From NCBI RefSeq assembly GCF_024355225.1, contig NZ_VCNH01000006.1, positions 1-49,868 on the forward strand: a stretch of 49,868 nt of DNA. Direction: 5' to 3'. The stretch is from Roseovarius sp. M141. Its GTDB lineage: Bacteria; Pseudomonadota; Alphaproteobacteria; Rhodobacterales; Rhodobacteraceae. The translations under genes were made by a program, and so were the position numbers. The notes beneath the pieces were generated by a model that saw nothing but the letters and a program-made list of their open reading frames with translations, searched no databases and was not told where the DNA came from. Every line of letters starts with the position of its first letter. Position 1 is the stretch's first letter. This document shows, piece after piece, positions 1 to 49,868 of the stretch.

Positions 1-373
1 GGCCCATCTTTCGGTTGTGACGGCCGGGATAGACGTGCAACCAAAGAAAAATCGGTGTGTCCGGGTGCTGCCTGCGCAGCTTGATTGCGACCTTCCAGCG
101 GTTGATGACGATAAGTGCGGCGGGTCTTTGCTGCTCATCGAGGTCTTGCAGCGATCGCAACTGGCCCGCTCTCGACAAGTGTCGATGGCTGCGACCGTTC
201 TGGTAATGCGTGATCTCGAACCGGGGGCTAAGCGCGGTGGCCACCCGCAGCACCGTGGCCTCGGTGCCGCCAAGCCCGCCGGTCTCGAGATCGGGCAGGT
301 CGTAACCCGCGGCAGAGCACGGATCGACGATCATCAGAGGCACACGCCGGGTCTCATTTCGAAGCACTTTCAT
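1..373 (-). CDS. GT4-family glycosyltransferase, N-terminal part cut by window start (copy 1)
   Basis: This is the first 124 or so codons of the GT-B glycosyltransferase that is complete at 36846-37892. The window edge cuts it, so it is not a biological truncation. It shows the N-terminal GTEAT segment of the GT-B fold. Its start overlaps the stop of the upstream GT2 gene (370-373) by four bases, as in copy 2. Confidence 0.85.
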   Translation of the reverse strand, partial: MKVLRNETRRVPLMIVDPCSAAGYDLPDLETGGLGGTEATVLRVATALSPRFEITHYQNGRSHRHLSRAGQLRSLQDLDEQQRPAALIVINRWKVAIKLRRQHPDTPIFLWLHVYPGRHNRKMG

Positions 374-1339
374 TGCGCGGCCATTTCTGTCACCGGGGCG
401 GAGGCGAGGATCCGCTCGACCCGGGCCGACGTGGCGGGCGTGACCGGGATGTCGCGCCGCGCCAGCAGGTCGGGCCGGCTGACATGGCTGATGCCGAGGG
501 TCGGGATATCGACCGGCACGGACTTGACCCTGCCGTTCTGCCGCCAGTCCTCGACCTTGGCCCAGACCTTCTGCCGGTCCGCCTTACGTCTGGCGCTGTC
601 GTAATCCGAGACTGCGGATTGCGTCAGGCTGTCCGGGGTCTCGATCTTGGTCAGCAACAGTTCGGGAACGATCCAGATGACCTCGCCGTTCAGGATCAGC
701 CGGTTGCGGAATTCCCGGTCCTCCTCGATGCAATCCTCGAACCCGCCGAGGCGGCGGAACACATCCGAACGGAAGAGACCCGAATTGATATGTGTCCATT
801 CCCCCCGGCACCTGCGCGCCCATCTGAAGGTTCGGGAACACGTCATCGAGCAGGGACAAATCGCGCCGGATCTCGACGCGACGCCCGTCCGGCAGGATCA
901 GCTCATGGTGGGTGAGTGCCGCGCTGACCTCCAGCCGCTGCCCCGCCTCCTTGTTCGCCAGTTGCCAGTTCAGGCAGTCGTCGGCCCCGATATCCTGCGC
1001 GGTCAACACGCGGACCTGCTGCAACACCTTGTCGCGATGCGGGATGTCGTCGGAATCGTGGAACGTGATCGCGTCGCCCGCAGTCAGCAAAAGACCCGCG
1101 TTCTTGGCGTTGGCGGTGCCGAGGTTTCGCGACAACCGGATATAGTTGAAACGCGGATCAGAGAGGAACGGCTGCACCGCGCTTTCGATCGCGTCCGTGC
1201 TGGCGTCGTCGATGACCGTGACGCGGATGTTCCACCAGCTTTGCTCCAGTGCGGCTCGGATGGCTCCGGCGATCAGATGCGCGCGGTTGTAGGTGGGGAT
1301 GACGATATCGACCAAGGGGGCGAGCAGGTCGGATGTCAT
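370..1339 (-). CDS. GT2 glycosyltransferase, frameshifted in this copy
   Basis: The gene encodes a soluble family 2 glycosyltransferase (GT-A fold) of 322 aa, intact at 37889-38857. Here a run of six C at 801-806 (five in copy 2 at 38320-38324) breaks the frame after about 180 codons. N-terminal motifs are VDIVIPTYNRAH and VTVIDDASTD, followed by a FHDSDD segment at the DXD position. It overlaps the upstream processive GT2 stop by ATGA. The extra C is most likely a homopolymer sequencing error, because copy 2 reads through to a full-length protein. Confidence 0.8.
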
Positions 1340-2805
1340 GTGGAAACCTCCGTCAGGGGTGGGGCGATCGCGGCGCGATAGGCGCGCAGGCTTGTGTCGG
1401 TCAGCAGCGCGGCGGGCAGCGGCAGCAGGAGCGCCAGCAGCGCGGCGCGGATCAGCGGCTCCGTGGGTTGCACGCCGAGCAGCAGCAGGATCGCGGTGAG
1501 GAAGACCATGAGATGACAGGCGGAGAGTGAGGGATCGCCCTTGCCGCCGGCCTTGTCGGTGACCACGAATGTCAGGCGGCAGCCCGTCAGCGCGTCGAAG
1601 GTTGCCTTGGCCGATTGCGGGGCCAGCGCGATGCGACAGGCCAGTGCGTGCAGGATAACCGGAAGGGCTTGCCCGTCGCGGATCCCGCGCACGACGACGC
1701 GGGTCGTGATGTCAGCCAGGCCGAGCAGGATAGCCCCCGCAGCCAGCGTGGCGGCGACCGTTTGCCCCTGTCCGGTCAGCAGCCAGACCGTCAAGAGCGC
1801 GGAGGGAACCAGTGCGAGGCTGAACCAGGCGGTCAGTTGCGACAGGATGACGAGCCGCTTGTGCAGGTTGAAATTGCCGACAGGGGTGAGGATCGTTCGC
1901 CCATGTCGCAGCAGGGTCTGGACGTTGCCGCTGCACCAGCGATACCGCTGCTTTTCGAGATCACGCAGGGACAGCGGCAGCAGGCCCTTGCCCACGACCC
2001 GGTTGATAAACCGCCCGGTAAAACCGGCGTGGCAAAGCCGCACGCCCAGGTCCGCATCCTCCGTCGTGGTGACACCGGACCAACCCCCTACGTCAATCAG
2101 CGCCGCTTTCGAAATCACGCAGAGCGTGCCGGTCAGCAGCACTGCCTCGGCCTCGTCTGCACCGGCGGCGTCGGTGCGAAAATATTCTTCGAGCTCGGCA
2201 TCCACACCCGGTGCGGTGGTCGTCGTGGCAACATAAGATTGCGGAAACTGCACGTAATCCGCCCCGGTCCGATGCAACGCCTCAGCGGCGCGGCTCAGAA
2301 AATCGCGATGGACGACATAATCCGCATCGACAGTTACCACATGGGTCGCATCGGCGCGCGTGTGCGCCAGCGCGATGTTGAGCGCGCCGGCCTTGGCGCC
2401 GCGCACGCCCATCCGGTGCAGGAAGGTGATCCGACACGGATGCGCCGTGCAGAAGGTCGCGACCGGCTTCCACAGCGCGGGATCGGCCGTGTTGTTGTCC
2501 ATAACGATGATCTCGTAGCCACCTGACGGCCAGTCCTGATCGAGTAAGGCCCGCAGGGTGCGGATCACCAAGTGAGGCGGTTCCGAATGGGTCGCAACAT
2601 GAATTGAAAATCGCGGGGTAACGGATCTCTGCTGACCTGCTGTCAATGACGTGGGCAAACAGGCGATAATTGGCCGAAGAGCCATCAGGGCAACCTGAAT
2701 TGCAACGATGGCGGCGCAAACGATCATGCCCACTGTCGGAACGGCAGCGGACAGAATCAGTATTCCACAGATTGCGACAAGCCGTAGTTTCACACTCGCC
2801 CCCAA
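1336..2805 (-). CDS. Membrane-bound processive-type GT2 glycosyltransferase
   Basis: A 489-aa family 2 glycosyltransferase, intact in this copy. Two hydrophobic segments lie at residues 8-45, then a cytosolic GT-A domain, then four or five hydrophobic segments from about residue 310 on. Visible motifs are TVDADY (DXD-type metal/UDP site), TTEDADLG (the TED acid) and QRYRW (the QxxRW signature of processive enzymes such as cellulose, chitin and NodC-type synthases). It therefore probably polymerises or extends a beta-linked glycan at the inner membrane; the sugar cannot be told from sequence. It is first in a seven-gene leftward operon; a short intergenic region (2806-2993) lies upstream. The copy at 38854-40323 carries two indels. 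Confidence 0.85.
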   Translation of the reverse strand: MGASVKLRLVAICGILILSAAVPTVGMIVCAAIVAIQVALMALRPIIACLPTSLTAGQQRSVTPRFSIHVATHSEPPHLVIRTLRALLDQDWPSGGYEIIVMDNNTADPALWKPVATFCTAHPCRITFLHRMGVRGAKAGALNIALAHTRADATHVVTVDADYVVHRDFLSRAAEALHRTGADYVQFPQSYVATTTTAPGVDAELEEYFRTDAAGADEAEAVLLTGTLCVISKAALIDVGGWSGVTTTEDADLGVRLCHAGFTGRFINRVVGKGLLPLSLRDLEKQRYRWCSGNVQTLLRHGRTILTPVGNFNLHKRLVILSQLTAWFSLALVPSALLTVWLLTGQGQTVAATLAAGAILLGLADITTRVVVRGIRDGQALPVILHALACRIALAPQSAKATFDALTGCRLTFVVTDKAGGKGDPSLSACHLMVFLTAILLLLGVQPTEPLIRAALLALLLPLPAALLTDTSLRAYRAAIAPPLTEVST

Positions 2806-2993
2806 GCGTTAAATTTCGATAAATATTATTTACAATCAGTAGTTTGTCCGGTTCGGACGCTACCGAAGAGGTAACAACTCTCGTTGCTGTTTAGTTCCCG
2901 CGGGCAGGGCAATTCGCAATCCATGCCGACGCTTCGACAATGCGCCAGACCGCCGGCCCCCGCTTTCAACTGGATTGAATTGGTTTTCCGTCT
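2806..2993. promoter_or_regulatory. Upstream region of the glycosyltransferase operon
   Basis: This 188-bp gap separates the operon start (2805) from the end of the Crp gene (2994), which is transcribed the same way. The half next to the operon is AT-rich (around 2810-2845), in contrast to the GC-rich genes, which suits a promoter. I could not identify a -35/-10 pair with confidence. One substitution separates the copies here (G at 2957, T in copy 2). Confidence 0.35.
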
Positions 2994-3731
2994 CTAGTCT
3001 TGCGGAAACCACGAAGTATCCATGTCGGCGTAGCGATCATGGAAATCCGTAAGTTCGATCATCGCATCTTCTCTAAGAATCCGGAGGCGATTCTGATCGC
3101 GGTGAATGTAGCCATCCTCTTCCATCCGGATGAAGGTCTTGCTGATGTAAACGTTGGTAAGGCCCAGATAATCGGCAATCTGGCTCTGGGTCATTGGCAG
3201 GCGAATGGTGTCGGTCATATCCCGGTTGGTGATCCTGAGCCGCGCGATCAGATCCAGCAGCATGTAGCTGACCCGTTCTTGCGCACTCATCCGGCCCATT
3301 GCACGGAGCACATCGATCAAAACGACTTGGTCGCGAAGCGCTATCGACAGCAAAAGTGCCGAAAGCCGCGGAGATCTGCGCAGGATTTCGTCGAGCGACG
3401 ACTTTGGAAACGGACACAGGCACACTTCTTCGACAGTGCGCAGTGTGGTCGTGGAGTGCTTAAGGGCGACGTCGGGGAAACCGATGATGTCGCCGGGATG
3501 ATGGATCTTGACGATCTGGCGGCGGCCATCGGGCAGATCGGTATAGCTGAAGGCCCAGCCATGCTTCACGACATAGAGGTCCTTGTTCTCGTCACCCCCC
3601 TGATACACCTCATATCCGGCACCAAAGTTGCGCTCTGCCTTCTCTAGTGTAGCCAATCTGTCCCGATCCGCATCTGACAGGGAGACGTAGTGTGAGAGCT
3701 TCGTAACGAGGCAACTGGATTTGCTGGACAT
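2994..3731 (-). CDS. Crp/Fnr-family transcriptional regulator
   Basis: A 245-aa regulator with an N-terminal cyclic-nucleotide-binding-like beta-barrel (about 25-140, including the HPGDIIGFPD stretch) and a C-terminal winged helix (TQSQIADYLGLTNVYISKTF is the recognition helix-turn-helix). No Fnr-type cysteine cluster is seen. The start at MSSKSSC is preceded by AGAAAGG and lies ten bases after the stop of the MgtC gene in copy 2. In copy 1 a missing C at 3749-3754 fuses the two reading frames into one 408-aa protein; I treat that as a sequencing error. It may regulate the neighbouring transport and stress genes, which is inference. Confidence 0.85.
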   Translation of the reverse strand: MSSKSSCLVTKLSHYVSLSDADRDRLATLEKAERNFGAGYEVYQGGDENKDLYVVKHGWAFSYTDLPDGRRQIVKIHHPGDIIGFPDVALKHSTTTLRTVEEVCLCPFPKSSLDEILRRSPRLSALLLSIALRDQVVLIDVLRAMGRMSAQERVSYMLLDLIARLRITNRDMTDTIRLPMTQSQIADYLGLTNVYISKTFIRMEEDGYIHRDQNRLRILREDAMIELTDFHDRYADMDTSWFPQD

Positions 3732-3741
3732 GATGGCCTTT

Positions 3742-4184
3742 CTATTTGCCCCCCGGATGTGAAGCCAGTCAAAAATGTTGAGAACGATGAAGATCAGCGC
3801 TGAGATGAACGCCGCCTCTTTCAGGTAACCTAGCCCGCAGGCGATACCGATCGACCCTACGGCCCAGATCGCCGCGCCGCTGCGAACGCCCTTGAGCCGT
3901 CCATCGTCGCTGGGCGACATGATCGCCCCCGCTCCGAGGAAGCCGATACCGCCGACAATACCTTGGATCAGACGGGTGGGATCGATCGACATGGCCTCGT
4001 CCTCGGCCATACTGCTCAGGGCAAAATTAAGGGTGACTGCCATCAAGGCGGCAGAGCCAATGGCGACCAGGACATAAACTCCTGCCCCTAAAGGCTTGCC
4101 CTTGATCTCGCGATCAAGCCCGACGACCAACCCGCATGCGCCGGAAAACAGGACGCGGAGTATGAACTCACTGAAATCGACCAT
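3742..4184 (-). CDS. MgtC/SapB-family membrane protein (frame fused to Crp in this copy)
   Basis: An approximately 147-aa inner-membrane protein. The signature GLVVGLDREIKGKPLGAG near the N-terminus and GFLGAGAI in the middle are typical of MgtC/SapB proteins, which inhibit F-ATPase and support growth at low Mg2+ in the studied members. There are four or five hydrophobic segments. The start at 4184 (MVDFSEF) follows a GGAGGT with long spacing; a TTG/ATG start at 4220/4217 after AAGGAAAG is the alternative. The natural stop (about 3742) is visible only in copy 2, where seven C are present; copy 1 has six and reads on into the Crp gene. Confidence 0.8.
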
Positions 4185-4356
4185 TATCGAAAACTTACCT
4201 CCGCAGATTGTCGTCATCAACTTTCCTTAGCTGTAATTGCAGGTATCGGGTTTAATCTGCATTGAGAAACGGTAAACGGTCTATGGCTATGGTCGCATGT
4301 TGGACCGGCAATCCCTCCGGATGAAAAAGAAACCTTTCCGACAGGAGGAAACACGA

Positions 4357-4872
4357 ATGTTTTTTGACGGATTCGTCATTGATGCCTTTGCCAAGGGTGT
4401 CCTGTTGAGCGCGGCTGGCATTGCCTGGATCATCCTGCTAGTCCGCGTGGTCGGCCTGCGGTCGTTCTCAAAAATGACGAATTTCGACTTCGTGATGACC
4501 GTCGCCATGGGCTCGCTTCTGGCTGGGGCGTCGCAGTCGCAGGAATGGACAGGATTTCTTCAGACGCTGACGGCGATGGCCACCCTTTTTGCCGTCCAGT
4601 ATTTCGTCTCGCGGCTGCGGCACTGGTCGCCGCGGCTGGACGCGCTGGTTCAGAACACGCCGGTTTGTCTGATGAAGGACGGCGTCATCCTGCATGACAA
4701 CCTGCGCGCGACGCGTGTGGCCGAGGAAGACCTGCTCGCCAAACTGCGCGAGGCGAACGCGCTGGAGCTGTCGACGGTGCGCGCCGTGGTGCTGGAAACG
4801 ACCGGCGATATCTCGGTGCTGCACGGCGATCATGTGGATGAGGTCCTGTTCAAGGGCGTCGCCGAGGACTGA
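4357..4872 (+). CDS. DUF421 (YetF-type) membrane protein
   Basis: A 171-aa protein with two or three N-terminal membrane helices (residues 8-75) followed by a cytosolic alpha/beta domain containing VCLMKDGVILHDNL, the usual DUF421 layout. YetF-like proteins in Bacillus are linked to spore and membrane functions; the role here is unknown. The start at 4357 is chosen because CAGGAGGA lies eight bases upstream; an upstream ATG at 4297 lacks such a site. The stop codon overlaps the start of the antiporter gene by one base, so the two are probably translationally coupled. Confidence 0.85.
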   Translation: MFFDGFVIDAFAKGVLLSAAGIAWIILLVRVVGLRSFSKMTNFDFVMTVAMGSLLAGASQSQEWTGFLQTLTAMATLFAVQYFVSRLRHWSPRLDALVQNTPVCLMKDGVILHDNLRATRVAEEDLLAKLREANALELSTVRAVVLETTGDISVLHGDHVDEVLFKGVAED

Positions 4873-6113
4873 TGGAAAACGCCACTTTCTTCGAATTCAG
4901 CCCCTATCATCTGACCCTCGCGGTCGTCGGCTGCATCGTGATCCTGTCACGCTGGTTTCCACGGCTCATTTCATCGCGCGAACCGGCGGCCGCGCCGCTG
5001 ATGATCCTGCTGGGGGCCGGAGCCGTCTTGATGATCCCCGGCCTGCCCGCGCCCCCCGATCCGCGCACGGCGCCGCTGCTGTGGGAGGTGATGGCAGAGA
5101 TCACCGTCATCGTTGCGCTCTTCGCGGCGGGCATGCGGGTCGACAGCCTCGGGCCGCCGGGAAAATGGGCACCGACGCTGCGGCTGCTCCTGATCGCGAT
5201 GCCCCTGACCATCGCGGCGGTCGCGTTCCTCGGCGTGGTGCTGGGCGGGCTGACCGCCGGAGCTGCCGTTCTGCTGGCCGCCGTGCTTGCACCCACCGAC
5301 CCAGTCCTTGCCGCCGACGTGCAGATCGCGCCGCCGCAGGAGGGACAGGAACATCCGGTGCGTTTCGCCCTGACCACGGAGGCCGCGCTGAACGACGGGC
5401 TGGCCTTTCCGTTCGTTTATCTCGGCCTGATCCTCATTGCGCAGGGTTTGGCCCCCGCTGAATGGGGGCTTCAGTGGTTGCTGGAGGACGTGATCTACCG
5501 GATTTCCATCGGGGCCGCGATGGGCTGGGCCGGGGGGTGGCTGCTGGGCCAGATACTGTTCAACCTGCCGCGCGAAACCCGGCTGGCCGATACTGGCTCG
5601 GGAGTGATCGCGATTGCCGGGGTGTTCCTGTGCTACGGCTCCACCGAACTGGTCGAAGGCTATGGTTTCATCGCCGTGGCCGCGATGGGCCTATCGCTCA
5701 GGCGTATTGAGAGCGAACACCACTATCATCGGCATCTGCACGATTTTTCGGAATCCATCGAACACGCCCTGACGGCGCTTTTGCTTATCGCTCTGGGAGC
5801 CCTGCTCCCCACTCTGGCAGCGGACCTGACCTGGAGCCATGTCGCCATCGCGGTGCTGCTGATCGTGGTGCTGCGCCCGCTTGCCGGATGGATATCGTTG
5901 ACGGCAAGCGCGCTGGCCCGTCCCGACCGAGCGGTTGTTGCCGTCTATGGGGTGCGCGGGATCGGGTCGATCTATTATTTGGCCTATGCGACAGGCTACG
6001 CCGAACTCGATAACCTGTCCGACCTGTGGATCATCACCGCACTGACGATTTTCCTGTCGACCGTCCTGCATGGTTTCACAGTGGGCTGGAGCATGGAAAA
6101 GATCGGGAGATGA
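4872..6113 (+). CDS. CPA1-family cation:proton antiporter
   Basis: A 413-aa integral membrane protein with about 11-12 hydrophobic segments. The APTDPVLAADVQ motif and TTEAALNDGLAFPF (with the conserved ND pair of electroneutral CPA1/NhaP antiporters) are present near residues 140 and 175. It probably exchanges Na+ or K+ for H+ across the inner membrane and helps in pH and salt stress. It is coupled to the DUF421 gene upstream (one-base overlap). The long cytosolic tail of many NhaP proteins is absent. The ion cannot be told from sequence. Confidence 0.88.
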   Translation: MENATFFEFSPYHLTLAVVGCIVILSRWFPRLISSREPAAAPLMILLGAGAVLMIPGLPAPPDPRTAPLLWEVMAEITVIVALFAAGMRVDSLGPPGKWAPTLRLLLIAMPLTIAAVAFLGVVLGGLTAGAAVLLAAVLAPTDPVLAADVQIAPPQEGQEHPVRFALTTEAALNDGLAFPFVYLGLILIAQGLAPAEWGLQWLLEDVIYRISIGAAMGWAGGWLLGQILFNLPRETRLADTGSGVIAIAGVFLCYGSTELVEGYGFIAVAAMGLSLRRIESEHHYHRHLHDFSESIEHALTALLLIALGALLPTLAADLTWSHVAIAVLLIVVLRPLAGWISLTASALARPDRAVVAVYGVRGIGSIYYLAYATGYAELDNLSDLWIITALTIFLSTVLHGFTVGWSMEKIGR

Positions 6114-6198
6114 CTATCAGATCAATCTGTTTGGAACTGAGGGTGAGCGCTTTGGATATCATCCATAGAGGAACGCCTAACCACGTGAAGGTGCCGCA

Positions 6199-6975
6199 AT
6201 GTCGCTAGTTATCGGACTTTTAGGATGGCTTTTCCTGATCATCGTCACGACGGACTTTCTGATCACGACGGCTGGCACAAACGATAGCAGTCCAATCGCG
6301 ATACGTGTGGCCCGGACCGCATTCCGCCTGTTCAGGCGACTGCCCGACACGGACATCAAGCACAAGATCATCGGCCCGCTGGTCGTGGCAACCGTGGCCA
6401 CATGGTGGATCCTGAGCGTGAACCTGTCCTGGGCGATGATCTTTTACGGCATCACTGGATCAGTCGTGGACCAGAGCAGCGGGTTGTCGGCAAGCCCGGT
6501 CGGATTCATATCGCACGTCGGTCATCTCCTCTCGACGGTTGGAGGCGGCACGACATCGCCTGCCACATCGACTATCTCACTCCTGGGTGTAGTGGTCGGT
6601 GTGAATGGCATGGTTGTCCTGACACTCGGCGTGAGCTTTGTCATGGCGACCACTCAAACGGTGGTCCATGGGCGCAAACTTCTACTATACCTTCACGCCA
6701 GCCAAGACGATAACCTCATGCTTTTGAAGGATCTGGCAGGATTGACCGCCGAACTGAACGCCGCTCCCTTTGCGCTATTTTTCAGTCATCAGGATCCAGA
6801 AATGAGGGTTCCGGAGAGACTGACAGAAGTGTTTGCCCATAGGCTTGATGACGCGGAGACAGACTGGGCACATCTGGCCCGGGCACTGCCTTATTTCCGG
6901 CAATATTCCGGACCCGACGTCTCATCAAAGCTGCAGGAATGGCTCAGGGATTTCTCCGCCCGCCATATGCCGTGA
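6199..6975 (+). CDS. Putative two-TM ion-channel-like membrane protein
   Basis: A 258-aa protein: hydrophobic segments at 3-22, about 55-80 and 125-150, with a pore-loop-like stretch LLSTVGGGTTSPAT in between, then a cytosolic helical C-terminal half. The layout recalls two-TM K+ channels, but the selectivity filter would read TVGGG rather than TVGYG, so ion selectivity is doubtful. It lies 85 bp after the antiporter in the same direction and may share its transcript. Function is inferred from topology only. The 3' end converges on the catalase gene. Confidence 0.55.
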   Translation: MSLVIGLLGWLFLIIVTTDFLITTAGTNDSSPIAIRVARTAFRLFRRLPDTDIKHKIIGPLVVATVATWWILSVNLSWAMIFYGITGSVVDQSSGLSASPVGFISHVGHLLSTVGGGTTSPATSTISLLGVVVGVNGMVVLTLGVSFVMATTQTVVHGRKLLLYLHASQDDNLMLLKDLAGLTAELNAAPFALFFSHQDPEMRVPERLTEVFAHRLDDAETDWAHLARALPYFRQYSGPDVSSKLQEWLRDFSARHMP

Positions 6976-6995
6976 TCCGACAGTATAAAGATAGA

Positions 6996-9104
<2,109 letters not shown>

Positions 9105-9336
9105 CAGTTTATCTCCAGCGACAGAAATGTGCGCGCAACAGGGGAATTATCGAACAGAACAAATGCTACGCTGCGCAATGTTTCGGAACTTCCATCTAGA
9201 TTGATGCAACCGGACATAAAATCGTGCTTACCCCTCTTCTCGCAGTCAATCTGCAAAATTCACCAGACGTCCGCCTTGCTTCGGGACGGCTGGAGTCTTG
9301 GCAGACGGCTCACTCTCCATTCGCGCTAGAAAAATC

Positions 9337-10272
9337 ATGGAACATGTTTCGATAGACCTCTGGGCTGCCAATCTTGAATCGAGCGTGCAGGATCTGCAGA
9401 CGTGGCTCGCCGCTCTGGAAGCGCGGGTCGCACAGACGGCAGCGCGGGGCGGACACATGTTGGTCCTTCCCGAGTTCGCCTGTGCCCAGTGGTTGAATTT
9501 TGCCCCGGCAGATATGGCGGAGGCGGATACCCTCGGCTGGCTCTTTGAATGTGGGCAGATATCGCTGGATGCGATTGCTATAATCTCCGCGAACTATGGT
9601 GTCTCGATACTTGCCGGAACGATACCGTTCGCGGCCGGGCCGGTGGACGGTATTGCCACATATTTCAACCGTGCATGGTTGATAACGCCGGATGGTGCGC
9701 GTCATAGCCAAGACAAACTGAGCTTGACCCCGCTCGAAGCTCAGGGCGCTGGCGGCATTACCGTCCATGGTGAATCGATAAATGTCATCGAATGGAACGG
9801 GCTACGGATCGCTATGATCATTTGCCTCGACAGCGAATTTACGGACTTGTGGTCCCGACTGGGGACTCTCGATCTCGATCTGGTGATCATTCCTGCCAAA
9901 ACAGACATGATTACCGGCTACAACAGGGTGTTCGGCTGCGCGCGTGCGCGAGCCATCGAGCTTCAGACTGTTGTGTGTGTTCTGGGCGCAGTCGGAGTGC
10001 CCTTCGGTGCCGCGCTGACGGATTCGGGCGTGGGCGGCGCCAGTGTCTTTACGCCTTGCGATATCGGCGTTTCACTTGATGGCATTCACGCGGCGATCGC
10101 GCCCCAGACTGCCGCCATGATGACCGATCACGTTCTGGTTGCTGTCGATATTCCTGTAGGTGCGTGTCGCAGGCTACGCAACGGCCATGCTGAGGCGGAG
10201 GTTTGTCCCGCACGGTGGGATGCCGGACATCTGATTGTGAATGATCCTGCCTCACCGAAATTGGTGGCATGA
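9337..10272 (+). CDS. Carbon-nitrogen hydrolase (nitrilase superfamily)
   Basis: A 311-aa amidase/nitrilase-fold enzyme. The catalytic triad is visible: Glu46 (VLPEFA), Lys127 (SQDKLSL) and Cys163 (IICLDSEF). Lengths and motifs suit an amidase or carbamoyl-amide hydrolase; the substrate is unknown. The start at 9337 is preferred because the family fold begins right after it, though the ribosome site is weak and an upstream in-frame GTG/ATG cannot be excluded. It converges on the esterase gene with nine bases between stops. In copy 2 this gene has a 2-base insertion and loses its 3' end. Confidence 0.82.
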   Translation: MEHVSIDLWAANLESSVQDLQTWLAALEARVAQTAARGGHMLVLPEFACAQWLNFAPADMAEADTLGWLFECGQISLDAIAIISANYGVSILAGTIPFAAGPVDGIATYFNRAWLITPDGARHSQDKLSLTPLEAQGAGGITVHGESINVIEWNGLRIAMIICLDSEFTDLWSRLGTLDLDLVIIPAKTDMITGYNRVFGCARARAIELQTVVCVLGAVGVPFGAALTDSGVGGASVFTPCDIGVSLDGIHAAIAPQTAAMMTDHVLVAVDIPVGACRRLRNGHAEAEVCPARWDAGHLIVNDPASPKLVA

Positions 10273-10280
10273 CCGGGGGG

Positions 10281-11411
10281 TCACTTAGGTAGCGTTGATC
10301 GACGCTTCTTGGTCGTGCGGTGTCGTAGAAAAAAGCGCACCATCTCCCGCGAGGCATCAGGGCCTGTGGGATCGGTGTAGCTTCCGGCCGCATGTCCGCC
10401 GGACCAGGCGTGTCCTGCACCATGGACGACCCACTGCTCGGTGTAGGGACGTCCCCTGCCCACCCGATGCACGGTGCGGGTAAATTCACGGCCACCGTGA
10501 ACGCGCCCTTTCTTTTCTGTCCGGTCAAGGGCGGCGAAAGGTTCGAGTGCGCGAATGGCGATGAAACGACCGTTGCGGGGGTTGATGACCTTATCCGCGT
10601 CGCCATGAAAAATGATGGTCGGCACTTGAGCATCAAGACGCTTGCCCGGATCGCCACTTTGCATCGCTCTCGGAACGGATGCTGGATCATGAGCGGCTCC
10701 TACGGCCAGCCCCGAATGAACACCGACCGCCGCAAAGATATCGGAATATTCCGTTGCTAGGATCAACGCTGCTGCTGCCCCGGCAGACAGGCCCGCGACA
10801 TAGACTCTGGAGGGATCGGCGTTCCAGTCGGCAATGATCTTGCGCGTCATGTCCGCCAGCAAAGCGGGTTCTCCCGCGCCCCGGTTCTGATCGCCCCGTC
10901 TATACCAGTTCCAGCACCGATAATGATGGGCGTCCCGCGCCTGATCCGGATAAAGAACCAGAAAACCGAATTCCTCTGCCAGTGTATTCATCCCGGTGCC
11001 ACGCGCAAAATCCTTCGACGATTGCCCACACCCGTGTAGCATGACGAGCAGCGGAAGCGGCGTCGTTGCCTTGTTCGCAGCGACCGGCACATAGAGCTTG
11101 TATGAACGGGTGCCAAAAGCGGTCTCATGTTGTCCGGCCTTGAACGTTGCGCCCCGCGGGGTCCTTGCTTGGGATCTGGTGGCAGGAACAGCCGCCCGGG
11201 CTTTGACTTTACCACTTCCGCCCATGGCTGCACGCGACGGGCTGGCAGGCTTCACGGCTTTGCGCGCGGGCGTGCCGGGTTTTCTGGCTCTACGTTTCTT
11301 CGGTTTGGACGGGCCAAGGAGCGTGCTCCACATTTCGGTGATTGCGGAAGCGCCCGCGCGTCTTAGCTTGCGCTGTGTCTTCGCGCGTGCGCGCCTGAAC
11401 GGATCGTGCAT
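10281..11411 (-). CDS. PHB-depolymerase-family esterase
   Basis: A 376-aa alpha/beta-hydrolase. The oxyanion segment is MLHGCGQ (about 125-130), the nucleophile elbow GLSAG (Ser209), and the histidine lies in GHAWSGG near residue 345; this is the esterase PHB depolymerase (LpqC/PhaZ-like) pattern. The first about 90 residues are Lys/Arg/Ala/Pro-rich and low-complexity, without a signal peptide, so it may act in the cytosol, for example on storage polyester or other esters. Copies differ at residue 63 (Met here, Gly in copy 2; bases 11222-11226). Confidence 0.82.
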   Translation of the reverse strand: MHDPFRRARAKTQRKLRRAGASAITEMWSTLLGPSKPKKRRARKPGTPARKAVKPASPSRAAMGGSGKVKARAAVPATRSQARTPRGATFKAGQHETAFGTRSYKLYVPVAANKATTPLPLLVMLHGCGQSSKDFARGTGMNTLAEEFGFLVLYPDQARDAHHYRCWNWYRRGDQNRGAGEPALLADMTRKIIADWNADPSRVYVAGLSAGAAAALILATEYSDIFAAVGVHSGLAVGAAHDPASVPRAMQSGDPGKRLDAQVPTIIFHGDADKVINPRNGRFIAIRALEPFAALDRTEKKGRVHGGREFTRTVHRVGRGRPYTEQWVVHGAGHAWSGGHAAGSYTDPTGPDASREMVRFFLRHRTTKKRRSTLPK

Positions 11412-11749
11412 CTGACCTCACAAGCTCTGAAATATATGATACCGCGGTGTTTCACACACCGGGGTCCGCCGTTTCGCCGCCTGCTTGATTATGGCTGGCA
11501 ACATGTCCGTTGCAGACGGGACGAGAAGCTCGTCTGCCTTTGCGTTGGCCAGAACGGGAAATCGGAAAAATCGCCCTGTTCTCCATACCGTCGTGTCCGA
11601 TTGACATGCAACGGACATGTCTTGGTTTAACTCCGGCTTCGACTATTGGTTCATCAGCGAATAGACCTTTTTAATCGCTGCAAAACAAATGTATCGGTAT
11701 TATCCACAAACCGATGAATTTCGTCATTCGACGGGTCTCGTAGCGTCCA
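11412..11749. other. Gene-poor stretch with a 14-bp inverted repeat
   Basis: No convincing gene in this 338-bp stretch, which lies between the esterase start and the CDF transporter end. It holds a perfect 14-bp inverted repeat: ACATGTCCGTTGCA at 11501-11514 and its reverse complement at 11607-11620. A 66-codon leftward frame (11418-11618) starts inside the right arm; I do not recognise it and give it low weight. Confidence 0.5.
11501..11620. repeat. 14-bp inverted repeat pair with 92-bp spacer
   Basis: The arms at 11501-11514 and 11607-11620 are perfect reverse complements. They could be paired binding sites or the stem of a structured transcript. Both arms are conserved in copy 2 (48750-48763 and 48856-48869). 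Confidence 0.6.
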
Positions 11750-12687
11750 TCATTCGCTGTTCTCCGAAGGATCAGGCAGATCTTGTAGTTGCCGCCCGAG
11801 CGCCATCAGCCGCCACGCCTGATCATCTGATAACAATTTGCGCGCTTCACCGATGTTCAGCTCTGCACCCTTGACGGGAACCACATTGGCCCGCACAAAC
11901 CGTCCGGTTTCACGCACCTGCACGTCATGACCCGGAAACCGCTTACGTAACTCGTACTCGAAAGCGTGTCGACGATCGGATGAACATCGGTCGAGTCCAG
12001 TTCTCGGGGTGCTCCGTCCAGCAGCTCGGCAACTGCAATGCGAAGGTTGCGCAGCCCGTCCCGCAGGATGTCAAAGGAAATCAGCCCCGCCGCAGCCGCA
12101 TCAGCCCACCAGAATCCGAAACCAATGCCCACGATACCCGCAATACCTGCCAAGCCCGTCTTCCAGTCGGCTGCGTTCATATCCGCATCTGTGTAGAGGA
12201 TCTTGTCCATCGCCGCACGGGCCAGCGGTTTCTTCATGTGGCCAAGGATGACAGGGGGAATGATGGAATAGACAAGTGCGGCGACCATCAGCCAGCCCAG
12301 CCAGACATCCCAGCCGAGGATCGTGACGTTTCCGATGGTGGGGTGCTCCTGCAGGATCAGAGCACTGGTCGCGTCATAGAGCAGGAATCCTCCCATGGCG
12401 GTCAGCGCGCCAGCAGCCAGAAGAAAAGCCAGCGACCCGACACGGTGAAATCCGAAAGGATATTGCTCGGTCGCGGGCTTGTTCTCAAACTTTCGCGCCA
12501 GCAGGAACAGGATGGGCGGCAGCAGACTGAGCGTGTCTTCGATCCACGCTGCCTTCATTGCCTGGCTGGATCCCATCGCAAAATACATCACCGCAATGAT
12601 GGTCAGCAGCCAGAAAATTGACCACCACTCCAGTCTGGCGGCACGGCGCAGCTTTCGCTTGATTTCGTCGGGAAGGTCGTGGCTCAT
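11750..12687 (-). CDS. CDF-family cation transporter, 3' part frameshifted in this copy
   Basis: A protein of about 311 aa. It has the CDF arrangement: six hydrophobic segments, acidic metal-site residues in WIEDTLS (TM2) and YTDADMNAADWKTG (TM5), then a short cytosolic domain. Such proteins export divalent metals (Zn, Fe, Mn, Co) against H+. The start overlaps the lipoprotein stop by ATGA. In this copy the bases at 11953-11958 read TACTC where copy 2 has GCC, which shifts the frame; copy 2 gives the natural tail ending at the equivalent of 11750. Confidence 0.82.
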
Positions 12688-13136
12688 TCGACCATCCCCC
12701 GGATTGCGCGGTTTACCGTAATCAGAAACCTGTTTTCGCCCTTGCGAATGGCCAAAGCCCGGTCTTCTGTTTCATTTCCAAGTGTTACGCGGCCCAGCGG
12801 ATTGCTCAGCGCGACGTCGGCGGCAAAGGGTGTATTGGCTGGAATACGTCCGGCGATAATGTGTAACTTCCCGTTTTCCAACTGCACAAAAAGCGTGTGC
12901 GGATCACCTGTCACGAGTTCTGTCTCTGCTTGCATGGCACTGGCAATCCGCGCGACTGCATCGCTATCCGCCTGGTCGAGTGGTTCTACCAACGCCCCGA
13001 CTCTGAGGATACCACCCGTCACTTCCTCTGTCGTTCCTTCCGGATCATCCGGGACTTTACAAGCAATTAACAGGGACATGGCCAGCACTGCCATGAGGGT
13101 GCGCCAGGATTGCGAAGAGATAGCTGTTGCGCGCAT
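12684..13136 (-). CDS. Putative lipoprotein upstream of the CDF transporter
   Basis: A 150-aa protein with a type II signal peptide: Arg near the start, a hydrophobic core and the lipobox LLIAC, so the mature protein would be anchored through Cys at about residue 24. The mature part is acidic and soluble; I do not recognise a domain. AGGAA lies six bases before the start at 13136. Its stop overlaps the CDF start, so it may be an accessory protein for metal export at the membrane surface; this is inferred from context only. Confidence 0.7.
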   Translation of the reverse strand: MRATAISSQSWRTLMAVLAMSLLIACKVPDDPEGTTEEVTGGILRVGALVEPLDQADSDAVARIASAMQAETELVTGDPHTLFVQLENGKLHIIAGRIPANTPFAADVALSNPLGRVTLGNETEDRALAIRKGENRFLITVNRAIRGMVE

Positions 13137-13307
13137 GGATGTTCCTGCAAATCCGGCCCCGTCGCCGATGAAATACACTTCCTTTCTAAACCAAACGTTT
13201 GAAAATAGGTTCCGAGTCTAAAAATGTGGAACGCTTGTCGTTTCAAATCTATATCTTCATTATCCCGTCTTTGAACATGGCGGCGCACCCGCAAGGAGAG
13301 GACCGAC
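13137..13307. promoter_or_regulatory. Divergent promoter region between lipoprotein-CDF and Ku-LigD
   Basis: This is a 171-bp intergenic region between divergent operons, AT-richer than its neighbours around 13190-13270. It contains GGAAC on the plus strand at 13228-13232 and on the minus strand at 13208-13212; the latter is followed after 16 bases by GGTT, a weak resemblance to EcfG (GGAAC-N16/17-CGTT) promoters. AGGAGAGG precedes the Ku start. Confidence 0.3.
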
Positions 13308-14135
13308 ATGGCACCGCGCGCACTCTGGAAAGGACAGCTTCGCCTGTCGCTCGTCTCCATCCCGGTCGAGATTTTTTCGGCCACCAAATCGGGCGCGCGG
13401 GTGTCGTTCCGCCAGATTCACAAACCGTCGGGCAAGCGCATCCGGTATGAAAAATCCGTTCCCGGCATCGGCCCGGTCAAGACCGATGACATCGTCAAGG
13501 GCTATGAGGTGGAGGACGACGAATATATCCTGCTCGACCCGGATGAGATCGACGCGATCAAGCTGGAGACGAAAATGACCTTCGAACTGGTGCAATTCGT
13601 TGATGCCTGCGAGATTTCGCCGCTTTATTTCGACAAGCCCTATTACATCACCGCCTCGGACGATCTGGCGCAGGATGCCTATCGCGTGGTGCGCGATGCA
13701 TTGCGGCAAGCTGGCAAGGTTGGTCTCGGGCAAGTCACCATGCGCGGCAAAGAATATCTGGCGGCCGTCAAACCCTGCGGCGACGGGCTGCTGATGGAGA
13801 CGCTGCATTACGAGGGCGAGTTGCGCGAGGCCGACCAGATCTTCACCGATATCGAGGATGAGAAAGTTGACAAGGAGCTGCTGGAGGTCGCCACATCCCT
13901 GATCGACCGTAAAAGCGCACCTTTCGATGCCGGCGCCTATCACGACAAATATGCCGAGGCGATGCAGGATCTTCTGGAAGCCAAAATCAAGAACAAGAAG
14001 ACACCGCGCGTGCGGACCGACGACGATGACAGCACTGGCGGCGACAATGTCGTCGATCTGATGAGCGCGCTGAAACAGAGCCTCAAGGATGCCGACGGTA
14101 GGAAAAAGAAGAAACCGGCTAAAAAGGTGTCCTAG
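13308..14135 (+). CDS. ku: Ku DNA end-binding protein (NHEJ)
   Basis: A 275-aa bacterial Ku. The Ku core (about 5-205) starts with the family-typical RALWKGQLRLSLVSIPV; the tail after residue 245 is Lys-rich (KKKKPAKK), as in Ku proteins that contact DNA and LigD. It forms a ring that holds double-strand-break ends and recruits LigD. AGGAGAGG lies seven bases before the start. The ligD ATG follows the stop codon directly, so the two genes are one unit. Confidence 0.95.
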   Translation: MAPRALWKGQLRLSLVSIPVEIFSATKSGARVSFRQIHKPSGKRIRYEKSVPGIGPVKTDDIVKGYEVEDDEYILLDPDEIDAIKLETKMTFELVQFVDACEISPLYFDKPYYITASDDLAQDAYRVVRDALRQAGKVGLGQVTMRGKEYLAAVKPCGDGLLMETLHYEGELREADQIFTDIEDEKVDKELLEVATSLIDRKSAPFDAGAYHDKYAEAMQDLLEAKIKNKKTPRVRTDDDDSTGGDNVVDLMSALKQSLKDADGRKKKKPAKKVS

Positions 14136-16595
14136 ATGGCCAAGCACCCCGATCCACTGGCCAATTACAACCAAATGCGGGACTTTTCCCGCACCAAGGA
14201 GCCACACGGCCGCGTGGGCGAAGCGCGCACGAAACGGCGCTTTCTGGTGCAGAAACATGCTGCATCGCGCCTGCATTATGATTTCCGGCTGGAATGGAAC
14301 GGCGTGCTGCTCAGCTGGGCGGTGACCAAGGGGCCGTCCCCCGATCCGGGCGAGAAGCGTCTGGCAGTGCGCACCGAGGATCACCCGCTGGACTACGGTG
14401 ATTTCGAAGGCATTATCCCGAAAGGCGAATATGGCGGCGGCACGGTGATGCTGTGGGATACCGGAGGCTGGGTGCCGCAAGAAGATTTCGAAAAAGGCCT
14501 CGCGGATGGCAAGCTGAAATTTACCCTGCAAGGCCAGCGGATGAAGGGCGGCTGGGCGCTGGTGCGGATGCGCGGGAAATCAGGCGAGAAACGCGAGAAC
14601 TGGCTTCTGATCAAAGAACGTGACGATTACGCCGCAAGCGATCCGGACGGTTTTACTAAGGGCAACGCGGTCTCGGTCAAGACGGGTCGCACCATGTCGC
14701 AGATTGCTGACGATACCCCCGCCAAAGCCCTGCCCGACCCTGCCCCCAACCGCAGCCGCAAGCGCCCCGCTTTCGTCAAGCCGCAGCTTGCCACGCTTGT
14801 GACCGAGGCGCCCGAGGGCGACGACTGGTTGCACGAGACCAAGTTCGACGGCTATCGCTGCCTTGCCGCACTCGGCAAGGGCGGCACGCGGCTTTACACC
14901 CGGTCGGGCAAGGATTGGACCGACAGGTTCCATGCGCTGGACGGCGCGTTCGATCCCCTGCCCTGCGATGCCGCGCTGATCGACGGCGAGGTGATGGCGG
15001 CGCGCATCCGCGGCTCGGCGTTCTCCTCGCTGCAAAAGGCGCTGAAAGAGGGCAACGCGCTGATCTTCTTTGCCTTCGACCTGTTGTGCATCGACGGCGA
15101 CGACCTGCGCAAGAAGCCCCAGACCGAGCGGCGCGAGCGACTGGCACGACTGTTGTCCGGCGTGCCCTCCGGCGGCGGCCTGCGGCTCAGCGAGCATATC
15201 GTCGGCAACGGCGCGGAGGTTTTCGCCAACGCCTGCAAGGCCGGTGCCGAGGGGATCATCAGCAAACGCATCGACGCCCCCTATCGCGGCACCCGCAGCA
15301 AGGCGTGGCGCAAGGTCAAATGCACGCGCCGACAGGAGTTCGTGATCGTCGGCTATTCGCCGTCGGACAAGGCGGGGCGGCCCTTTGCGTCGCTGTTGCT
15401 GGCCAGCCACGAGGGCGATGCGCTGCGCTACAAGGGACGGGTCGGCACCGGGTTTTCCGACGCGGTGATGACGCAGATGGCGCAGGCGATGACCGCGCGC
15501 AAGACCTCGCCCTGCGACGGTGTCCCGGACGACATCGCGCAGGACGCCAAATGGGTGCGCGCAGATCTGGTGGCCGAGGTCGAGTTCACCGAATTCACCG
15601 GCGACGGCTATGTGCGCCACGCCAGCTTTCTGGGCCTGCGCGAGGACAAGACGGCCGGTGACGTGCGATTGGAGGAACCGATGGAGAACGGCAGCGACAC
15701 CACCGTGCAGGGCATCCGAATCAGCAACGCGGATCGCCCCGTCTTTCCCGATGCGGGCTGCACGAAGGGCGACGTGGCGCGGCATTACGCGCGCGTGGGC
15801 GCGCGCCTGATCGCGCTGGCGGGACACCGGCCCTTGTCGCTTTACCGCTGCCCCTCCGGTATCGACGATCCGTGCTTTTTCCAGAAGCATGACGGCGGCG
15901 GGATGCCCGGTGCGCTGTCGCGCGTCAGCATCGAGGAAAGCGACGGCGACAGCGCCGATTATCTGTATGCCACCCGTCCTGAAAGCCTGATCGCCGCCGC
16001 GCAGATGGGCAGTATCGAGTTCCACATCTGGGGTGCGCGCACTGACCGGCTGGAACGGCCCGACCGGCTGGTGTTCGATCTCGACCCCGACGAGGGGCTG
16101 GACTGGACCGATGTGCAGGCCGCGGCCTTCGACGTGCGCGATGCGCTAGCCGATCTTGGCCTGCAAAGCGGTGCAATCGTCACCGGCGGCAAGGGCGTGC
16201 ATGTCTGGCTGGCGCTGCGGCGCACCCGCGGCTGGGACACGGTCAAGTTGTTCGCCAAGACCTTTGCCAACGTGATGGCGGCGCGCGACCCCGATCGCTA
16301 CACTGCAACAATGTCTAAATCCAAACGCAAAGGCCGCGTCTTCATCGATTGGCTGCGTAACGAGCGCGGTGCGACGGCGATCGCCCCCTACTCTCTGCGC
16401 GCCCGCCCCGGCGCCCCGGTCGCAGTGCCGGTGACCTGGGACGAGCTGAAGGAGCTGGACAGTGCCAACCAGTTTTCCATGTCCGACATGGCGGCGCGGC
16501 TGAAAGCGGATTGCCCCGCAGATCAGGTTCAGGACAATCTGCAGACCCTCAGTGACAATGTGATCGACGCGCTTCAATCCCTGACGGAAGAATAA
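14136..16595 (+). CDS. ligD: Multifunctional ATP-dependent DNA ligase LigD
   Basis: An 819-aa NHEJ ligase with the order phosphoesterase - ligase - polymerase. The PE domain (about 15-165) has His41, His47 and Asp49 in HAASRLHYD. The ligase domain (about 215-510) has the nucleotidylated Lys236 in ETKFDGYR. The polymerase/primase domain (about 535-819) has Asp648 and Asp650 in DLDPDEG. It seals, trims and fills the ends presented by Ku. All catalytic motifs seen are intact, so plasmid carriers probably have working two-component end joining. Confidence 0.96.
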   Translation: MAKHPDPLANYNQMRDFSRTKEPHGRVGEARTKRRFLVQKHAASRLHYDFRLEWNGVLLSWAVTKGPSPDPGEKRLAVRTEDHPLDYGDFEGIIPKGEYGGGTVMLWDTGGWVPQEDFEKGLADGKLKFTLQGQRMKGGWALVRMRGKSGEKRENWLLIKERDDYAASDPDGFTKGNAVSVKTGRTMSQIADDTPAKALPDPAPNRSRKRPAFVKPQLATLVTEAPEGDDWLHETKFDGYRCLAALGKGGTRLYTRSGKDWTDRFHALDGAFDPLPCDAALIDGEVMAARIRGSAFSSLQKALKEGNALIFFAFDLLCIDGDDLRKKPQTERRERLARLLSGVPSGGGLRLSEHIVGNGAEVFANACKAGAEGIISKRIDAPYRGTRSKAWRKVKCTRRQEFVIVGYSPSDKAGRPFASLLLASHEGDALRYKGRVGTGFSDAVMTQMAQAMTARKTSPCDGVPDDIAQDAKWVRADLVAEVEFTEFTGDGYVRHASFLGLREDKTAGDVRLEEPMENGSDTTVQGIRISNADRPVFPDAGCTKGDVARHYARVGARLIALAGHRPLSLYRCPSGIDDPCFFQKHDGGGMPGALSRVSIEESDGDSADYLYATRPESLIAAAQMGSIEFHIWGARTDRLERPDRLVFDLDPDEGLDWTDVQAAAFDVRDALADLGLQSGAIVTGGKGVHVWLALRRTRGWDTVKLFAKTFANVMAARDPDRYTATMSKSKRKGRVFIDWLRNERGATAIAPYSLRARPGAPVAVPVTWDELKELDSANQFSMSDMAARLKADCPADQVQDNLQTLSDNVIDALQSLTEE

Positions 16596-16660
16596 CCGGC
16601 GTCCTCTTGGAACAATCCCCGCCAAAGCAGCAAAATGCTGCCAGCCGCACCTGTGCAACG

Positions 16661-16690
16661 GAACCACTCTGCGTGCTACTCGGTTTTCCT
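16661..16690 (+). promoter_or_regulatory. Possible EcfG-type promoter of the PRC-barrel gene
   Basis: GGAAC at 16660-16664, then 16 bases, then CGGTT at 16681-16685, 36 bp before the start codon. The alphaproteobacterial general-stress sigma factor EcfG prefers GGAAC-N16/17-CGTT; the -10 here deviates by one base. Only a candidate. Confidence 0.3.
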
Positions 16691-16720
16691 CTTAGAAAAT
16701 TAGAAGAAGGAGGAAAACAA

Positions 16721-17074
16721 ATGGACAATTCTGCACATGCGAGTCTCGTCTCATCGAACGATGTGAACGGAACTGACGTCTATGGTAATGATGGTTCCCA
16801 CATCGGCACAATCGACCACCTCATGATCGACAAGCAATCCGGCAGGGTCGCCTACGCGGTAATGGGCTTTGGTGGCTTTCTGGGGCTGGGCGAAGACCAT
16901 CATCCGGTCCCGTGGGGAAAACTCCGATACGATACGGCCCGGAACGGCTTTGTGACGGACATCACGGAGCAAGAAGTCAAAGGTGCTCCCGCCCGTAGCG
17001 ACAACTGGTATGGGGACCGGGACTGGGAGCGCCGAACGCACGATCATTATGGCGTTCCACACTATTGGATTTGA
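16721..17074 (+). CDS. PRC-barrel domain protein
   Basis: A 117-aa protein with a PRC-barrel (about 10-85): DVYGNDGSHIGTIDHLMID, then VAYAVMGFGGFLGLGEDHHPVPW. PRC-barrel proteins of this size are common in alphaproteobacterial stress regulons, but their biochemical role is mostly unknown. GAAGGAGG lies nine bases before the start at 16721, which decides it over the upstream ATG. It is monocistronic, ending at the strong terminator at 17100. Confidence 0.85.
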   Translation: MDNSAHASLVSSNDVNGTDVYGNDGSHIGTIDHLMIDKQSGRVAYAVMGFGGFLGLGEDHHPVPWGKLRYDTARNGFVTDITEQEVKGAPARSDNWYGDRDWERRTHDHYGVPHYWI

Positions 17075-17099
17075 TGACGAATGCACCGGAAACATCGGC

Positions 17100-17130
17100 G
17101 GCGGCTCTCTCAGAGAGCCGCCATTTTTAT
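17100..17130 (+). terminator. Rho-independent terminator after the PRC-barrel gene
   Basis: An 11-bp perfect GC-rich stem (GGCGGCTCTCT paired with AGAGAGCCGCC, 17100-17122) with a minimal loop, followed by ATTTTTAT. Confidence 0.88.
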
Positions 17131-17177
17131 ACAGCCGATAACTTTTTGATAATGCTCTCTTGAGCTTGTGAGGCATC

Positions 17178-17795
17178 ATGTGGAACTGGCTGGCCGAGAA
17201 TGCGTCACCTATCCAAGCGGCTGTAGGTGCAATCACCGCTCTGGTCTGGGTCGTCTATCTACAGATCCTTGTCTCAGGACTGCGTCGCCAACGCCGCACC
17301 GAAGTCCTGATACACCTCGGTGGCAGTCAAAGCCTCGATGCCCGCGCTTTCATCAGCAACCTCGGTTTCGAGCCGATTTACGTTTTAGAGATTCTTCTGA
17401 CAATCTGGTCCACGGACGGCGAACGCGAGACCTCCATCGCCGATCGCACTGAAATGGCGAAAGAGGATCTATCCAACCCGAGCGCCACCACCTTTCAAGG
17501 GCCTCTGAAAAGCGGGGATTTTATTGATATTGGCAGCTTCGAAGATCTTCTGAAACGTGCTCGCTGGAACACCTCGGACGATCTGGATCCCGGTGCGATC
17601 AAACGCGTGGAGATAAAAGTTGCAGCGATTTCAGCCGCCAGTTCCGCCGTGGTAGCATCGAAACGGCAGTTTTACGTTGAGTGTGTCGGGGACAAATGCG
17701 GACTTCGACCGAAGACGCTGTATGCCACGCAAATTCGGTCTTGGTGGGGTCGCTACAAACTCAAGCGAGAGTTACAGGAAAATTTGAAAAGCTGA
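17178..17795 (+). CDS. Membrane-anchored protein of unknown function
   Basis: A 205-aa protein with one hydrophobic helix (residues 10-34) followed by a basic stretch (GLRRQRRTE), which predicts a cytosolic C-terminal domain of mixed alpha/beta character. Two cysteines (CVGDKC) sit near residue 170. No family recognised. It stands alone between a terminator and a hairpin; GTGAGG precedes the start. Confidence 0.6.
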   Translation: MWNWLAENASPIQAAVGAITALVWVVYLQILVSGLRRQRRTEVLIHLGGSQSLDARAFISNLGFEPIYVLEILLTIWSTDGERETSIADRTEMAKEDLSNPSATTFQGPLKSGDFIDIGSFEDLLKRARWNTSDDLDPGAIKRVEIKVAAISAASSAVVASKRQFYVECVGDKCGLRPKTLYATQIRSWWGRYKLKRELQENLKS

Positions 17796-17802
17796 TGATT
17801 GG

Positions 17803-17831
17803 ACCTGCCCCGGTCCGTAGCAGGGGCAGGT
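17803..17831. terminator. Hairpin between convergent genes
   Basis: A 9-bp perfect stem (ACCTGCCCC with GGGGCAGGT) and an 11-base loop just after the stop of the 205-aa gene, pointing at the end of the EF-hand gene. No T-tract follows on either side, so it is terminator-like only by position. Confidence 0.4.
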
Positions 17832-17903
17832 GTTCACGAAGGCAAGATCAAGTCGACTGGTCTGACGCATGGGCCTTGTGAGCAGTGCCTGATCAACCGG
17901 ATT

Positions 17904-18203
17904 TTACGTCGATGCGCTTGAGCCCATGTCTTCGTCCATGGTTGTGCGTTCATCAGCATCGATCTTTTCATCCTGATTGCGATCATATCCCCTGAATACA
18001 CAAGAGTTGTATTCATCCTCGCTCAGCATGGAATCGCCATCGGAATCACAGGACGTAAAATTTCCGGTCTGGCTGAATCCAGTGCTGAACTGGTCCATGT
18101 TGATATTGCCATCCGCATCTGTTTCCATAGTGGAATCCTGCGCAAACGCGGCGGTTCCGGTCAACATCACCAGAGCACAGGCAGTTTTCGTGATGATCTT
18201 CAT
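17904..18203 (-). CDS. Secreted EF-hand calcium-binding protein
   Basis: A 99-aa protein with a Sec signal peptide (cleavage probably after AFA at about residue 21). The mature part has two clear EF-hand loops, DSDGDSMLSEDE and DRNQDEKIDADE, and a degenerate one (TDADGNINMDQF). It would bind Ca2+ in the periplasm or outside the cell. TCAGGAGGA precedes the start. The role, whether Ca2+ buffering, signalling or adhesion, is not evident. Confidence 0.82.
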   Translation of the reverse strand: MKIITKTACALVMLTGTAAFAQDSTMETDADGNINMDQFSTGFSQTGNFTSCDSDGDSMLSEDEYNSCVFRGYDRNQDEKIDADERTTMDEDMGSSAST

Positions 18204-18352
18204 TACTTTTCCTCCTGATAAAATGTGGTATGAACGGCAAGGCGTTAGCCTTCATCGTTCAAAAGGATGTTAAGCGTCCTTGGAGGACTGACCTTCAATC
18301 CATTTTAAGATGTGCGCATCTAGGCGTCGTTCCGCATAAAAGCGTTTGTAGC

Positions 18353-18724
18353 CTACATGGTTTCACCGAGCATCTTGCGCAGCTGTCGCGTTAGACGATG
18401 TGGCGTGATGGGTTTCGACACCAAGTCGAACTGATGAAACTGCAGAGGAATTTCTTTCCGGGCATAGGCGCTGACAAACGTAATCGGCACTGACAAGGCA
18501 TCCAGCTTCTCGACGATGGGGAATGAAGTCTCTGGTCCGAGAGTGACATCAAGGAAGGCGGCGTCGATCTTGTGATTTTCTATCAGGCTCATTGCAGCCG
18601 CAACATTACTGGCCGGTCCGACAACGCGGTATCCCAAATCTTCGATCATCATCTGGATATCGATGGCAATGAGCCATTCGTCTTCCACGACCAGAATATT
18701 ATGAGAGTTTTCTGGCCGGGACAT
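18353..18724 (-). CDS. Single-domain response regulator
   Basis: A 123-aa receiver domain without output domain: acidic pocket in VVEDEW, phospho-acceptor Asp in AAFLDVTLG (about residue 59), conserved Lys in SKPI. The start follows AGGAG and lies 16 bp after the stop of the HWE kinase, so it is very probably that kinase's partner. In alphaproteobacteria, HWE/HisKA2 kinases and single receivers often feed the general stress response (PhyR/EcfG); no PhyR, NepR or EcfG is on this plasmid. Confidence 0.88.
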   Translation of the reverse strand: MSRPENSHNILVVEDEWLIAIDIQMMIEDLGYRVVGPASNVAAAMSLIENHKIDAAFLDVTLGPETSFPIVEKLDALSVPITFVSAYARKEIPLQFHQFDLVSKPITPHRLTRQLRKMLGETM

Positions 18725-18740
18725 GAACGAAACTCCTGTC

Positions 18741-21700
18741 TTACAAGGGAAACTCCATTTTCAAGCTCAAACCCTCAGGGTTGAATTTTGTTTCCAGTCT
18801 GCCATTGAGCTGTTGCTCTACCTGACCTTCAATAAGAACGTATCCGAAGCCGTTTCGTTCCGGCTCGCTCGTCTCCGGTCCATCACGCTCCCGCCATTCG
18901 AGAGCCAATCGGTTGTCCGTCGAATTCCACCTCACTTCCAGCGTGCCGTGGCTGTCGGAAAGCGCACCGTATTTGATCGCATTGGTAACGAGTTCATGGA
19001 TGACCATGCTGATGGCCAATGCCTGGGAAGGCTGCAGGTTCACGTTCGGTCCACTGACGTGGATCCGGTCCTGTTCGAACGGTTCGGTTTCTGCCTGAAT
19101 GAGGTCCCGCATCCCGACCGTGGTCCAGGAGCGTTCGGACAGCAGGCTGTAGACGCGTGCCATGCCGTGCAATCTGTTGATCAGCGTTTCCAGAGCATCC
19201 GGGGGTATTTTCTTTCCCCGGAGCGACGTCTTCACGATGGTGATGATCACGGCCAGCATATTCTTGACGCGATGGTTCAGTTCCGCAATCAGAACTTTCT
19301 GGTGCTCCTCGGCTTGCGCGAGCGAGGTGACATCGACCAGTGTGACCACAGCGCCCTCGACCGTTTCATCCGCGCCAAGGTAGGGGGTTATCCGCACCAG
19401 ATAATGGGGCTTAGCCTCAGACCGGGACAGGCGGTGTTCATAGATCGAGCCTGACTGGAACACCTCGCTTATATGCTCCCTGAGTTCGGGGTAATCGCTG
19501 ACGCTGGACAACTCTGACAACGGTCTTCCAAGATCCGCAGCGCGCAAATTGAACAATTCCGCCGCCGCGGGCGTGAAGTTGCGGATGACCAGGTCGGCAT
19601 CCAGAAACACTGTAGCGATCTGGGTCGCGTCGAAAAGATTGCGCAGATCAGCGTTTGCGTGATCAAGTTCTTCGATCTTGCCGCTCAGCTCGGAATTGAT
19701 CGTGTTCAATTCCTCATTCAGGGACTGCATCTCCTCTTTCGAGGCCTCAAGTTCCTCATTGGTTGACTGGGCCTCTTCATTGACGGATACGAGTTCCTCA
19801 TTTGATGATTTCAGCTCTTCGAGGGCAGTTTCGTATTCTTCGACGGTGGATTGCAGACGCTCACGCATCTCACGCACTTCGTTTTCTGCCGCCTCGCTTC
19901 GACGACTGTGGTCCGTGGTGTCCGCATCAGAATCCGGAAGAGCGGCTTCAACTGGCTCGAAAAACACGATAAACAGCGGATCCCGCTCCCCTGTGCCGCG
20001 CAGAGGCTCCACGGTCAGATTCAGACGTTTCAACTCCCCTGAGGCCGTAAGCATCGAAAGGTCGCGCCGAATAGTCGATCGCCTGCTGTCGACCACCTGC
20101 CGCAAGGCCGCGCGCAGTTCCAATCGCACATCACGCGGCACCATATCCAGAAGGTGATGAGAGGGGGCGCCGCGCGGCAGTTCCAGCAAACCTCCGGTGC
20201 CGCCCGAAACGAAAACGATTTCACCGTCTTCGCGCACGACGGCATGTGCAGGCGTGTGCTGTTCAAGGATATGCCGTTCGACCTTGTGGCGCAGCTGGAT
20301 ATCGGACAGCCCCTGTTCGTTGGTGGTCCCTGCCCTCCTGTCGGAAATCCGGTTCATCATGCCGGCCGGGTTCCAGCGCCGATCAGAGCGTTCGATCGCC
20401 TGAAAAATACGGCTTTGCTTGTCCACAGTGCGAAACAGATCGGCATATTGGCTGATACTCTCCGACGTTCCAAGGAACAGATAGCCGTCCGGTTTCAGCG
20501 CATAATGGAAGGTCGGGATGACCTGACGTTGCAGTTCTGGCCCGAAATAGATCAGGAGATTGCGGCACGATACCATGTCCATGCGCGAAAACGGCGGATC
20601 ACTGATCACATTGTGGGGCGAAAAAATGCACATCTCGCGCACCTTCTTACATACAACATAGCTGACCCCATCACGGTGAAAATATTTGTCCAGCCGCTCT
20701 GCGCTGACCTGACGCAACAGTTGTTCGGGATAACGCCCCTGACGTGCTACAGCGAGTGCCGGGTCGTCGATGTCGGTGGCGAAAATCTGCACGGGCGTGG
20801 AATAGGCATTTTGCTCAAGGTGCTCGCTGATCAGGATGGCAAGGGAATAGACCTCTTCACCAGTGGTGCAGGCCGGCACCCAGACACGCACCGGGTTCTT
20901 TGCATCCCGGTTCTCGCAGATCTGCGGAATGACCTTTTCCGCGAGGATCTTGAAGGCATCCGTGTCGCGAAAGAAGTTCGTGACGCTGATCAACAGATCG
21001 CTGAACAGGTTGCTGACCTCATCCTCGTCGCGCGACAGCAGGGCACAATATTCTTTCAGCTCGCTGATCTGCCGAACCTGCATGCGGCGCGCGACACGGC
21101 GAAAGAAAGTCTTGCTCTTGTAGCCGGAAAAGTCATGGCCGGTCTGCTTCAGCAATATCTCGCAAATCGTCGCCTGCACCTCAGGGGGATCGGCATCGTG
21201 ATCCGGATCGGCGGTCATGACGAGCGCGTCCAAGGTTGCGCGACCATCGCGGATCTCCATGAGCTTTTCAGCCATTTGTGCGGCGGGAATGGCAAAATCG
21301 ACGAGACCGGTGGCGATGGCACTCTGAGGCATTTCCGGATTGAGCGGCGGGTCTAGGTCCGCTGTCTGTGCAAAGGTCATACCGCCTTGTTCCTTAATGA
21401 CCTTGACGCCGAGCGTTCCATCACCGTCGCCCCCGGACAATACGATGGCGGCGGCGTTTTCTTTCTGGTCCTCGCCAAGCGAGCTGAAAAAAATGTCGAT
21501 GGGTTTATGTTCGCGGCTACCTCGTGCGCTTTCCATCAACTGCAACCGGCCATCCTTCATCAGCAGGAACACCCGTTCGGGCATGACATAGACCGTGTCC
21601 GCCTCGATCCGTTCACCGTGTTGCGCGACTTTTACCTCCATCCCGGTTTTCTGGGCCAGCACGGTGTGAAGCAGGCTTTCACGATCCGGGTTGAGATGGG

Positions 21701-21818
21701 TCACGACGACGAAGGCCATTCCGCACTGCGATGGGACCCCTTCGAACAGATGCGACAATGCATCGATACCCCCGGCAGAGGCTCCAACACCGACGATGAG
21801 TGGCAAATCAGTATTCAT
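18741..21818 (-). CDS. CheB-CheR-PAS-HWE hybrid histidine kinase
   Basis: A protein of about 1025 aa. Domain order: CheB methylesterase (about 5-190; GASAGG, THL and SGGDGDGTLG carry the Ser-His-Asp set); CheR methyltransferase (about 210-480; PACTTGEE at the SAM site, NLLIYF); a long coiled coil (about 640-730, repeated EELxSxNEE); a PAS domain (about 740-830); and an HWE-type kinase (ELNHRVKN phospho-His, VTNAIKYGA N-box, WRERDG). Such proteins occur away from chemotaxis operons; no Che or flagellar gene is near. The start at 21818 (MNTDLP) fits the CheB domain; an upstream in-frame start at 21857 is possible. It is co-transcribed with the receiver gene. Confidence 0.92.
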   Translation of the reverse strand: MNTDLPLIVGVGASAGGIDALSHLFEGVPSQCGMAFVVVTHLNPDRESLLHTVLAQKTGMEVKVAQHGERIEADTVYVMPERVFLLMKDGRLQLMESARGSREHKPIDIFFSSLGEDQKENAAAIVLSGGDGDGTLGVKVIKEQGGMTFAQTADLDPPLNPEMPQSAIATGLVDFAIPAAQMAEKLMEIRDGRATLDALVMTADPDHDADPPEVQATICEILLKQTGHDFSGYKSKTFFRRVARRMQVRQISELKEYCALLSRDEDEVSNLFSDLLISVTNFFRDTDAFKILAEKVIPQICENRDAKNPVRVWVPACTTGEEVYSLAILISEHLEQNAYSTPVQIFATDIDDPALAVARQGRYPEQLLRQVSAERLDKYFHRDGVSYVVCKKVREMCIFSPHNVISDPPFSRMDMVSCRNLLIYFGPELQRQVIPTFHYALKPDGYLFLGTSESISQYADLFRTVDKQSRIFQAIERSDRRWNPAGMMNRISDRRAGTTNEQGLSDIQLRHKVERHILEQHTPAHAVVREDGEIVFVSGGTGGLLELPRGAPSHHLLDMVPRDVRLELRAALRQVVDSRRSTIRRDLSMLTASGELKRLNLTVEPLRGTGERDPLFIVFFEPVEAALPDSDADTTDHSRRSEAAENEVREMRERLQSTVEEYETALEELKSSNEELVSVNEEAQSTNEELEASKEEMQSLNEELNTINSELSGKIEELDHANADLRNLFDATQIATVFLDADLVIRNFTPAAAELFNLRAADLGRPLSELSSVSDYPELREHISEVFQSGSIYEHRLSRSEAKPHYLVRITPYLGADETVEGAVVTLVDVTSLAQAEEHQKVLIAELNHRVKNMLAVIITIVKTSLRGKKIPPDALETLINRLHGMARVYSLLSERSWTTVGMRDLIQAETEPFEQDRIHVSGPNVNLQPSQALAISMVIHELVTNAIKYGALSDSHGTLEVRWNSTDNRLALEWRERDGPETSEPERNGFGYVLIEGQVEQQLNGRLETKFNPEGLSLKMEFPL

Positions 21819-22023
21819 ACAGGCCACGCTACGGTTTTGCTGTGCCGAAATCCACAAGGGACTGCTCCGATGCTGATGCGCGGATATTGGCGCATCTCTT
21901 GTCCTAGCCCACCAGATCAGAAAATTGCTTAAAACACTTTAATGAGCGTTGTCACAAAACAACGAACCCTGAATGGGTCGGTCGGCACTTTGCAGACGAC
22001 TCACCTGGAGGAGGAATATCAAG

Positions 22024-22881
22024 ATGAGCAATCAAAATTATCGCCAAGACCATTCCCGCAATGATGAGCGCGGCCAGCAGGGCCGTGACGACTGGGGAAA
22101 TGACCGTGATTGGCAAGGGTCGCGTGGAAGGAGCCAGCATCAGGATCGTGACGACTATCGCTCGCGTGGTGAGCAAGGACGCGGCGGCCCGCAGGACTGG
22201 AACCAAGGCAACTATGGACAGGGCAATTACGGGCAGGACGACTACGGTCAGAACAACCGCGGACAAGGTAACTATGGCCAGAGCGATTACCGACATAATG
22301 AGAGCGGTGAACGTGATCAGGACGGCTGGAACCGTGATCGTGGCGGTCAATCCGGCCAGAACTACAGATCGGAACGTGGCCAGCACGATTCCGGTTACGC
22401 GCAAGGCGGTCAGGGCGGCTATCAGCAAGACGGCTACCAGCGGGGCAACTACGGCGGCGGGTATGACCGCGGACAGGGCCAATACGGCTCCAATCAGGGC
22501 GGCTATCAGCAGCCCGGTCAGCAAGGTGGCTCGTCATGGAACCAAAATGGTTCGCGGGGCATGCAAGGAGGCTACGAGGGTAGCCAGTCCCATCGTGGGC
22601 GCGGACCGAAGAACTACCAACGCTCAGACGATCGTATCTGCGAAGACGTTTGCGATCGCCTGTCGGACGATCATGATGTTGACGCTTCGGACATCGACGT
22701 TTCGGTGTCCAACCGCGAGGTCACACTTTCCGGTGAAGTCGATTCCAAACAGGCCAAGCGCCACGCTGAAGACTGTGCAGATTCCTGCTCCGGCGTAGAA
22801 CATGTTCAGAACAATCTGCGGGTGAGGAAGTCGCAATCGGCGCGAGACGACGACAATTCAAGCAAGTCCAAGAGTAAATAG
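22024..22881 (+). CDS. Gly/Gln/Asn/Tyr-rich protein with C-terminal BON domain
   Basis: A 285-aa protein in two parts. Residues 1 to about 200 are low-complexity, rich in Gly, Gln, Asp, Asn, Tyr and Arg, with repeats such as QGNYGQ and GGYQQ. Residues about 205-280 form a BON domain (RICEDVCDRLSDD, then REVTLSGEVDSK), the fold of OsmY/phospholipid-associated stress proteins. The BON part has four Cys in two CxxxC pairs, which is unusual. No signal peptide is seen. GGAGGAGG precedes the start at 22024. The composition resembles prion-like, phase-separating sequences; the function is unknown. Confidence 0.82.
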   Translation: MSNQNYRQDHSRNDERGQQGRDDWGNDRDWQGSRGRSQHQDRDDYRSRGEQGRGGPQDWNQGNYGQGNYGQDDYGQNNRGQGNYGQSDYRHNESGERDQDGWNRDRGGQSGQNYRSERGQHDSGYAQGGQGGYQQDGYQRGNYGGGYDRGQGQYGSNQGGYQQPGQQGGSSWNQNGSRGMQGGYEGSQSHRGRGPKNYQRSDDRICEDVCDRLSDDHDVDASDIDVSVSNREVTLSGEVDSKQAKRHAEDCADSCSGVEHVQNNLRVRKSQSARDDDNSSKSKSK

Positions 22882-22917
22882 TTCCTGTCGTCAGTCTGTG
22901 GTCCCATAGGCACGGAG

Positions 22918-22946
22918 AAGGCCATGCCATGTCGGCATGGCCTTTT
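22918..22946 (+). terminator. Terminator after the BON-domain gene
   Basis: An 11-bp perfect stem (AAGGCCATGCC with GGCATGGCCTT), a 5-base loop and a short T-run on exit. It can act in both directions, because the second Crp gene converges from the right. Confidence 0.78.
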
Positions 22947-22997
22947 GCCTGGTTTCATCCTGTTTGGTAAAAACTCGAGCGACAATCTCTATAGATT

Positions 22998-23759
22998 TTA
23001 GGTGCTTGTGATGTTTGTCCCCGGATTTCGCAAGTCACCTGAGGCGACGAATGGGTTGGCTGAGAACCCCATTGGTTCATAACTGATCATGGACCGCAGG
23101 TCGGCTCGTCGCCGGATCAAGATTTTGCTGCCTTTCCGTTCAATATATCCTTCGTCCGACAGCTGGCAGAGCATTTTACTGACAGACACGTTTGTCAAAC
23201 CAATGAGATCGCCAATTTCGGATTGGTTGAAAGGAATTTCGACGATTGGCCTTCGAGTTCCTGAACCAGGAATTCGATCATGTAACATGAGGATGAGCCA
23301 CACTATCCTATGCCGTGCCTCCATGCGCCCGACTGCAATAAGAGTTCGCATGAGGATTGACTGCATTTCCGCCGATTTTCGCAAGAAGTAAGTAGTTATT
23401 TCAGGCGTCAGAAAATCTGCTGTCGCAATGGCAGTGATCGGGACTGGTAAAACCACACAATCTCCCAAGCTTCGCAGTGAGCAGCTGACACGCTCCACGC
23501 CAAAATCTGCCAGACCTGCTATATCGCCTGCCTGATGTAGGAAAAGGATCTGTCGCTGTCCGTCGGCAAGCAAAGCGTAAGAGTAGATCCAGCCAGATTT
23601 CACCAGATACATCGCTTTTGGCCGGTCTCCTTCATGTTGGATATCTATTTGAGATTCGAGAGAGACGGACTCGACATTCCATTTACTCAAAGCAGAACGT
23701 ATTTCTGCAACGACGGAAGTAGCCGTGCCCCTTTTACTGATGTCCGGCAGCCGGGACAT
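22998..23759 (-). CDS. Crp/Fnr-family transcriptional regulator (second)
   Basis: A 253-aa regulator: an effector-binding beta-barrel (about 40-150, with the HQAGDIAGL stretch) and a winged helix (FNQSEIGDLIGLTNVSVSKML). It is related to the regulator at 2994 but clearly diverged, with a longer C-terminal tail. No Cys cluster of Fnr type. The start at 23759 (MSRLPD) is preferred because GGGGGA sits nine bases before it; 23798 is the upstream alternative. It borders the mobile-element region, which starts 72 bp beyond its start. Confidence 0.82.
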   Translation of the reverse strand: MSRLPDISKRGTATSVVAEIRSALSKWNVESVSLESQIDIQHEGDRPKAMYLVKSGWIYSYALLADGQRQILFLHQAGDIAGLADFGVERVSCSLRSLGDCVVLPVPITAIATADFLTPEITTYFLRKSAEMQSILMRTLIAVGRMEARHRIVWLILMLHDRIPGSGTRRPIVEIPFNQSEIGDLIGLTNVSVSKMLCQLSDEGYIERKGSKILIRRRADLRSMISYEPMGFSANPFVASGDLRNPGTNITST

Positions 23760-23830
23760 TGTGCTTTCCCCCACGTCAACTCTCTGTGAGGTCAACAAAT
23801 GAGGGGCCTGAACAGTTCCGGCGGTTTACT

Positions 23831-24150
23831 TGTAGATTTCCACGCGGAAGTGAGCCGGGTTTTCCATCGAGAAGTGAGCCACCTTTAAGTTATGTTTCGG
23901 GTGTCAGGCTTAGGTCAATGCATGATTGCTATCCTTCTTTTTCTGCGCCGCGGCGGCTGCGCTTGCTTTGAAGCGGAAGCTGTCGTTTCCGGTCTCCAGG
24001 ATGTGGCAGCGGTGGGTGAGACGGTCGAGGAGCGCGGTCGTCATTTTGGGATCACCGAAGACTGTGGCCCATTCGCTGAAGCTCAGGTTCGTGGTGATGA
24101 CGACGCTGGTGCGTTCGTAAAGCTTGCTGAGCAGATGGATTTCGTGAGGC
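23831..24150. mobile_element. IS21-family remnant (right end with istB 3' part)
   Basis: The remnant begins with TGTAGATTTCCACGCGGAAG and a second GAAGTGAGCC further in, the repeated terminal motif seen in IS21-family ends, followed by the end of istB on the minus strand. The rest of the element, including istA, is gone. The inner border near 24140-24180 is approximate. Confidence 0.75.
23910..24140 (-). pseudogene. istB: istB fragment (IS21 helper ATPase, C-terminal part)
   Basis: About 75 codons matching the IstB C-terminus: [20 protein letters not shown], then [19 protein letters not shown], ending KKDSNHALT. The N-terminal Walker ATPase part is missing, so it is not functional. Confidence 0.82.
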
Positions 24151-24179
24151 GGCTGAAGGATCGGCTGTAGTCTGCCTGG

Positions 24180-24308
24180 GAGAGTGTCCGATCTTCTGTG
24201 TAATCGCGATCTGGTCCATGCTTCCTGAGAGGAGCAAAGACTATGACTATTTCCAAGGAACTGTTGGACGAGCTGCTGAAGGGCTGCGAGCGGCCTGAAG
24301 ATCTACTT
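24180..24308 (+). mobile_element. IS256-family remnant (left end and transposase start)
   Basis: This is the left end of an IS256-type element (GAGAGTGTCCGATCTTCTGT near 24180), followed at 24243 by the transposase start [20 protein letters not shown]. The gene is cut after 22 codons by the Tn3-family transposon. The first base of the element is uncertain by a few bases. Confidence 0.75.
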
Positions 24309-24346
24309 GGGGTGGATTCCGGCTGAGTGCAGAATGACACCCTAAG
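24309..24346 (+). repeat. Left 38-bp inverted repeat of the Tn3-family element
   Basis: Starts GGGGTGGATTCC and ends ACACCCTAAG. The resolvase stop codon (24342-24344) lies inside it. Confidence 0.93.
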
Positions 24347-24956
24347 GCATTTTGAGGACGCGGCTTCCGTATTCACGCAGATTTCCGTTTGGATCTACGT
24401 ATCGATAGAGCGTAACAGGCTTGATCCCCAACTCCTTGCAGAGATCACTAACAGACGTGTCGCGATTGGCCATGGCGGCTTGCGCCATACGGACCTGCGC
24501 TTTTGTCAGCGCAAACTTCCTTCCACCTTTCCGGCCACGGGCGCGGGCGGCTTGGAGCCCGGCCATTGTGCGTTCGCGGATCAACTCACTTTCAAATTCG
24601 GCCAAGGCCGCAAAGATGCCAAATGAAAGTCGTCCTGCCGCAGTTGTTGTATCGATCTGCGCGCCTTGTCCGGTGAGCACCTTGAGGCCAACGCCGCGCT
24701 CGGACAGCAAGCTGACGGTTTTGACAAGATGGTGCAGGCTGCGGCCCAAGCGGTCAAGCTTCCACACAACCAGAACATCGCCATCCCGCAATGCCTTGAG
24801 GCAGGCCTCCAGACCTGAGCGGTCATCTTTCTTTCCGGATGCCAGATCCGAGTAAATCTGGTCCTCTTCGACGCCTGACGCGATCAGCGCATCCCGCTGC
24901 AAGTCGAGGGACTGGCTGCCGTCGGCTTTTGAGACGCGAGCATAGCCGATCAGCAT
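24342..24956 (-). CDS. tnpR: Serine resolvase TnpR
   Basis: A 204-aa serine recombinase that resolves Tn3 cointegrates at res. The catalytic Ser9 is in GYARVS, the arginine-rich core is in VVWKLDRLGRS, and a C-terminal helix-turn-helix is present (TSVSDLCKELGIKPVTLYRY). Full family length, apparently functional. It diverges from tnpA across the 120-bp res region. Confidence 0.94.
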   Translation of the reverse strand: MLIGYARVSKADGSQSLDLQRDALIASGVEEDQIYSDLASGKKDDRSGLEACLKALRDGDVLVVWKLDRLGRSLHHLVKTVSLLSERGVGLKVLTGQGAQIDTTTAAGRLSFGIFAALAEFESELIRERTMAGLQAARARGRKGGRKFALTKAQVRMAQAAMANRDTSVSDLCKELGIKPVTLYRYVDPNGNLREYGSRVLKMP

Positions 24957-25076
24957 GTTTCACAAACGAATGTTTGTGATGCTCTGGCAGATGCTCTGCT
25001 TCCGCTCATAAAAGCTATTCCTTATTAATTATCTTAATCAAAGATAAGCAAACCCAAAATAGAAAGCAAAAGAAAC
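24957..25076. promoter_or_regulatory. Putative res site and divergent tnpR/tnpA promoters
   Basis: A 120-bp AT-rich intergenic region between divergent tnpR and tnpA. It contains a near-perfect palindrome CACAAACGAATGTTTGTG at 24961-24978, just before the tnpR start, a plausible resolvase subsite. Placement between the two genes is the standard res position in this family. Confidence 0.65.
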
Positions 25077-27965
25077 ATGGCGCACCGCAGCATCCTGACC
25101 GAGCGCCAGCGTTCGGCCCTTTTTGATCTCCCTATCGATGAACTTTCGCTCCTTCGACATTACACGCTTGCCGATGACGACCTTGACCACATCAACGCAC
25201 GGCGTCGCGCCGAAAACCGGATCGGCTTCGCCCTGCAACTATGTGCCTTGCGATACCCTGGGCGACTTCTGTCTTCCCATGAGGTCATTCCCGAGCAGGC
25301 CATTCGCTTTATTGGAGCCCAACTGGGTCTGACAGGTGATGAAATCCTACCCTATGCGGCGCGGCGCCAAACCCGACAGCAACATCTGCAGGAGCTTCGG
25401 GAAATATACGGCTACAAAATGTTCTCTGGGCGTGGTGCGCGTGATCTGAAGGGCTGGCTTGAACGAGAGGCAGAGACTGCTCGATCAAATGAGGGCCTCG
25501 CCCGGCGGTTTGTCGAGGAATGCCGCCGCACCCAGGCGGTCCTGCCCGGTGTGTCTGTTATCGAACGGCTTTGTGCTGACGCCCTCGTCGCCGCCGAGCG
25601 CCGCATTGAGAGCCGGATCACTGACCGACTGAATGATAAGCTGAAGGGCCGGTTGGATAATTTATTAACGGAGATGGTCGATGGCACGGTCAGCCGGTTC
25701 ATCTGGCTTCGGCAGTTTGAGGTCGGCAAGAATTCGGCGGGGGCCAGCCGCCTTCTTGATCGCTTGGAGTTTTTACAGGAGATGGAGTTGGCACCCGACA
25801 TTCTTGAGGGTTTGCCGCCCCACCGGGTTACGCAACTGCGCCGTCAGGGCGAACGATATTTTGCCGATGGCCTGCGAGACATTACCAGCGACCGGCGCCT
25901 GGCCATTCTCGCGGTCTGCGCCATAGAATGGCACGCGGGGATTGCCGATGCGGTGGTCGAGACCCATGACCGGATCGTGGGTAAGACCTGGCAGGATGCG
26001 AAAAGGTTGTGTGACACGCGCATAGCGGATGCAAAATCCGCCCTGCACGACACACTTCGCTCCTTCAAAGCCTTGGGCGCTGCCCTTTTGGAGGCCAAGG
26101 GGGATGAGGCCTCCCTTGATGTGGCAACCGAAATGTCCTGTGGTTGGCTTCAGCTTGAAGGTCTTGTGGCAACCGCCGCCGAACTGACGAATACGATGTC
26201 CGCTGACCCTATAGTCCATGTCGTGCAAGGGTATCATCGGTTCCGGCGATATGCACCGCGTATGCTGCGAGCTTTGGATATCCACGGGGCCGCTGTGGCG
26301 CGGCCCTTGGAGCAAGCGGCACAGATCATTGCTGATGATGGGAATAGCAAATCTCAATCCACAAGCTTTCTACGGCGTGGTTCCAAATGGCACCGCCACC
26401 TTAACGCTCAGGCGACCGATGATCACCGGCTCTGGGAGGTGGCCGTTCTGTCCCATCTCCGCGAAGCGTTTCGATCGGGCGATATCTGGCTGGCCCATTC
26501 ACGTCGTTATGCAGATCTGAAAGAGGTCTTGGTTCCGGTTGAAGCTGCACAGGCCACGCCCAGATTGACCGTTCCGTTTGATCCGGAAAGCTGGCTTGAA
26601 GACCGCAAGGCGCGGCTGACAGATGGGCTTGACCGGCTGGCAAAGGCAGCGCGGTCTGGGGCCATTCCCGGCGGCTCCATAGAAAACGGCGTTCTGAAAG
26701 TTGACCGGCTGCCCGCAGCCGTGCCCGAAGCAGCAGAGGCTCTGGTGCTTGCTCTCTATGATCGCCTGCCCGCCGTGCGCATCACCGATTTACTGCAGGA
26801 GGTCGATGAAGACATCGGCTTCACAGATGCCTTCACCAACGTGCGCACTGGCTCCCCCTGTACCGATCGCATCGGGCTGCTGACCGTATTGCTGGCCGAG
26901 GGGCTAAACCTTGGGTTGAGTAAAATGGCCGAGGCCACCAATACCCACGATTACATGCAGCTCTCGCGCCTGTCGCGATGGCATATTGAAAGCGACGCAA
27001 TTAACCGCGCGCTCGCCATGGTGATTGACGCGCAAGCGGGCCTGCCCATGGCCAAGTTCTGGGGCGGCGGCGTCACCGCGTCCAGCGACGGACAATTCTT
27101 CCCCGCCGCGAGGCAAGGTGAAGCGATGAATCTTATCAACGCCAAATACGGATCTGAGCCAGGGCTAAAGGCTTACACGCATGTCTCCGATCAGTTTGGA
27201 CCCTTCGCAACACAAACCATTCCCGCCACCGTGAGCGAAGCACCCTACATCCTGGACGGGCTGCTGATGAACGAAGCGGGCCGAAAGGTCAAAGAGCAGT
27301 ATGCTGACACCGGTGGCTTCACCGACCACGTCTTTGCCGTCACCTCGCTGCTGGCCTTCCGGTTTATTCCGCGCATACGGGACCTCCCCTCGAAACGGCT
27401 GTATCTCTTTGACCCGGCCGCCGCGCCGAAGGAGCTGCGCGGCCTGATCGGCGGCAAGATCAGGGAGGGCCTCATCGTCCAGAACTGGCCGGATATCCTG
27501 CGGGCCGTGGCCACGATGGCGGCGGGCATCATGCCGCCCAGTCAGTTGCTCAAGAAGTTTGCGGCCTATCCACGACAGCATGAGCTTGCACTTGCCCTGC
27601 GTGAAATCGGTCGCATCGAGCGCACGCTCTTCATCATCGACTGGCTGCTTGATGCCGACATGCAGCGTCGTGCCCAGATTGGCCTCAACAAGGGCGAGGC
27701 CCATCACGCCCTAAAAAACGCCCTGCGCATCGGGCGGCAGGGCGAAATCCGCGATCGGACCGTCGAAGGTCAGCACTACCGTATGGCAGGGCTGAACCTG
27801 CTGGCCGCCATCATCATCTACTGGAACACCAAGCACCTCGGGCAGGCTGTCACACGGCGCCAACACGTCGGATTAGACTGTCCATCCGATCTCCTGGGGC
27901 ACATCTCGCCTCTCGGATGGGCACACATCCTCCTCACAGGCGAGTATAAGTGGAAAAAACGATGA
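25077..27965 (+). CDS. tnpA: Tn3-family transposase TnpA
   Basis: A 962-aa DDE transposase of normal length for the family. The N-terminal region holds the DUF4158-type DNA-binding part (RSILTERQRSALFDLPIDEL), and the C-terminal half holds the DDE catalytic domain, with SSDGQFFP and later ELALALREIGRIERTLF. It catalyses replicative transposition using the 38-bp ends. No frameshift or stop interrupts it. Confidence 0.95.
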   Translation: MAHRSILTERQRSALFDLPIDELSLLRHYTLADDDLDHINARRRAENRIGFALQLCALRYPGRLLSSHEVIPEQAIRFIGAQLGLTGDEILPYAARRQTRQQHLQELREIYGYKMFSGRGARDLKGWLEREAETARSNEGLARRFVEECRRTQAVLPGVSVIERLCADALVAAERRIESRITDRLNDKLKGRLDNLLTEMVDGTVSRFIWLRQFEVGKNSAGASRLLDRLEFLQEMELAPDILEGLPPHRVTQLRRQGERYFADGLRDITSDRRLAILAVCAIEWHAGIADAVVETHDRIVGKTWQDAKRLCDTRIADAKSALHDTLRSFKALGAALLEAKGDEASLDVATEMSCGWLQLEGLVATAAELTNTMSADPIVHVVQGYHRFRRYAPRMLRALDIHGAAVARPLEQAAQIIADDGNSKSQSTSFLRRGSKWHRHLNAQATDDHRLWEVAVLSHLREAFRSGDIWLAHSRRYADLKEVLVPVEAAQATPRLTVPFDPESWLEDRKARLTDGLDRLAKAARSGAIPGGSIENGVLKVDRLPAAVPEAAEALVLALYDRLPAVRITDLLQEVDEDIGFTDAFTNVRTGSPCTDRIGLLTVLLAEGLNLGLSKMAEATNTHDYMQLSRLSRWHIESDAINRALAMVIDAQAGLPMAKFWGGGVTASSDGQFFPAARQGEAMNLINAKYGSEPGLKAYTHVSDQFGPFATQTIPATVSEAPYILDGLLMNEAGRKVKEQYADTGGFTDHVFAVTSLLAFRFIPRIRDLPSKRLYLFDPAAAPKELRGLIGGKIREGLIVQNWPDILRAVATMAAGIMPPSQLLKKFAAYPRQHELALALREIGRIERTLFIIDWLLDADMQRRAQIGLNKGEAHHALKNALRIGRQGEIRDRTVEGQHYRMAGLNLLAAIIIYWNTKHLGQAVTRRQHVGLDCPSDLLGHISPLGWAHILLTGEYKWKKR

Positions 27966-27973
27966 AGGGCTGG

Positions 27974-28011
27974 CTTAGGGTGTCATTCTGCACTCAGCCG
28001 GAATCTACCCC
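27974..28011 (-). repeat. Right 38-bp inverted repeat of the Tn3-family element
   Basis: Read inwards it begins GGGGTAGATTCC and ends ACACCCTAAG; one mismatch to the left end, at position 6. Confidence 0.93.
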
Positions 28012-28013
28012 TT

Positions 28014-28229
28014 ATGCGTCTGGTTCCGATTTATCAGGAACCCAACACCAGCAAAAAGCATCCGCAGCATAAGATCTGGCCATATCTGTTGCGCAATCTG
28101 GTGATCGACCGCCCGAACCAGGTCTGGTGCGCTGACATTACATACATCCCGATGCAGCGTGGTTTTCTGTATCTCGTGGCGATCATGGATTGGCACAGTC
28201 GCAAGGTTCTGAGCTGGCGATTATCGAAC
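28014..28229 (+). pseudogene. IS3-family OrfB fragment, left part
   Basis: About 72 codons including [13 protein letters not shown] and [20 protein letters not shown], the first catalytic Asp region of the rve (DDE) integrase domain. It is interrupted after WRLSN by the IS2-group insertion. Confidence 0.85.
28225..28229. repeat. 5-bp target duplication, left (CGAAC)
   Basis: CGAAC here recurs at 29539-29543, exactly flanking the IS2-group element; 5 bp is usual for this group. Confidence 0.8.
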
Positions 28230-28285
28230 TGAACTGGCCCCCTTTTCGACCGGACACTTGGGCATAACCATGGAGGCTTAGGTAT

Positions 28286-28681
28286 ATGCCTGAGCACGTG
28301 CTTATGTCTGAGATAGAAATCATCACTGATGGCGGCCGTCGTCGTCGCTGGAGCGCGGCCGAGAAGCTGCGCATTGTCGAAGAAACGCTGGATGACCGGG
28401 CCAGCATTTCTGTGGTCGCACGCCGCAATGGCGTGGCCCCCAATCTATTGTATCGTTGGCGCAGGCTCATGCTGGAGGGGGGAAGTGTCGCCGTGTCAGA
28501 GGATGATGATGTCACAAGCAACAAGGTCGTCCGACAGATGGAAGATCGCATCCGTGAACTCGAACGCCAGCTTGGCCGCAAAACGCTGGAGGCCAAGATC
28601 CTGCGCGAGGCGTTGGACAAATCACGCTCAAAAAAACAGACCTTGCACGTGCGGTCGCCTCTGAGGGGAGATTTCCAGTGA
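28286..28681 (+). CDS. IS2-group OrfA (helix-turn-helix protein)
   Basis: A 131-aa protein with an N-terminal helix-turn-helix ([20 protein letters not shown], then [16 protein letters not shown]) and a leucine-zipper-like helix (about 75-110). It binds the IS ends. An internal start at 28304 (MSEIEI) is possible. It overlaps OrfB by four bases. Confidence 0.88.
28630..28636 (+). promoter_or_regulatory. Candidate -1 programmed frameshift site (A7)
   Basis: A run of seven A, read as TCA AAA AAA in OrfA. A -1 slip continues as [16 protein letters not shown] and joins OrfB in frame, giving the OrfAB transposase. IS3-family elements use such slippery A-runs. Confidence 0.65.
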
Positions 28682-29511
28682 AGGTCGTGGCCGAAACAGT
28701 GGGTGTGGCCCGCTCGAACTTGATTGACAGGTTGAACAACAGGACGAAGCCGCGTCGGCGCTACTATAAAGCGCAAGACGCGGCGGTGGTGCCGCTGATC
28801 ACGACGCTGGTGGCGGCCCGACCGACCTATGGCTACCGGCGGATTACGGCAATCCTTAACCGGCAACTGCGCGCGGAAGGGCTGGCAGCCGTCAACCACA
28901 AAAGGGTCTATCGCATCATGAAGGCACACAACCTGCTTCTGGCACGGAAATACACGCAGCGCCCGGAGCATGTTCACGACGGCAAGGTCATCGTCATGCG
29001 CTCGAACCTGCGCTGGTGCAGCGATGGCTTCGAGTTCACCTGCTGGAACGGTGACATCGTCCGTGGCGCCTTTATCATCGATGCTCATGACCGCGAAATC
29101 ATCGCTTGGCGCGCCGTGGTGAACGCCGGGATCAGTGGCTCTGACATCCGCGACATCATGCTCGAGGCCGTGGAACGCCGCTTTGGTCATCATCGTGCGC
29201 CGTCGGTCATCGAGATGCTGTCCGACAACGGCTCGCCCTATATCGCGAGGGACACGCAGATCTTCGCCCGCCAATTGGGCCTGAAGCCATGCTTCACGCC
29301 GGTCCAAAGCCCACAGAGCAATGGCATCTCGGAGGCATTCGTGAAGACGCTGAAGCGCGACTACGTCCAGGTGACGCCTCTACCGGACGCCCACACAGTT
29401 CTTGGATTGATCGGAGCTTGGATCGAAGACTACAATGACAACCACCCGCACTCAGGGCTGAAAATGCGCTCGCCACGTGAGTTCATCGCAGCTCAAACCG
29501 CAACCGCCTGA
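28678..29511 (+). CDS. IS2-group OrfB transposase (DDE integrase domain)
   Basis: A 277-aa protein with an HTH_21-like N-terminal part (YGYRRITAILNRQL) and an rve domain: Asp in WCSDGFEF, Asp in LSDNGSPYIA and Glu in ISEAFVKTLKRDY. It starts with GTG overlapping the OrfA stop; the active transposase is more likely the OrfAB fusion made at the A7 site. Confidence 0.9.
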   Translation: MKVVAETVGVARSNLIDRLNNRTKPRRRYYKAQDAAVVPLITTLVAARPTYGYRRITAILNRQLRAEGLAAVNHKRVYRIMKAHNLLLARKYTQRPEHVHDGKVIVMRSNLRWCSDGFEFTCWNGDIVRGAFIIDAHDREIIAWRAVVNAGISGSDIRDIMLEAVERRFGHHRAPSVIEMLSDNGSPYIARDTQIFARQLGLKPCFTPVQSPQSNGISEAFVKTLKRDYVQVTPLPDAHTVLGLIGAWIEDYNDNHPHSGLKMRSPREFIAAQTATA

Positions 29512-29538
29512 GTGTCCGGTCAAACGGGGGCAAGACCA

Positions 29539-29543
29539 CGAAC
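29539..29543. repeat. 5-bp target duplication, right (CGAAC)
   Basis: Matches 28225-28229. Confidence 0.8.
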
Positions 29544-29921
29544 AGCATGGACGCGGGGTTCTGCATCGAGGCCCTGAAAGAGGCCTTGGCCAAACACGGC
29601 GCGCCGGAAATATTCAACACGGATCAGGGAAGCCAATTTACCAGCGGCGACTGGATCGACGTGCTCATCGAGGCAAAGGTAAAGATCAGCATGGATGGCA
29701 AAGGCGCATGGCGCGATAATCGCATGATCGAACGGCTGTGGCGGTCATTGAAGTATGAATGCGTCTACCTGCATGCCTTCGAAAGTGGTTCAGAGACAAA
29801 GGCTGGTATCAGAAAGTGGCTGGCCTATTACAACGGCGAACGCCCGCACTCCACGCACGGAATCTTGACCCCTGACGAGGCATATGACAGCAAGACAGAA
29901 CCAATGAGATTAGCGGCCTGA
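29544..29921 (+). pseudogene. IS3-family OrfB fragment, right part
   Basis: About 125 codons continuing the interrupted OrfB: MDAGFCIEALKEAL, then IFNTDQGSQFTS (second catalytic Asp) and the Glu region RMIERLWRSLKYE, ending YNGERPHST. It reads in frame from the left part across one CGAAC. Confidence 0.85.
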
Positions 29922-29996
29922 AATGAAATCCTGATCCATCTTAACAAGGCTGCATACTGGTCGAAAATCCAGGACCACCTCTTAAGTCCTTATATG

Positions 29997-30299
29997 TTAC
30001 TCAGCTGCGATCAAAGTGGGTATCTCTGATACATCAACCGCACGCGACGCCTGCCATTCATCATAGGCACCCTGCATCCTGATCCAAAGACCGGCACCGT
30101 TGCCAAACAACTTGCCAAGGCGGACAGCGACCTCAGGGCTTACGGGTTTCCGTTCGGCCAGGATGTCATGCAGATGCTGCCGGGAAATACCTAGTAACCG
30201 GGAAATCTCTGCCTTCGATTTTTTGACTTCTGGAAGTACATCTTCGCGCAGCAGTTCGCCTGGATGCGTAGGGCAGCGGTTCGGGTTACGGCTCATCAT
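29997..30299 (-). CDS. higA: HigA-family antitoxin
   Basis: A 100-aa XRE-type antitoxin: PTHPGELLREDVLPE is the HigA N-terminal signature, with a helix-turn-helix in ISRLLGISRQHLHDIL. It neutralises HigB and probably represses the operon. It lies six bases after the toxin stop, in the inverted order (toxin first) typical of higBA. Confidence 0.93.
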   Translation of the reverse strand: MMSRNPNRCPTHPGELLREDVLPEVKKSKAEISRLLGISRQHLHDILAERKPVSPEVAVRLGKLFGNGAGLWIRMQGAYDEWQASRAVDVSEIPTLIAAE

Positions 30300-30305
30300 C
30301 GTCTC

Positions 30306-30581
30306 CTAGTGATATTGCTCAAAATCGAGCACATACGCATTGCCATCGTTGAACTCAAAAGTGACACACCATGGCCCGTTTATATGGACGGTATAGCGCG
30401 TTGGCTTGTGTCCTTTGAGAGCATGAAAGTCGAAACCGGGTAACTTCATATCTTCAAGGCTTGTCGCAGCGTCTAGTGCATCCAACCGTCGAAGGATGCG
30501 CGCATGAAACCTAGCATCAATTTTGGACTTTCCTGTTTCCCAAAGAGCCTTGAGTTGTTTGTTGTCGAAGGTCTTTATCAT
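30306..30581 (-). CDS. higB: HigB-family toxin (RelE superfamily)
   Basis: A 91-aa ribosome-dependent mRNA interferase family member: IKTFDNKQLKALW at the start, the LPGFDFHALKGHKPTRYTV block and GPWCVTFEF at the active strand. First gene of higBA; it helps retain the plasmid by killing or arresting cured cells. Only five bases separate the predicted -10 from its ATG, so the message may be leaderless. Confidence 0.93.
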   Translation of the reverse strand: MIKTFDNKQLKALWETGKSKIDARFHARILRRLDALDAATSLEDMKLPGFDFHALKGHKPTRYTVHINGPWCVTFEFNDGNAYVLDFEQYH

Positions 30582-30586
30582 CTGGT

Positions 30587-30615
30587 AATGTAACCTATTA
30601 GCTTACATGTGTCAA
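30587..30615 (-). promoter_or_regulatory. higBA promoter with overlapping palindromic operator
   Basis: On the minus strand: -35 TTGACA (30610-30615), a 17-bp spacer, -10 TACATT (30587-30592). The palindrome TGTAACCTATTAGCTTACA (30589-30607; 16 of 19 positions symmetric) covers spacer and -10, as expected for a HigA or HigBA operator. Confidence 0.7.
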
Positions 30616-30722
30616 CAGTCTGCTTACACATTATTGATTGCAACGTCCACAACCAAGGAAGTTGAAAAGACCCGCGCTAAATCCTTGCCTCGATCATACT
30701 ATTCAAGATAAATTTCTAGCGC

Positions 30723-31001
30723 TTATAGAGAATCTTGGTAGGTTTCCCACATCTGTTCAATGAGTTGCCCTTGAGTGATGCCGAGGCGTTCGGCTTCACT
30801 CGCTATGGCCTCCCCTACCCTTGGGAAAACTTTGGGGTGCAGCTGATATGTTCGAGGGCTTGGCTTTCGGCCAGGTTTTTTCCTGGGTGTGCGGTCTACA
30901 AAGCCTCTGGCTTCGCCAACCTCGTCAACTTTCCGAACTTCGGCGGGGCCAGTGTCTTTTGGCCGTGCTGTAAGACCTGCTAGTCTATTTGAGCCGCTCA
31001 T
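30723..31001 (-). CDS. Small basic protein, probable partition partner of ParA
   Basis: A 92-aa protein: the N-terminal half is basic and probably disordered (RTPRKKPGRKPSPRT), and the C-terminal half is helical (PRVGEAIASEAERLGITQGQLIEQMW). It overlaps the end of parA by 17 bases on the same strand. Small ribbon-helix-helix or helical proteins encoded directly after a short ParA are usually the centromere-binding factors of type Ib systems (ParG- or omega-like). I see no clear family match, so the role rests on context. Confidence 0.6.
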   Translation of the reverse strand: MSGSNRLAGLTARPKDTGPAEVRKVDEVGEARGFVDRTPRKKPGRKPSPRTYQLHPKVFPRVGEAIASEAERLGITQGQLIEQMWETYQDSL

Positions 31002-31653
31002 ACACTGCCTCCGTAAATGCTGTGGCGTTCAACAAAGCCCTGTCCACCTTGCCGCCAGTCACAATCTCAGGGTTGTTCAACATCGATGTGAGATCACCGC
31101 CATAGGCAAACAGTTCTGAGAACGCCGCGCGAGCCACCAGTGACGGTTCGATCATATCGATCCCTGCCCCGCGTAATTGATTTTCTAGCTCTTTTTGCAC
31201 CCGGCTCTTAACCGCTGCGCTTGTCTTGGTCAGAACTACCGCGTGTCTGATGGTCCGGTTCAGAGCTTCTTCCTCTTCCCGAACAAGCGCTAAAGCCTCC
31301 GATCCGATCTCAGCGTCCAGTGCAGTTGGCTGCATCGGCACGATGACTAGATCAGCCTGTGAAATGGCACGGCTCACCAGTTGTGAAGCGACACCTTCAA
31401 GATCGACAATCACGATCTTGCCGTCTCCATCCGCATTTTTGATTGTGGTCACAATCTCTGAACGCCCAATGTCGCTGTGAAGTGTGACGCCCTTAGGCAG
31501 TCCGTGGGATGCCCAACGTGTAAGAGACTTGTTCGGGTCACAATCCAAGGCAGTCACACCAGCGCCCATCCGAGCGAACTCTGATGCCAACAGAACTGCG
31601 CATGTAGACTTTCCAACTCCGCCCTTGGGGCTCGCCATTACGATGACTGGCAT
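30985..31653 (-). CDS. parA: ParA-family partition ATPase
   Basis: A 222-aa ParA with a deviant Walker A motif SPKGGVGKST (signature Lys10 and Lys15), Walker A' at ALDCDPNKS and Walker B in IVIVDLEG. The short form without an N-terminal DNA-binding domain is type Ib, whose regulation depends on the small partner protein. Its promoter lies within the upstream 18-bp repeat array. It moves plasmid copies to daughter cells. Confidence 0.92.
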   Translation of the reverse strand: MPVIVMASPKGGVGKSTCAVLLASEFARMGAGVTALDCDPNKSLTRWASHGLPKGVTLHSDIGRSEIVTTIKNADGDGKIVIVDLEGVASQLVSRAISQADLVIVPMQPTALDAEIGSEALALVREEEEALNRTIRHAVVLTKTSAAVKSRVQKELENQLRGAGIDMIEPSLVARAAFSELFAYGGDLTSMLNNPEIVTGGKVDRALLNATAFTEAVYERLK

Positions 31654-31660
31654 TCAACTA

Positions 31661-31804
31661 ACCTGCTTTATTTTTCTTACCAGAAATGTATCTCTAACCT
31701 GATTTAAATTCAATACCTGTTATTTTTCTTATACCAGCATTATTTATATTACCGGATTTAAACCCCACACCTGTTTTATTTCCATAACCGGTTTTCAATC
31801 CCGT
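31661..31804. repeat. Eight-unit array with exact 18-bp period (candidate parS/operator)
   Basis: The pentamer ACC(T/A/G)G begins at 31661, 31679, 31697, 31715, 31733, 31751, 31769 and 31787: eight units exactly 18 bp apart, each followed by an A/T-rich 13-mer. Variants are ACCTG (four), ACCAG (two) and ACCGG (two). The array fills the gap between repA and parA and covers the putative parA promoter, the layout of type Ib centromeres that double as operators. Confidence 0.82.
31685..31713 (-). promoter_or_regulatory. Putative parA promoter within the 18-bp array
   Basis: On the minus strand: -35 TTGAAT (31708-31713), a 17-bp spacer and -10 TACATT (31685-31690), with the parA ATG about 30 bases downstream behind GCAGGTTAG. 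The promoter covers two array units, so binding to the array would repress it. Confidence 0.5.
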
Positions 31805-32847
31805 CATGGACGACCCCTTTTCTCAAACCAACTCTCACAAAACTTGATGTAGTGCTTAGTTGGGTGTTTCGGCTCGATCTCTTCTTTGCCGCACCAACGA
31901 CGCCACTCATGCTCCAGATGCCGGGTATCCCAGCCAGGAGCAGCTTCCCGCGCAGCATCATACGCATCTGGCTCAAGTCGCCCCTCGAACACGTCTTCTT
32001 GTGGAGTAGGGACCGAACCACGGGAATAAAACACCGCCTGTGAACCCTCAAGACGAAAGCTATAATCTGGGATGTGATCGTGAGCGACATCTTCCGCAAC
32101 GATCTTAGAAATAAGGCGTTTAAACTCTTTGTCAGTGGAGTAGGAGCCGCATTTGTCCTTGAGCTTAGTCAGGCCGATGGCCCAACGCTGCTTATATCCA
32201 CAGTGCTTTCGTGCAATCTCATAAAGACGGCGTTCCAACGGCTTTCGAAGCCGAAAATAGTTTCGGCTGAGCGTAAGAACTTCACGCGCGTTGATGGCAT
32301 TGAACACCCAGTCCGACAGCTTAACTTCGATTTCCTGCATCCGACCATCGCGGGTTTCCCTAACGATACGGTAGCGGTCAATCAGGCCGAAGCCATCTAG
32401 TACTTCAGTGTCTGCCGTTGTGATGTTCGTGGCAATACGAGTCCCGGAAAGCCGCTCAAATGCGGCTCTGAGCTGCTCATAGCCGCGTCCATCAGTGCCT
32501 CGGTTCGTTGAGGTAAGTAGGTCAAACGCCTTGAAACGTATCGTTTGGTTGACCTCTCGACCATCATTTAAAGCCGCAATCACTTGAGAGATACAGAAGA
32601 TCAGGATGTCTCGATCATAAACGGTTGCTAGTCCCTTTACCGAAGGAACAACTTCGACAAAAACATCACCATTCTCATATCGACGGATGTTCTTATCAGG
32701 CTTTGTAGAGATCGAAAAAACGGGATGCTCCATTGAAGCCATATCGCCCTTGGGCGCAGCATCAAAGATATCGCAGACGAAGAAATCGCCTTGCTGCATT
32801 CGGTCCGGCAGAAGAGGGGACCGTGCTTTCGTGTTATTACCCACCAT
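31804..32847 (-). CDS. repA: Plasmid replication initiator RepA (RPA family)
   Basis: A protein of about 347 aa of the RPA replication-initiator family found on alphaproteobacterial plasmids. The conserved opening SPLLPDR, then DFFVCDIFDAAPKGDMASME and HPVFSISTKPD, is present; winged-helix DNA-binding regions follow. It would bind the six iterons and open the AT-rich region. The start at 32847 is chosen because SPLLPDR lies downstream of it; a start at 32799 would lose it, and a TTG at 32877 would extend it. The first codons (MVGNNT) are encoded by iteron 1. Confidence 0.88.
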   Translation of the reverse strand: MVGNNTKARSPLLPDRMQQGDFFVCDIFDAAPKGDMASMEHPVFSISTKPDKNIRRYENGDVFVEVVPSVKGLATVYDRDILIFCISQVIAALNDGREVNQTIRFKAFDLLTSTNRGTDGRGYEQLRAAFERLSGTRIATNITTADTEVLDGFGLIDRYRIVRETRDGRMQEIEVKLSDWVFNAINAREVLTLSRNYFRLRKPLERRLYEIARKHCGYKQRWAIGLTKLKDKCGSYSTDKEFKRLISKIVAEDVAHDHIPDYSFRLEGSQAVFYSRGSVPTPQEDVFEGRLEPDAYDAAREAAPGWDTRHLEHEWRRWCGKEEIEPKHPTKHYIKFCESWFEKRGRP

Positions 32848-32977
32848 GTACCCTAAATTCGTGTTATTGCACACCAAGTCAAGTTATTTCGTGCTAACAC
32901 ACACCAATCAGCAGAAACGTGCTATTACACACCAAGTTTCGTGCTATTGCACACTGTTGAACGTGTTACCACACACT
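32830..32977. repeat. Six RepA iterons
   Basis: Six direct copies of CGTGYTAnnnCMCACY at 32830, 32860, 32890, 32918, 32940 and 32962; spacing 30, 30, 28, 22 and 22 bp. Most share TTATTACACACC-like cores. The last three are one turn-phase set (22 bp), the first three another (30 bp). Confidence 0.9.
32854..32882 (-). promoter_or_regulatory. Weak candidate repA promoter overlapping iteron 2
   Basis: On the minus strand: TTGACT at 32877-32882 and AATTTA at 32854-32859, 17 bp apart. Iteron 2 fills the spacer exactly, so RepA could repress its own gene. The -10 is poor. Confidence 0.3.
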
Positions 32978-33090
32978 GCGCTTTCACGTAAGATACTGTT
33001 TAGTCACACTAAAGTAGCATAAAAAATTAGCGTAACACATATATTAACTCATATTTAACACAAGAAGCTGCCTAGAAATCTATGCAAATA

Positions 33091-33308
33091 CAACTGCACC
33101 TAACCGTTTAGACGCCTACAGCCGCTGGCTGCGCCTTCTGGTCTCTCGGGCGCTTCAGAACATCGCACGGGACGCAGACGCGTCTTGTAAGCTGCCGTAG
33201 GCATCATCGTGCGCCGATGACTGCTATGCGGGACAAAACCGCCAACCGGACGGCACCAATGAATGTCCTCTTCGCGGCAAAATAGAATTTGTATCTGAGG
33301 CAACAAAT
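33091..33308. other. Intergenic stretch without recognised feature
   Basis: The 218 bp between oriV and the terminator of the glycosyltransferase operon hold no frame that looks like a protein and no repeat that I could see. It returns to high GC, unlike oriV. Confidence 0.5.
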
Positions 33309-33336
33309 GCCCGGCGACCATTGGCCGCCGGGCACT
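33309..33336 (-). terminator. Terminator of the seven-gene glycosyltransferase operon
   Basis: An 8-bp perfect stem (GCCCGGCG with CGCCGGGC) with a loop of nine bases, then ATTTGTT on the minus strand, 16-40 bp after the last gene. Confidence 0.75.
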
Positions 33337-33351
33337 CGATAAAGGCACTCG

Positions 33352-34482
33352 TTACTTACTTGATTGCCAGAATGTCGAAGTTACTGACGTTGGCGACCAC
33401 GCCGTCGTCCCAACCGCCCTCGACATGCGCTCCTCAGGGGCACGACAGGTCTGCGGATCGGAGTCAGCGAGGGCAATCGCTGACCCCTTGTCCGGCGCAG
33501 GCATGCCAAGGTGGGAACATGGCGTAGCTGCAGCCCGAACGATCGAGGCGGATATCAGCCGCTCCGAATTCTCAAAGTTTTCCAGTATTTCGATATGTCG
33601 CGGGAGATCCTGCACATGCAGGCGGAAGCGGGCAGGCACATGCGGGGGCCAAGGGCCGAGCGTCTTGCCGCAGGCCTGCCTGACCAGCCAGTTCGCCGAG
33701 GGCAGGCAGTCGTCGATCAGGTAATCCATGCCACTGATCCGCGCCATCAGCGCGTCCGACATGCCCCCCGCCGCGCGACCGGTCAGGCGACAGGACGCCT
33801 GAACCTTTACGTCGTCGGCGTGGCACACCTTGCAGCCAGCGGTTCGGAGTTCCCGCACAATCCGGCGGTCTTCGCCGCACCTGACCTGCGCGAACCCTCC
33901 GACATCCAGATACGCGGTGCGGGTGAACGCGAGGCTCGCCCCCGCCGCTTCGCCGTGAGTGTCAGCGATGTCCACACACCCGGGCGCGTGGCGGGCGTAG
34001 ATGTCCTGCACTAAGGCCCTGTAGATGCCTTCCAGTTCGGCCAGGTGCGGGTCCATGCCATCGAGGGTATCCGCTTCGCCCGCGATCAGATCGACCTTGC
34101 CGCAGACAGCGTCCACCGTTTGCAGATGCGCAAGGTTTCGCGCGATCCAATCGGGGGCGACGATGCAATCCGCATCTGTTGTGAGCAGAAATTGCAGATC
34201 AGGCATGTTGCGCAGAGCGTGATCGCACCCGCTTTTTCGTGCCGATCCGACACCTTTGTGCGGCGCGAGTTCGCGCTCAAGCACCGTCAGGTCAAGGCCG
34301 AACCGCGCGGCGGTGTCGCGGGCCACGCCACTGGTGCGGTCGGTGGTGTTGTTGACCATCAGGATCACCGAGACCTGCACCGTGCTTTGTCCGGCCAGGG
34401 CAGTCAGACAAGCACCGATCCGGCCTTCTTCGTTGCGGGCGGGGATGACAATAGCGGCCTTTTTTATGGCGGTGCGGCTCAT
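33352..34482 (-). CDS. GT2-family glycosyltransferase (last operon gene)
   Basis: A 376-aa GT-A enzyme. The nucleotide-sugar motif AAIVIPARNEEGRIG is at the start, VNNTTDRTS near residue 45 and LLTTDADC carries the DXD-like metal site; GEDRRIVREL follows. The start at 34482 overlaps the methyltransferase stop by ATGA. The last about 30 residues look non-native: the overlapping frame ends with a more protein-like stretch (HVEGGWDDGVVANVSN) just before the stop, suggesting an old fusion or frameshift at the 3' end. It transfers a sugar to an unknown acceptor. Confidence 0.82.
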   Translation of the reverse strand: MSRTAIKKAAIVIPARNEEGRIGACLTALAGQSTVQVSVILMVNNTTDRTSGVARDTAARFGLDLTVLERELAPHKGVGSARKSGCDHALRNMPDLQFLLTTDADCIVAPDWIARNLAHLQTVDAVCGKVDLIAGEADTLDGMDPHLAELEGIYRALVQDIYARHAPGCVDIADTHGEAAGASLAFTRTAYLDVGGFAQVRCGEDRRIVRELRTAGCKVCHADDVKVQASCRLTGRAAGGMSDALMARISGMDYLIDDCLPSANWLVRQACGKTLGPWPPHVPARFRLHVQDLPRHIEILENFENSERLISASIVRAAATPCSHLGMPAPDKGSAIALADSDPQTCRAPEERMSRAVGTTAWSPTSVTSTFWQSSK

Positions 34483-35045
34483 GTCTGGCCCTCCGGCAAT
34501 CCTCGGTCTATGCGATATCCTTCGGCCTGCGTCACGCAATCGAAATCATGGGTCGACAGTGCCGCTGTGAAGACCGCCAACGCCTCTTCGCCCTGCAACT
34601 CATGATCCGTTTCGCCAAGCCAAGTCACAGAGAGCACCTCCGCCTTCGGCCAAGAAGTGGCGATATCCGAGGCCAGTTCGCGCAGGCTGTCGCGATCAAG
34701 GAAATAGAGGATCTCGGACAGGATCAGCAGGTCGAAATCGTCCGCAGGCAGCGGACAAGGATAAAAGTCGTGAATGAAAGTGGCATCCGGCACCGCCCGG
34801 CGCGCGGCTTCGATCGCAATGACTACCGCATCCATGCCGGTATAGCGGTCGCGGATATTCACCAGATGCCGGGCAAGCTGCCCGTTACCGCAGCCCAGCT
34901 CGAAGACCGAGGTGTAATGAGCCCGCGACAACGCAGCCCGTGTCGCGACAAACTTTGCCTGCTCATACTCGCTGTGCTCGAAATCCCAGGGATCCGGGGT
35001 ATCCGCATAAAGCGCGTGCAAATGGTCCCGGCCCACACCCATCAC
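34479..35045 (-). CDS. NodS-like SAM-dependent methyltransferase
   Basis: A 188-aa class I methyltransferase. The N-terminal PWDFEHSEYEQAKFVATRAAL resembles NodS-family proteins (the N-methyltransferases of Nod-factor synthesis); the SAM-binding motif I is VFELGCGNGQLARHL, and motif IV is in DDFDLLILSEILYF. It overlaps the deacetylase stop and the following GT2 start by four bases each. It probably methylates an amino or hydroxyl group of the glycan or lipid made by the operon; the substrate is unknown. Confidence 0.82.
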   Translation of the reverse strand: MMGVGRDHLHALYADTPDPWDFEHSEYEQAKFVATRAALSRAHYTSVFELGCGNGQLARHLVNIRDRYTGMDAVVIAIEAARRAVPDATFIHDFYPCPLPADDFDLLILSEILYFLDRDSLRELASDIATSWPKAEVLSVTWLGETDHELQGEEALAVFTAALSTHDFDCVTQAEGYRIDRGLPEGQT

Positions 35046-35746
35046 GGCATCCTCCAGAAGATCTCGTCTTCTGTAATGAATTTCTCGATGAATTCGGTCG
35101 GCAGGGTGAAACCCGAAGGATCATCGGTAACGATCTGTCCCATTTGGGTGCGATGGGCGTCGATGGCCGCGCGTTTTCTCAGCTTGAAGTCAGTCGAAGG
35201 CACAGTCACCGGGGCATAACCGGCGATGTTGCGGTGGAAATCAGGATCGTCCCAGCGAGACCAGACGGGATAGCTATAAAATTTCCAGTCCGGGCGTCGG
35301 CTGCGCAACTGGCCCGCGAAACATGCCGTTGCCTGATGATCCTCGTGGTGATCTTCGGCGGCGGGTACGAAGATATGGCGCGCGCCATGGTCTGTTATGA
35401 CCTGTTCAAGCTCGGCGGTAACGGTGGCGGCATCAGTCTGGTAAAGACGGCTATCGGGCATGCCCAGCCAAGTCAGGTCACACGCCGTTCCCCCCAGACA
35501 CTCGATCGCTGCGACCATCTCCGCATGTCGCTGGCGGGCCAGTCGCTCCGGTGCCCATTCGGTCGAACCCGGATGGCTTGCGCTGCCATCCGTCAAGCAG
35601 ATGACATGTGCGCCTTCCCCGGCAAAGGCGCGCGCCAGAAGCGCGCCACAGCCGAGGGATTCATCGTCGGGATGTGGTGCCAGCACGGCGAGTTTTTCTT
35701 GGCCTTGGAACACACCTGACGACAAGGGATGGTGCGCGACATTCAT
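35042..35746 (-). CDS. PIG-L/LmbE-family deacetylase
   Basis: A 234-aa zinc-dependent N-deacetylase. The first metal motif is APHPDDES (His25, Asp27-Asp28) and the second is EDHHEDHQA near residue 130. PIG-L enzymes remove acetyl groups from GlcNAc-linked substrates. It overlaps its neighbours by ATGA on both sides. Next to the processive GT2 and NodS-like gene, it would supply a free amine, the step that NodB performs in Nod factors with an unrelated fold. Confidence 0.9.
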   Translation of the reverse strand: MNVAHHPLSSGVFQGQEKLAVLAPHPDDESLGCGALLARAFAGEGAHVICLTDGSASHPGSTEWAPERLARQRHAEMVAAIECLGGTACDLTWLGMPDSRLYQTDAATVTAELEQVITDHGARHIFVPAAEDHHEDHQATACFAGQLRSRRPDWKFYSYPVWSRWDDPDFHRNIAGYAPVTVPSTDFKLRKRAAIDAHRTQMGQIVTDDPSGFTLPTEFIEKFITEDEIFWRMP

Positions 35747-36840
35747 CCGAACACCCCCCAGATGCGCCCATCAACCCCGAGGGCCGTCTCGGCCGCCCTT
35801 TGCAGGAACGCATCCCGCGCGGCCTGCCGAAGGTAGACCGCCAGATCGCGGGCCATGCGTCCGGTCTCGGACCCGGCCTCGAAATGCCGCAGGCCGATGC
35901 TCTGCTCGACGGCCCGGATGGCATCGAGCCCGACTTCCTCGGTAAAGAGCCGCGCCGCAATCGACGTGGCAACGATGTCATCCGGCGCGATGTGGCGATC
36001 GGCAGCGGCTTCGGCGGCGCGCTCGGTCAGGGCGATGCCGGCCCAGGCGCGCATCAGCGCATCCATCAACCGGCCCTTCTGGGCCTCCGCCCCCATGCGG
36101 CCTGCGGCCCTAAGCTCTGTTGCCGCCACATCCAGCAGGCCCGCGGCGGCACCGGCCTGCAAGGCCGCGATCCGCCAGACACCGCCGACGAATTGCGGCT
36201 CCTTCAGGTAATCGCCGGGGTTGCCGATCCATTCGACCTGGTCCGCAGGCAGGCCGGTGAAATCGTAGTTTCCCGAGGCAGTCGCCCGCATCCCCTGCAT
36301 GTCCCATGCGGACGGGTCCGCCCGGGCGACATCGCTCACATCGATCAGTGCCAGCCGCACCTCGGGACCGGAATCGACAGTGACCAGCGCATGACTCACG
36401 TTGCCCAGTCCCGAGGCAAAGCACTTGCCGCCCTGCAAGATCTTGCCCGTGGCGTCCAGCGTCACCGGCACCGCGCCATCGGCCCCCCAGATGCCCAGCA
36501 GGGCGCCCTCGGCGATCCGGCGGTCGACCCCCGCCTTTTGCACCTTTGTTCCATAAAGGCGCACAAGATGCAGCGCGTTGGTATGCCCTTCGAACAGCCG
36601 CCCGACACCGAGGTTTGCACCGCCAACCTGCATCAATGCCCGGGCGGCGCGGGCGAGATCGGTCGCGCCATCATCCGTCAGAAGTCCCGCCTGTCGCAGC
36701 AGGTCGATAGAGCGGCTGATCGGGCGCGCGCCGCGTTCCTCCTGCGCAGCGGCGTCCCGCAGAGCCTCGGAGACATCGGAGGGCACCGGCCCGGCGGTGT
36801 TCGATGGCGGCAGCGCAGCAAGGGGTCTGGAAACTGTCAT
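35743..36840 (-). CDS. Acyl-CoA-dehydrogenase-like flavoprotein
   Basis: A 365-aa protein of the acyl-CoA dehydrogenase superfamily: the all-alpha N-terminal part (about 25-110), a middle beta-domain with GGKCFASGLGNVSHALVTV and a C-terminal helical part with GLRHFEAGSETGRMARDLAV. The usual C-terminal catalytic-base context (YEGT) is replaced by YLRQAA, so the activity may not be classic dehydrogenation; a monooxygenase or other flavin role is possible. The start at 36840 follows the GT4 stop by five bases; a longer frame to 36969 runs back through the GT4 gene. Confidence 0.78.
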   Translation of the reverse strand: MTVSRPLAALPPSNTAGPVPSDVSEALRDAAAQEERGARPISRSIDLLRQAGLLTDDGATDLARAARALMQVGGANLGVGRLFEGHTNALHLVRLYGTKVQKAGVDRRIAEGALLGIWGADGAVPVTLDATGKILQGGKCFASGLGNVSHALVTVDSGPEVRLALIDVSDVARADPSAWDMQGMRATASGNYDFTGLPADQVEWIGNPGDYLKEPQFVGGVWRIAALQAGAAAGLLDVAATELRAAGRMGAEAQKGRLMDALMRAWAGIALTERAAEAAADRHIAPDDIVATSIAARLFTEEVGLDAIRAVEQSIGLRHFEAGSETGRMARDLAVYLRQAARDAFLQRAAETALGVDGRIWGVFG

Positions 36841-36845
36841 ATGCT

Positions 36846-37892
36846 CTATACCACGCTCAATTGCGCGCGCCTCGCGGGGGCGTGCTCCAGCAGCTGCGCC
36901 CAGTCCCCGGCGACCCGGCCCAGCCGGAAGGCGGGATTGGCCGTGACCTGTGGCAGCGCGCGGCGCCATGCGCGGATGCGGGCGAGGATCTGCGCCGGGT
37001 CGTGTCCGTCCACGCGCTGCTCCGCATCTCCTACGATCTCGGCATTGGCGCCCAGTCTATCATGCACCAGCACGGGGGTGCCGATCGCATTGGCCTCGGC
37101 CAAGACCAGGCCGAAGGTCTCGGCGAATGTCGTCTGGGGGTAGAACAGGCAAAGCGCACGTCGCATCTGCCGGATGAGCGCCCCATGGGACAGCGAGCCT
37201 AGAAAGACCACCCCCTCCGGCACCGGCCCGGTGTCCCAGCGCAGATAGCCGGGATCGGCGACGGCCAGGGTCAGGTTCGGAAGATCACGGCGCAGGGTAG
37301 CAAACTGGCGGAACACCTCCGCCAGCCCCTTGTGCGGTGAACTGGCGAAAAGCAGCCGGTCGGGGTCGCGTGGCGTGGCATCGGGATGAAGGGCATCGTC
37401 GAGCGGATTGTATATCACCCGGATGCGCGGCACATCTTCCGCCCCGAGGAAATCCGCAAGCGCACGCGCATGCGTTTTGGAAACGCAGATGACGGTGATG
37501 TCGGCCGCTTTCAGCGCCGGGCCCATCTTTCGGTTGTGACGGCCGGGATAGACGTGCAACCAAAGAAAAATCGGTGTGTCCGGGTGCTGCCTGCGCAGCT
37601 TGATTGCGACCTTCCAGCGGTTGATGACGATAAGTGCGGCGGGTCTTTGCTGCTCATCGAGGTCTTGCAGCGATCGCAACTGGCCCGCTCTCGACAAGTG
37701 TCGATGGCTGCGACCGTTCTGGTAATGCGTGATCTCGAACCGGGGGCTAAGCGCGGTGGCCACCCGCAGCACCGTGGCCTCGGTGCCGCCAAGCCCGCCG
37801 GTCTCGAGATCGGGCAGGTCGTAACCCGCGGCAGAGCACGGATCGACGATCATCAGAGGCACACGCCGGGTCTCATTTCGAAGCACTTTCAT
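36846..37892 (-). CDS. GT4-family glycosyltransferase (complete copy)
   Basis: A 348-aa GT-B retaining glycosyltransferase. The N-terminal half has GGLGGTEATVLR; the C-terminal half has the donor-binding signature FAETFGLVLAEANAIG (E-x7-E) near residue 265. It would add a sugar from an NDP donor to a lipid- or glycan-bound acceptor in the cytosol. The start overlaps the previous GT2 stop by ATGA. This is the only complete copy, because copy 1 is cut by the window start. Confidence 0.9.
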   Translation of the reverse strand: MKVLRNETRRVPLMIVDPCSAAGYDLPDLETGGLGGTEATVLRVATALSPRFEITHYQNGRSHRHLSRAGQLRSLQDLDEQQRPAALIVINRWKVAIKLRRQHPDTPIFLWLHVYPGRHNRKMGPALKAADITVICVSKTHARALADFLGAEDVPRIRVIYNPLDDALHPDATPRDPDRLLFASSPHKGLAEVFRQFATLRRDLPNLTLAVADPGYLRWDTGPVPEGVVFLGSLSHGALIRQMRRALCLFYPQTTFAETFGLVLAEANAIGTPVLVHDRLGANAEIVGDAEQRVDGHDPAQILARIRAWRRALPQVTANPAFRLGRVAGDWAQLLEHAPARRAQLSVV

Positions 37893-38857
37893 TGCGCGGC
37901 CATTTCTGTCACCGGGGCGGAGGCGAGGATCCGCTCGACCCGGGCCGACGTGGCGGGCGTGACCGGGATGTCGCGCCGCGCCAGCAGGTCGGGCCGGCTG
38001 ACATGGCTGATGCCGAGGGTCGGGATATCGACCGGCACGGACTTGACCCTGCCGTTCTGCCGCCAGTCCTCGACCTTGGCCCAGACCTTCTGCCGGTCCG
38101 CCTTACGTCTGGCGCTGTCGTAATCCGAGACTGCGGATTGCGTCAGGCTGTCCGGGGTCTCGATCTTGGTCAGCAACAGTTCGGGAACGATCCAGATGAC
38201 CTCGCCGTTCAGGATCAGCCGGTTGCGGAATTCCCGGTCCTCCTCGATGCAATCCTCGAACCCGCCGAGGCGGCGGAACACATCCGAACGGAAGAGACCC
38301 GAATTGATATGTGTCCATTCCCCCGGCACCTGCGCGCCCATCTGAAGGTTCGGGAACACGTCATCGAGCAGGGACAAATCGCGCCGGATCTCGACGCGAC
38401 GCCCGTCCGGCAGGATCAGCTCATGGTGGGTGAGTGCCGCGCTGACCTCCAGCCGCTGCCCCGCCTCCTTGTTCGCCAGTTGCCAGTTCAGGCAGTCGTC
38501 GGCCCCGATATCCTGCGCGGTCAACACGCGGACCTGCTGCAACACCTTGTCGCGATGCGGGATGTCGTCGGAATCGTGGAACGTGATCGCGTCGCCCGCA
38601 GTCAGCAAAAGACCCGCGTTCTTGGCGTTGGCGGTGCCGAGGTTTCGCGACAACCGGATATAGTTGAAACGCGGATCAGAGAGGAACGGCTGCACCGCGC
38701 TTTCGATCGCGTCCGTGCTGGCGTCGTCGATGACCGTGACGCGGATGTTCCACCAGCTTTGCTCCAGTGCGGCTCGGATGGCTCCGGCGATCAGATGCGC
38801 GCGGTTGTAGGTGGGGATGACGATATCGACCAAGGGGGCGAGCAGGTCGGATGTCAT
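37889..38857 (-). CDS. GT2 glycosyltransferase (intact copy)
   Basis: The complete 322-aa form of the gene broken at 370-1339. GT-A fold: VDIVIPTYNRAH (nucleotide site), VIDDASTD, FHDSDD at the metal site, then GEWTHINSGLFRSDVFRRLG in the acceptor half, which is lost in the frameshifted copy. No membrane segment. It overlaps the upstream GT2 stop and the downstream GT4 start by four bases. Confidence 0.9.
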   Translation of the reverse strand: MTSDLLAPLVDIVIPTYNRAHLIAGAIRAALEQSWWNIRVTVIDDASTDAIESAVQPFLSDPRFNYIRLSRNLGTANAKNAGLLLTAGDAITFHDSDDIPHRDKVLQQVRVLTAQDIGADDCLNWQLANKEAGQRLEVSAALTHHELILPDGRRVEIRRDLSLLDDVFPNLQMGAQVPGEWTHINSGLFRSDVFRRLGGFEDCIEEDREFRNRLILNGEVIWIVPELLLTKIETPDSLTQSAVSDYDSARRKADRQKVWAKVEDWRQNGRVKSVPVDIPTLGISHVSRPDLLARRDIPVTPATSARVERILASAPVTEMAAQ

Positions 38858-40323
38858 GTGGAAACCTCCGTCAGGGGTGGGGCGATCGCGGCGCGATAGG
38901 CGCGCAGGCTTGTGTCGGTCAGCAGCGCGGCGGGCAGCGGCAGCAGGAGCGCCAGCAGCGCGGCGCGGATCAGCGGCTCCGTGGGTTGCACGCCGAGCAG
39001 CAGCAGGATCGCGGTGAGGAAGACCATGAGATGACAGGCGGAGAGTGAGGGATCGCCCTTGCCGCGGCCTTGTCGGTGACCACGAATGTCAGGCGGCAGC
39101 CCGTCAGCGCGTCGAAGGTTGCCTTGGCCGATTGCGGGGCCAGCGCGATGCGACAGGCCAGTGCGTGCAGGATAACCGGAAGGGCTTGCCCGTCGCGGAT
39201 CCCGCGCACGACGACGCGGGTCGTGATGTCAGCCAGGCCGAGCAGGATAGCCCCCGCAGCCAGCGTGGCGGCGACCGTTTGCCCCTGTCCGGTCAGCAGC
39301 CAGACCGTCAAGAGCGCGGAGGGAACCAGTGCGAGGCTGAACCAGGCGGTCAGTTGCGACAGGATGACGAGCCGCTTGTGCAGGTTGAAATTGCCGACAG
39401 GGGTGAGGATCGTTCGCCCATGTCGCAGCAGGGTCTGGACGTTGCCGCTGCACCAGCGATACCGCTGCTTTTCGAGATCACGCAGGGACAGCGGCAGCAG
39501 GCCCTTGCCCACGACCCGGTTGATAAACCGCCCGGTAAAACCGGCGTGGCAAAGCCGCACGCCCAGGTCCGCATCCTCCGTCGTGGTGACACCGGACCAA
39601 CCCCCCTACGTCAATCAGCGCCGCTTTCGAAATCACGCAGAGCGTGCCGGTCAGCAGCACTGCCTCGGCCTCGTCTGCACCGGCGGCGTCGGTGCGAAAA
39701 TATTCTTCGAGCTCGGCATCCACACCCGGTGCGGTGGTCGTCGTGGCAACATAAGATTGCGGAAACTGCACGTAATCCGCCCCGGTCCGATGCAACGCCT
39801 CAGCGGCGCGGCTCAGAAAATCGCGATGGACGACATAATCCGCATCGACAGTTACCACATGGGTCGCATCGGCGCGCGTGTGCGCCAGCGCGATGTTGAG
39901 CGCGCCGGCCTTGGCGCCGCGCACGCCCATCCGGTGCAGGAAGGTGATCCGACACGGATGCGCCGTGCAGAAGGTCGCGACCGGCTTCCACAGCGCGGGA
40001 TCGGCCGTGTTGTTGTCCATAACGATGATCTCGTAGCCACCTGACGGCCAGTCCTGATCGAGTAAGGCCCGCAGGGTGCGGATCACCAAGTGAGGCGGTT
40101 CCGAATGGGTCGCAACATGAATTGAAAATCGCGGGGTAACGGATCTCTGCTGACCTGCTGTCAATGACGTGGGCAAACAGGCGATAATTGGCCGAAGAGC
40201 CATCAGGGCAACCTGAATTGCAACGATGGCGGCGCAAACGATCATGCCCACTGTCGGAACGGCAGCGGACAGAATCAGTATTCCACAGATTGCGACAAGC
40301 CGTAGTTTCACACTCGCCCCCAA
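38854..40323 (-). CDS. Processive-type GT2, frameshifted in this copy
   Basis: Second copy of the 489-aa enzyme at 1336-2805. One extra C at 39601-39606 breaks it after the TED-preceding region and a missing C near 39064 restores the original frame, so the middle third is misread. The intact frame in copy 1 shows these are errors. Confidence 0.8.
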
Positions 40324-40511
40324 GCGTTAAATTTCGATAAATATTATTTACAATCAGTAGTTTGTCCGGTTCGGACGCTACCGAAGAGGTAACAACTCTC
40401 GTTGCTGTTTAGTTCCCGCGGGCAGGGCAATTCGCAATCCATGCCGACGCTTCGACAATGCGCCAGACCGCCTGCCCCCGCTTTCAACTGGATTGAATTG
40501 GTTTTCCGTCT

Positions 40512-41249
40512 CTAGTCTTGCGGAAACCACGAAGTATCCATGTCGGCGTAGCGATCATGGAAATCCGTAAGTTCGATCATCGCATCTTCTCTAAGAATCC
40601 GGAGGCGATTCTGATCGCGGTGAATGTAGCCATCCTCTTCCATCCGGATGAAGGTCTTGCTGATGTAAACGTTGGTAAGGCCCAGATAATCGGCAATCTG
40701 GCTCTGGGTCATTGGCAGGCGAATGGTGTCGGTCATATCCCGGTTGGTGATCCTGAGCCGCGCGATCAGATCCAGCAGCATGTAGCTGACCCGTTCTTGC
40801 GCACTCATCCGGCCCATTGCACGGAGCACATCGATCAAAACGACTTGGTCGCGAAGCGCTATCGACAGCAAAAGTGCCGAAAGCCGCGGAGATCTGCGCA
40901 GGATTTCGTCGAGCGACGACTTTGGAAACGGACACAGGCACACTTCTTCGACAGTGCGCAGTGTGGTCGTGGAGTGCTTAAGGGCGACGTCGGGGAAACC
41001 GATGATGTCGCCGGGATGATGGATCTTGACGATCTGGCGGCGGCCATCGGGCAGATCGGTATAGCTGAAGGCCCAGCCATGCTTCACGACATAGAGGTCC
41101 TTGTTCTCGTCACCCCCCTGATACACCTCATATCCGGCACCAAAGTTGCGCTCTGCCTTCTCTAGTGTAGCCAATCTGTCCCGATCCGCATCTGACAGGG
41201 AGACGTAGTGTGAGAGCTTCGTAACGAGGCAACTGGATTTGCTGGACAT
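40512..41249 (-). CDS. Crp/Fnr-family regulator (copy 2)
   Basis: Identical 245-aa protein to that at 2994-3731. Here its start is cleanly separated from the MgtC stop by ten bases, which supports two genes. Confidence 0.88.
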   Translation of the reverse strand: MSSKSSCLVTKLSHYVSLSDADRDRLATLEKAERNFGAGYEVYQGGDENKDLYVVKHGWAFSYTDLPDGRRQIVKIHHPGDIIGFPDVALKHSTTTLRTVEEVCLCPFPKSSLDEILRRSPRLSALLLSIALRDQVVLIDVLRAMGRMSAQERVSYMLLDLIARLRITNRDMTDTIRLPMTQSQIADYLGLTNVYISKTFIRMEEDGYIHRDQNRLRILREDAMIELTDFHDRYADMDTSWFPQD

Positions 41250-41259
41250 GATGGCCTTT

Positions 41260-41703
41260 CTATTTGCCCCCCCGGATGTGAAGCCAGTCAAAAATGTTGA
41301 GAACGATGAAGATCAGCGCTGAGATGAACGCCGCCTCTTTCAGGTAACCTAGCCCGCAGGCGATACCGATCGACCCTACGGCCCAGATCGCCGCGCCGCT
41401 GCGAACGCCCTTGAGCCGTCCATCGTCGCTGGGCGACATGATCGCCCCCGCTCCGAGGAAGCCGATACCGCCGACAATACCTTGGATCAGACGGGTGGGA
41501 TCGATCGACATGGCCTCGTCCTCGGCCATACTGCTCAGGGCAAAATTAAGGGTGACTGCCATCAAGGCGGCAGAGCCAATGGCGACCAGGACATAAACTC
41601 CTGCCCCTAAAGGCTTGCCCTTGATCTCGCGATCAAGCCCGACGACCAACCCGCATGCGCCGGAAAACAGGACGCGGAGTATGAACTCACTGAAATCGAC
41701 CAT
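41260..41703 (-). CDS. MgtC/SapB-family membrane protein (copy 2, natural end)
   Basis: With seven C at 41267-41273 the frame ends HIRGGK and stops, giving a normal-sized MgtC/SapB protein of 147 aa (159 if the TTG/ATG start at 41739 is used). Confidence 0.85.
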   Translation of the reverse strand: MVDFSEFILRVLFSGACGLVVGLDREIKGKPLGAGVYVLVAIGSAALMAVTLNFALSSMAEDEAMSIDPTRLIQGIVGGIGFLGAGAIMSPSDDGRLKGVRSGAAIWAVGSIGIACGLGYLKEAAFISALIFIVLNIFDWLHIRGGK

Positions 41704-41875
41704 TATCGAAAACTTACCTCCGCAGATTGTCGTCATCAACTTTCCTTAGCTGTAATTGCAGGTATCGGGTTTAATCTGCATTGAGAAACGGTAAACGGTC
41801 TATGGCTATGGTCGCATGTTGGACCGGCAATCCCTCCGGATGAAAAAGAAACCTTTCCGACAGGAGGAAACACGA

Positions 41876-42391
41876 ATGTTTTTTGACGGATTCGTCATTG
41901 ATGCCTTTGCCAAGGGTGTCCTGTTGAGCGCGGCTGGCATTGCCTGGATCATCCTGCTAGTCCGCGTGGTCGGCCTGCGGTCGTTCTCAAAAATGACGAA
42001 TTTCGACTTCGTGATGACCGTCGCCATGGGCTCGCTTCTGGCTGGGGCGTCGCAGTCGCAGGAATGGACAGGATTTCTTCAGACGCTGACGGCGATGGCC
42101 ACCCTTTTTGCCGTCCAGTATTTCGTCTCGCGGCTGCGGCACTGGTCGCCGCGGCTGGACGCGCTGGTTCAGAACACGCCGGTTTGTCTGATGAAGGACG
42201 GCGTCATCCTGCATGACAACCTGCGCGCGACGCGTGTGGCCGAGGAAGACCTGCTCGCCAAACTGCGCGAGGCGAACGCGCTGGAGCTGTCGACGGTGCG
42301 CGCCGTGGTGCTGGAAACGACCGGCGATATCTCGGTGCTGCACGGCGATCATGTGGATGAGGTCCTGTTCAAGGGCGTCGCCGAGGACTGA
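41876..42391 (+). CDS. DUF421 membrane protein (copy 2)
   Basis: Same as 4357-4872; no difference seen. Confidence 0.85.
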   Translation: MFFDGFVIDAFAKGVLLSAAGIAWIILLVRVVGLRSFSKMTNFDFVMTVAMGSLLAGASQSQEWTGFLQTLTAMATLFAVQYFVSRLRHWSPRLDALVQNTPVCLMKDGVILHDNLRATRVAEEDLLAKLREANALELSTVRAVVLETTGDISVLHGDHVDEVLFKGVAED

Positions 42392-43632
42392 TGGAAAACG
42401 CCACTTTCTTCGAATTCAGCCCCTATCATCTGACCCTCGCGGTCGTCGGCTGCATCGTGATCCTGTCACGCTGGTTTCCACGGCTCATTTCATCGCGCGA
42501 ACCGGCGGCCGCGCCGCTGATGATCCTGCTGGGGGCCGGAGCCGTCTTGATGATCCCCGGCCTGCCCGCGCCCCCCGATCCGCGCACGGCGCCGCTGCTG
42601 TGGGAGGTGATGGCAGAGATCACCGTCATCGTTGCGCTCTTCGCGGCGGGCATGCGGGTCGACAGCCTCGGGCCGCCGGGAAAATGGGCACCGACGCTGC
42701 GGCTGCTCCTGATCGCGATGCCCCTGACCATCGCGGCGGTCGCGTTCCTCGGCGTGGTGCTGGGCGGGCTGACCGCCGGAGCTGCCGTTCTGCTGGCCGC
42801 CGTGCTTGCACCCACCGACCCAGTCCTTGCCGCCGACGTGCAGATCGCGCCGCCGCAGGAGGGACAGGAACATCCGGTGCGTTTCGCCCTGACCACGGAG
42901 GCCGCGCTGAACGACGGGCTGGCCTTTCCGTTCGTTTATCTCGGCCTGATCCTCATTGCGCAGGGTTTGGCCCCCGCTGAATGGGGGCTTCAGTGGTTGC
43001 TGGAGGACGTGATCTACCGGATTTCCATCGGGGCCGCGATGGGCTGGGCCGGGGGGTGGCTGCTGGGCCAGATACTGTTCAACCTGCCGCGCGAAACCCG
43101 GCTGGCCGATACTGGCTCGGGAGTGATCGCGATTGCCGGGGTGTTCCTGTGCTACGGCTCCACCGAACTGGTCGAAGGCTATGGTTTCATCGCCGTGGCC
43201 GCGATGGGCCTATCGCTCAGGCGTATTGAGAGCGAACACCACTATCATCGGCATCTGCACGATTTTTCGGAATCCATCGAACACGCCCTGACGGCGCTTT
43301 TGCTTATCGCTCTGGGAGCCCTGCTCCCCACTCTGGCAGCGGACCTGACCTGGAGCCATGTCGCCATCGCGGTGCTGCTGATCGTGGTGCTGCGCCCGCT
43401 TGCCGGATGGATATCGTTGACGGCAAGCGCGCTGGCCCGTCCCGACCGAGCGGTTGTTGCCGTCTATGGGGTGCGCGGGATCGGGTCGATCTATTATTTG
43501 GCCTATGCGACAGGCTACGCCGAACTCGATAACCTGTCCGACCTGTGGATCATCACCGCACTGACGATTTTCCTGTCGACCGTCCTGCATGGTTTCACAG
43601 TGGGCTGGAGCATGGAAAAGATCGGGAGATGA
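42391..43632 (+). CDS. CPA1-family cation:proton antiporter (copy 2)
   Basis: Same as 4872-6113; no difference seen. Confidence 0.88.
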   Translation: MENATFFEFSPYHLTLAVVGCIVILSRWFPRLISSREPAAAPLMILLGAGAVLMIPGLPAPPDPRTAPLLWEVMAEITVIVALFAAGMRVDSLGPPGKWAPTLRLLLIAMPLTIAAVAFLGVVLGGLTAGAAVLLAAVLAPTDPVLAADVQIAPPQEGQEHPVRFALTTEAALNDGLAFPFVYLGLILIAQGLAPAEWGLQWLLEDVIYRISIGAAMGWAGGWLLGQILFNLPRETRLADTGSGVIAIAGVFLCYGSTELVEGYGFIAVAAMGLSLRRIESEHHYHRHLHDFSESIEHALTALLLIALGALLPTLAADLTWSHVAIAVLLIVVLRPLAGWISLTASALARPDRAVVAVYGVRGIGSIYYLAYATGYAELDNLSDLWIITALTIFLSTVLHGFTVGWSMEKIGR

Positions 43633-43717
43633 CTATCAGATCAATCTGTTTGGAACTGAGGGTGAGCGCTTTGGATATCATCCATAGAGGAACGCCTAAC
43701 CACGTGAAGGTGCCGCA

Positions 43718-44494
43718 ATGTCGCTAGTTATCGGACTTTTAGGATGGCTTTTCCTGATCATCGTCACGACGGACTTTCTGATCACGACGGCTGGCACAAA
43801 CGATAGCAGTCCAATCGCGATACGTGTGGCCCGGACCGCATTCCGCCTGTTCAGGCGACTGCCCGACACGGACATCAAGCACAAGATCATCGGCCCGCTG
43901 GTCGTGGCAACCGTGGCCACATGGTGGATCCTGAGCGTGAACCTGTCCTGGGCGATGATCTTTTACGGCATCACTGGATCAGTCGTGGACCAGAGCAGCG
44001 GGTTGTCGGCAAGCCCGGTCGGATTCATATCGCACGTCGGTCATCTCCTCTCGACGGTTGGAGGCGGCACGACATCGCCTGCCACATCGACTATCTCACT
44101 CCTGGGTGTAGTGGTCGGTGTGAATGGCATGGTTGTCCTGACACTCGGCGTGAGCTTTGTCATGGCGACCACTCAAACGGTGGTCCATGGGCGCAAACTT
44201 CTACTATACCTTCACGCCAGCCAAGACGATAACCTCATGCTTTTGAAGGATCTGGCAGGATTGACCGCCGAACTGAACGCCGCTCCCTTTGCGCTATTTT
44301 TCAGTCATCAGGATCCAGAAATGAGGGTTCCGGAGAGACTGACAGAAGTGTTTGCCCATAGGCTTGATGACGCGGAGACAGACTGGGCACATCTGGCCCG
44401 GGCACTGCCTTATTTCCGGCAATATTCCGGACCCGACGTCTCATCAAAGCTGCAGGAATGGCTCAGGGATTTCTCCGCCCGCCATATGCCGTGA
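43718..44494 (+). CDS. Channel-like membrane protein (copy 2)
   Basis: Same as 6199-6975; no difference seen, so the TVGGG filter-like sequence is confirmed by both copies. Confidence 0.55.
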   Translation: MSLVIGLLGWLFLIIVTTDFLITTAGTNDSSPIAIRVARTAFRLFRRLPDTDIKHKIIGPLVVATVATWWILSVNLSWAMIFYGITGSVVDQSSGLSASPVGFISHVGHLLSTVGGGTTSPATSTISLLGVVVGVNGMVVLTLGVSFVMATTQTVVHGRKLLLYLHASQDDNLMLLKDLAGLTAELNAAPFALFFSHQDPEMRVPERLTEVFAHRLDDAETDWAHLARALPYFRQYSGPDVSSKLQEWLRDFSARHMP

Positions 44495-44514
44495 TCCGAC
44501 AGTATAAAGATAGA

Positions 44515-46624
<2,110 letters not shown>

Positions 46625-46857
46625 CAGTTTATCTCCAGCGACAGAAATGTGCGCGCAACAGGGGAATTATCGAACAGAACAAATGCTACGCTGCGCAATG
46701 TTTCGGAACTTCCATCTAGATTGATGCAACCGGACATAAAATCGTGCTTACCCCTCTTCTCGCAGTCAATCTGCAAAAATTCACCAGACGTCCGCCTTGC
46801 TTCGGGACGGCTGGAGTCTTGGCAGACGGCTCACTCTCCATTCGCGCTAGAAAAATC

Positions 46858-47635
46858 ATGGAACATGTTTCGATAGACCTCTGGGCTGCCAATCTTGAAT
46901 CGAGCGTGCAGGATCTGCAGACGTGGCTCGCCGCTCTGGAAGCGCGGGTCGCACAGACGGCAGCGCGGGGCGGACACATGTTGGTCCTTCCCGAGTTCGC
47001 CTGTGCCCAGTGGTTGAATTTTGCCCCGGCAGATATGGCGGAGGCGGATACCCTCGGCTGGCTCTTTGAATGTGGGCAGATATCGCTGGATGCGATTGCT
47101 ATAATCTCCGCGAACTATGGTGTCTCGATACTTGCCGGAACGATACCGTTGCGCGTACCGGGCCGGTGGACGGTATTGCCACATATTTCAACCGTGCATG
47201 GTTGATAACGCCGGATGGTGCGCGTCATAGCCAAGACAAACTGAGCTTGACCCCGCTCGAAGCTCAGGGCGCTGGCGGCATTACCGTCCATGGTGAATCG
47301 ATAAATGTCATCGAATGGAACGGGCTACGGATCGCTATGATCATTTGCCTCGACAGCGAATTTACGGACTTGTGGTCCCGACTGGGGACTCTCGATCTCG
47401 ATCTGGTGATCATTCCTGCCAAAACAGACATGATTACCGGCTACAACAGGGTGTTCGGCTGCGCGCGTGCGCGAGCCATCGAGCTTCAGACTGTTGTGTG
47501 TGTTCTGGGCGCAGTCGGAGTGCCCTTCGGTGCCGCGCTGACGGATTCGGGCGTGGGCGGCGCCAGTGTCTTTACGCCTTGCGATATCGGCGTTTCACTT
47601 GATGGCATTCACGCGGCGATCGCGCCCCAGACTGC
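46858..47635 (+). pseudogene. CN-hydrolase, frameshifted and 3'-truncated in this copy
   Basis: Two extra bases near 47149-47163 break the frame after residue 98, and the last 160 bases (C-terminal 53 residues) are removed by the 274-bp deletion whose junction is at 47635/47636. Compare the intact gene at 9337-10272. Confidence 0.8.
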
Positions 47636-48660
47636 GCCGCATGTCCGCCGGACCAGGCGTGTCCTGCACCATGGACGACCCACTGCTCGGTGTAGGGACG
47701 TCCCCTGCCCACCCGATGCACGGTGCGGGTAAATTCACGGCCACCGTGAACGCGCCCTTTCTTTTCTGTCCGGTCAAGGGCGGCGAAAGGTTCGAGTGCG
47801 CGAATGGCGATGAAACGACCGTTGCGGGGGTTGATGACCTTATCCGCGTCGCCATGAAAAATGATGGTCGGCACTTGAGCATCAAGACGCTTGCCCGGAT
47901 CGCCACTTTGCATCGCTCTCGGAACGGATGCTGGATCATGAGCGGCTCCTACGGCCAGCCCCGAATGAACACCGACCGCCGCAAAGATATCGGAATATTC
48001 CGTTGCTAGGATCAACGCTGCTGCTGCCCCGGCAGACAGGCCCGCGACATAGACTCTGGAGGGATCGGCGTTCCAGTCGGCAATGATCTTGCGCGTCATG
48101 TCCGCCAGCAAAGCGGGTTCTCCCGCGCCCCGGTTCTGATCGCCCCGTCTATACCAGTTCCAGCACCGATAATGATGGGCGTCCCGCGCCTGATCCGGAT
48201 AAAGAACCAGAAAACCGAATTCCTCTGCCAGTGTATTCATCCCGGTGCCACGCGCAAAATCCTTCGACGATTGCCCACACCCGTGTAGCATGACGAGCAG
48301 CGGAAGCGGCGTCGTTGCCTTGTTCGCAGCGACCGGCACATAGAGCTTGTATGAACGGGTGCCAAAAGCGGTCTCATGTTGTCCGGCCTTGAACGTTGCG
48401 CCCCGCGGGGTCCTTGCTTGGGATCTGGTGGCAGGAACAGCCGCCCGGGCTTTGACTTTACCACTTCCGCCGCCGGCTGCACGCGACGGGCTGGCAGGCT
48501 TCACGGCTTTGCGCGCGGGCGTGCCGGGTTTTCTGGCTCTACGTTTCTTCGGTTTGGACGGGCCAAGGAGCGTGCTCCACATTTCGGTGATTGCGGAAGC
48601 GCCCGCGCGTCTTAGCTTGCGCTGTGTCTTCGCGCGTGCGCGCCTGAACGGATCGTGCAT
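47636..48660 (-). pseudogene. PHB-depolymerase-type esterase, 3'-truncated in this copy
   Basis: The deletion removes the final 35 codons, after GHAWSGGHAA; the frame then runs into the CN-hydrolase gene. The catalytic His region is just retained. Compare 10281-11411. Residue 63 is Gly here. Confidence 0.8.
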
Positions 48661-48998
48661 CTGACCTCACAAGCTCTGAAATATATGATACCGCGGTGTT
48701 TCACACACCGGGGTCCGCCGTTTCGCCGCCTGCTTGATTATGGCTGGCAACATGTCCGTTGCAGACGGGACGAGAAGCTCGTCTGCCTTTGCGTTGGCCA
48801 GAACGGGAAATCGGAAAAATCGCCCTGTTCTCCATACCGTCGTGTCCGATTGACATGCAACGGACATGTCTTGGTTTAACTCCGGCTTCGACTATTGGTT
48901 CATCAGCGAATAGACCTTTTTAATCGCTGCAAAACAAATGTATCGGTATTATCCACAAACCGATGAATTTCGTCATTCGACGGGTCTCGTAGCGTCCA
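48661..48998. other. Gene-poor stretch with the 14-bp inverted repeat (copy 2)
   Basis: Same as 11412-11749; no gene recognised. Confidence 0.5.
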
Positions 48999-49868
48999 TC
49001 ATTCGCTGTTCTCCGAAGGATCAGGCAGATCTTGTAGTTGCCGCCCGAGCGCCATCAGCCGCCACGCCTGATCATCTGATAACAATTTGCGCGCTTCACC
49101 GATGTTCAGCTCTGCACCCTTGACGGGAACCACATTGGCCCGCACAAACCGTCCGGTTTCACGCACCTGCACGTCATGACCCGGAAACCGCTTACGTAAC
49201 TCGGCCGAAAGCGTGTCGACGATCGGATGAACATCGGTCGAGTCCAGTTCTCGGGGTGCTCCGTCCAGCAGCTCGGCAACTGCAATGCGAAGGTTGCGCA
49301 GCCCGTCCCGCAGGATGTCAAAGGAAATCAGCCCCGCCGCAGCCGCATCAGCCCACCAGAATCCGAAACCAATGCCCACGATACCCGCAATACCTGCCAA
49401 GCCCGTCTTCCAGTCGGCTGCGTTCATATCCGCATCTGTGTAGAGGATCTTGTCCATCGCCGCACGGGCCAGCGGTTTCTTCATGTGGCCAAGGATGACA
49501 GGGGGAATGATGGAATAGACAAGTGCGGCGACCATCAGCCAGCCCAGCCAGACATCCCAGCCGAGGATCGTGACGTTTCCGATGGTGGGGTGCTCCTGCA
49601 GGATCAGAGCACTGGTCGCGTCATAGAGCAGGAATCCTCCCATGGCGGTCAGCGCGCCAGCAGCCAGAAGAAAAGCCAGCGACCCGACACGGTGAAATCC
49701 GAAAGGATATTGCTCGGTCGCGGGCTTGTTCTCAAACTTTCGCGCCAGCAGGAACAGGATGGGCGGCAGCAGACTGAGCGTGTCTTCGATCCACGCTGCC
49801 TTCATTGCCTGGCTGGATCCCATCGCAAAATACATCACCGCAATGATGGTCAGCAGCCAGAAAATTGA
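48999..49868 (-). CDS. CDF-family cation transporter, 5' end cut by window end (copy 2)
   Basis: The frame here is open to the natural stop: after SFDILRD it continues TDVHPIVDTLSAELRKRFPG (cytosolic domain) and ends PDPSENSE. This shows that the frameshift in copy 1 (11953-11958) is an error. The first 22 codons lie beyond the window end. Confidence 0.85.
   Translation of the reverse strand, partial: SIFWLLTIIAVMYFAMGSSQAMKAAWIEDTLSLLPPILFLLARKFENKPATEQYPFGFHRVGSLAFLLAAGALTAMGGFLLYDATSALILQEHPTIGNVTILGWDVWLGWLMVAALVYSIIPPVILGHMKKPLARAAMDKILYTDADMNAADWKTGLAGIAGIVGIGFGFWWADAAAAGLISFDILRDGLRNLRIAVAELLDGAPRELDSTDVHPIVDTLSAELRKRFPGHDVQVRETGRFVRANVVPVKGAELNIGEARKLLSDDQAWRLMALGRQLQDLPDPSENSE

Follow-up and report, generated by a model that had tools for sequence, protein, structure and literature searches.

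An eight-unit, 18-bp array ahead of parA in Roseovarius sp. M141 as the putative centromere and operator of a type Ib partition system

The maintenance locus and its intergenic array

The stretch of DNA analyzed here, hereafter the window, comprised 49,868 nt of contig NZ_VCNH01000006.1 from Roseovarius sp. M141 and encoded a replication initiator (repA) and the partition genes parA and parB (Table 1), with parB and the end of parA sharing 17 bases. The space separating repA from the parA start was filled by eight ACCNG cores that begin on the plus strand at 31661, 31679, 31697, 31715, 31733, 31751, 31769, and 31787, such that every step was 18 bp without slip, with the filler of the last unit extending to 31804. 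Since repA, parA, and parB are all on the minus strand, the functional reading of the array is CNGGT, the form that the cores take on the parA strand, followed by parA.

Table 1. Coordinates of the partition and replication features identified in the window.
Feature	Position	Strand	Remarks
parB, 92 aa, predicted ribbon-helix-helix centromere-binding protein	30723..31001	-	
parA, 222 aa	30985..31653	-	ATPase domain; best solved relatives ParF 4dzz and 5u1g
Eight-core array, putative parS and parA operator	31661..31791	-	Exact 18-bp pitch
parA-proximal core	31661..31665	-	8 to 12 bases ahead of parA ATG
repA-proximal core	31787..31791	-	12 bases from repA end
repA, Replication initiator protein A (PF10134)	31804..32877	-	Tentative TTG start runs into presumed iterons
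Presumed RepA iterons, six copies near TTCGTGYTATTNCACAC	32828..32976	.	22-30 bp steps

The eight repeats begin 138 to 12 bases ahead of parA. The fourth base of the ACCNG core is T in four units, A in two, and G in two, and only the repA-proximal core, together with the next base, forms ACCGGT. The parA-proximal core appears to occupy the place expected of a ribosome-binding site, and one related locus (L010) has CAGGA there. The 150-bp intergenic region has a G+C content of 32% versus 58% for the window, and none of 20,000 mononucleotide shuffles of this region yielded a run of at least four cores at any period from 7 to 59. Further ACCNG runs of at least four with a single period in that range were detected on neither strand of the window. 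Our recount and these shuffles confirm the description in an earlier note, made from the sequence alone, of eight cores at exact 18-bp steps between repA and parA. Across the 4.5-Mb genome of the strain, a pattern of three cores in phase matched the array six times (as overlapping triplets) and three other places, and its reversed control gave 16 matches.

The same note considered the filler between cores to be unconserved, which is correct only in part, as filler letters are phased between units (agreement of 0.481 vs. 0.393 when shuffled within units; p = 0.0035). On the parA strand, A is found at position -5 in all eight units and at -9 in seven of them. A 54-bp (three-unit) super-repeat suspected by eye was not significant (lag-3 permutation p = 0.64), and a search of Rfam for an RNA element in 31500-33100 returned no match at E up to 1. 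A proposed overlap of the array with the parA promoter gained no support from a sigma-70 scan, which covers one promoter type only and gave 0 sites.

The ATPase domain of ParA begins within residues 1-4, and its best solved relatives are TP228 ParF (4dzz) and, tied with it, the 5u1g ParA. Type Ib systems, among which pTAR is named, are given as having a ParA of 192-308 aa and a ParB of 46-131 aa (excerpt of PMC3235114). The ParA in the window has 222 aa and lacks an N-terminal DNA-binding domain, the 92-aa ParB is encoded beside it, and the array upstream of the operon has the position and pattern of a candidate repeat centromere. Comparison of ParB with Pfam and NCBIfam returned nothing over the curated cut-offs, the comparison with solved chains yielded no sequence match, and PHROGs gave a weak match to 'transcriptional regulator' (E = 0.0045).

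Pitch, site symmetry, and ParB among relatives

Searches of plasmid records with tblastn recovered 31 records with a ParA of at least 80% identity and a further group of alphaproteobacterial plasmids in which identity was 55-61%, and a scan of genome contigs added a set of 61 loci; gene content was additionally taken from 18 plasmid records. Matches to ParB were detected in 18 of 295 family-level genomes and 3 of 385 class-level genomes, with the genome of the strain itself included. ParB belongs to a large family, of which a single-sequence search retrieved 501 proteins and a profile search 1,750. Of the 80 loci identified through ParA, counting the window, 79 had a ParB homolog after parA and the remaining one (L046) is a contig end; parB was beside parA in all 20 further loci found by ParB. 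In the 18 plasmid records, whose gene table is incomplete, the small gene was annotated as ParB in 11, as hypothetical in 5, and was unlisted in 2. One record (L009; NZ_CP010627.1), also with an incomplete gene table, has no parB entry and, at 2847-2996, places a 'hypothetical protein' of 49 aa across the array, which is probably a false gene.

We scored sites in the 250 bp ahead of parA at 99 loci, including the window; L065 was left out as its upstream sequence was missing, as were L107 and L122, in which parA was not found in the fetched stretch. The winning pitch was 18 bp in 73 regions and 17 bp in 18, while 8 were uncalled (L074, L013, L073, L079, L082, L087, L112, and L119). Arrays ahead of parA were called in 91 of 99 regions; at least three in-phase sites were found in 0.43% of shuffles. 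By a looser count, at least four in-phase sites were found in 1 of 393 other stretches of the window, in 8 of 2,492 stretches elsewhere in relatives, and in 0 of 209 stretches around eight additional ParA-type genes in the genome of the strain; the best two of the 8 stretches from relatives, in L084 and L086, are extra arrays located where parB ends.

A tree of 83 distinct ParA proteins, built by a quick method in which long rows (e.g., L121 and L074) are placed unsurely, resolved two groups of 60 and 23 proteins, both with SH-aLRT support of 100. Pitch tracked these clades, with all called rows being 18 bp in the larger group and 17 bp in the smaller group except for the ambiguous L103. This locus was scored as 18 bp by phase count (four sites, longest run of two) and has a ParA of the 17-bp clade and three consecutive 17-bp palindromes; it was reassigned by hand to 17 bp, resulting in counts of 72 (18-bp) and 19 (17-bp) arrays in the analyses that follow. 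At least four in-phase sites were present in 70 of the 72 18-bp arrays when gaps were allowed, and at least four sites without a gap in 51 of the 72 and in 10 of the 19 17-bp arrays. The core centre of the site nearest to parA was at -29 relative to the parA start in 38 of the 72 18-bp arrays. In one Gluconobacter locus (L068), another 18-bp array, with five sites, lies 549 bases ahead of parA.

The site of the 17-bp clade is a symmetric 7-bp palindrome, AYCNGRT, that lacks a strong direction: among 106 units, the two halves were ATC-GGT in 35, ACC-GAT in 23, ACC-GGT in 23, ATC-GAT in 17, and others in 8. Sixteen such sites are consecutive in L078 and 10 in L014. The site of the 18-bp clade is polar, with GGT on the parA strand in 307 of 317 units and the opposite half being mostly A/T-A/T-C; A/T accounts for 88-100% of bases at the eight positions to the left of the core, and +8 shows a preference for G. 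Of 356 in-phase sites in the 18-bp clade, 348 occupied the parA strand alone, 5 the opposite strand, and 3 both, versus 39, 24, and 23, respectively, of 86 in the 17-bp clade. The 18-bp arrays are closely related, and their direction and filler therefore partly reflect shared ancestry; even so, the filler was phased within single arrays (p < 0.05 each) in 51 of 57 18-bp arrays, including that of the window, and in 6 of 11 17-bp arrays. Conservation of the core columns is partly built in because the core motif served to find the arrays, a circularity from which the differences in filler and ParB are exempt.

The change in site is matched by a change in ParB. Among called loci with a ParB, the presumed DNA-contacting ribbon reads T[YHW]Q[LI]HPK in 71 of 71 of the 18-bp clade and TGQ[VLI]HAK in 19 of 19 of the 17-bp clade. 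The Q, H, and K are fixed across both motifs and, by analogy to known ribbon-helix-helix members, presumably face the bases. Just ahead of the presumed ribbon, GR is unchanging in 99 of 99 ParB proteins and mostly lies inside a basic stretch (e.g., KKPGRKPSPR or GKRGRPKSPR), which we take to resemble an AT-hook, although no model gave a match. Such an arm would suit A/T-rich flanks.

Neither kind of array was seen ahead of parA in L074 (contig JAPOVX010000357.1), although ParA (72%) and ParB are present. Its ribbon, SWPLHPR, is the most divergent among the uncalled loci, with P and R replacing the Q and K of the other proteins examined; this locus perhaps represents a third site type.

The array as a putative centromere and operator

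Gene content, position, conservation with parAB, and the predicted ParB fold all lend good support to the proposal of the earlier note that the array is the centromere and operator of a type Ib system. We consider it highly probable (roughly 87%) that the array is the parS centromere and the autoregulatory parA operator of a type Ib parAB system that is homologous to a pTAR-like family of alphaproteobacterial plasmids. The array and its pitch are conserved together with parAB, pitch and symmetry are specific to the clade, and ParB changes with them; the likely binder of the array is the 92-aa ParB.

Under this reading, a ribbon-helix-helix dimer of ParB would dock at each C-N-GGT core with its two-stranded ribbon in the major groove, while the arm KKPGRKPSPR just ahead of the strand would occupy the minor groove at the A/T-rich flank. 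With one dimer per 18 bp, the eight dimers would form one regular protein-DNA complex; as 18 bp at 10.5 bp per turn rotates successive sites by 257 degrees, they would follow a helical path around the DNA instead of sharing a single face. The complex would cover the parA start region and repress parA-parB, would present the N-terminal tails of ParB to ParA, and may serve as the handle at which the ParA ATPase is triggered, moving plasmid copies apart at cell division.

A first alternative is that the array is an operator only, through which ParB represses parAB and blocks read-through from repA, with the true centromere elsewhere on the plasmid. In its favour, 8 bases separate the array from the start of parA, and 5 of the 23 loci of the 17-bp clade (L084, L086, L081, L085, and L013) combine a short in-phase run upstream with additional AYCNGRT arrays that coincide with the parB end or closely follow it (at about 2478-2546 in L084 and about 2467-2645 in L086); operator and centromere may be split in these loci. 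However, the window has no other in-phase ACCNG run of at least four (1 in 393 other stretches by the looser count), eight sites over 131 bp exceed, in our judgement, the needs of an operator, and type Ib centromeres are described as being upstream of the operon (excerpt of PMC5016525). We regard a pure operator as improbable.

Binding of the array by RepA, as an incompatibility or copy-number control site, is a distinctly poorer explanation that we consider very unlikely. The last core is 12 bases behind the end of repA, but RepA has its own typical iteron-like repeats with a different motif at the far end of repA, which makes it an unlikely binder of the array; the array was also rejected as a set of RepA iterons since the repeats at 32828-32976 carry another motif. 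Moreover, the array of L011 keeps its pitch even though the fetched stretch has no annotated repA, and L012 has a 17-bp array ahead of parA with repA downstream. Least probable of all is a use of the phased A/T blocks by a nucleoid protein of the host or through intrinsic curvature of the DNA since, despite the phasing of A/T letters in the filler, the core is the most conserved part (although it also served as the search motif), pitch goes with the ParA clade, and 18 bp amounts to 1.71 helical turns (10.5 bp per turn assumed), leaving the A/T blocks off helical phase such that a bend would not add up.

Returning to the centromere-operator reading, the two clades could represent one homologous family with two lattices, 17-bp symmetric and 18-bp polar, in which the 18-bp ParB builds a directional segrosome and pitch, in addition to sequence, keeps the plasmids of the two clades apart. 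We advance this extension tentatively, at somewhat short of even odds. If it holds, the 18-bp ParB would read one half-site strictly and anchor its AT-hook-like arm in the opposite A/T run.

Known partition systems and the replicon

The pTAR system, ascribed to Gallie and Kado in 1987 and Kalnin et al. in 2000, is said to have a small ParB downstream of ParA and an array upstream of parA; this array reportedly functions as both centromere and operator and consists of 7-bp palindromes with 10 bp between them, for a 17-bp pitch. The sister clade has exactly a 7-bp palindrome at a 17-bp pitch, as in this layout, whereas the clade of the window departs from it in having an 18-bp pitch, half-sites that all but uniformly face one way, and an extended A/T run to one side. 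Since the window has an 18-bp pitch and a half-palindromic core where a pTAR-type parS and the sister clade have 17-bp-spaced palindromes, we file it as a sister variant rather than as pTAR-type proper. The earlier note called the system one of an unrecognized kind, which is too strong given that its nearest homologous clade has 7-bp palindromes at a 17-bp pitch.

Likenesses to other systems are partial. The TP228 parFGH system provides the ParF noted above as a best solved relative of ParA; its centromere has repeats separated by A/T-rich spacers that may aid cooperative binding, and its binder also relies on its N-tail, but its repeats are both direct and inverted (excerpt of PMC5016525). 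Only direct repeats, as in the window, are described for the parS of pCXC100 (same excerpt). A ribbon-helix-helix dimer, omega, recognizes the arrayed short sites of pSM19035 parS, with at least four contiguous sites required for full activation of ParA (excerpt of PMC9499535). The ParB in the window is predicted to have this fold. The pSM19035 heptads are contiguous and in both orientations, whereas the array in the window has 18-bp steps and one orientation. A different Paracoccus par promoter has three 13-bp repeats (excerpt of PMC3832669). The paper on pAMI7, one of the 17-bp plasmids, contained no passage on a centromere (PMC3925955).

A literature search of titles and the starts of abstracts, with subscription papers mostly outside its reach, found the 18-bp array undescribed among the matches listed, which is not proof of novelty. 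To our knowledge, the spacing of centromere sites and the role of their orientation are open questions for ribbon-helix-helix systems. Nature offers a 17-bp symmetric set and an 18-bp polar set whose matching proteins differ at few positions of the presumed ribbon, and swaps of arrays and proteins between the sets would reveal how assembly and plasmid compatibility depend on pitch, on polarity, and on the N-terminal arm. The array also offers an easy way to locate the putative centromere by sequence in Rhodobacterales plasmids of this common group.

The ends of the contig (1-12621 and 37520-49868) repeat each other at 99.9% over 10,122 bases and 99.7% over 2,235 bases, which probably reflects a circular replicon of about 37.5 kb whose overlapping ends were left untrimmed. 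Behind parB, a HigB-like toxin gene and a helix-turn-helix gene (29997-30581) likely form a toxin-antitoxin pair, and a similar toxin-antitoxin-like pair is found further on in L009. Genes for a Tn3-family transposase and an rve-domain transposase (25077-29511) adjoin the maintenance region.
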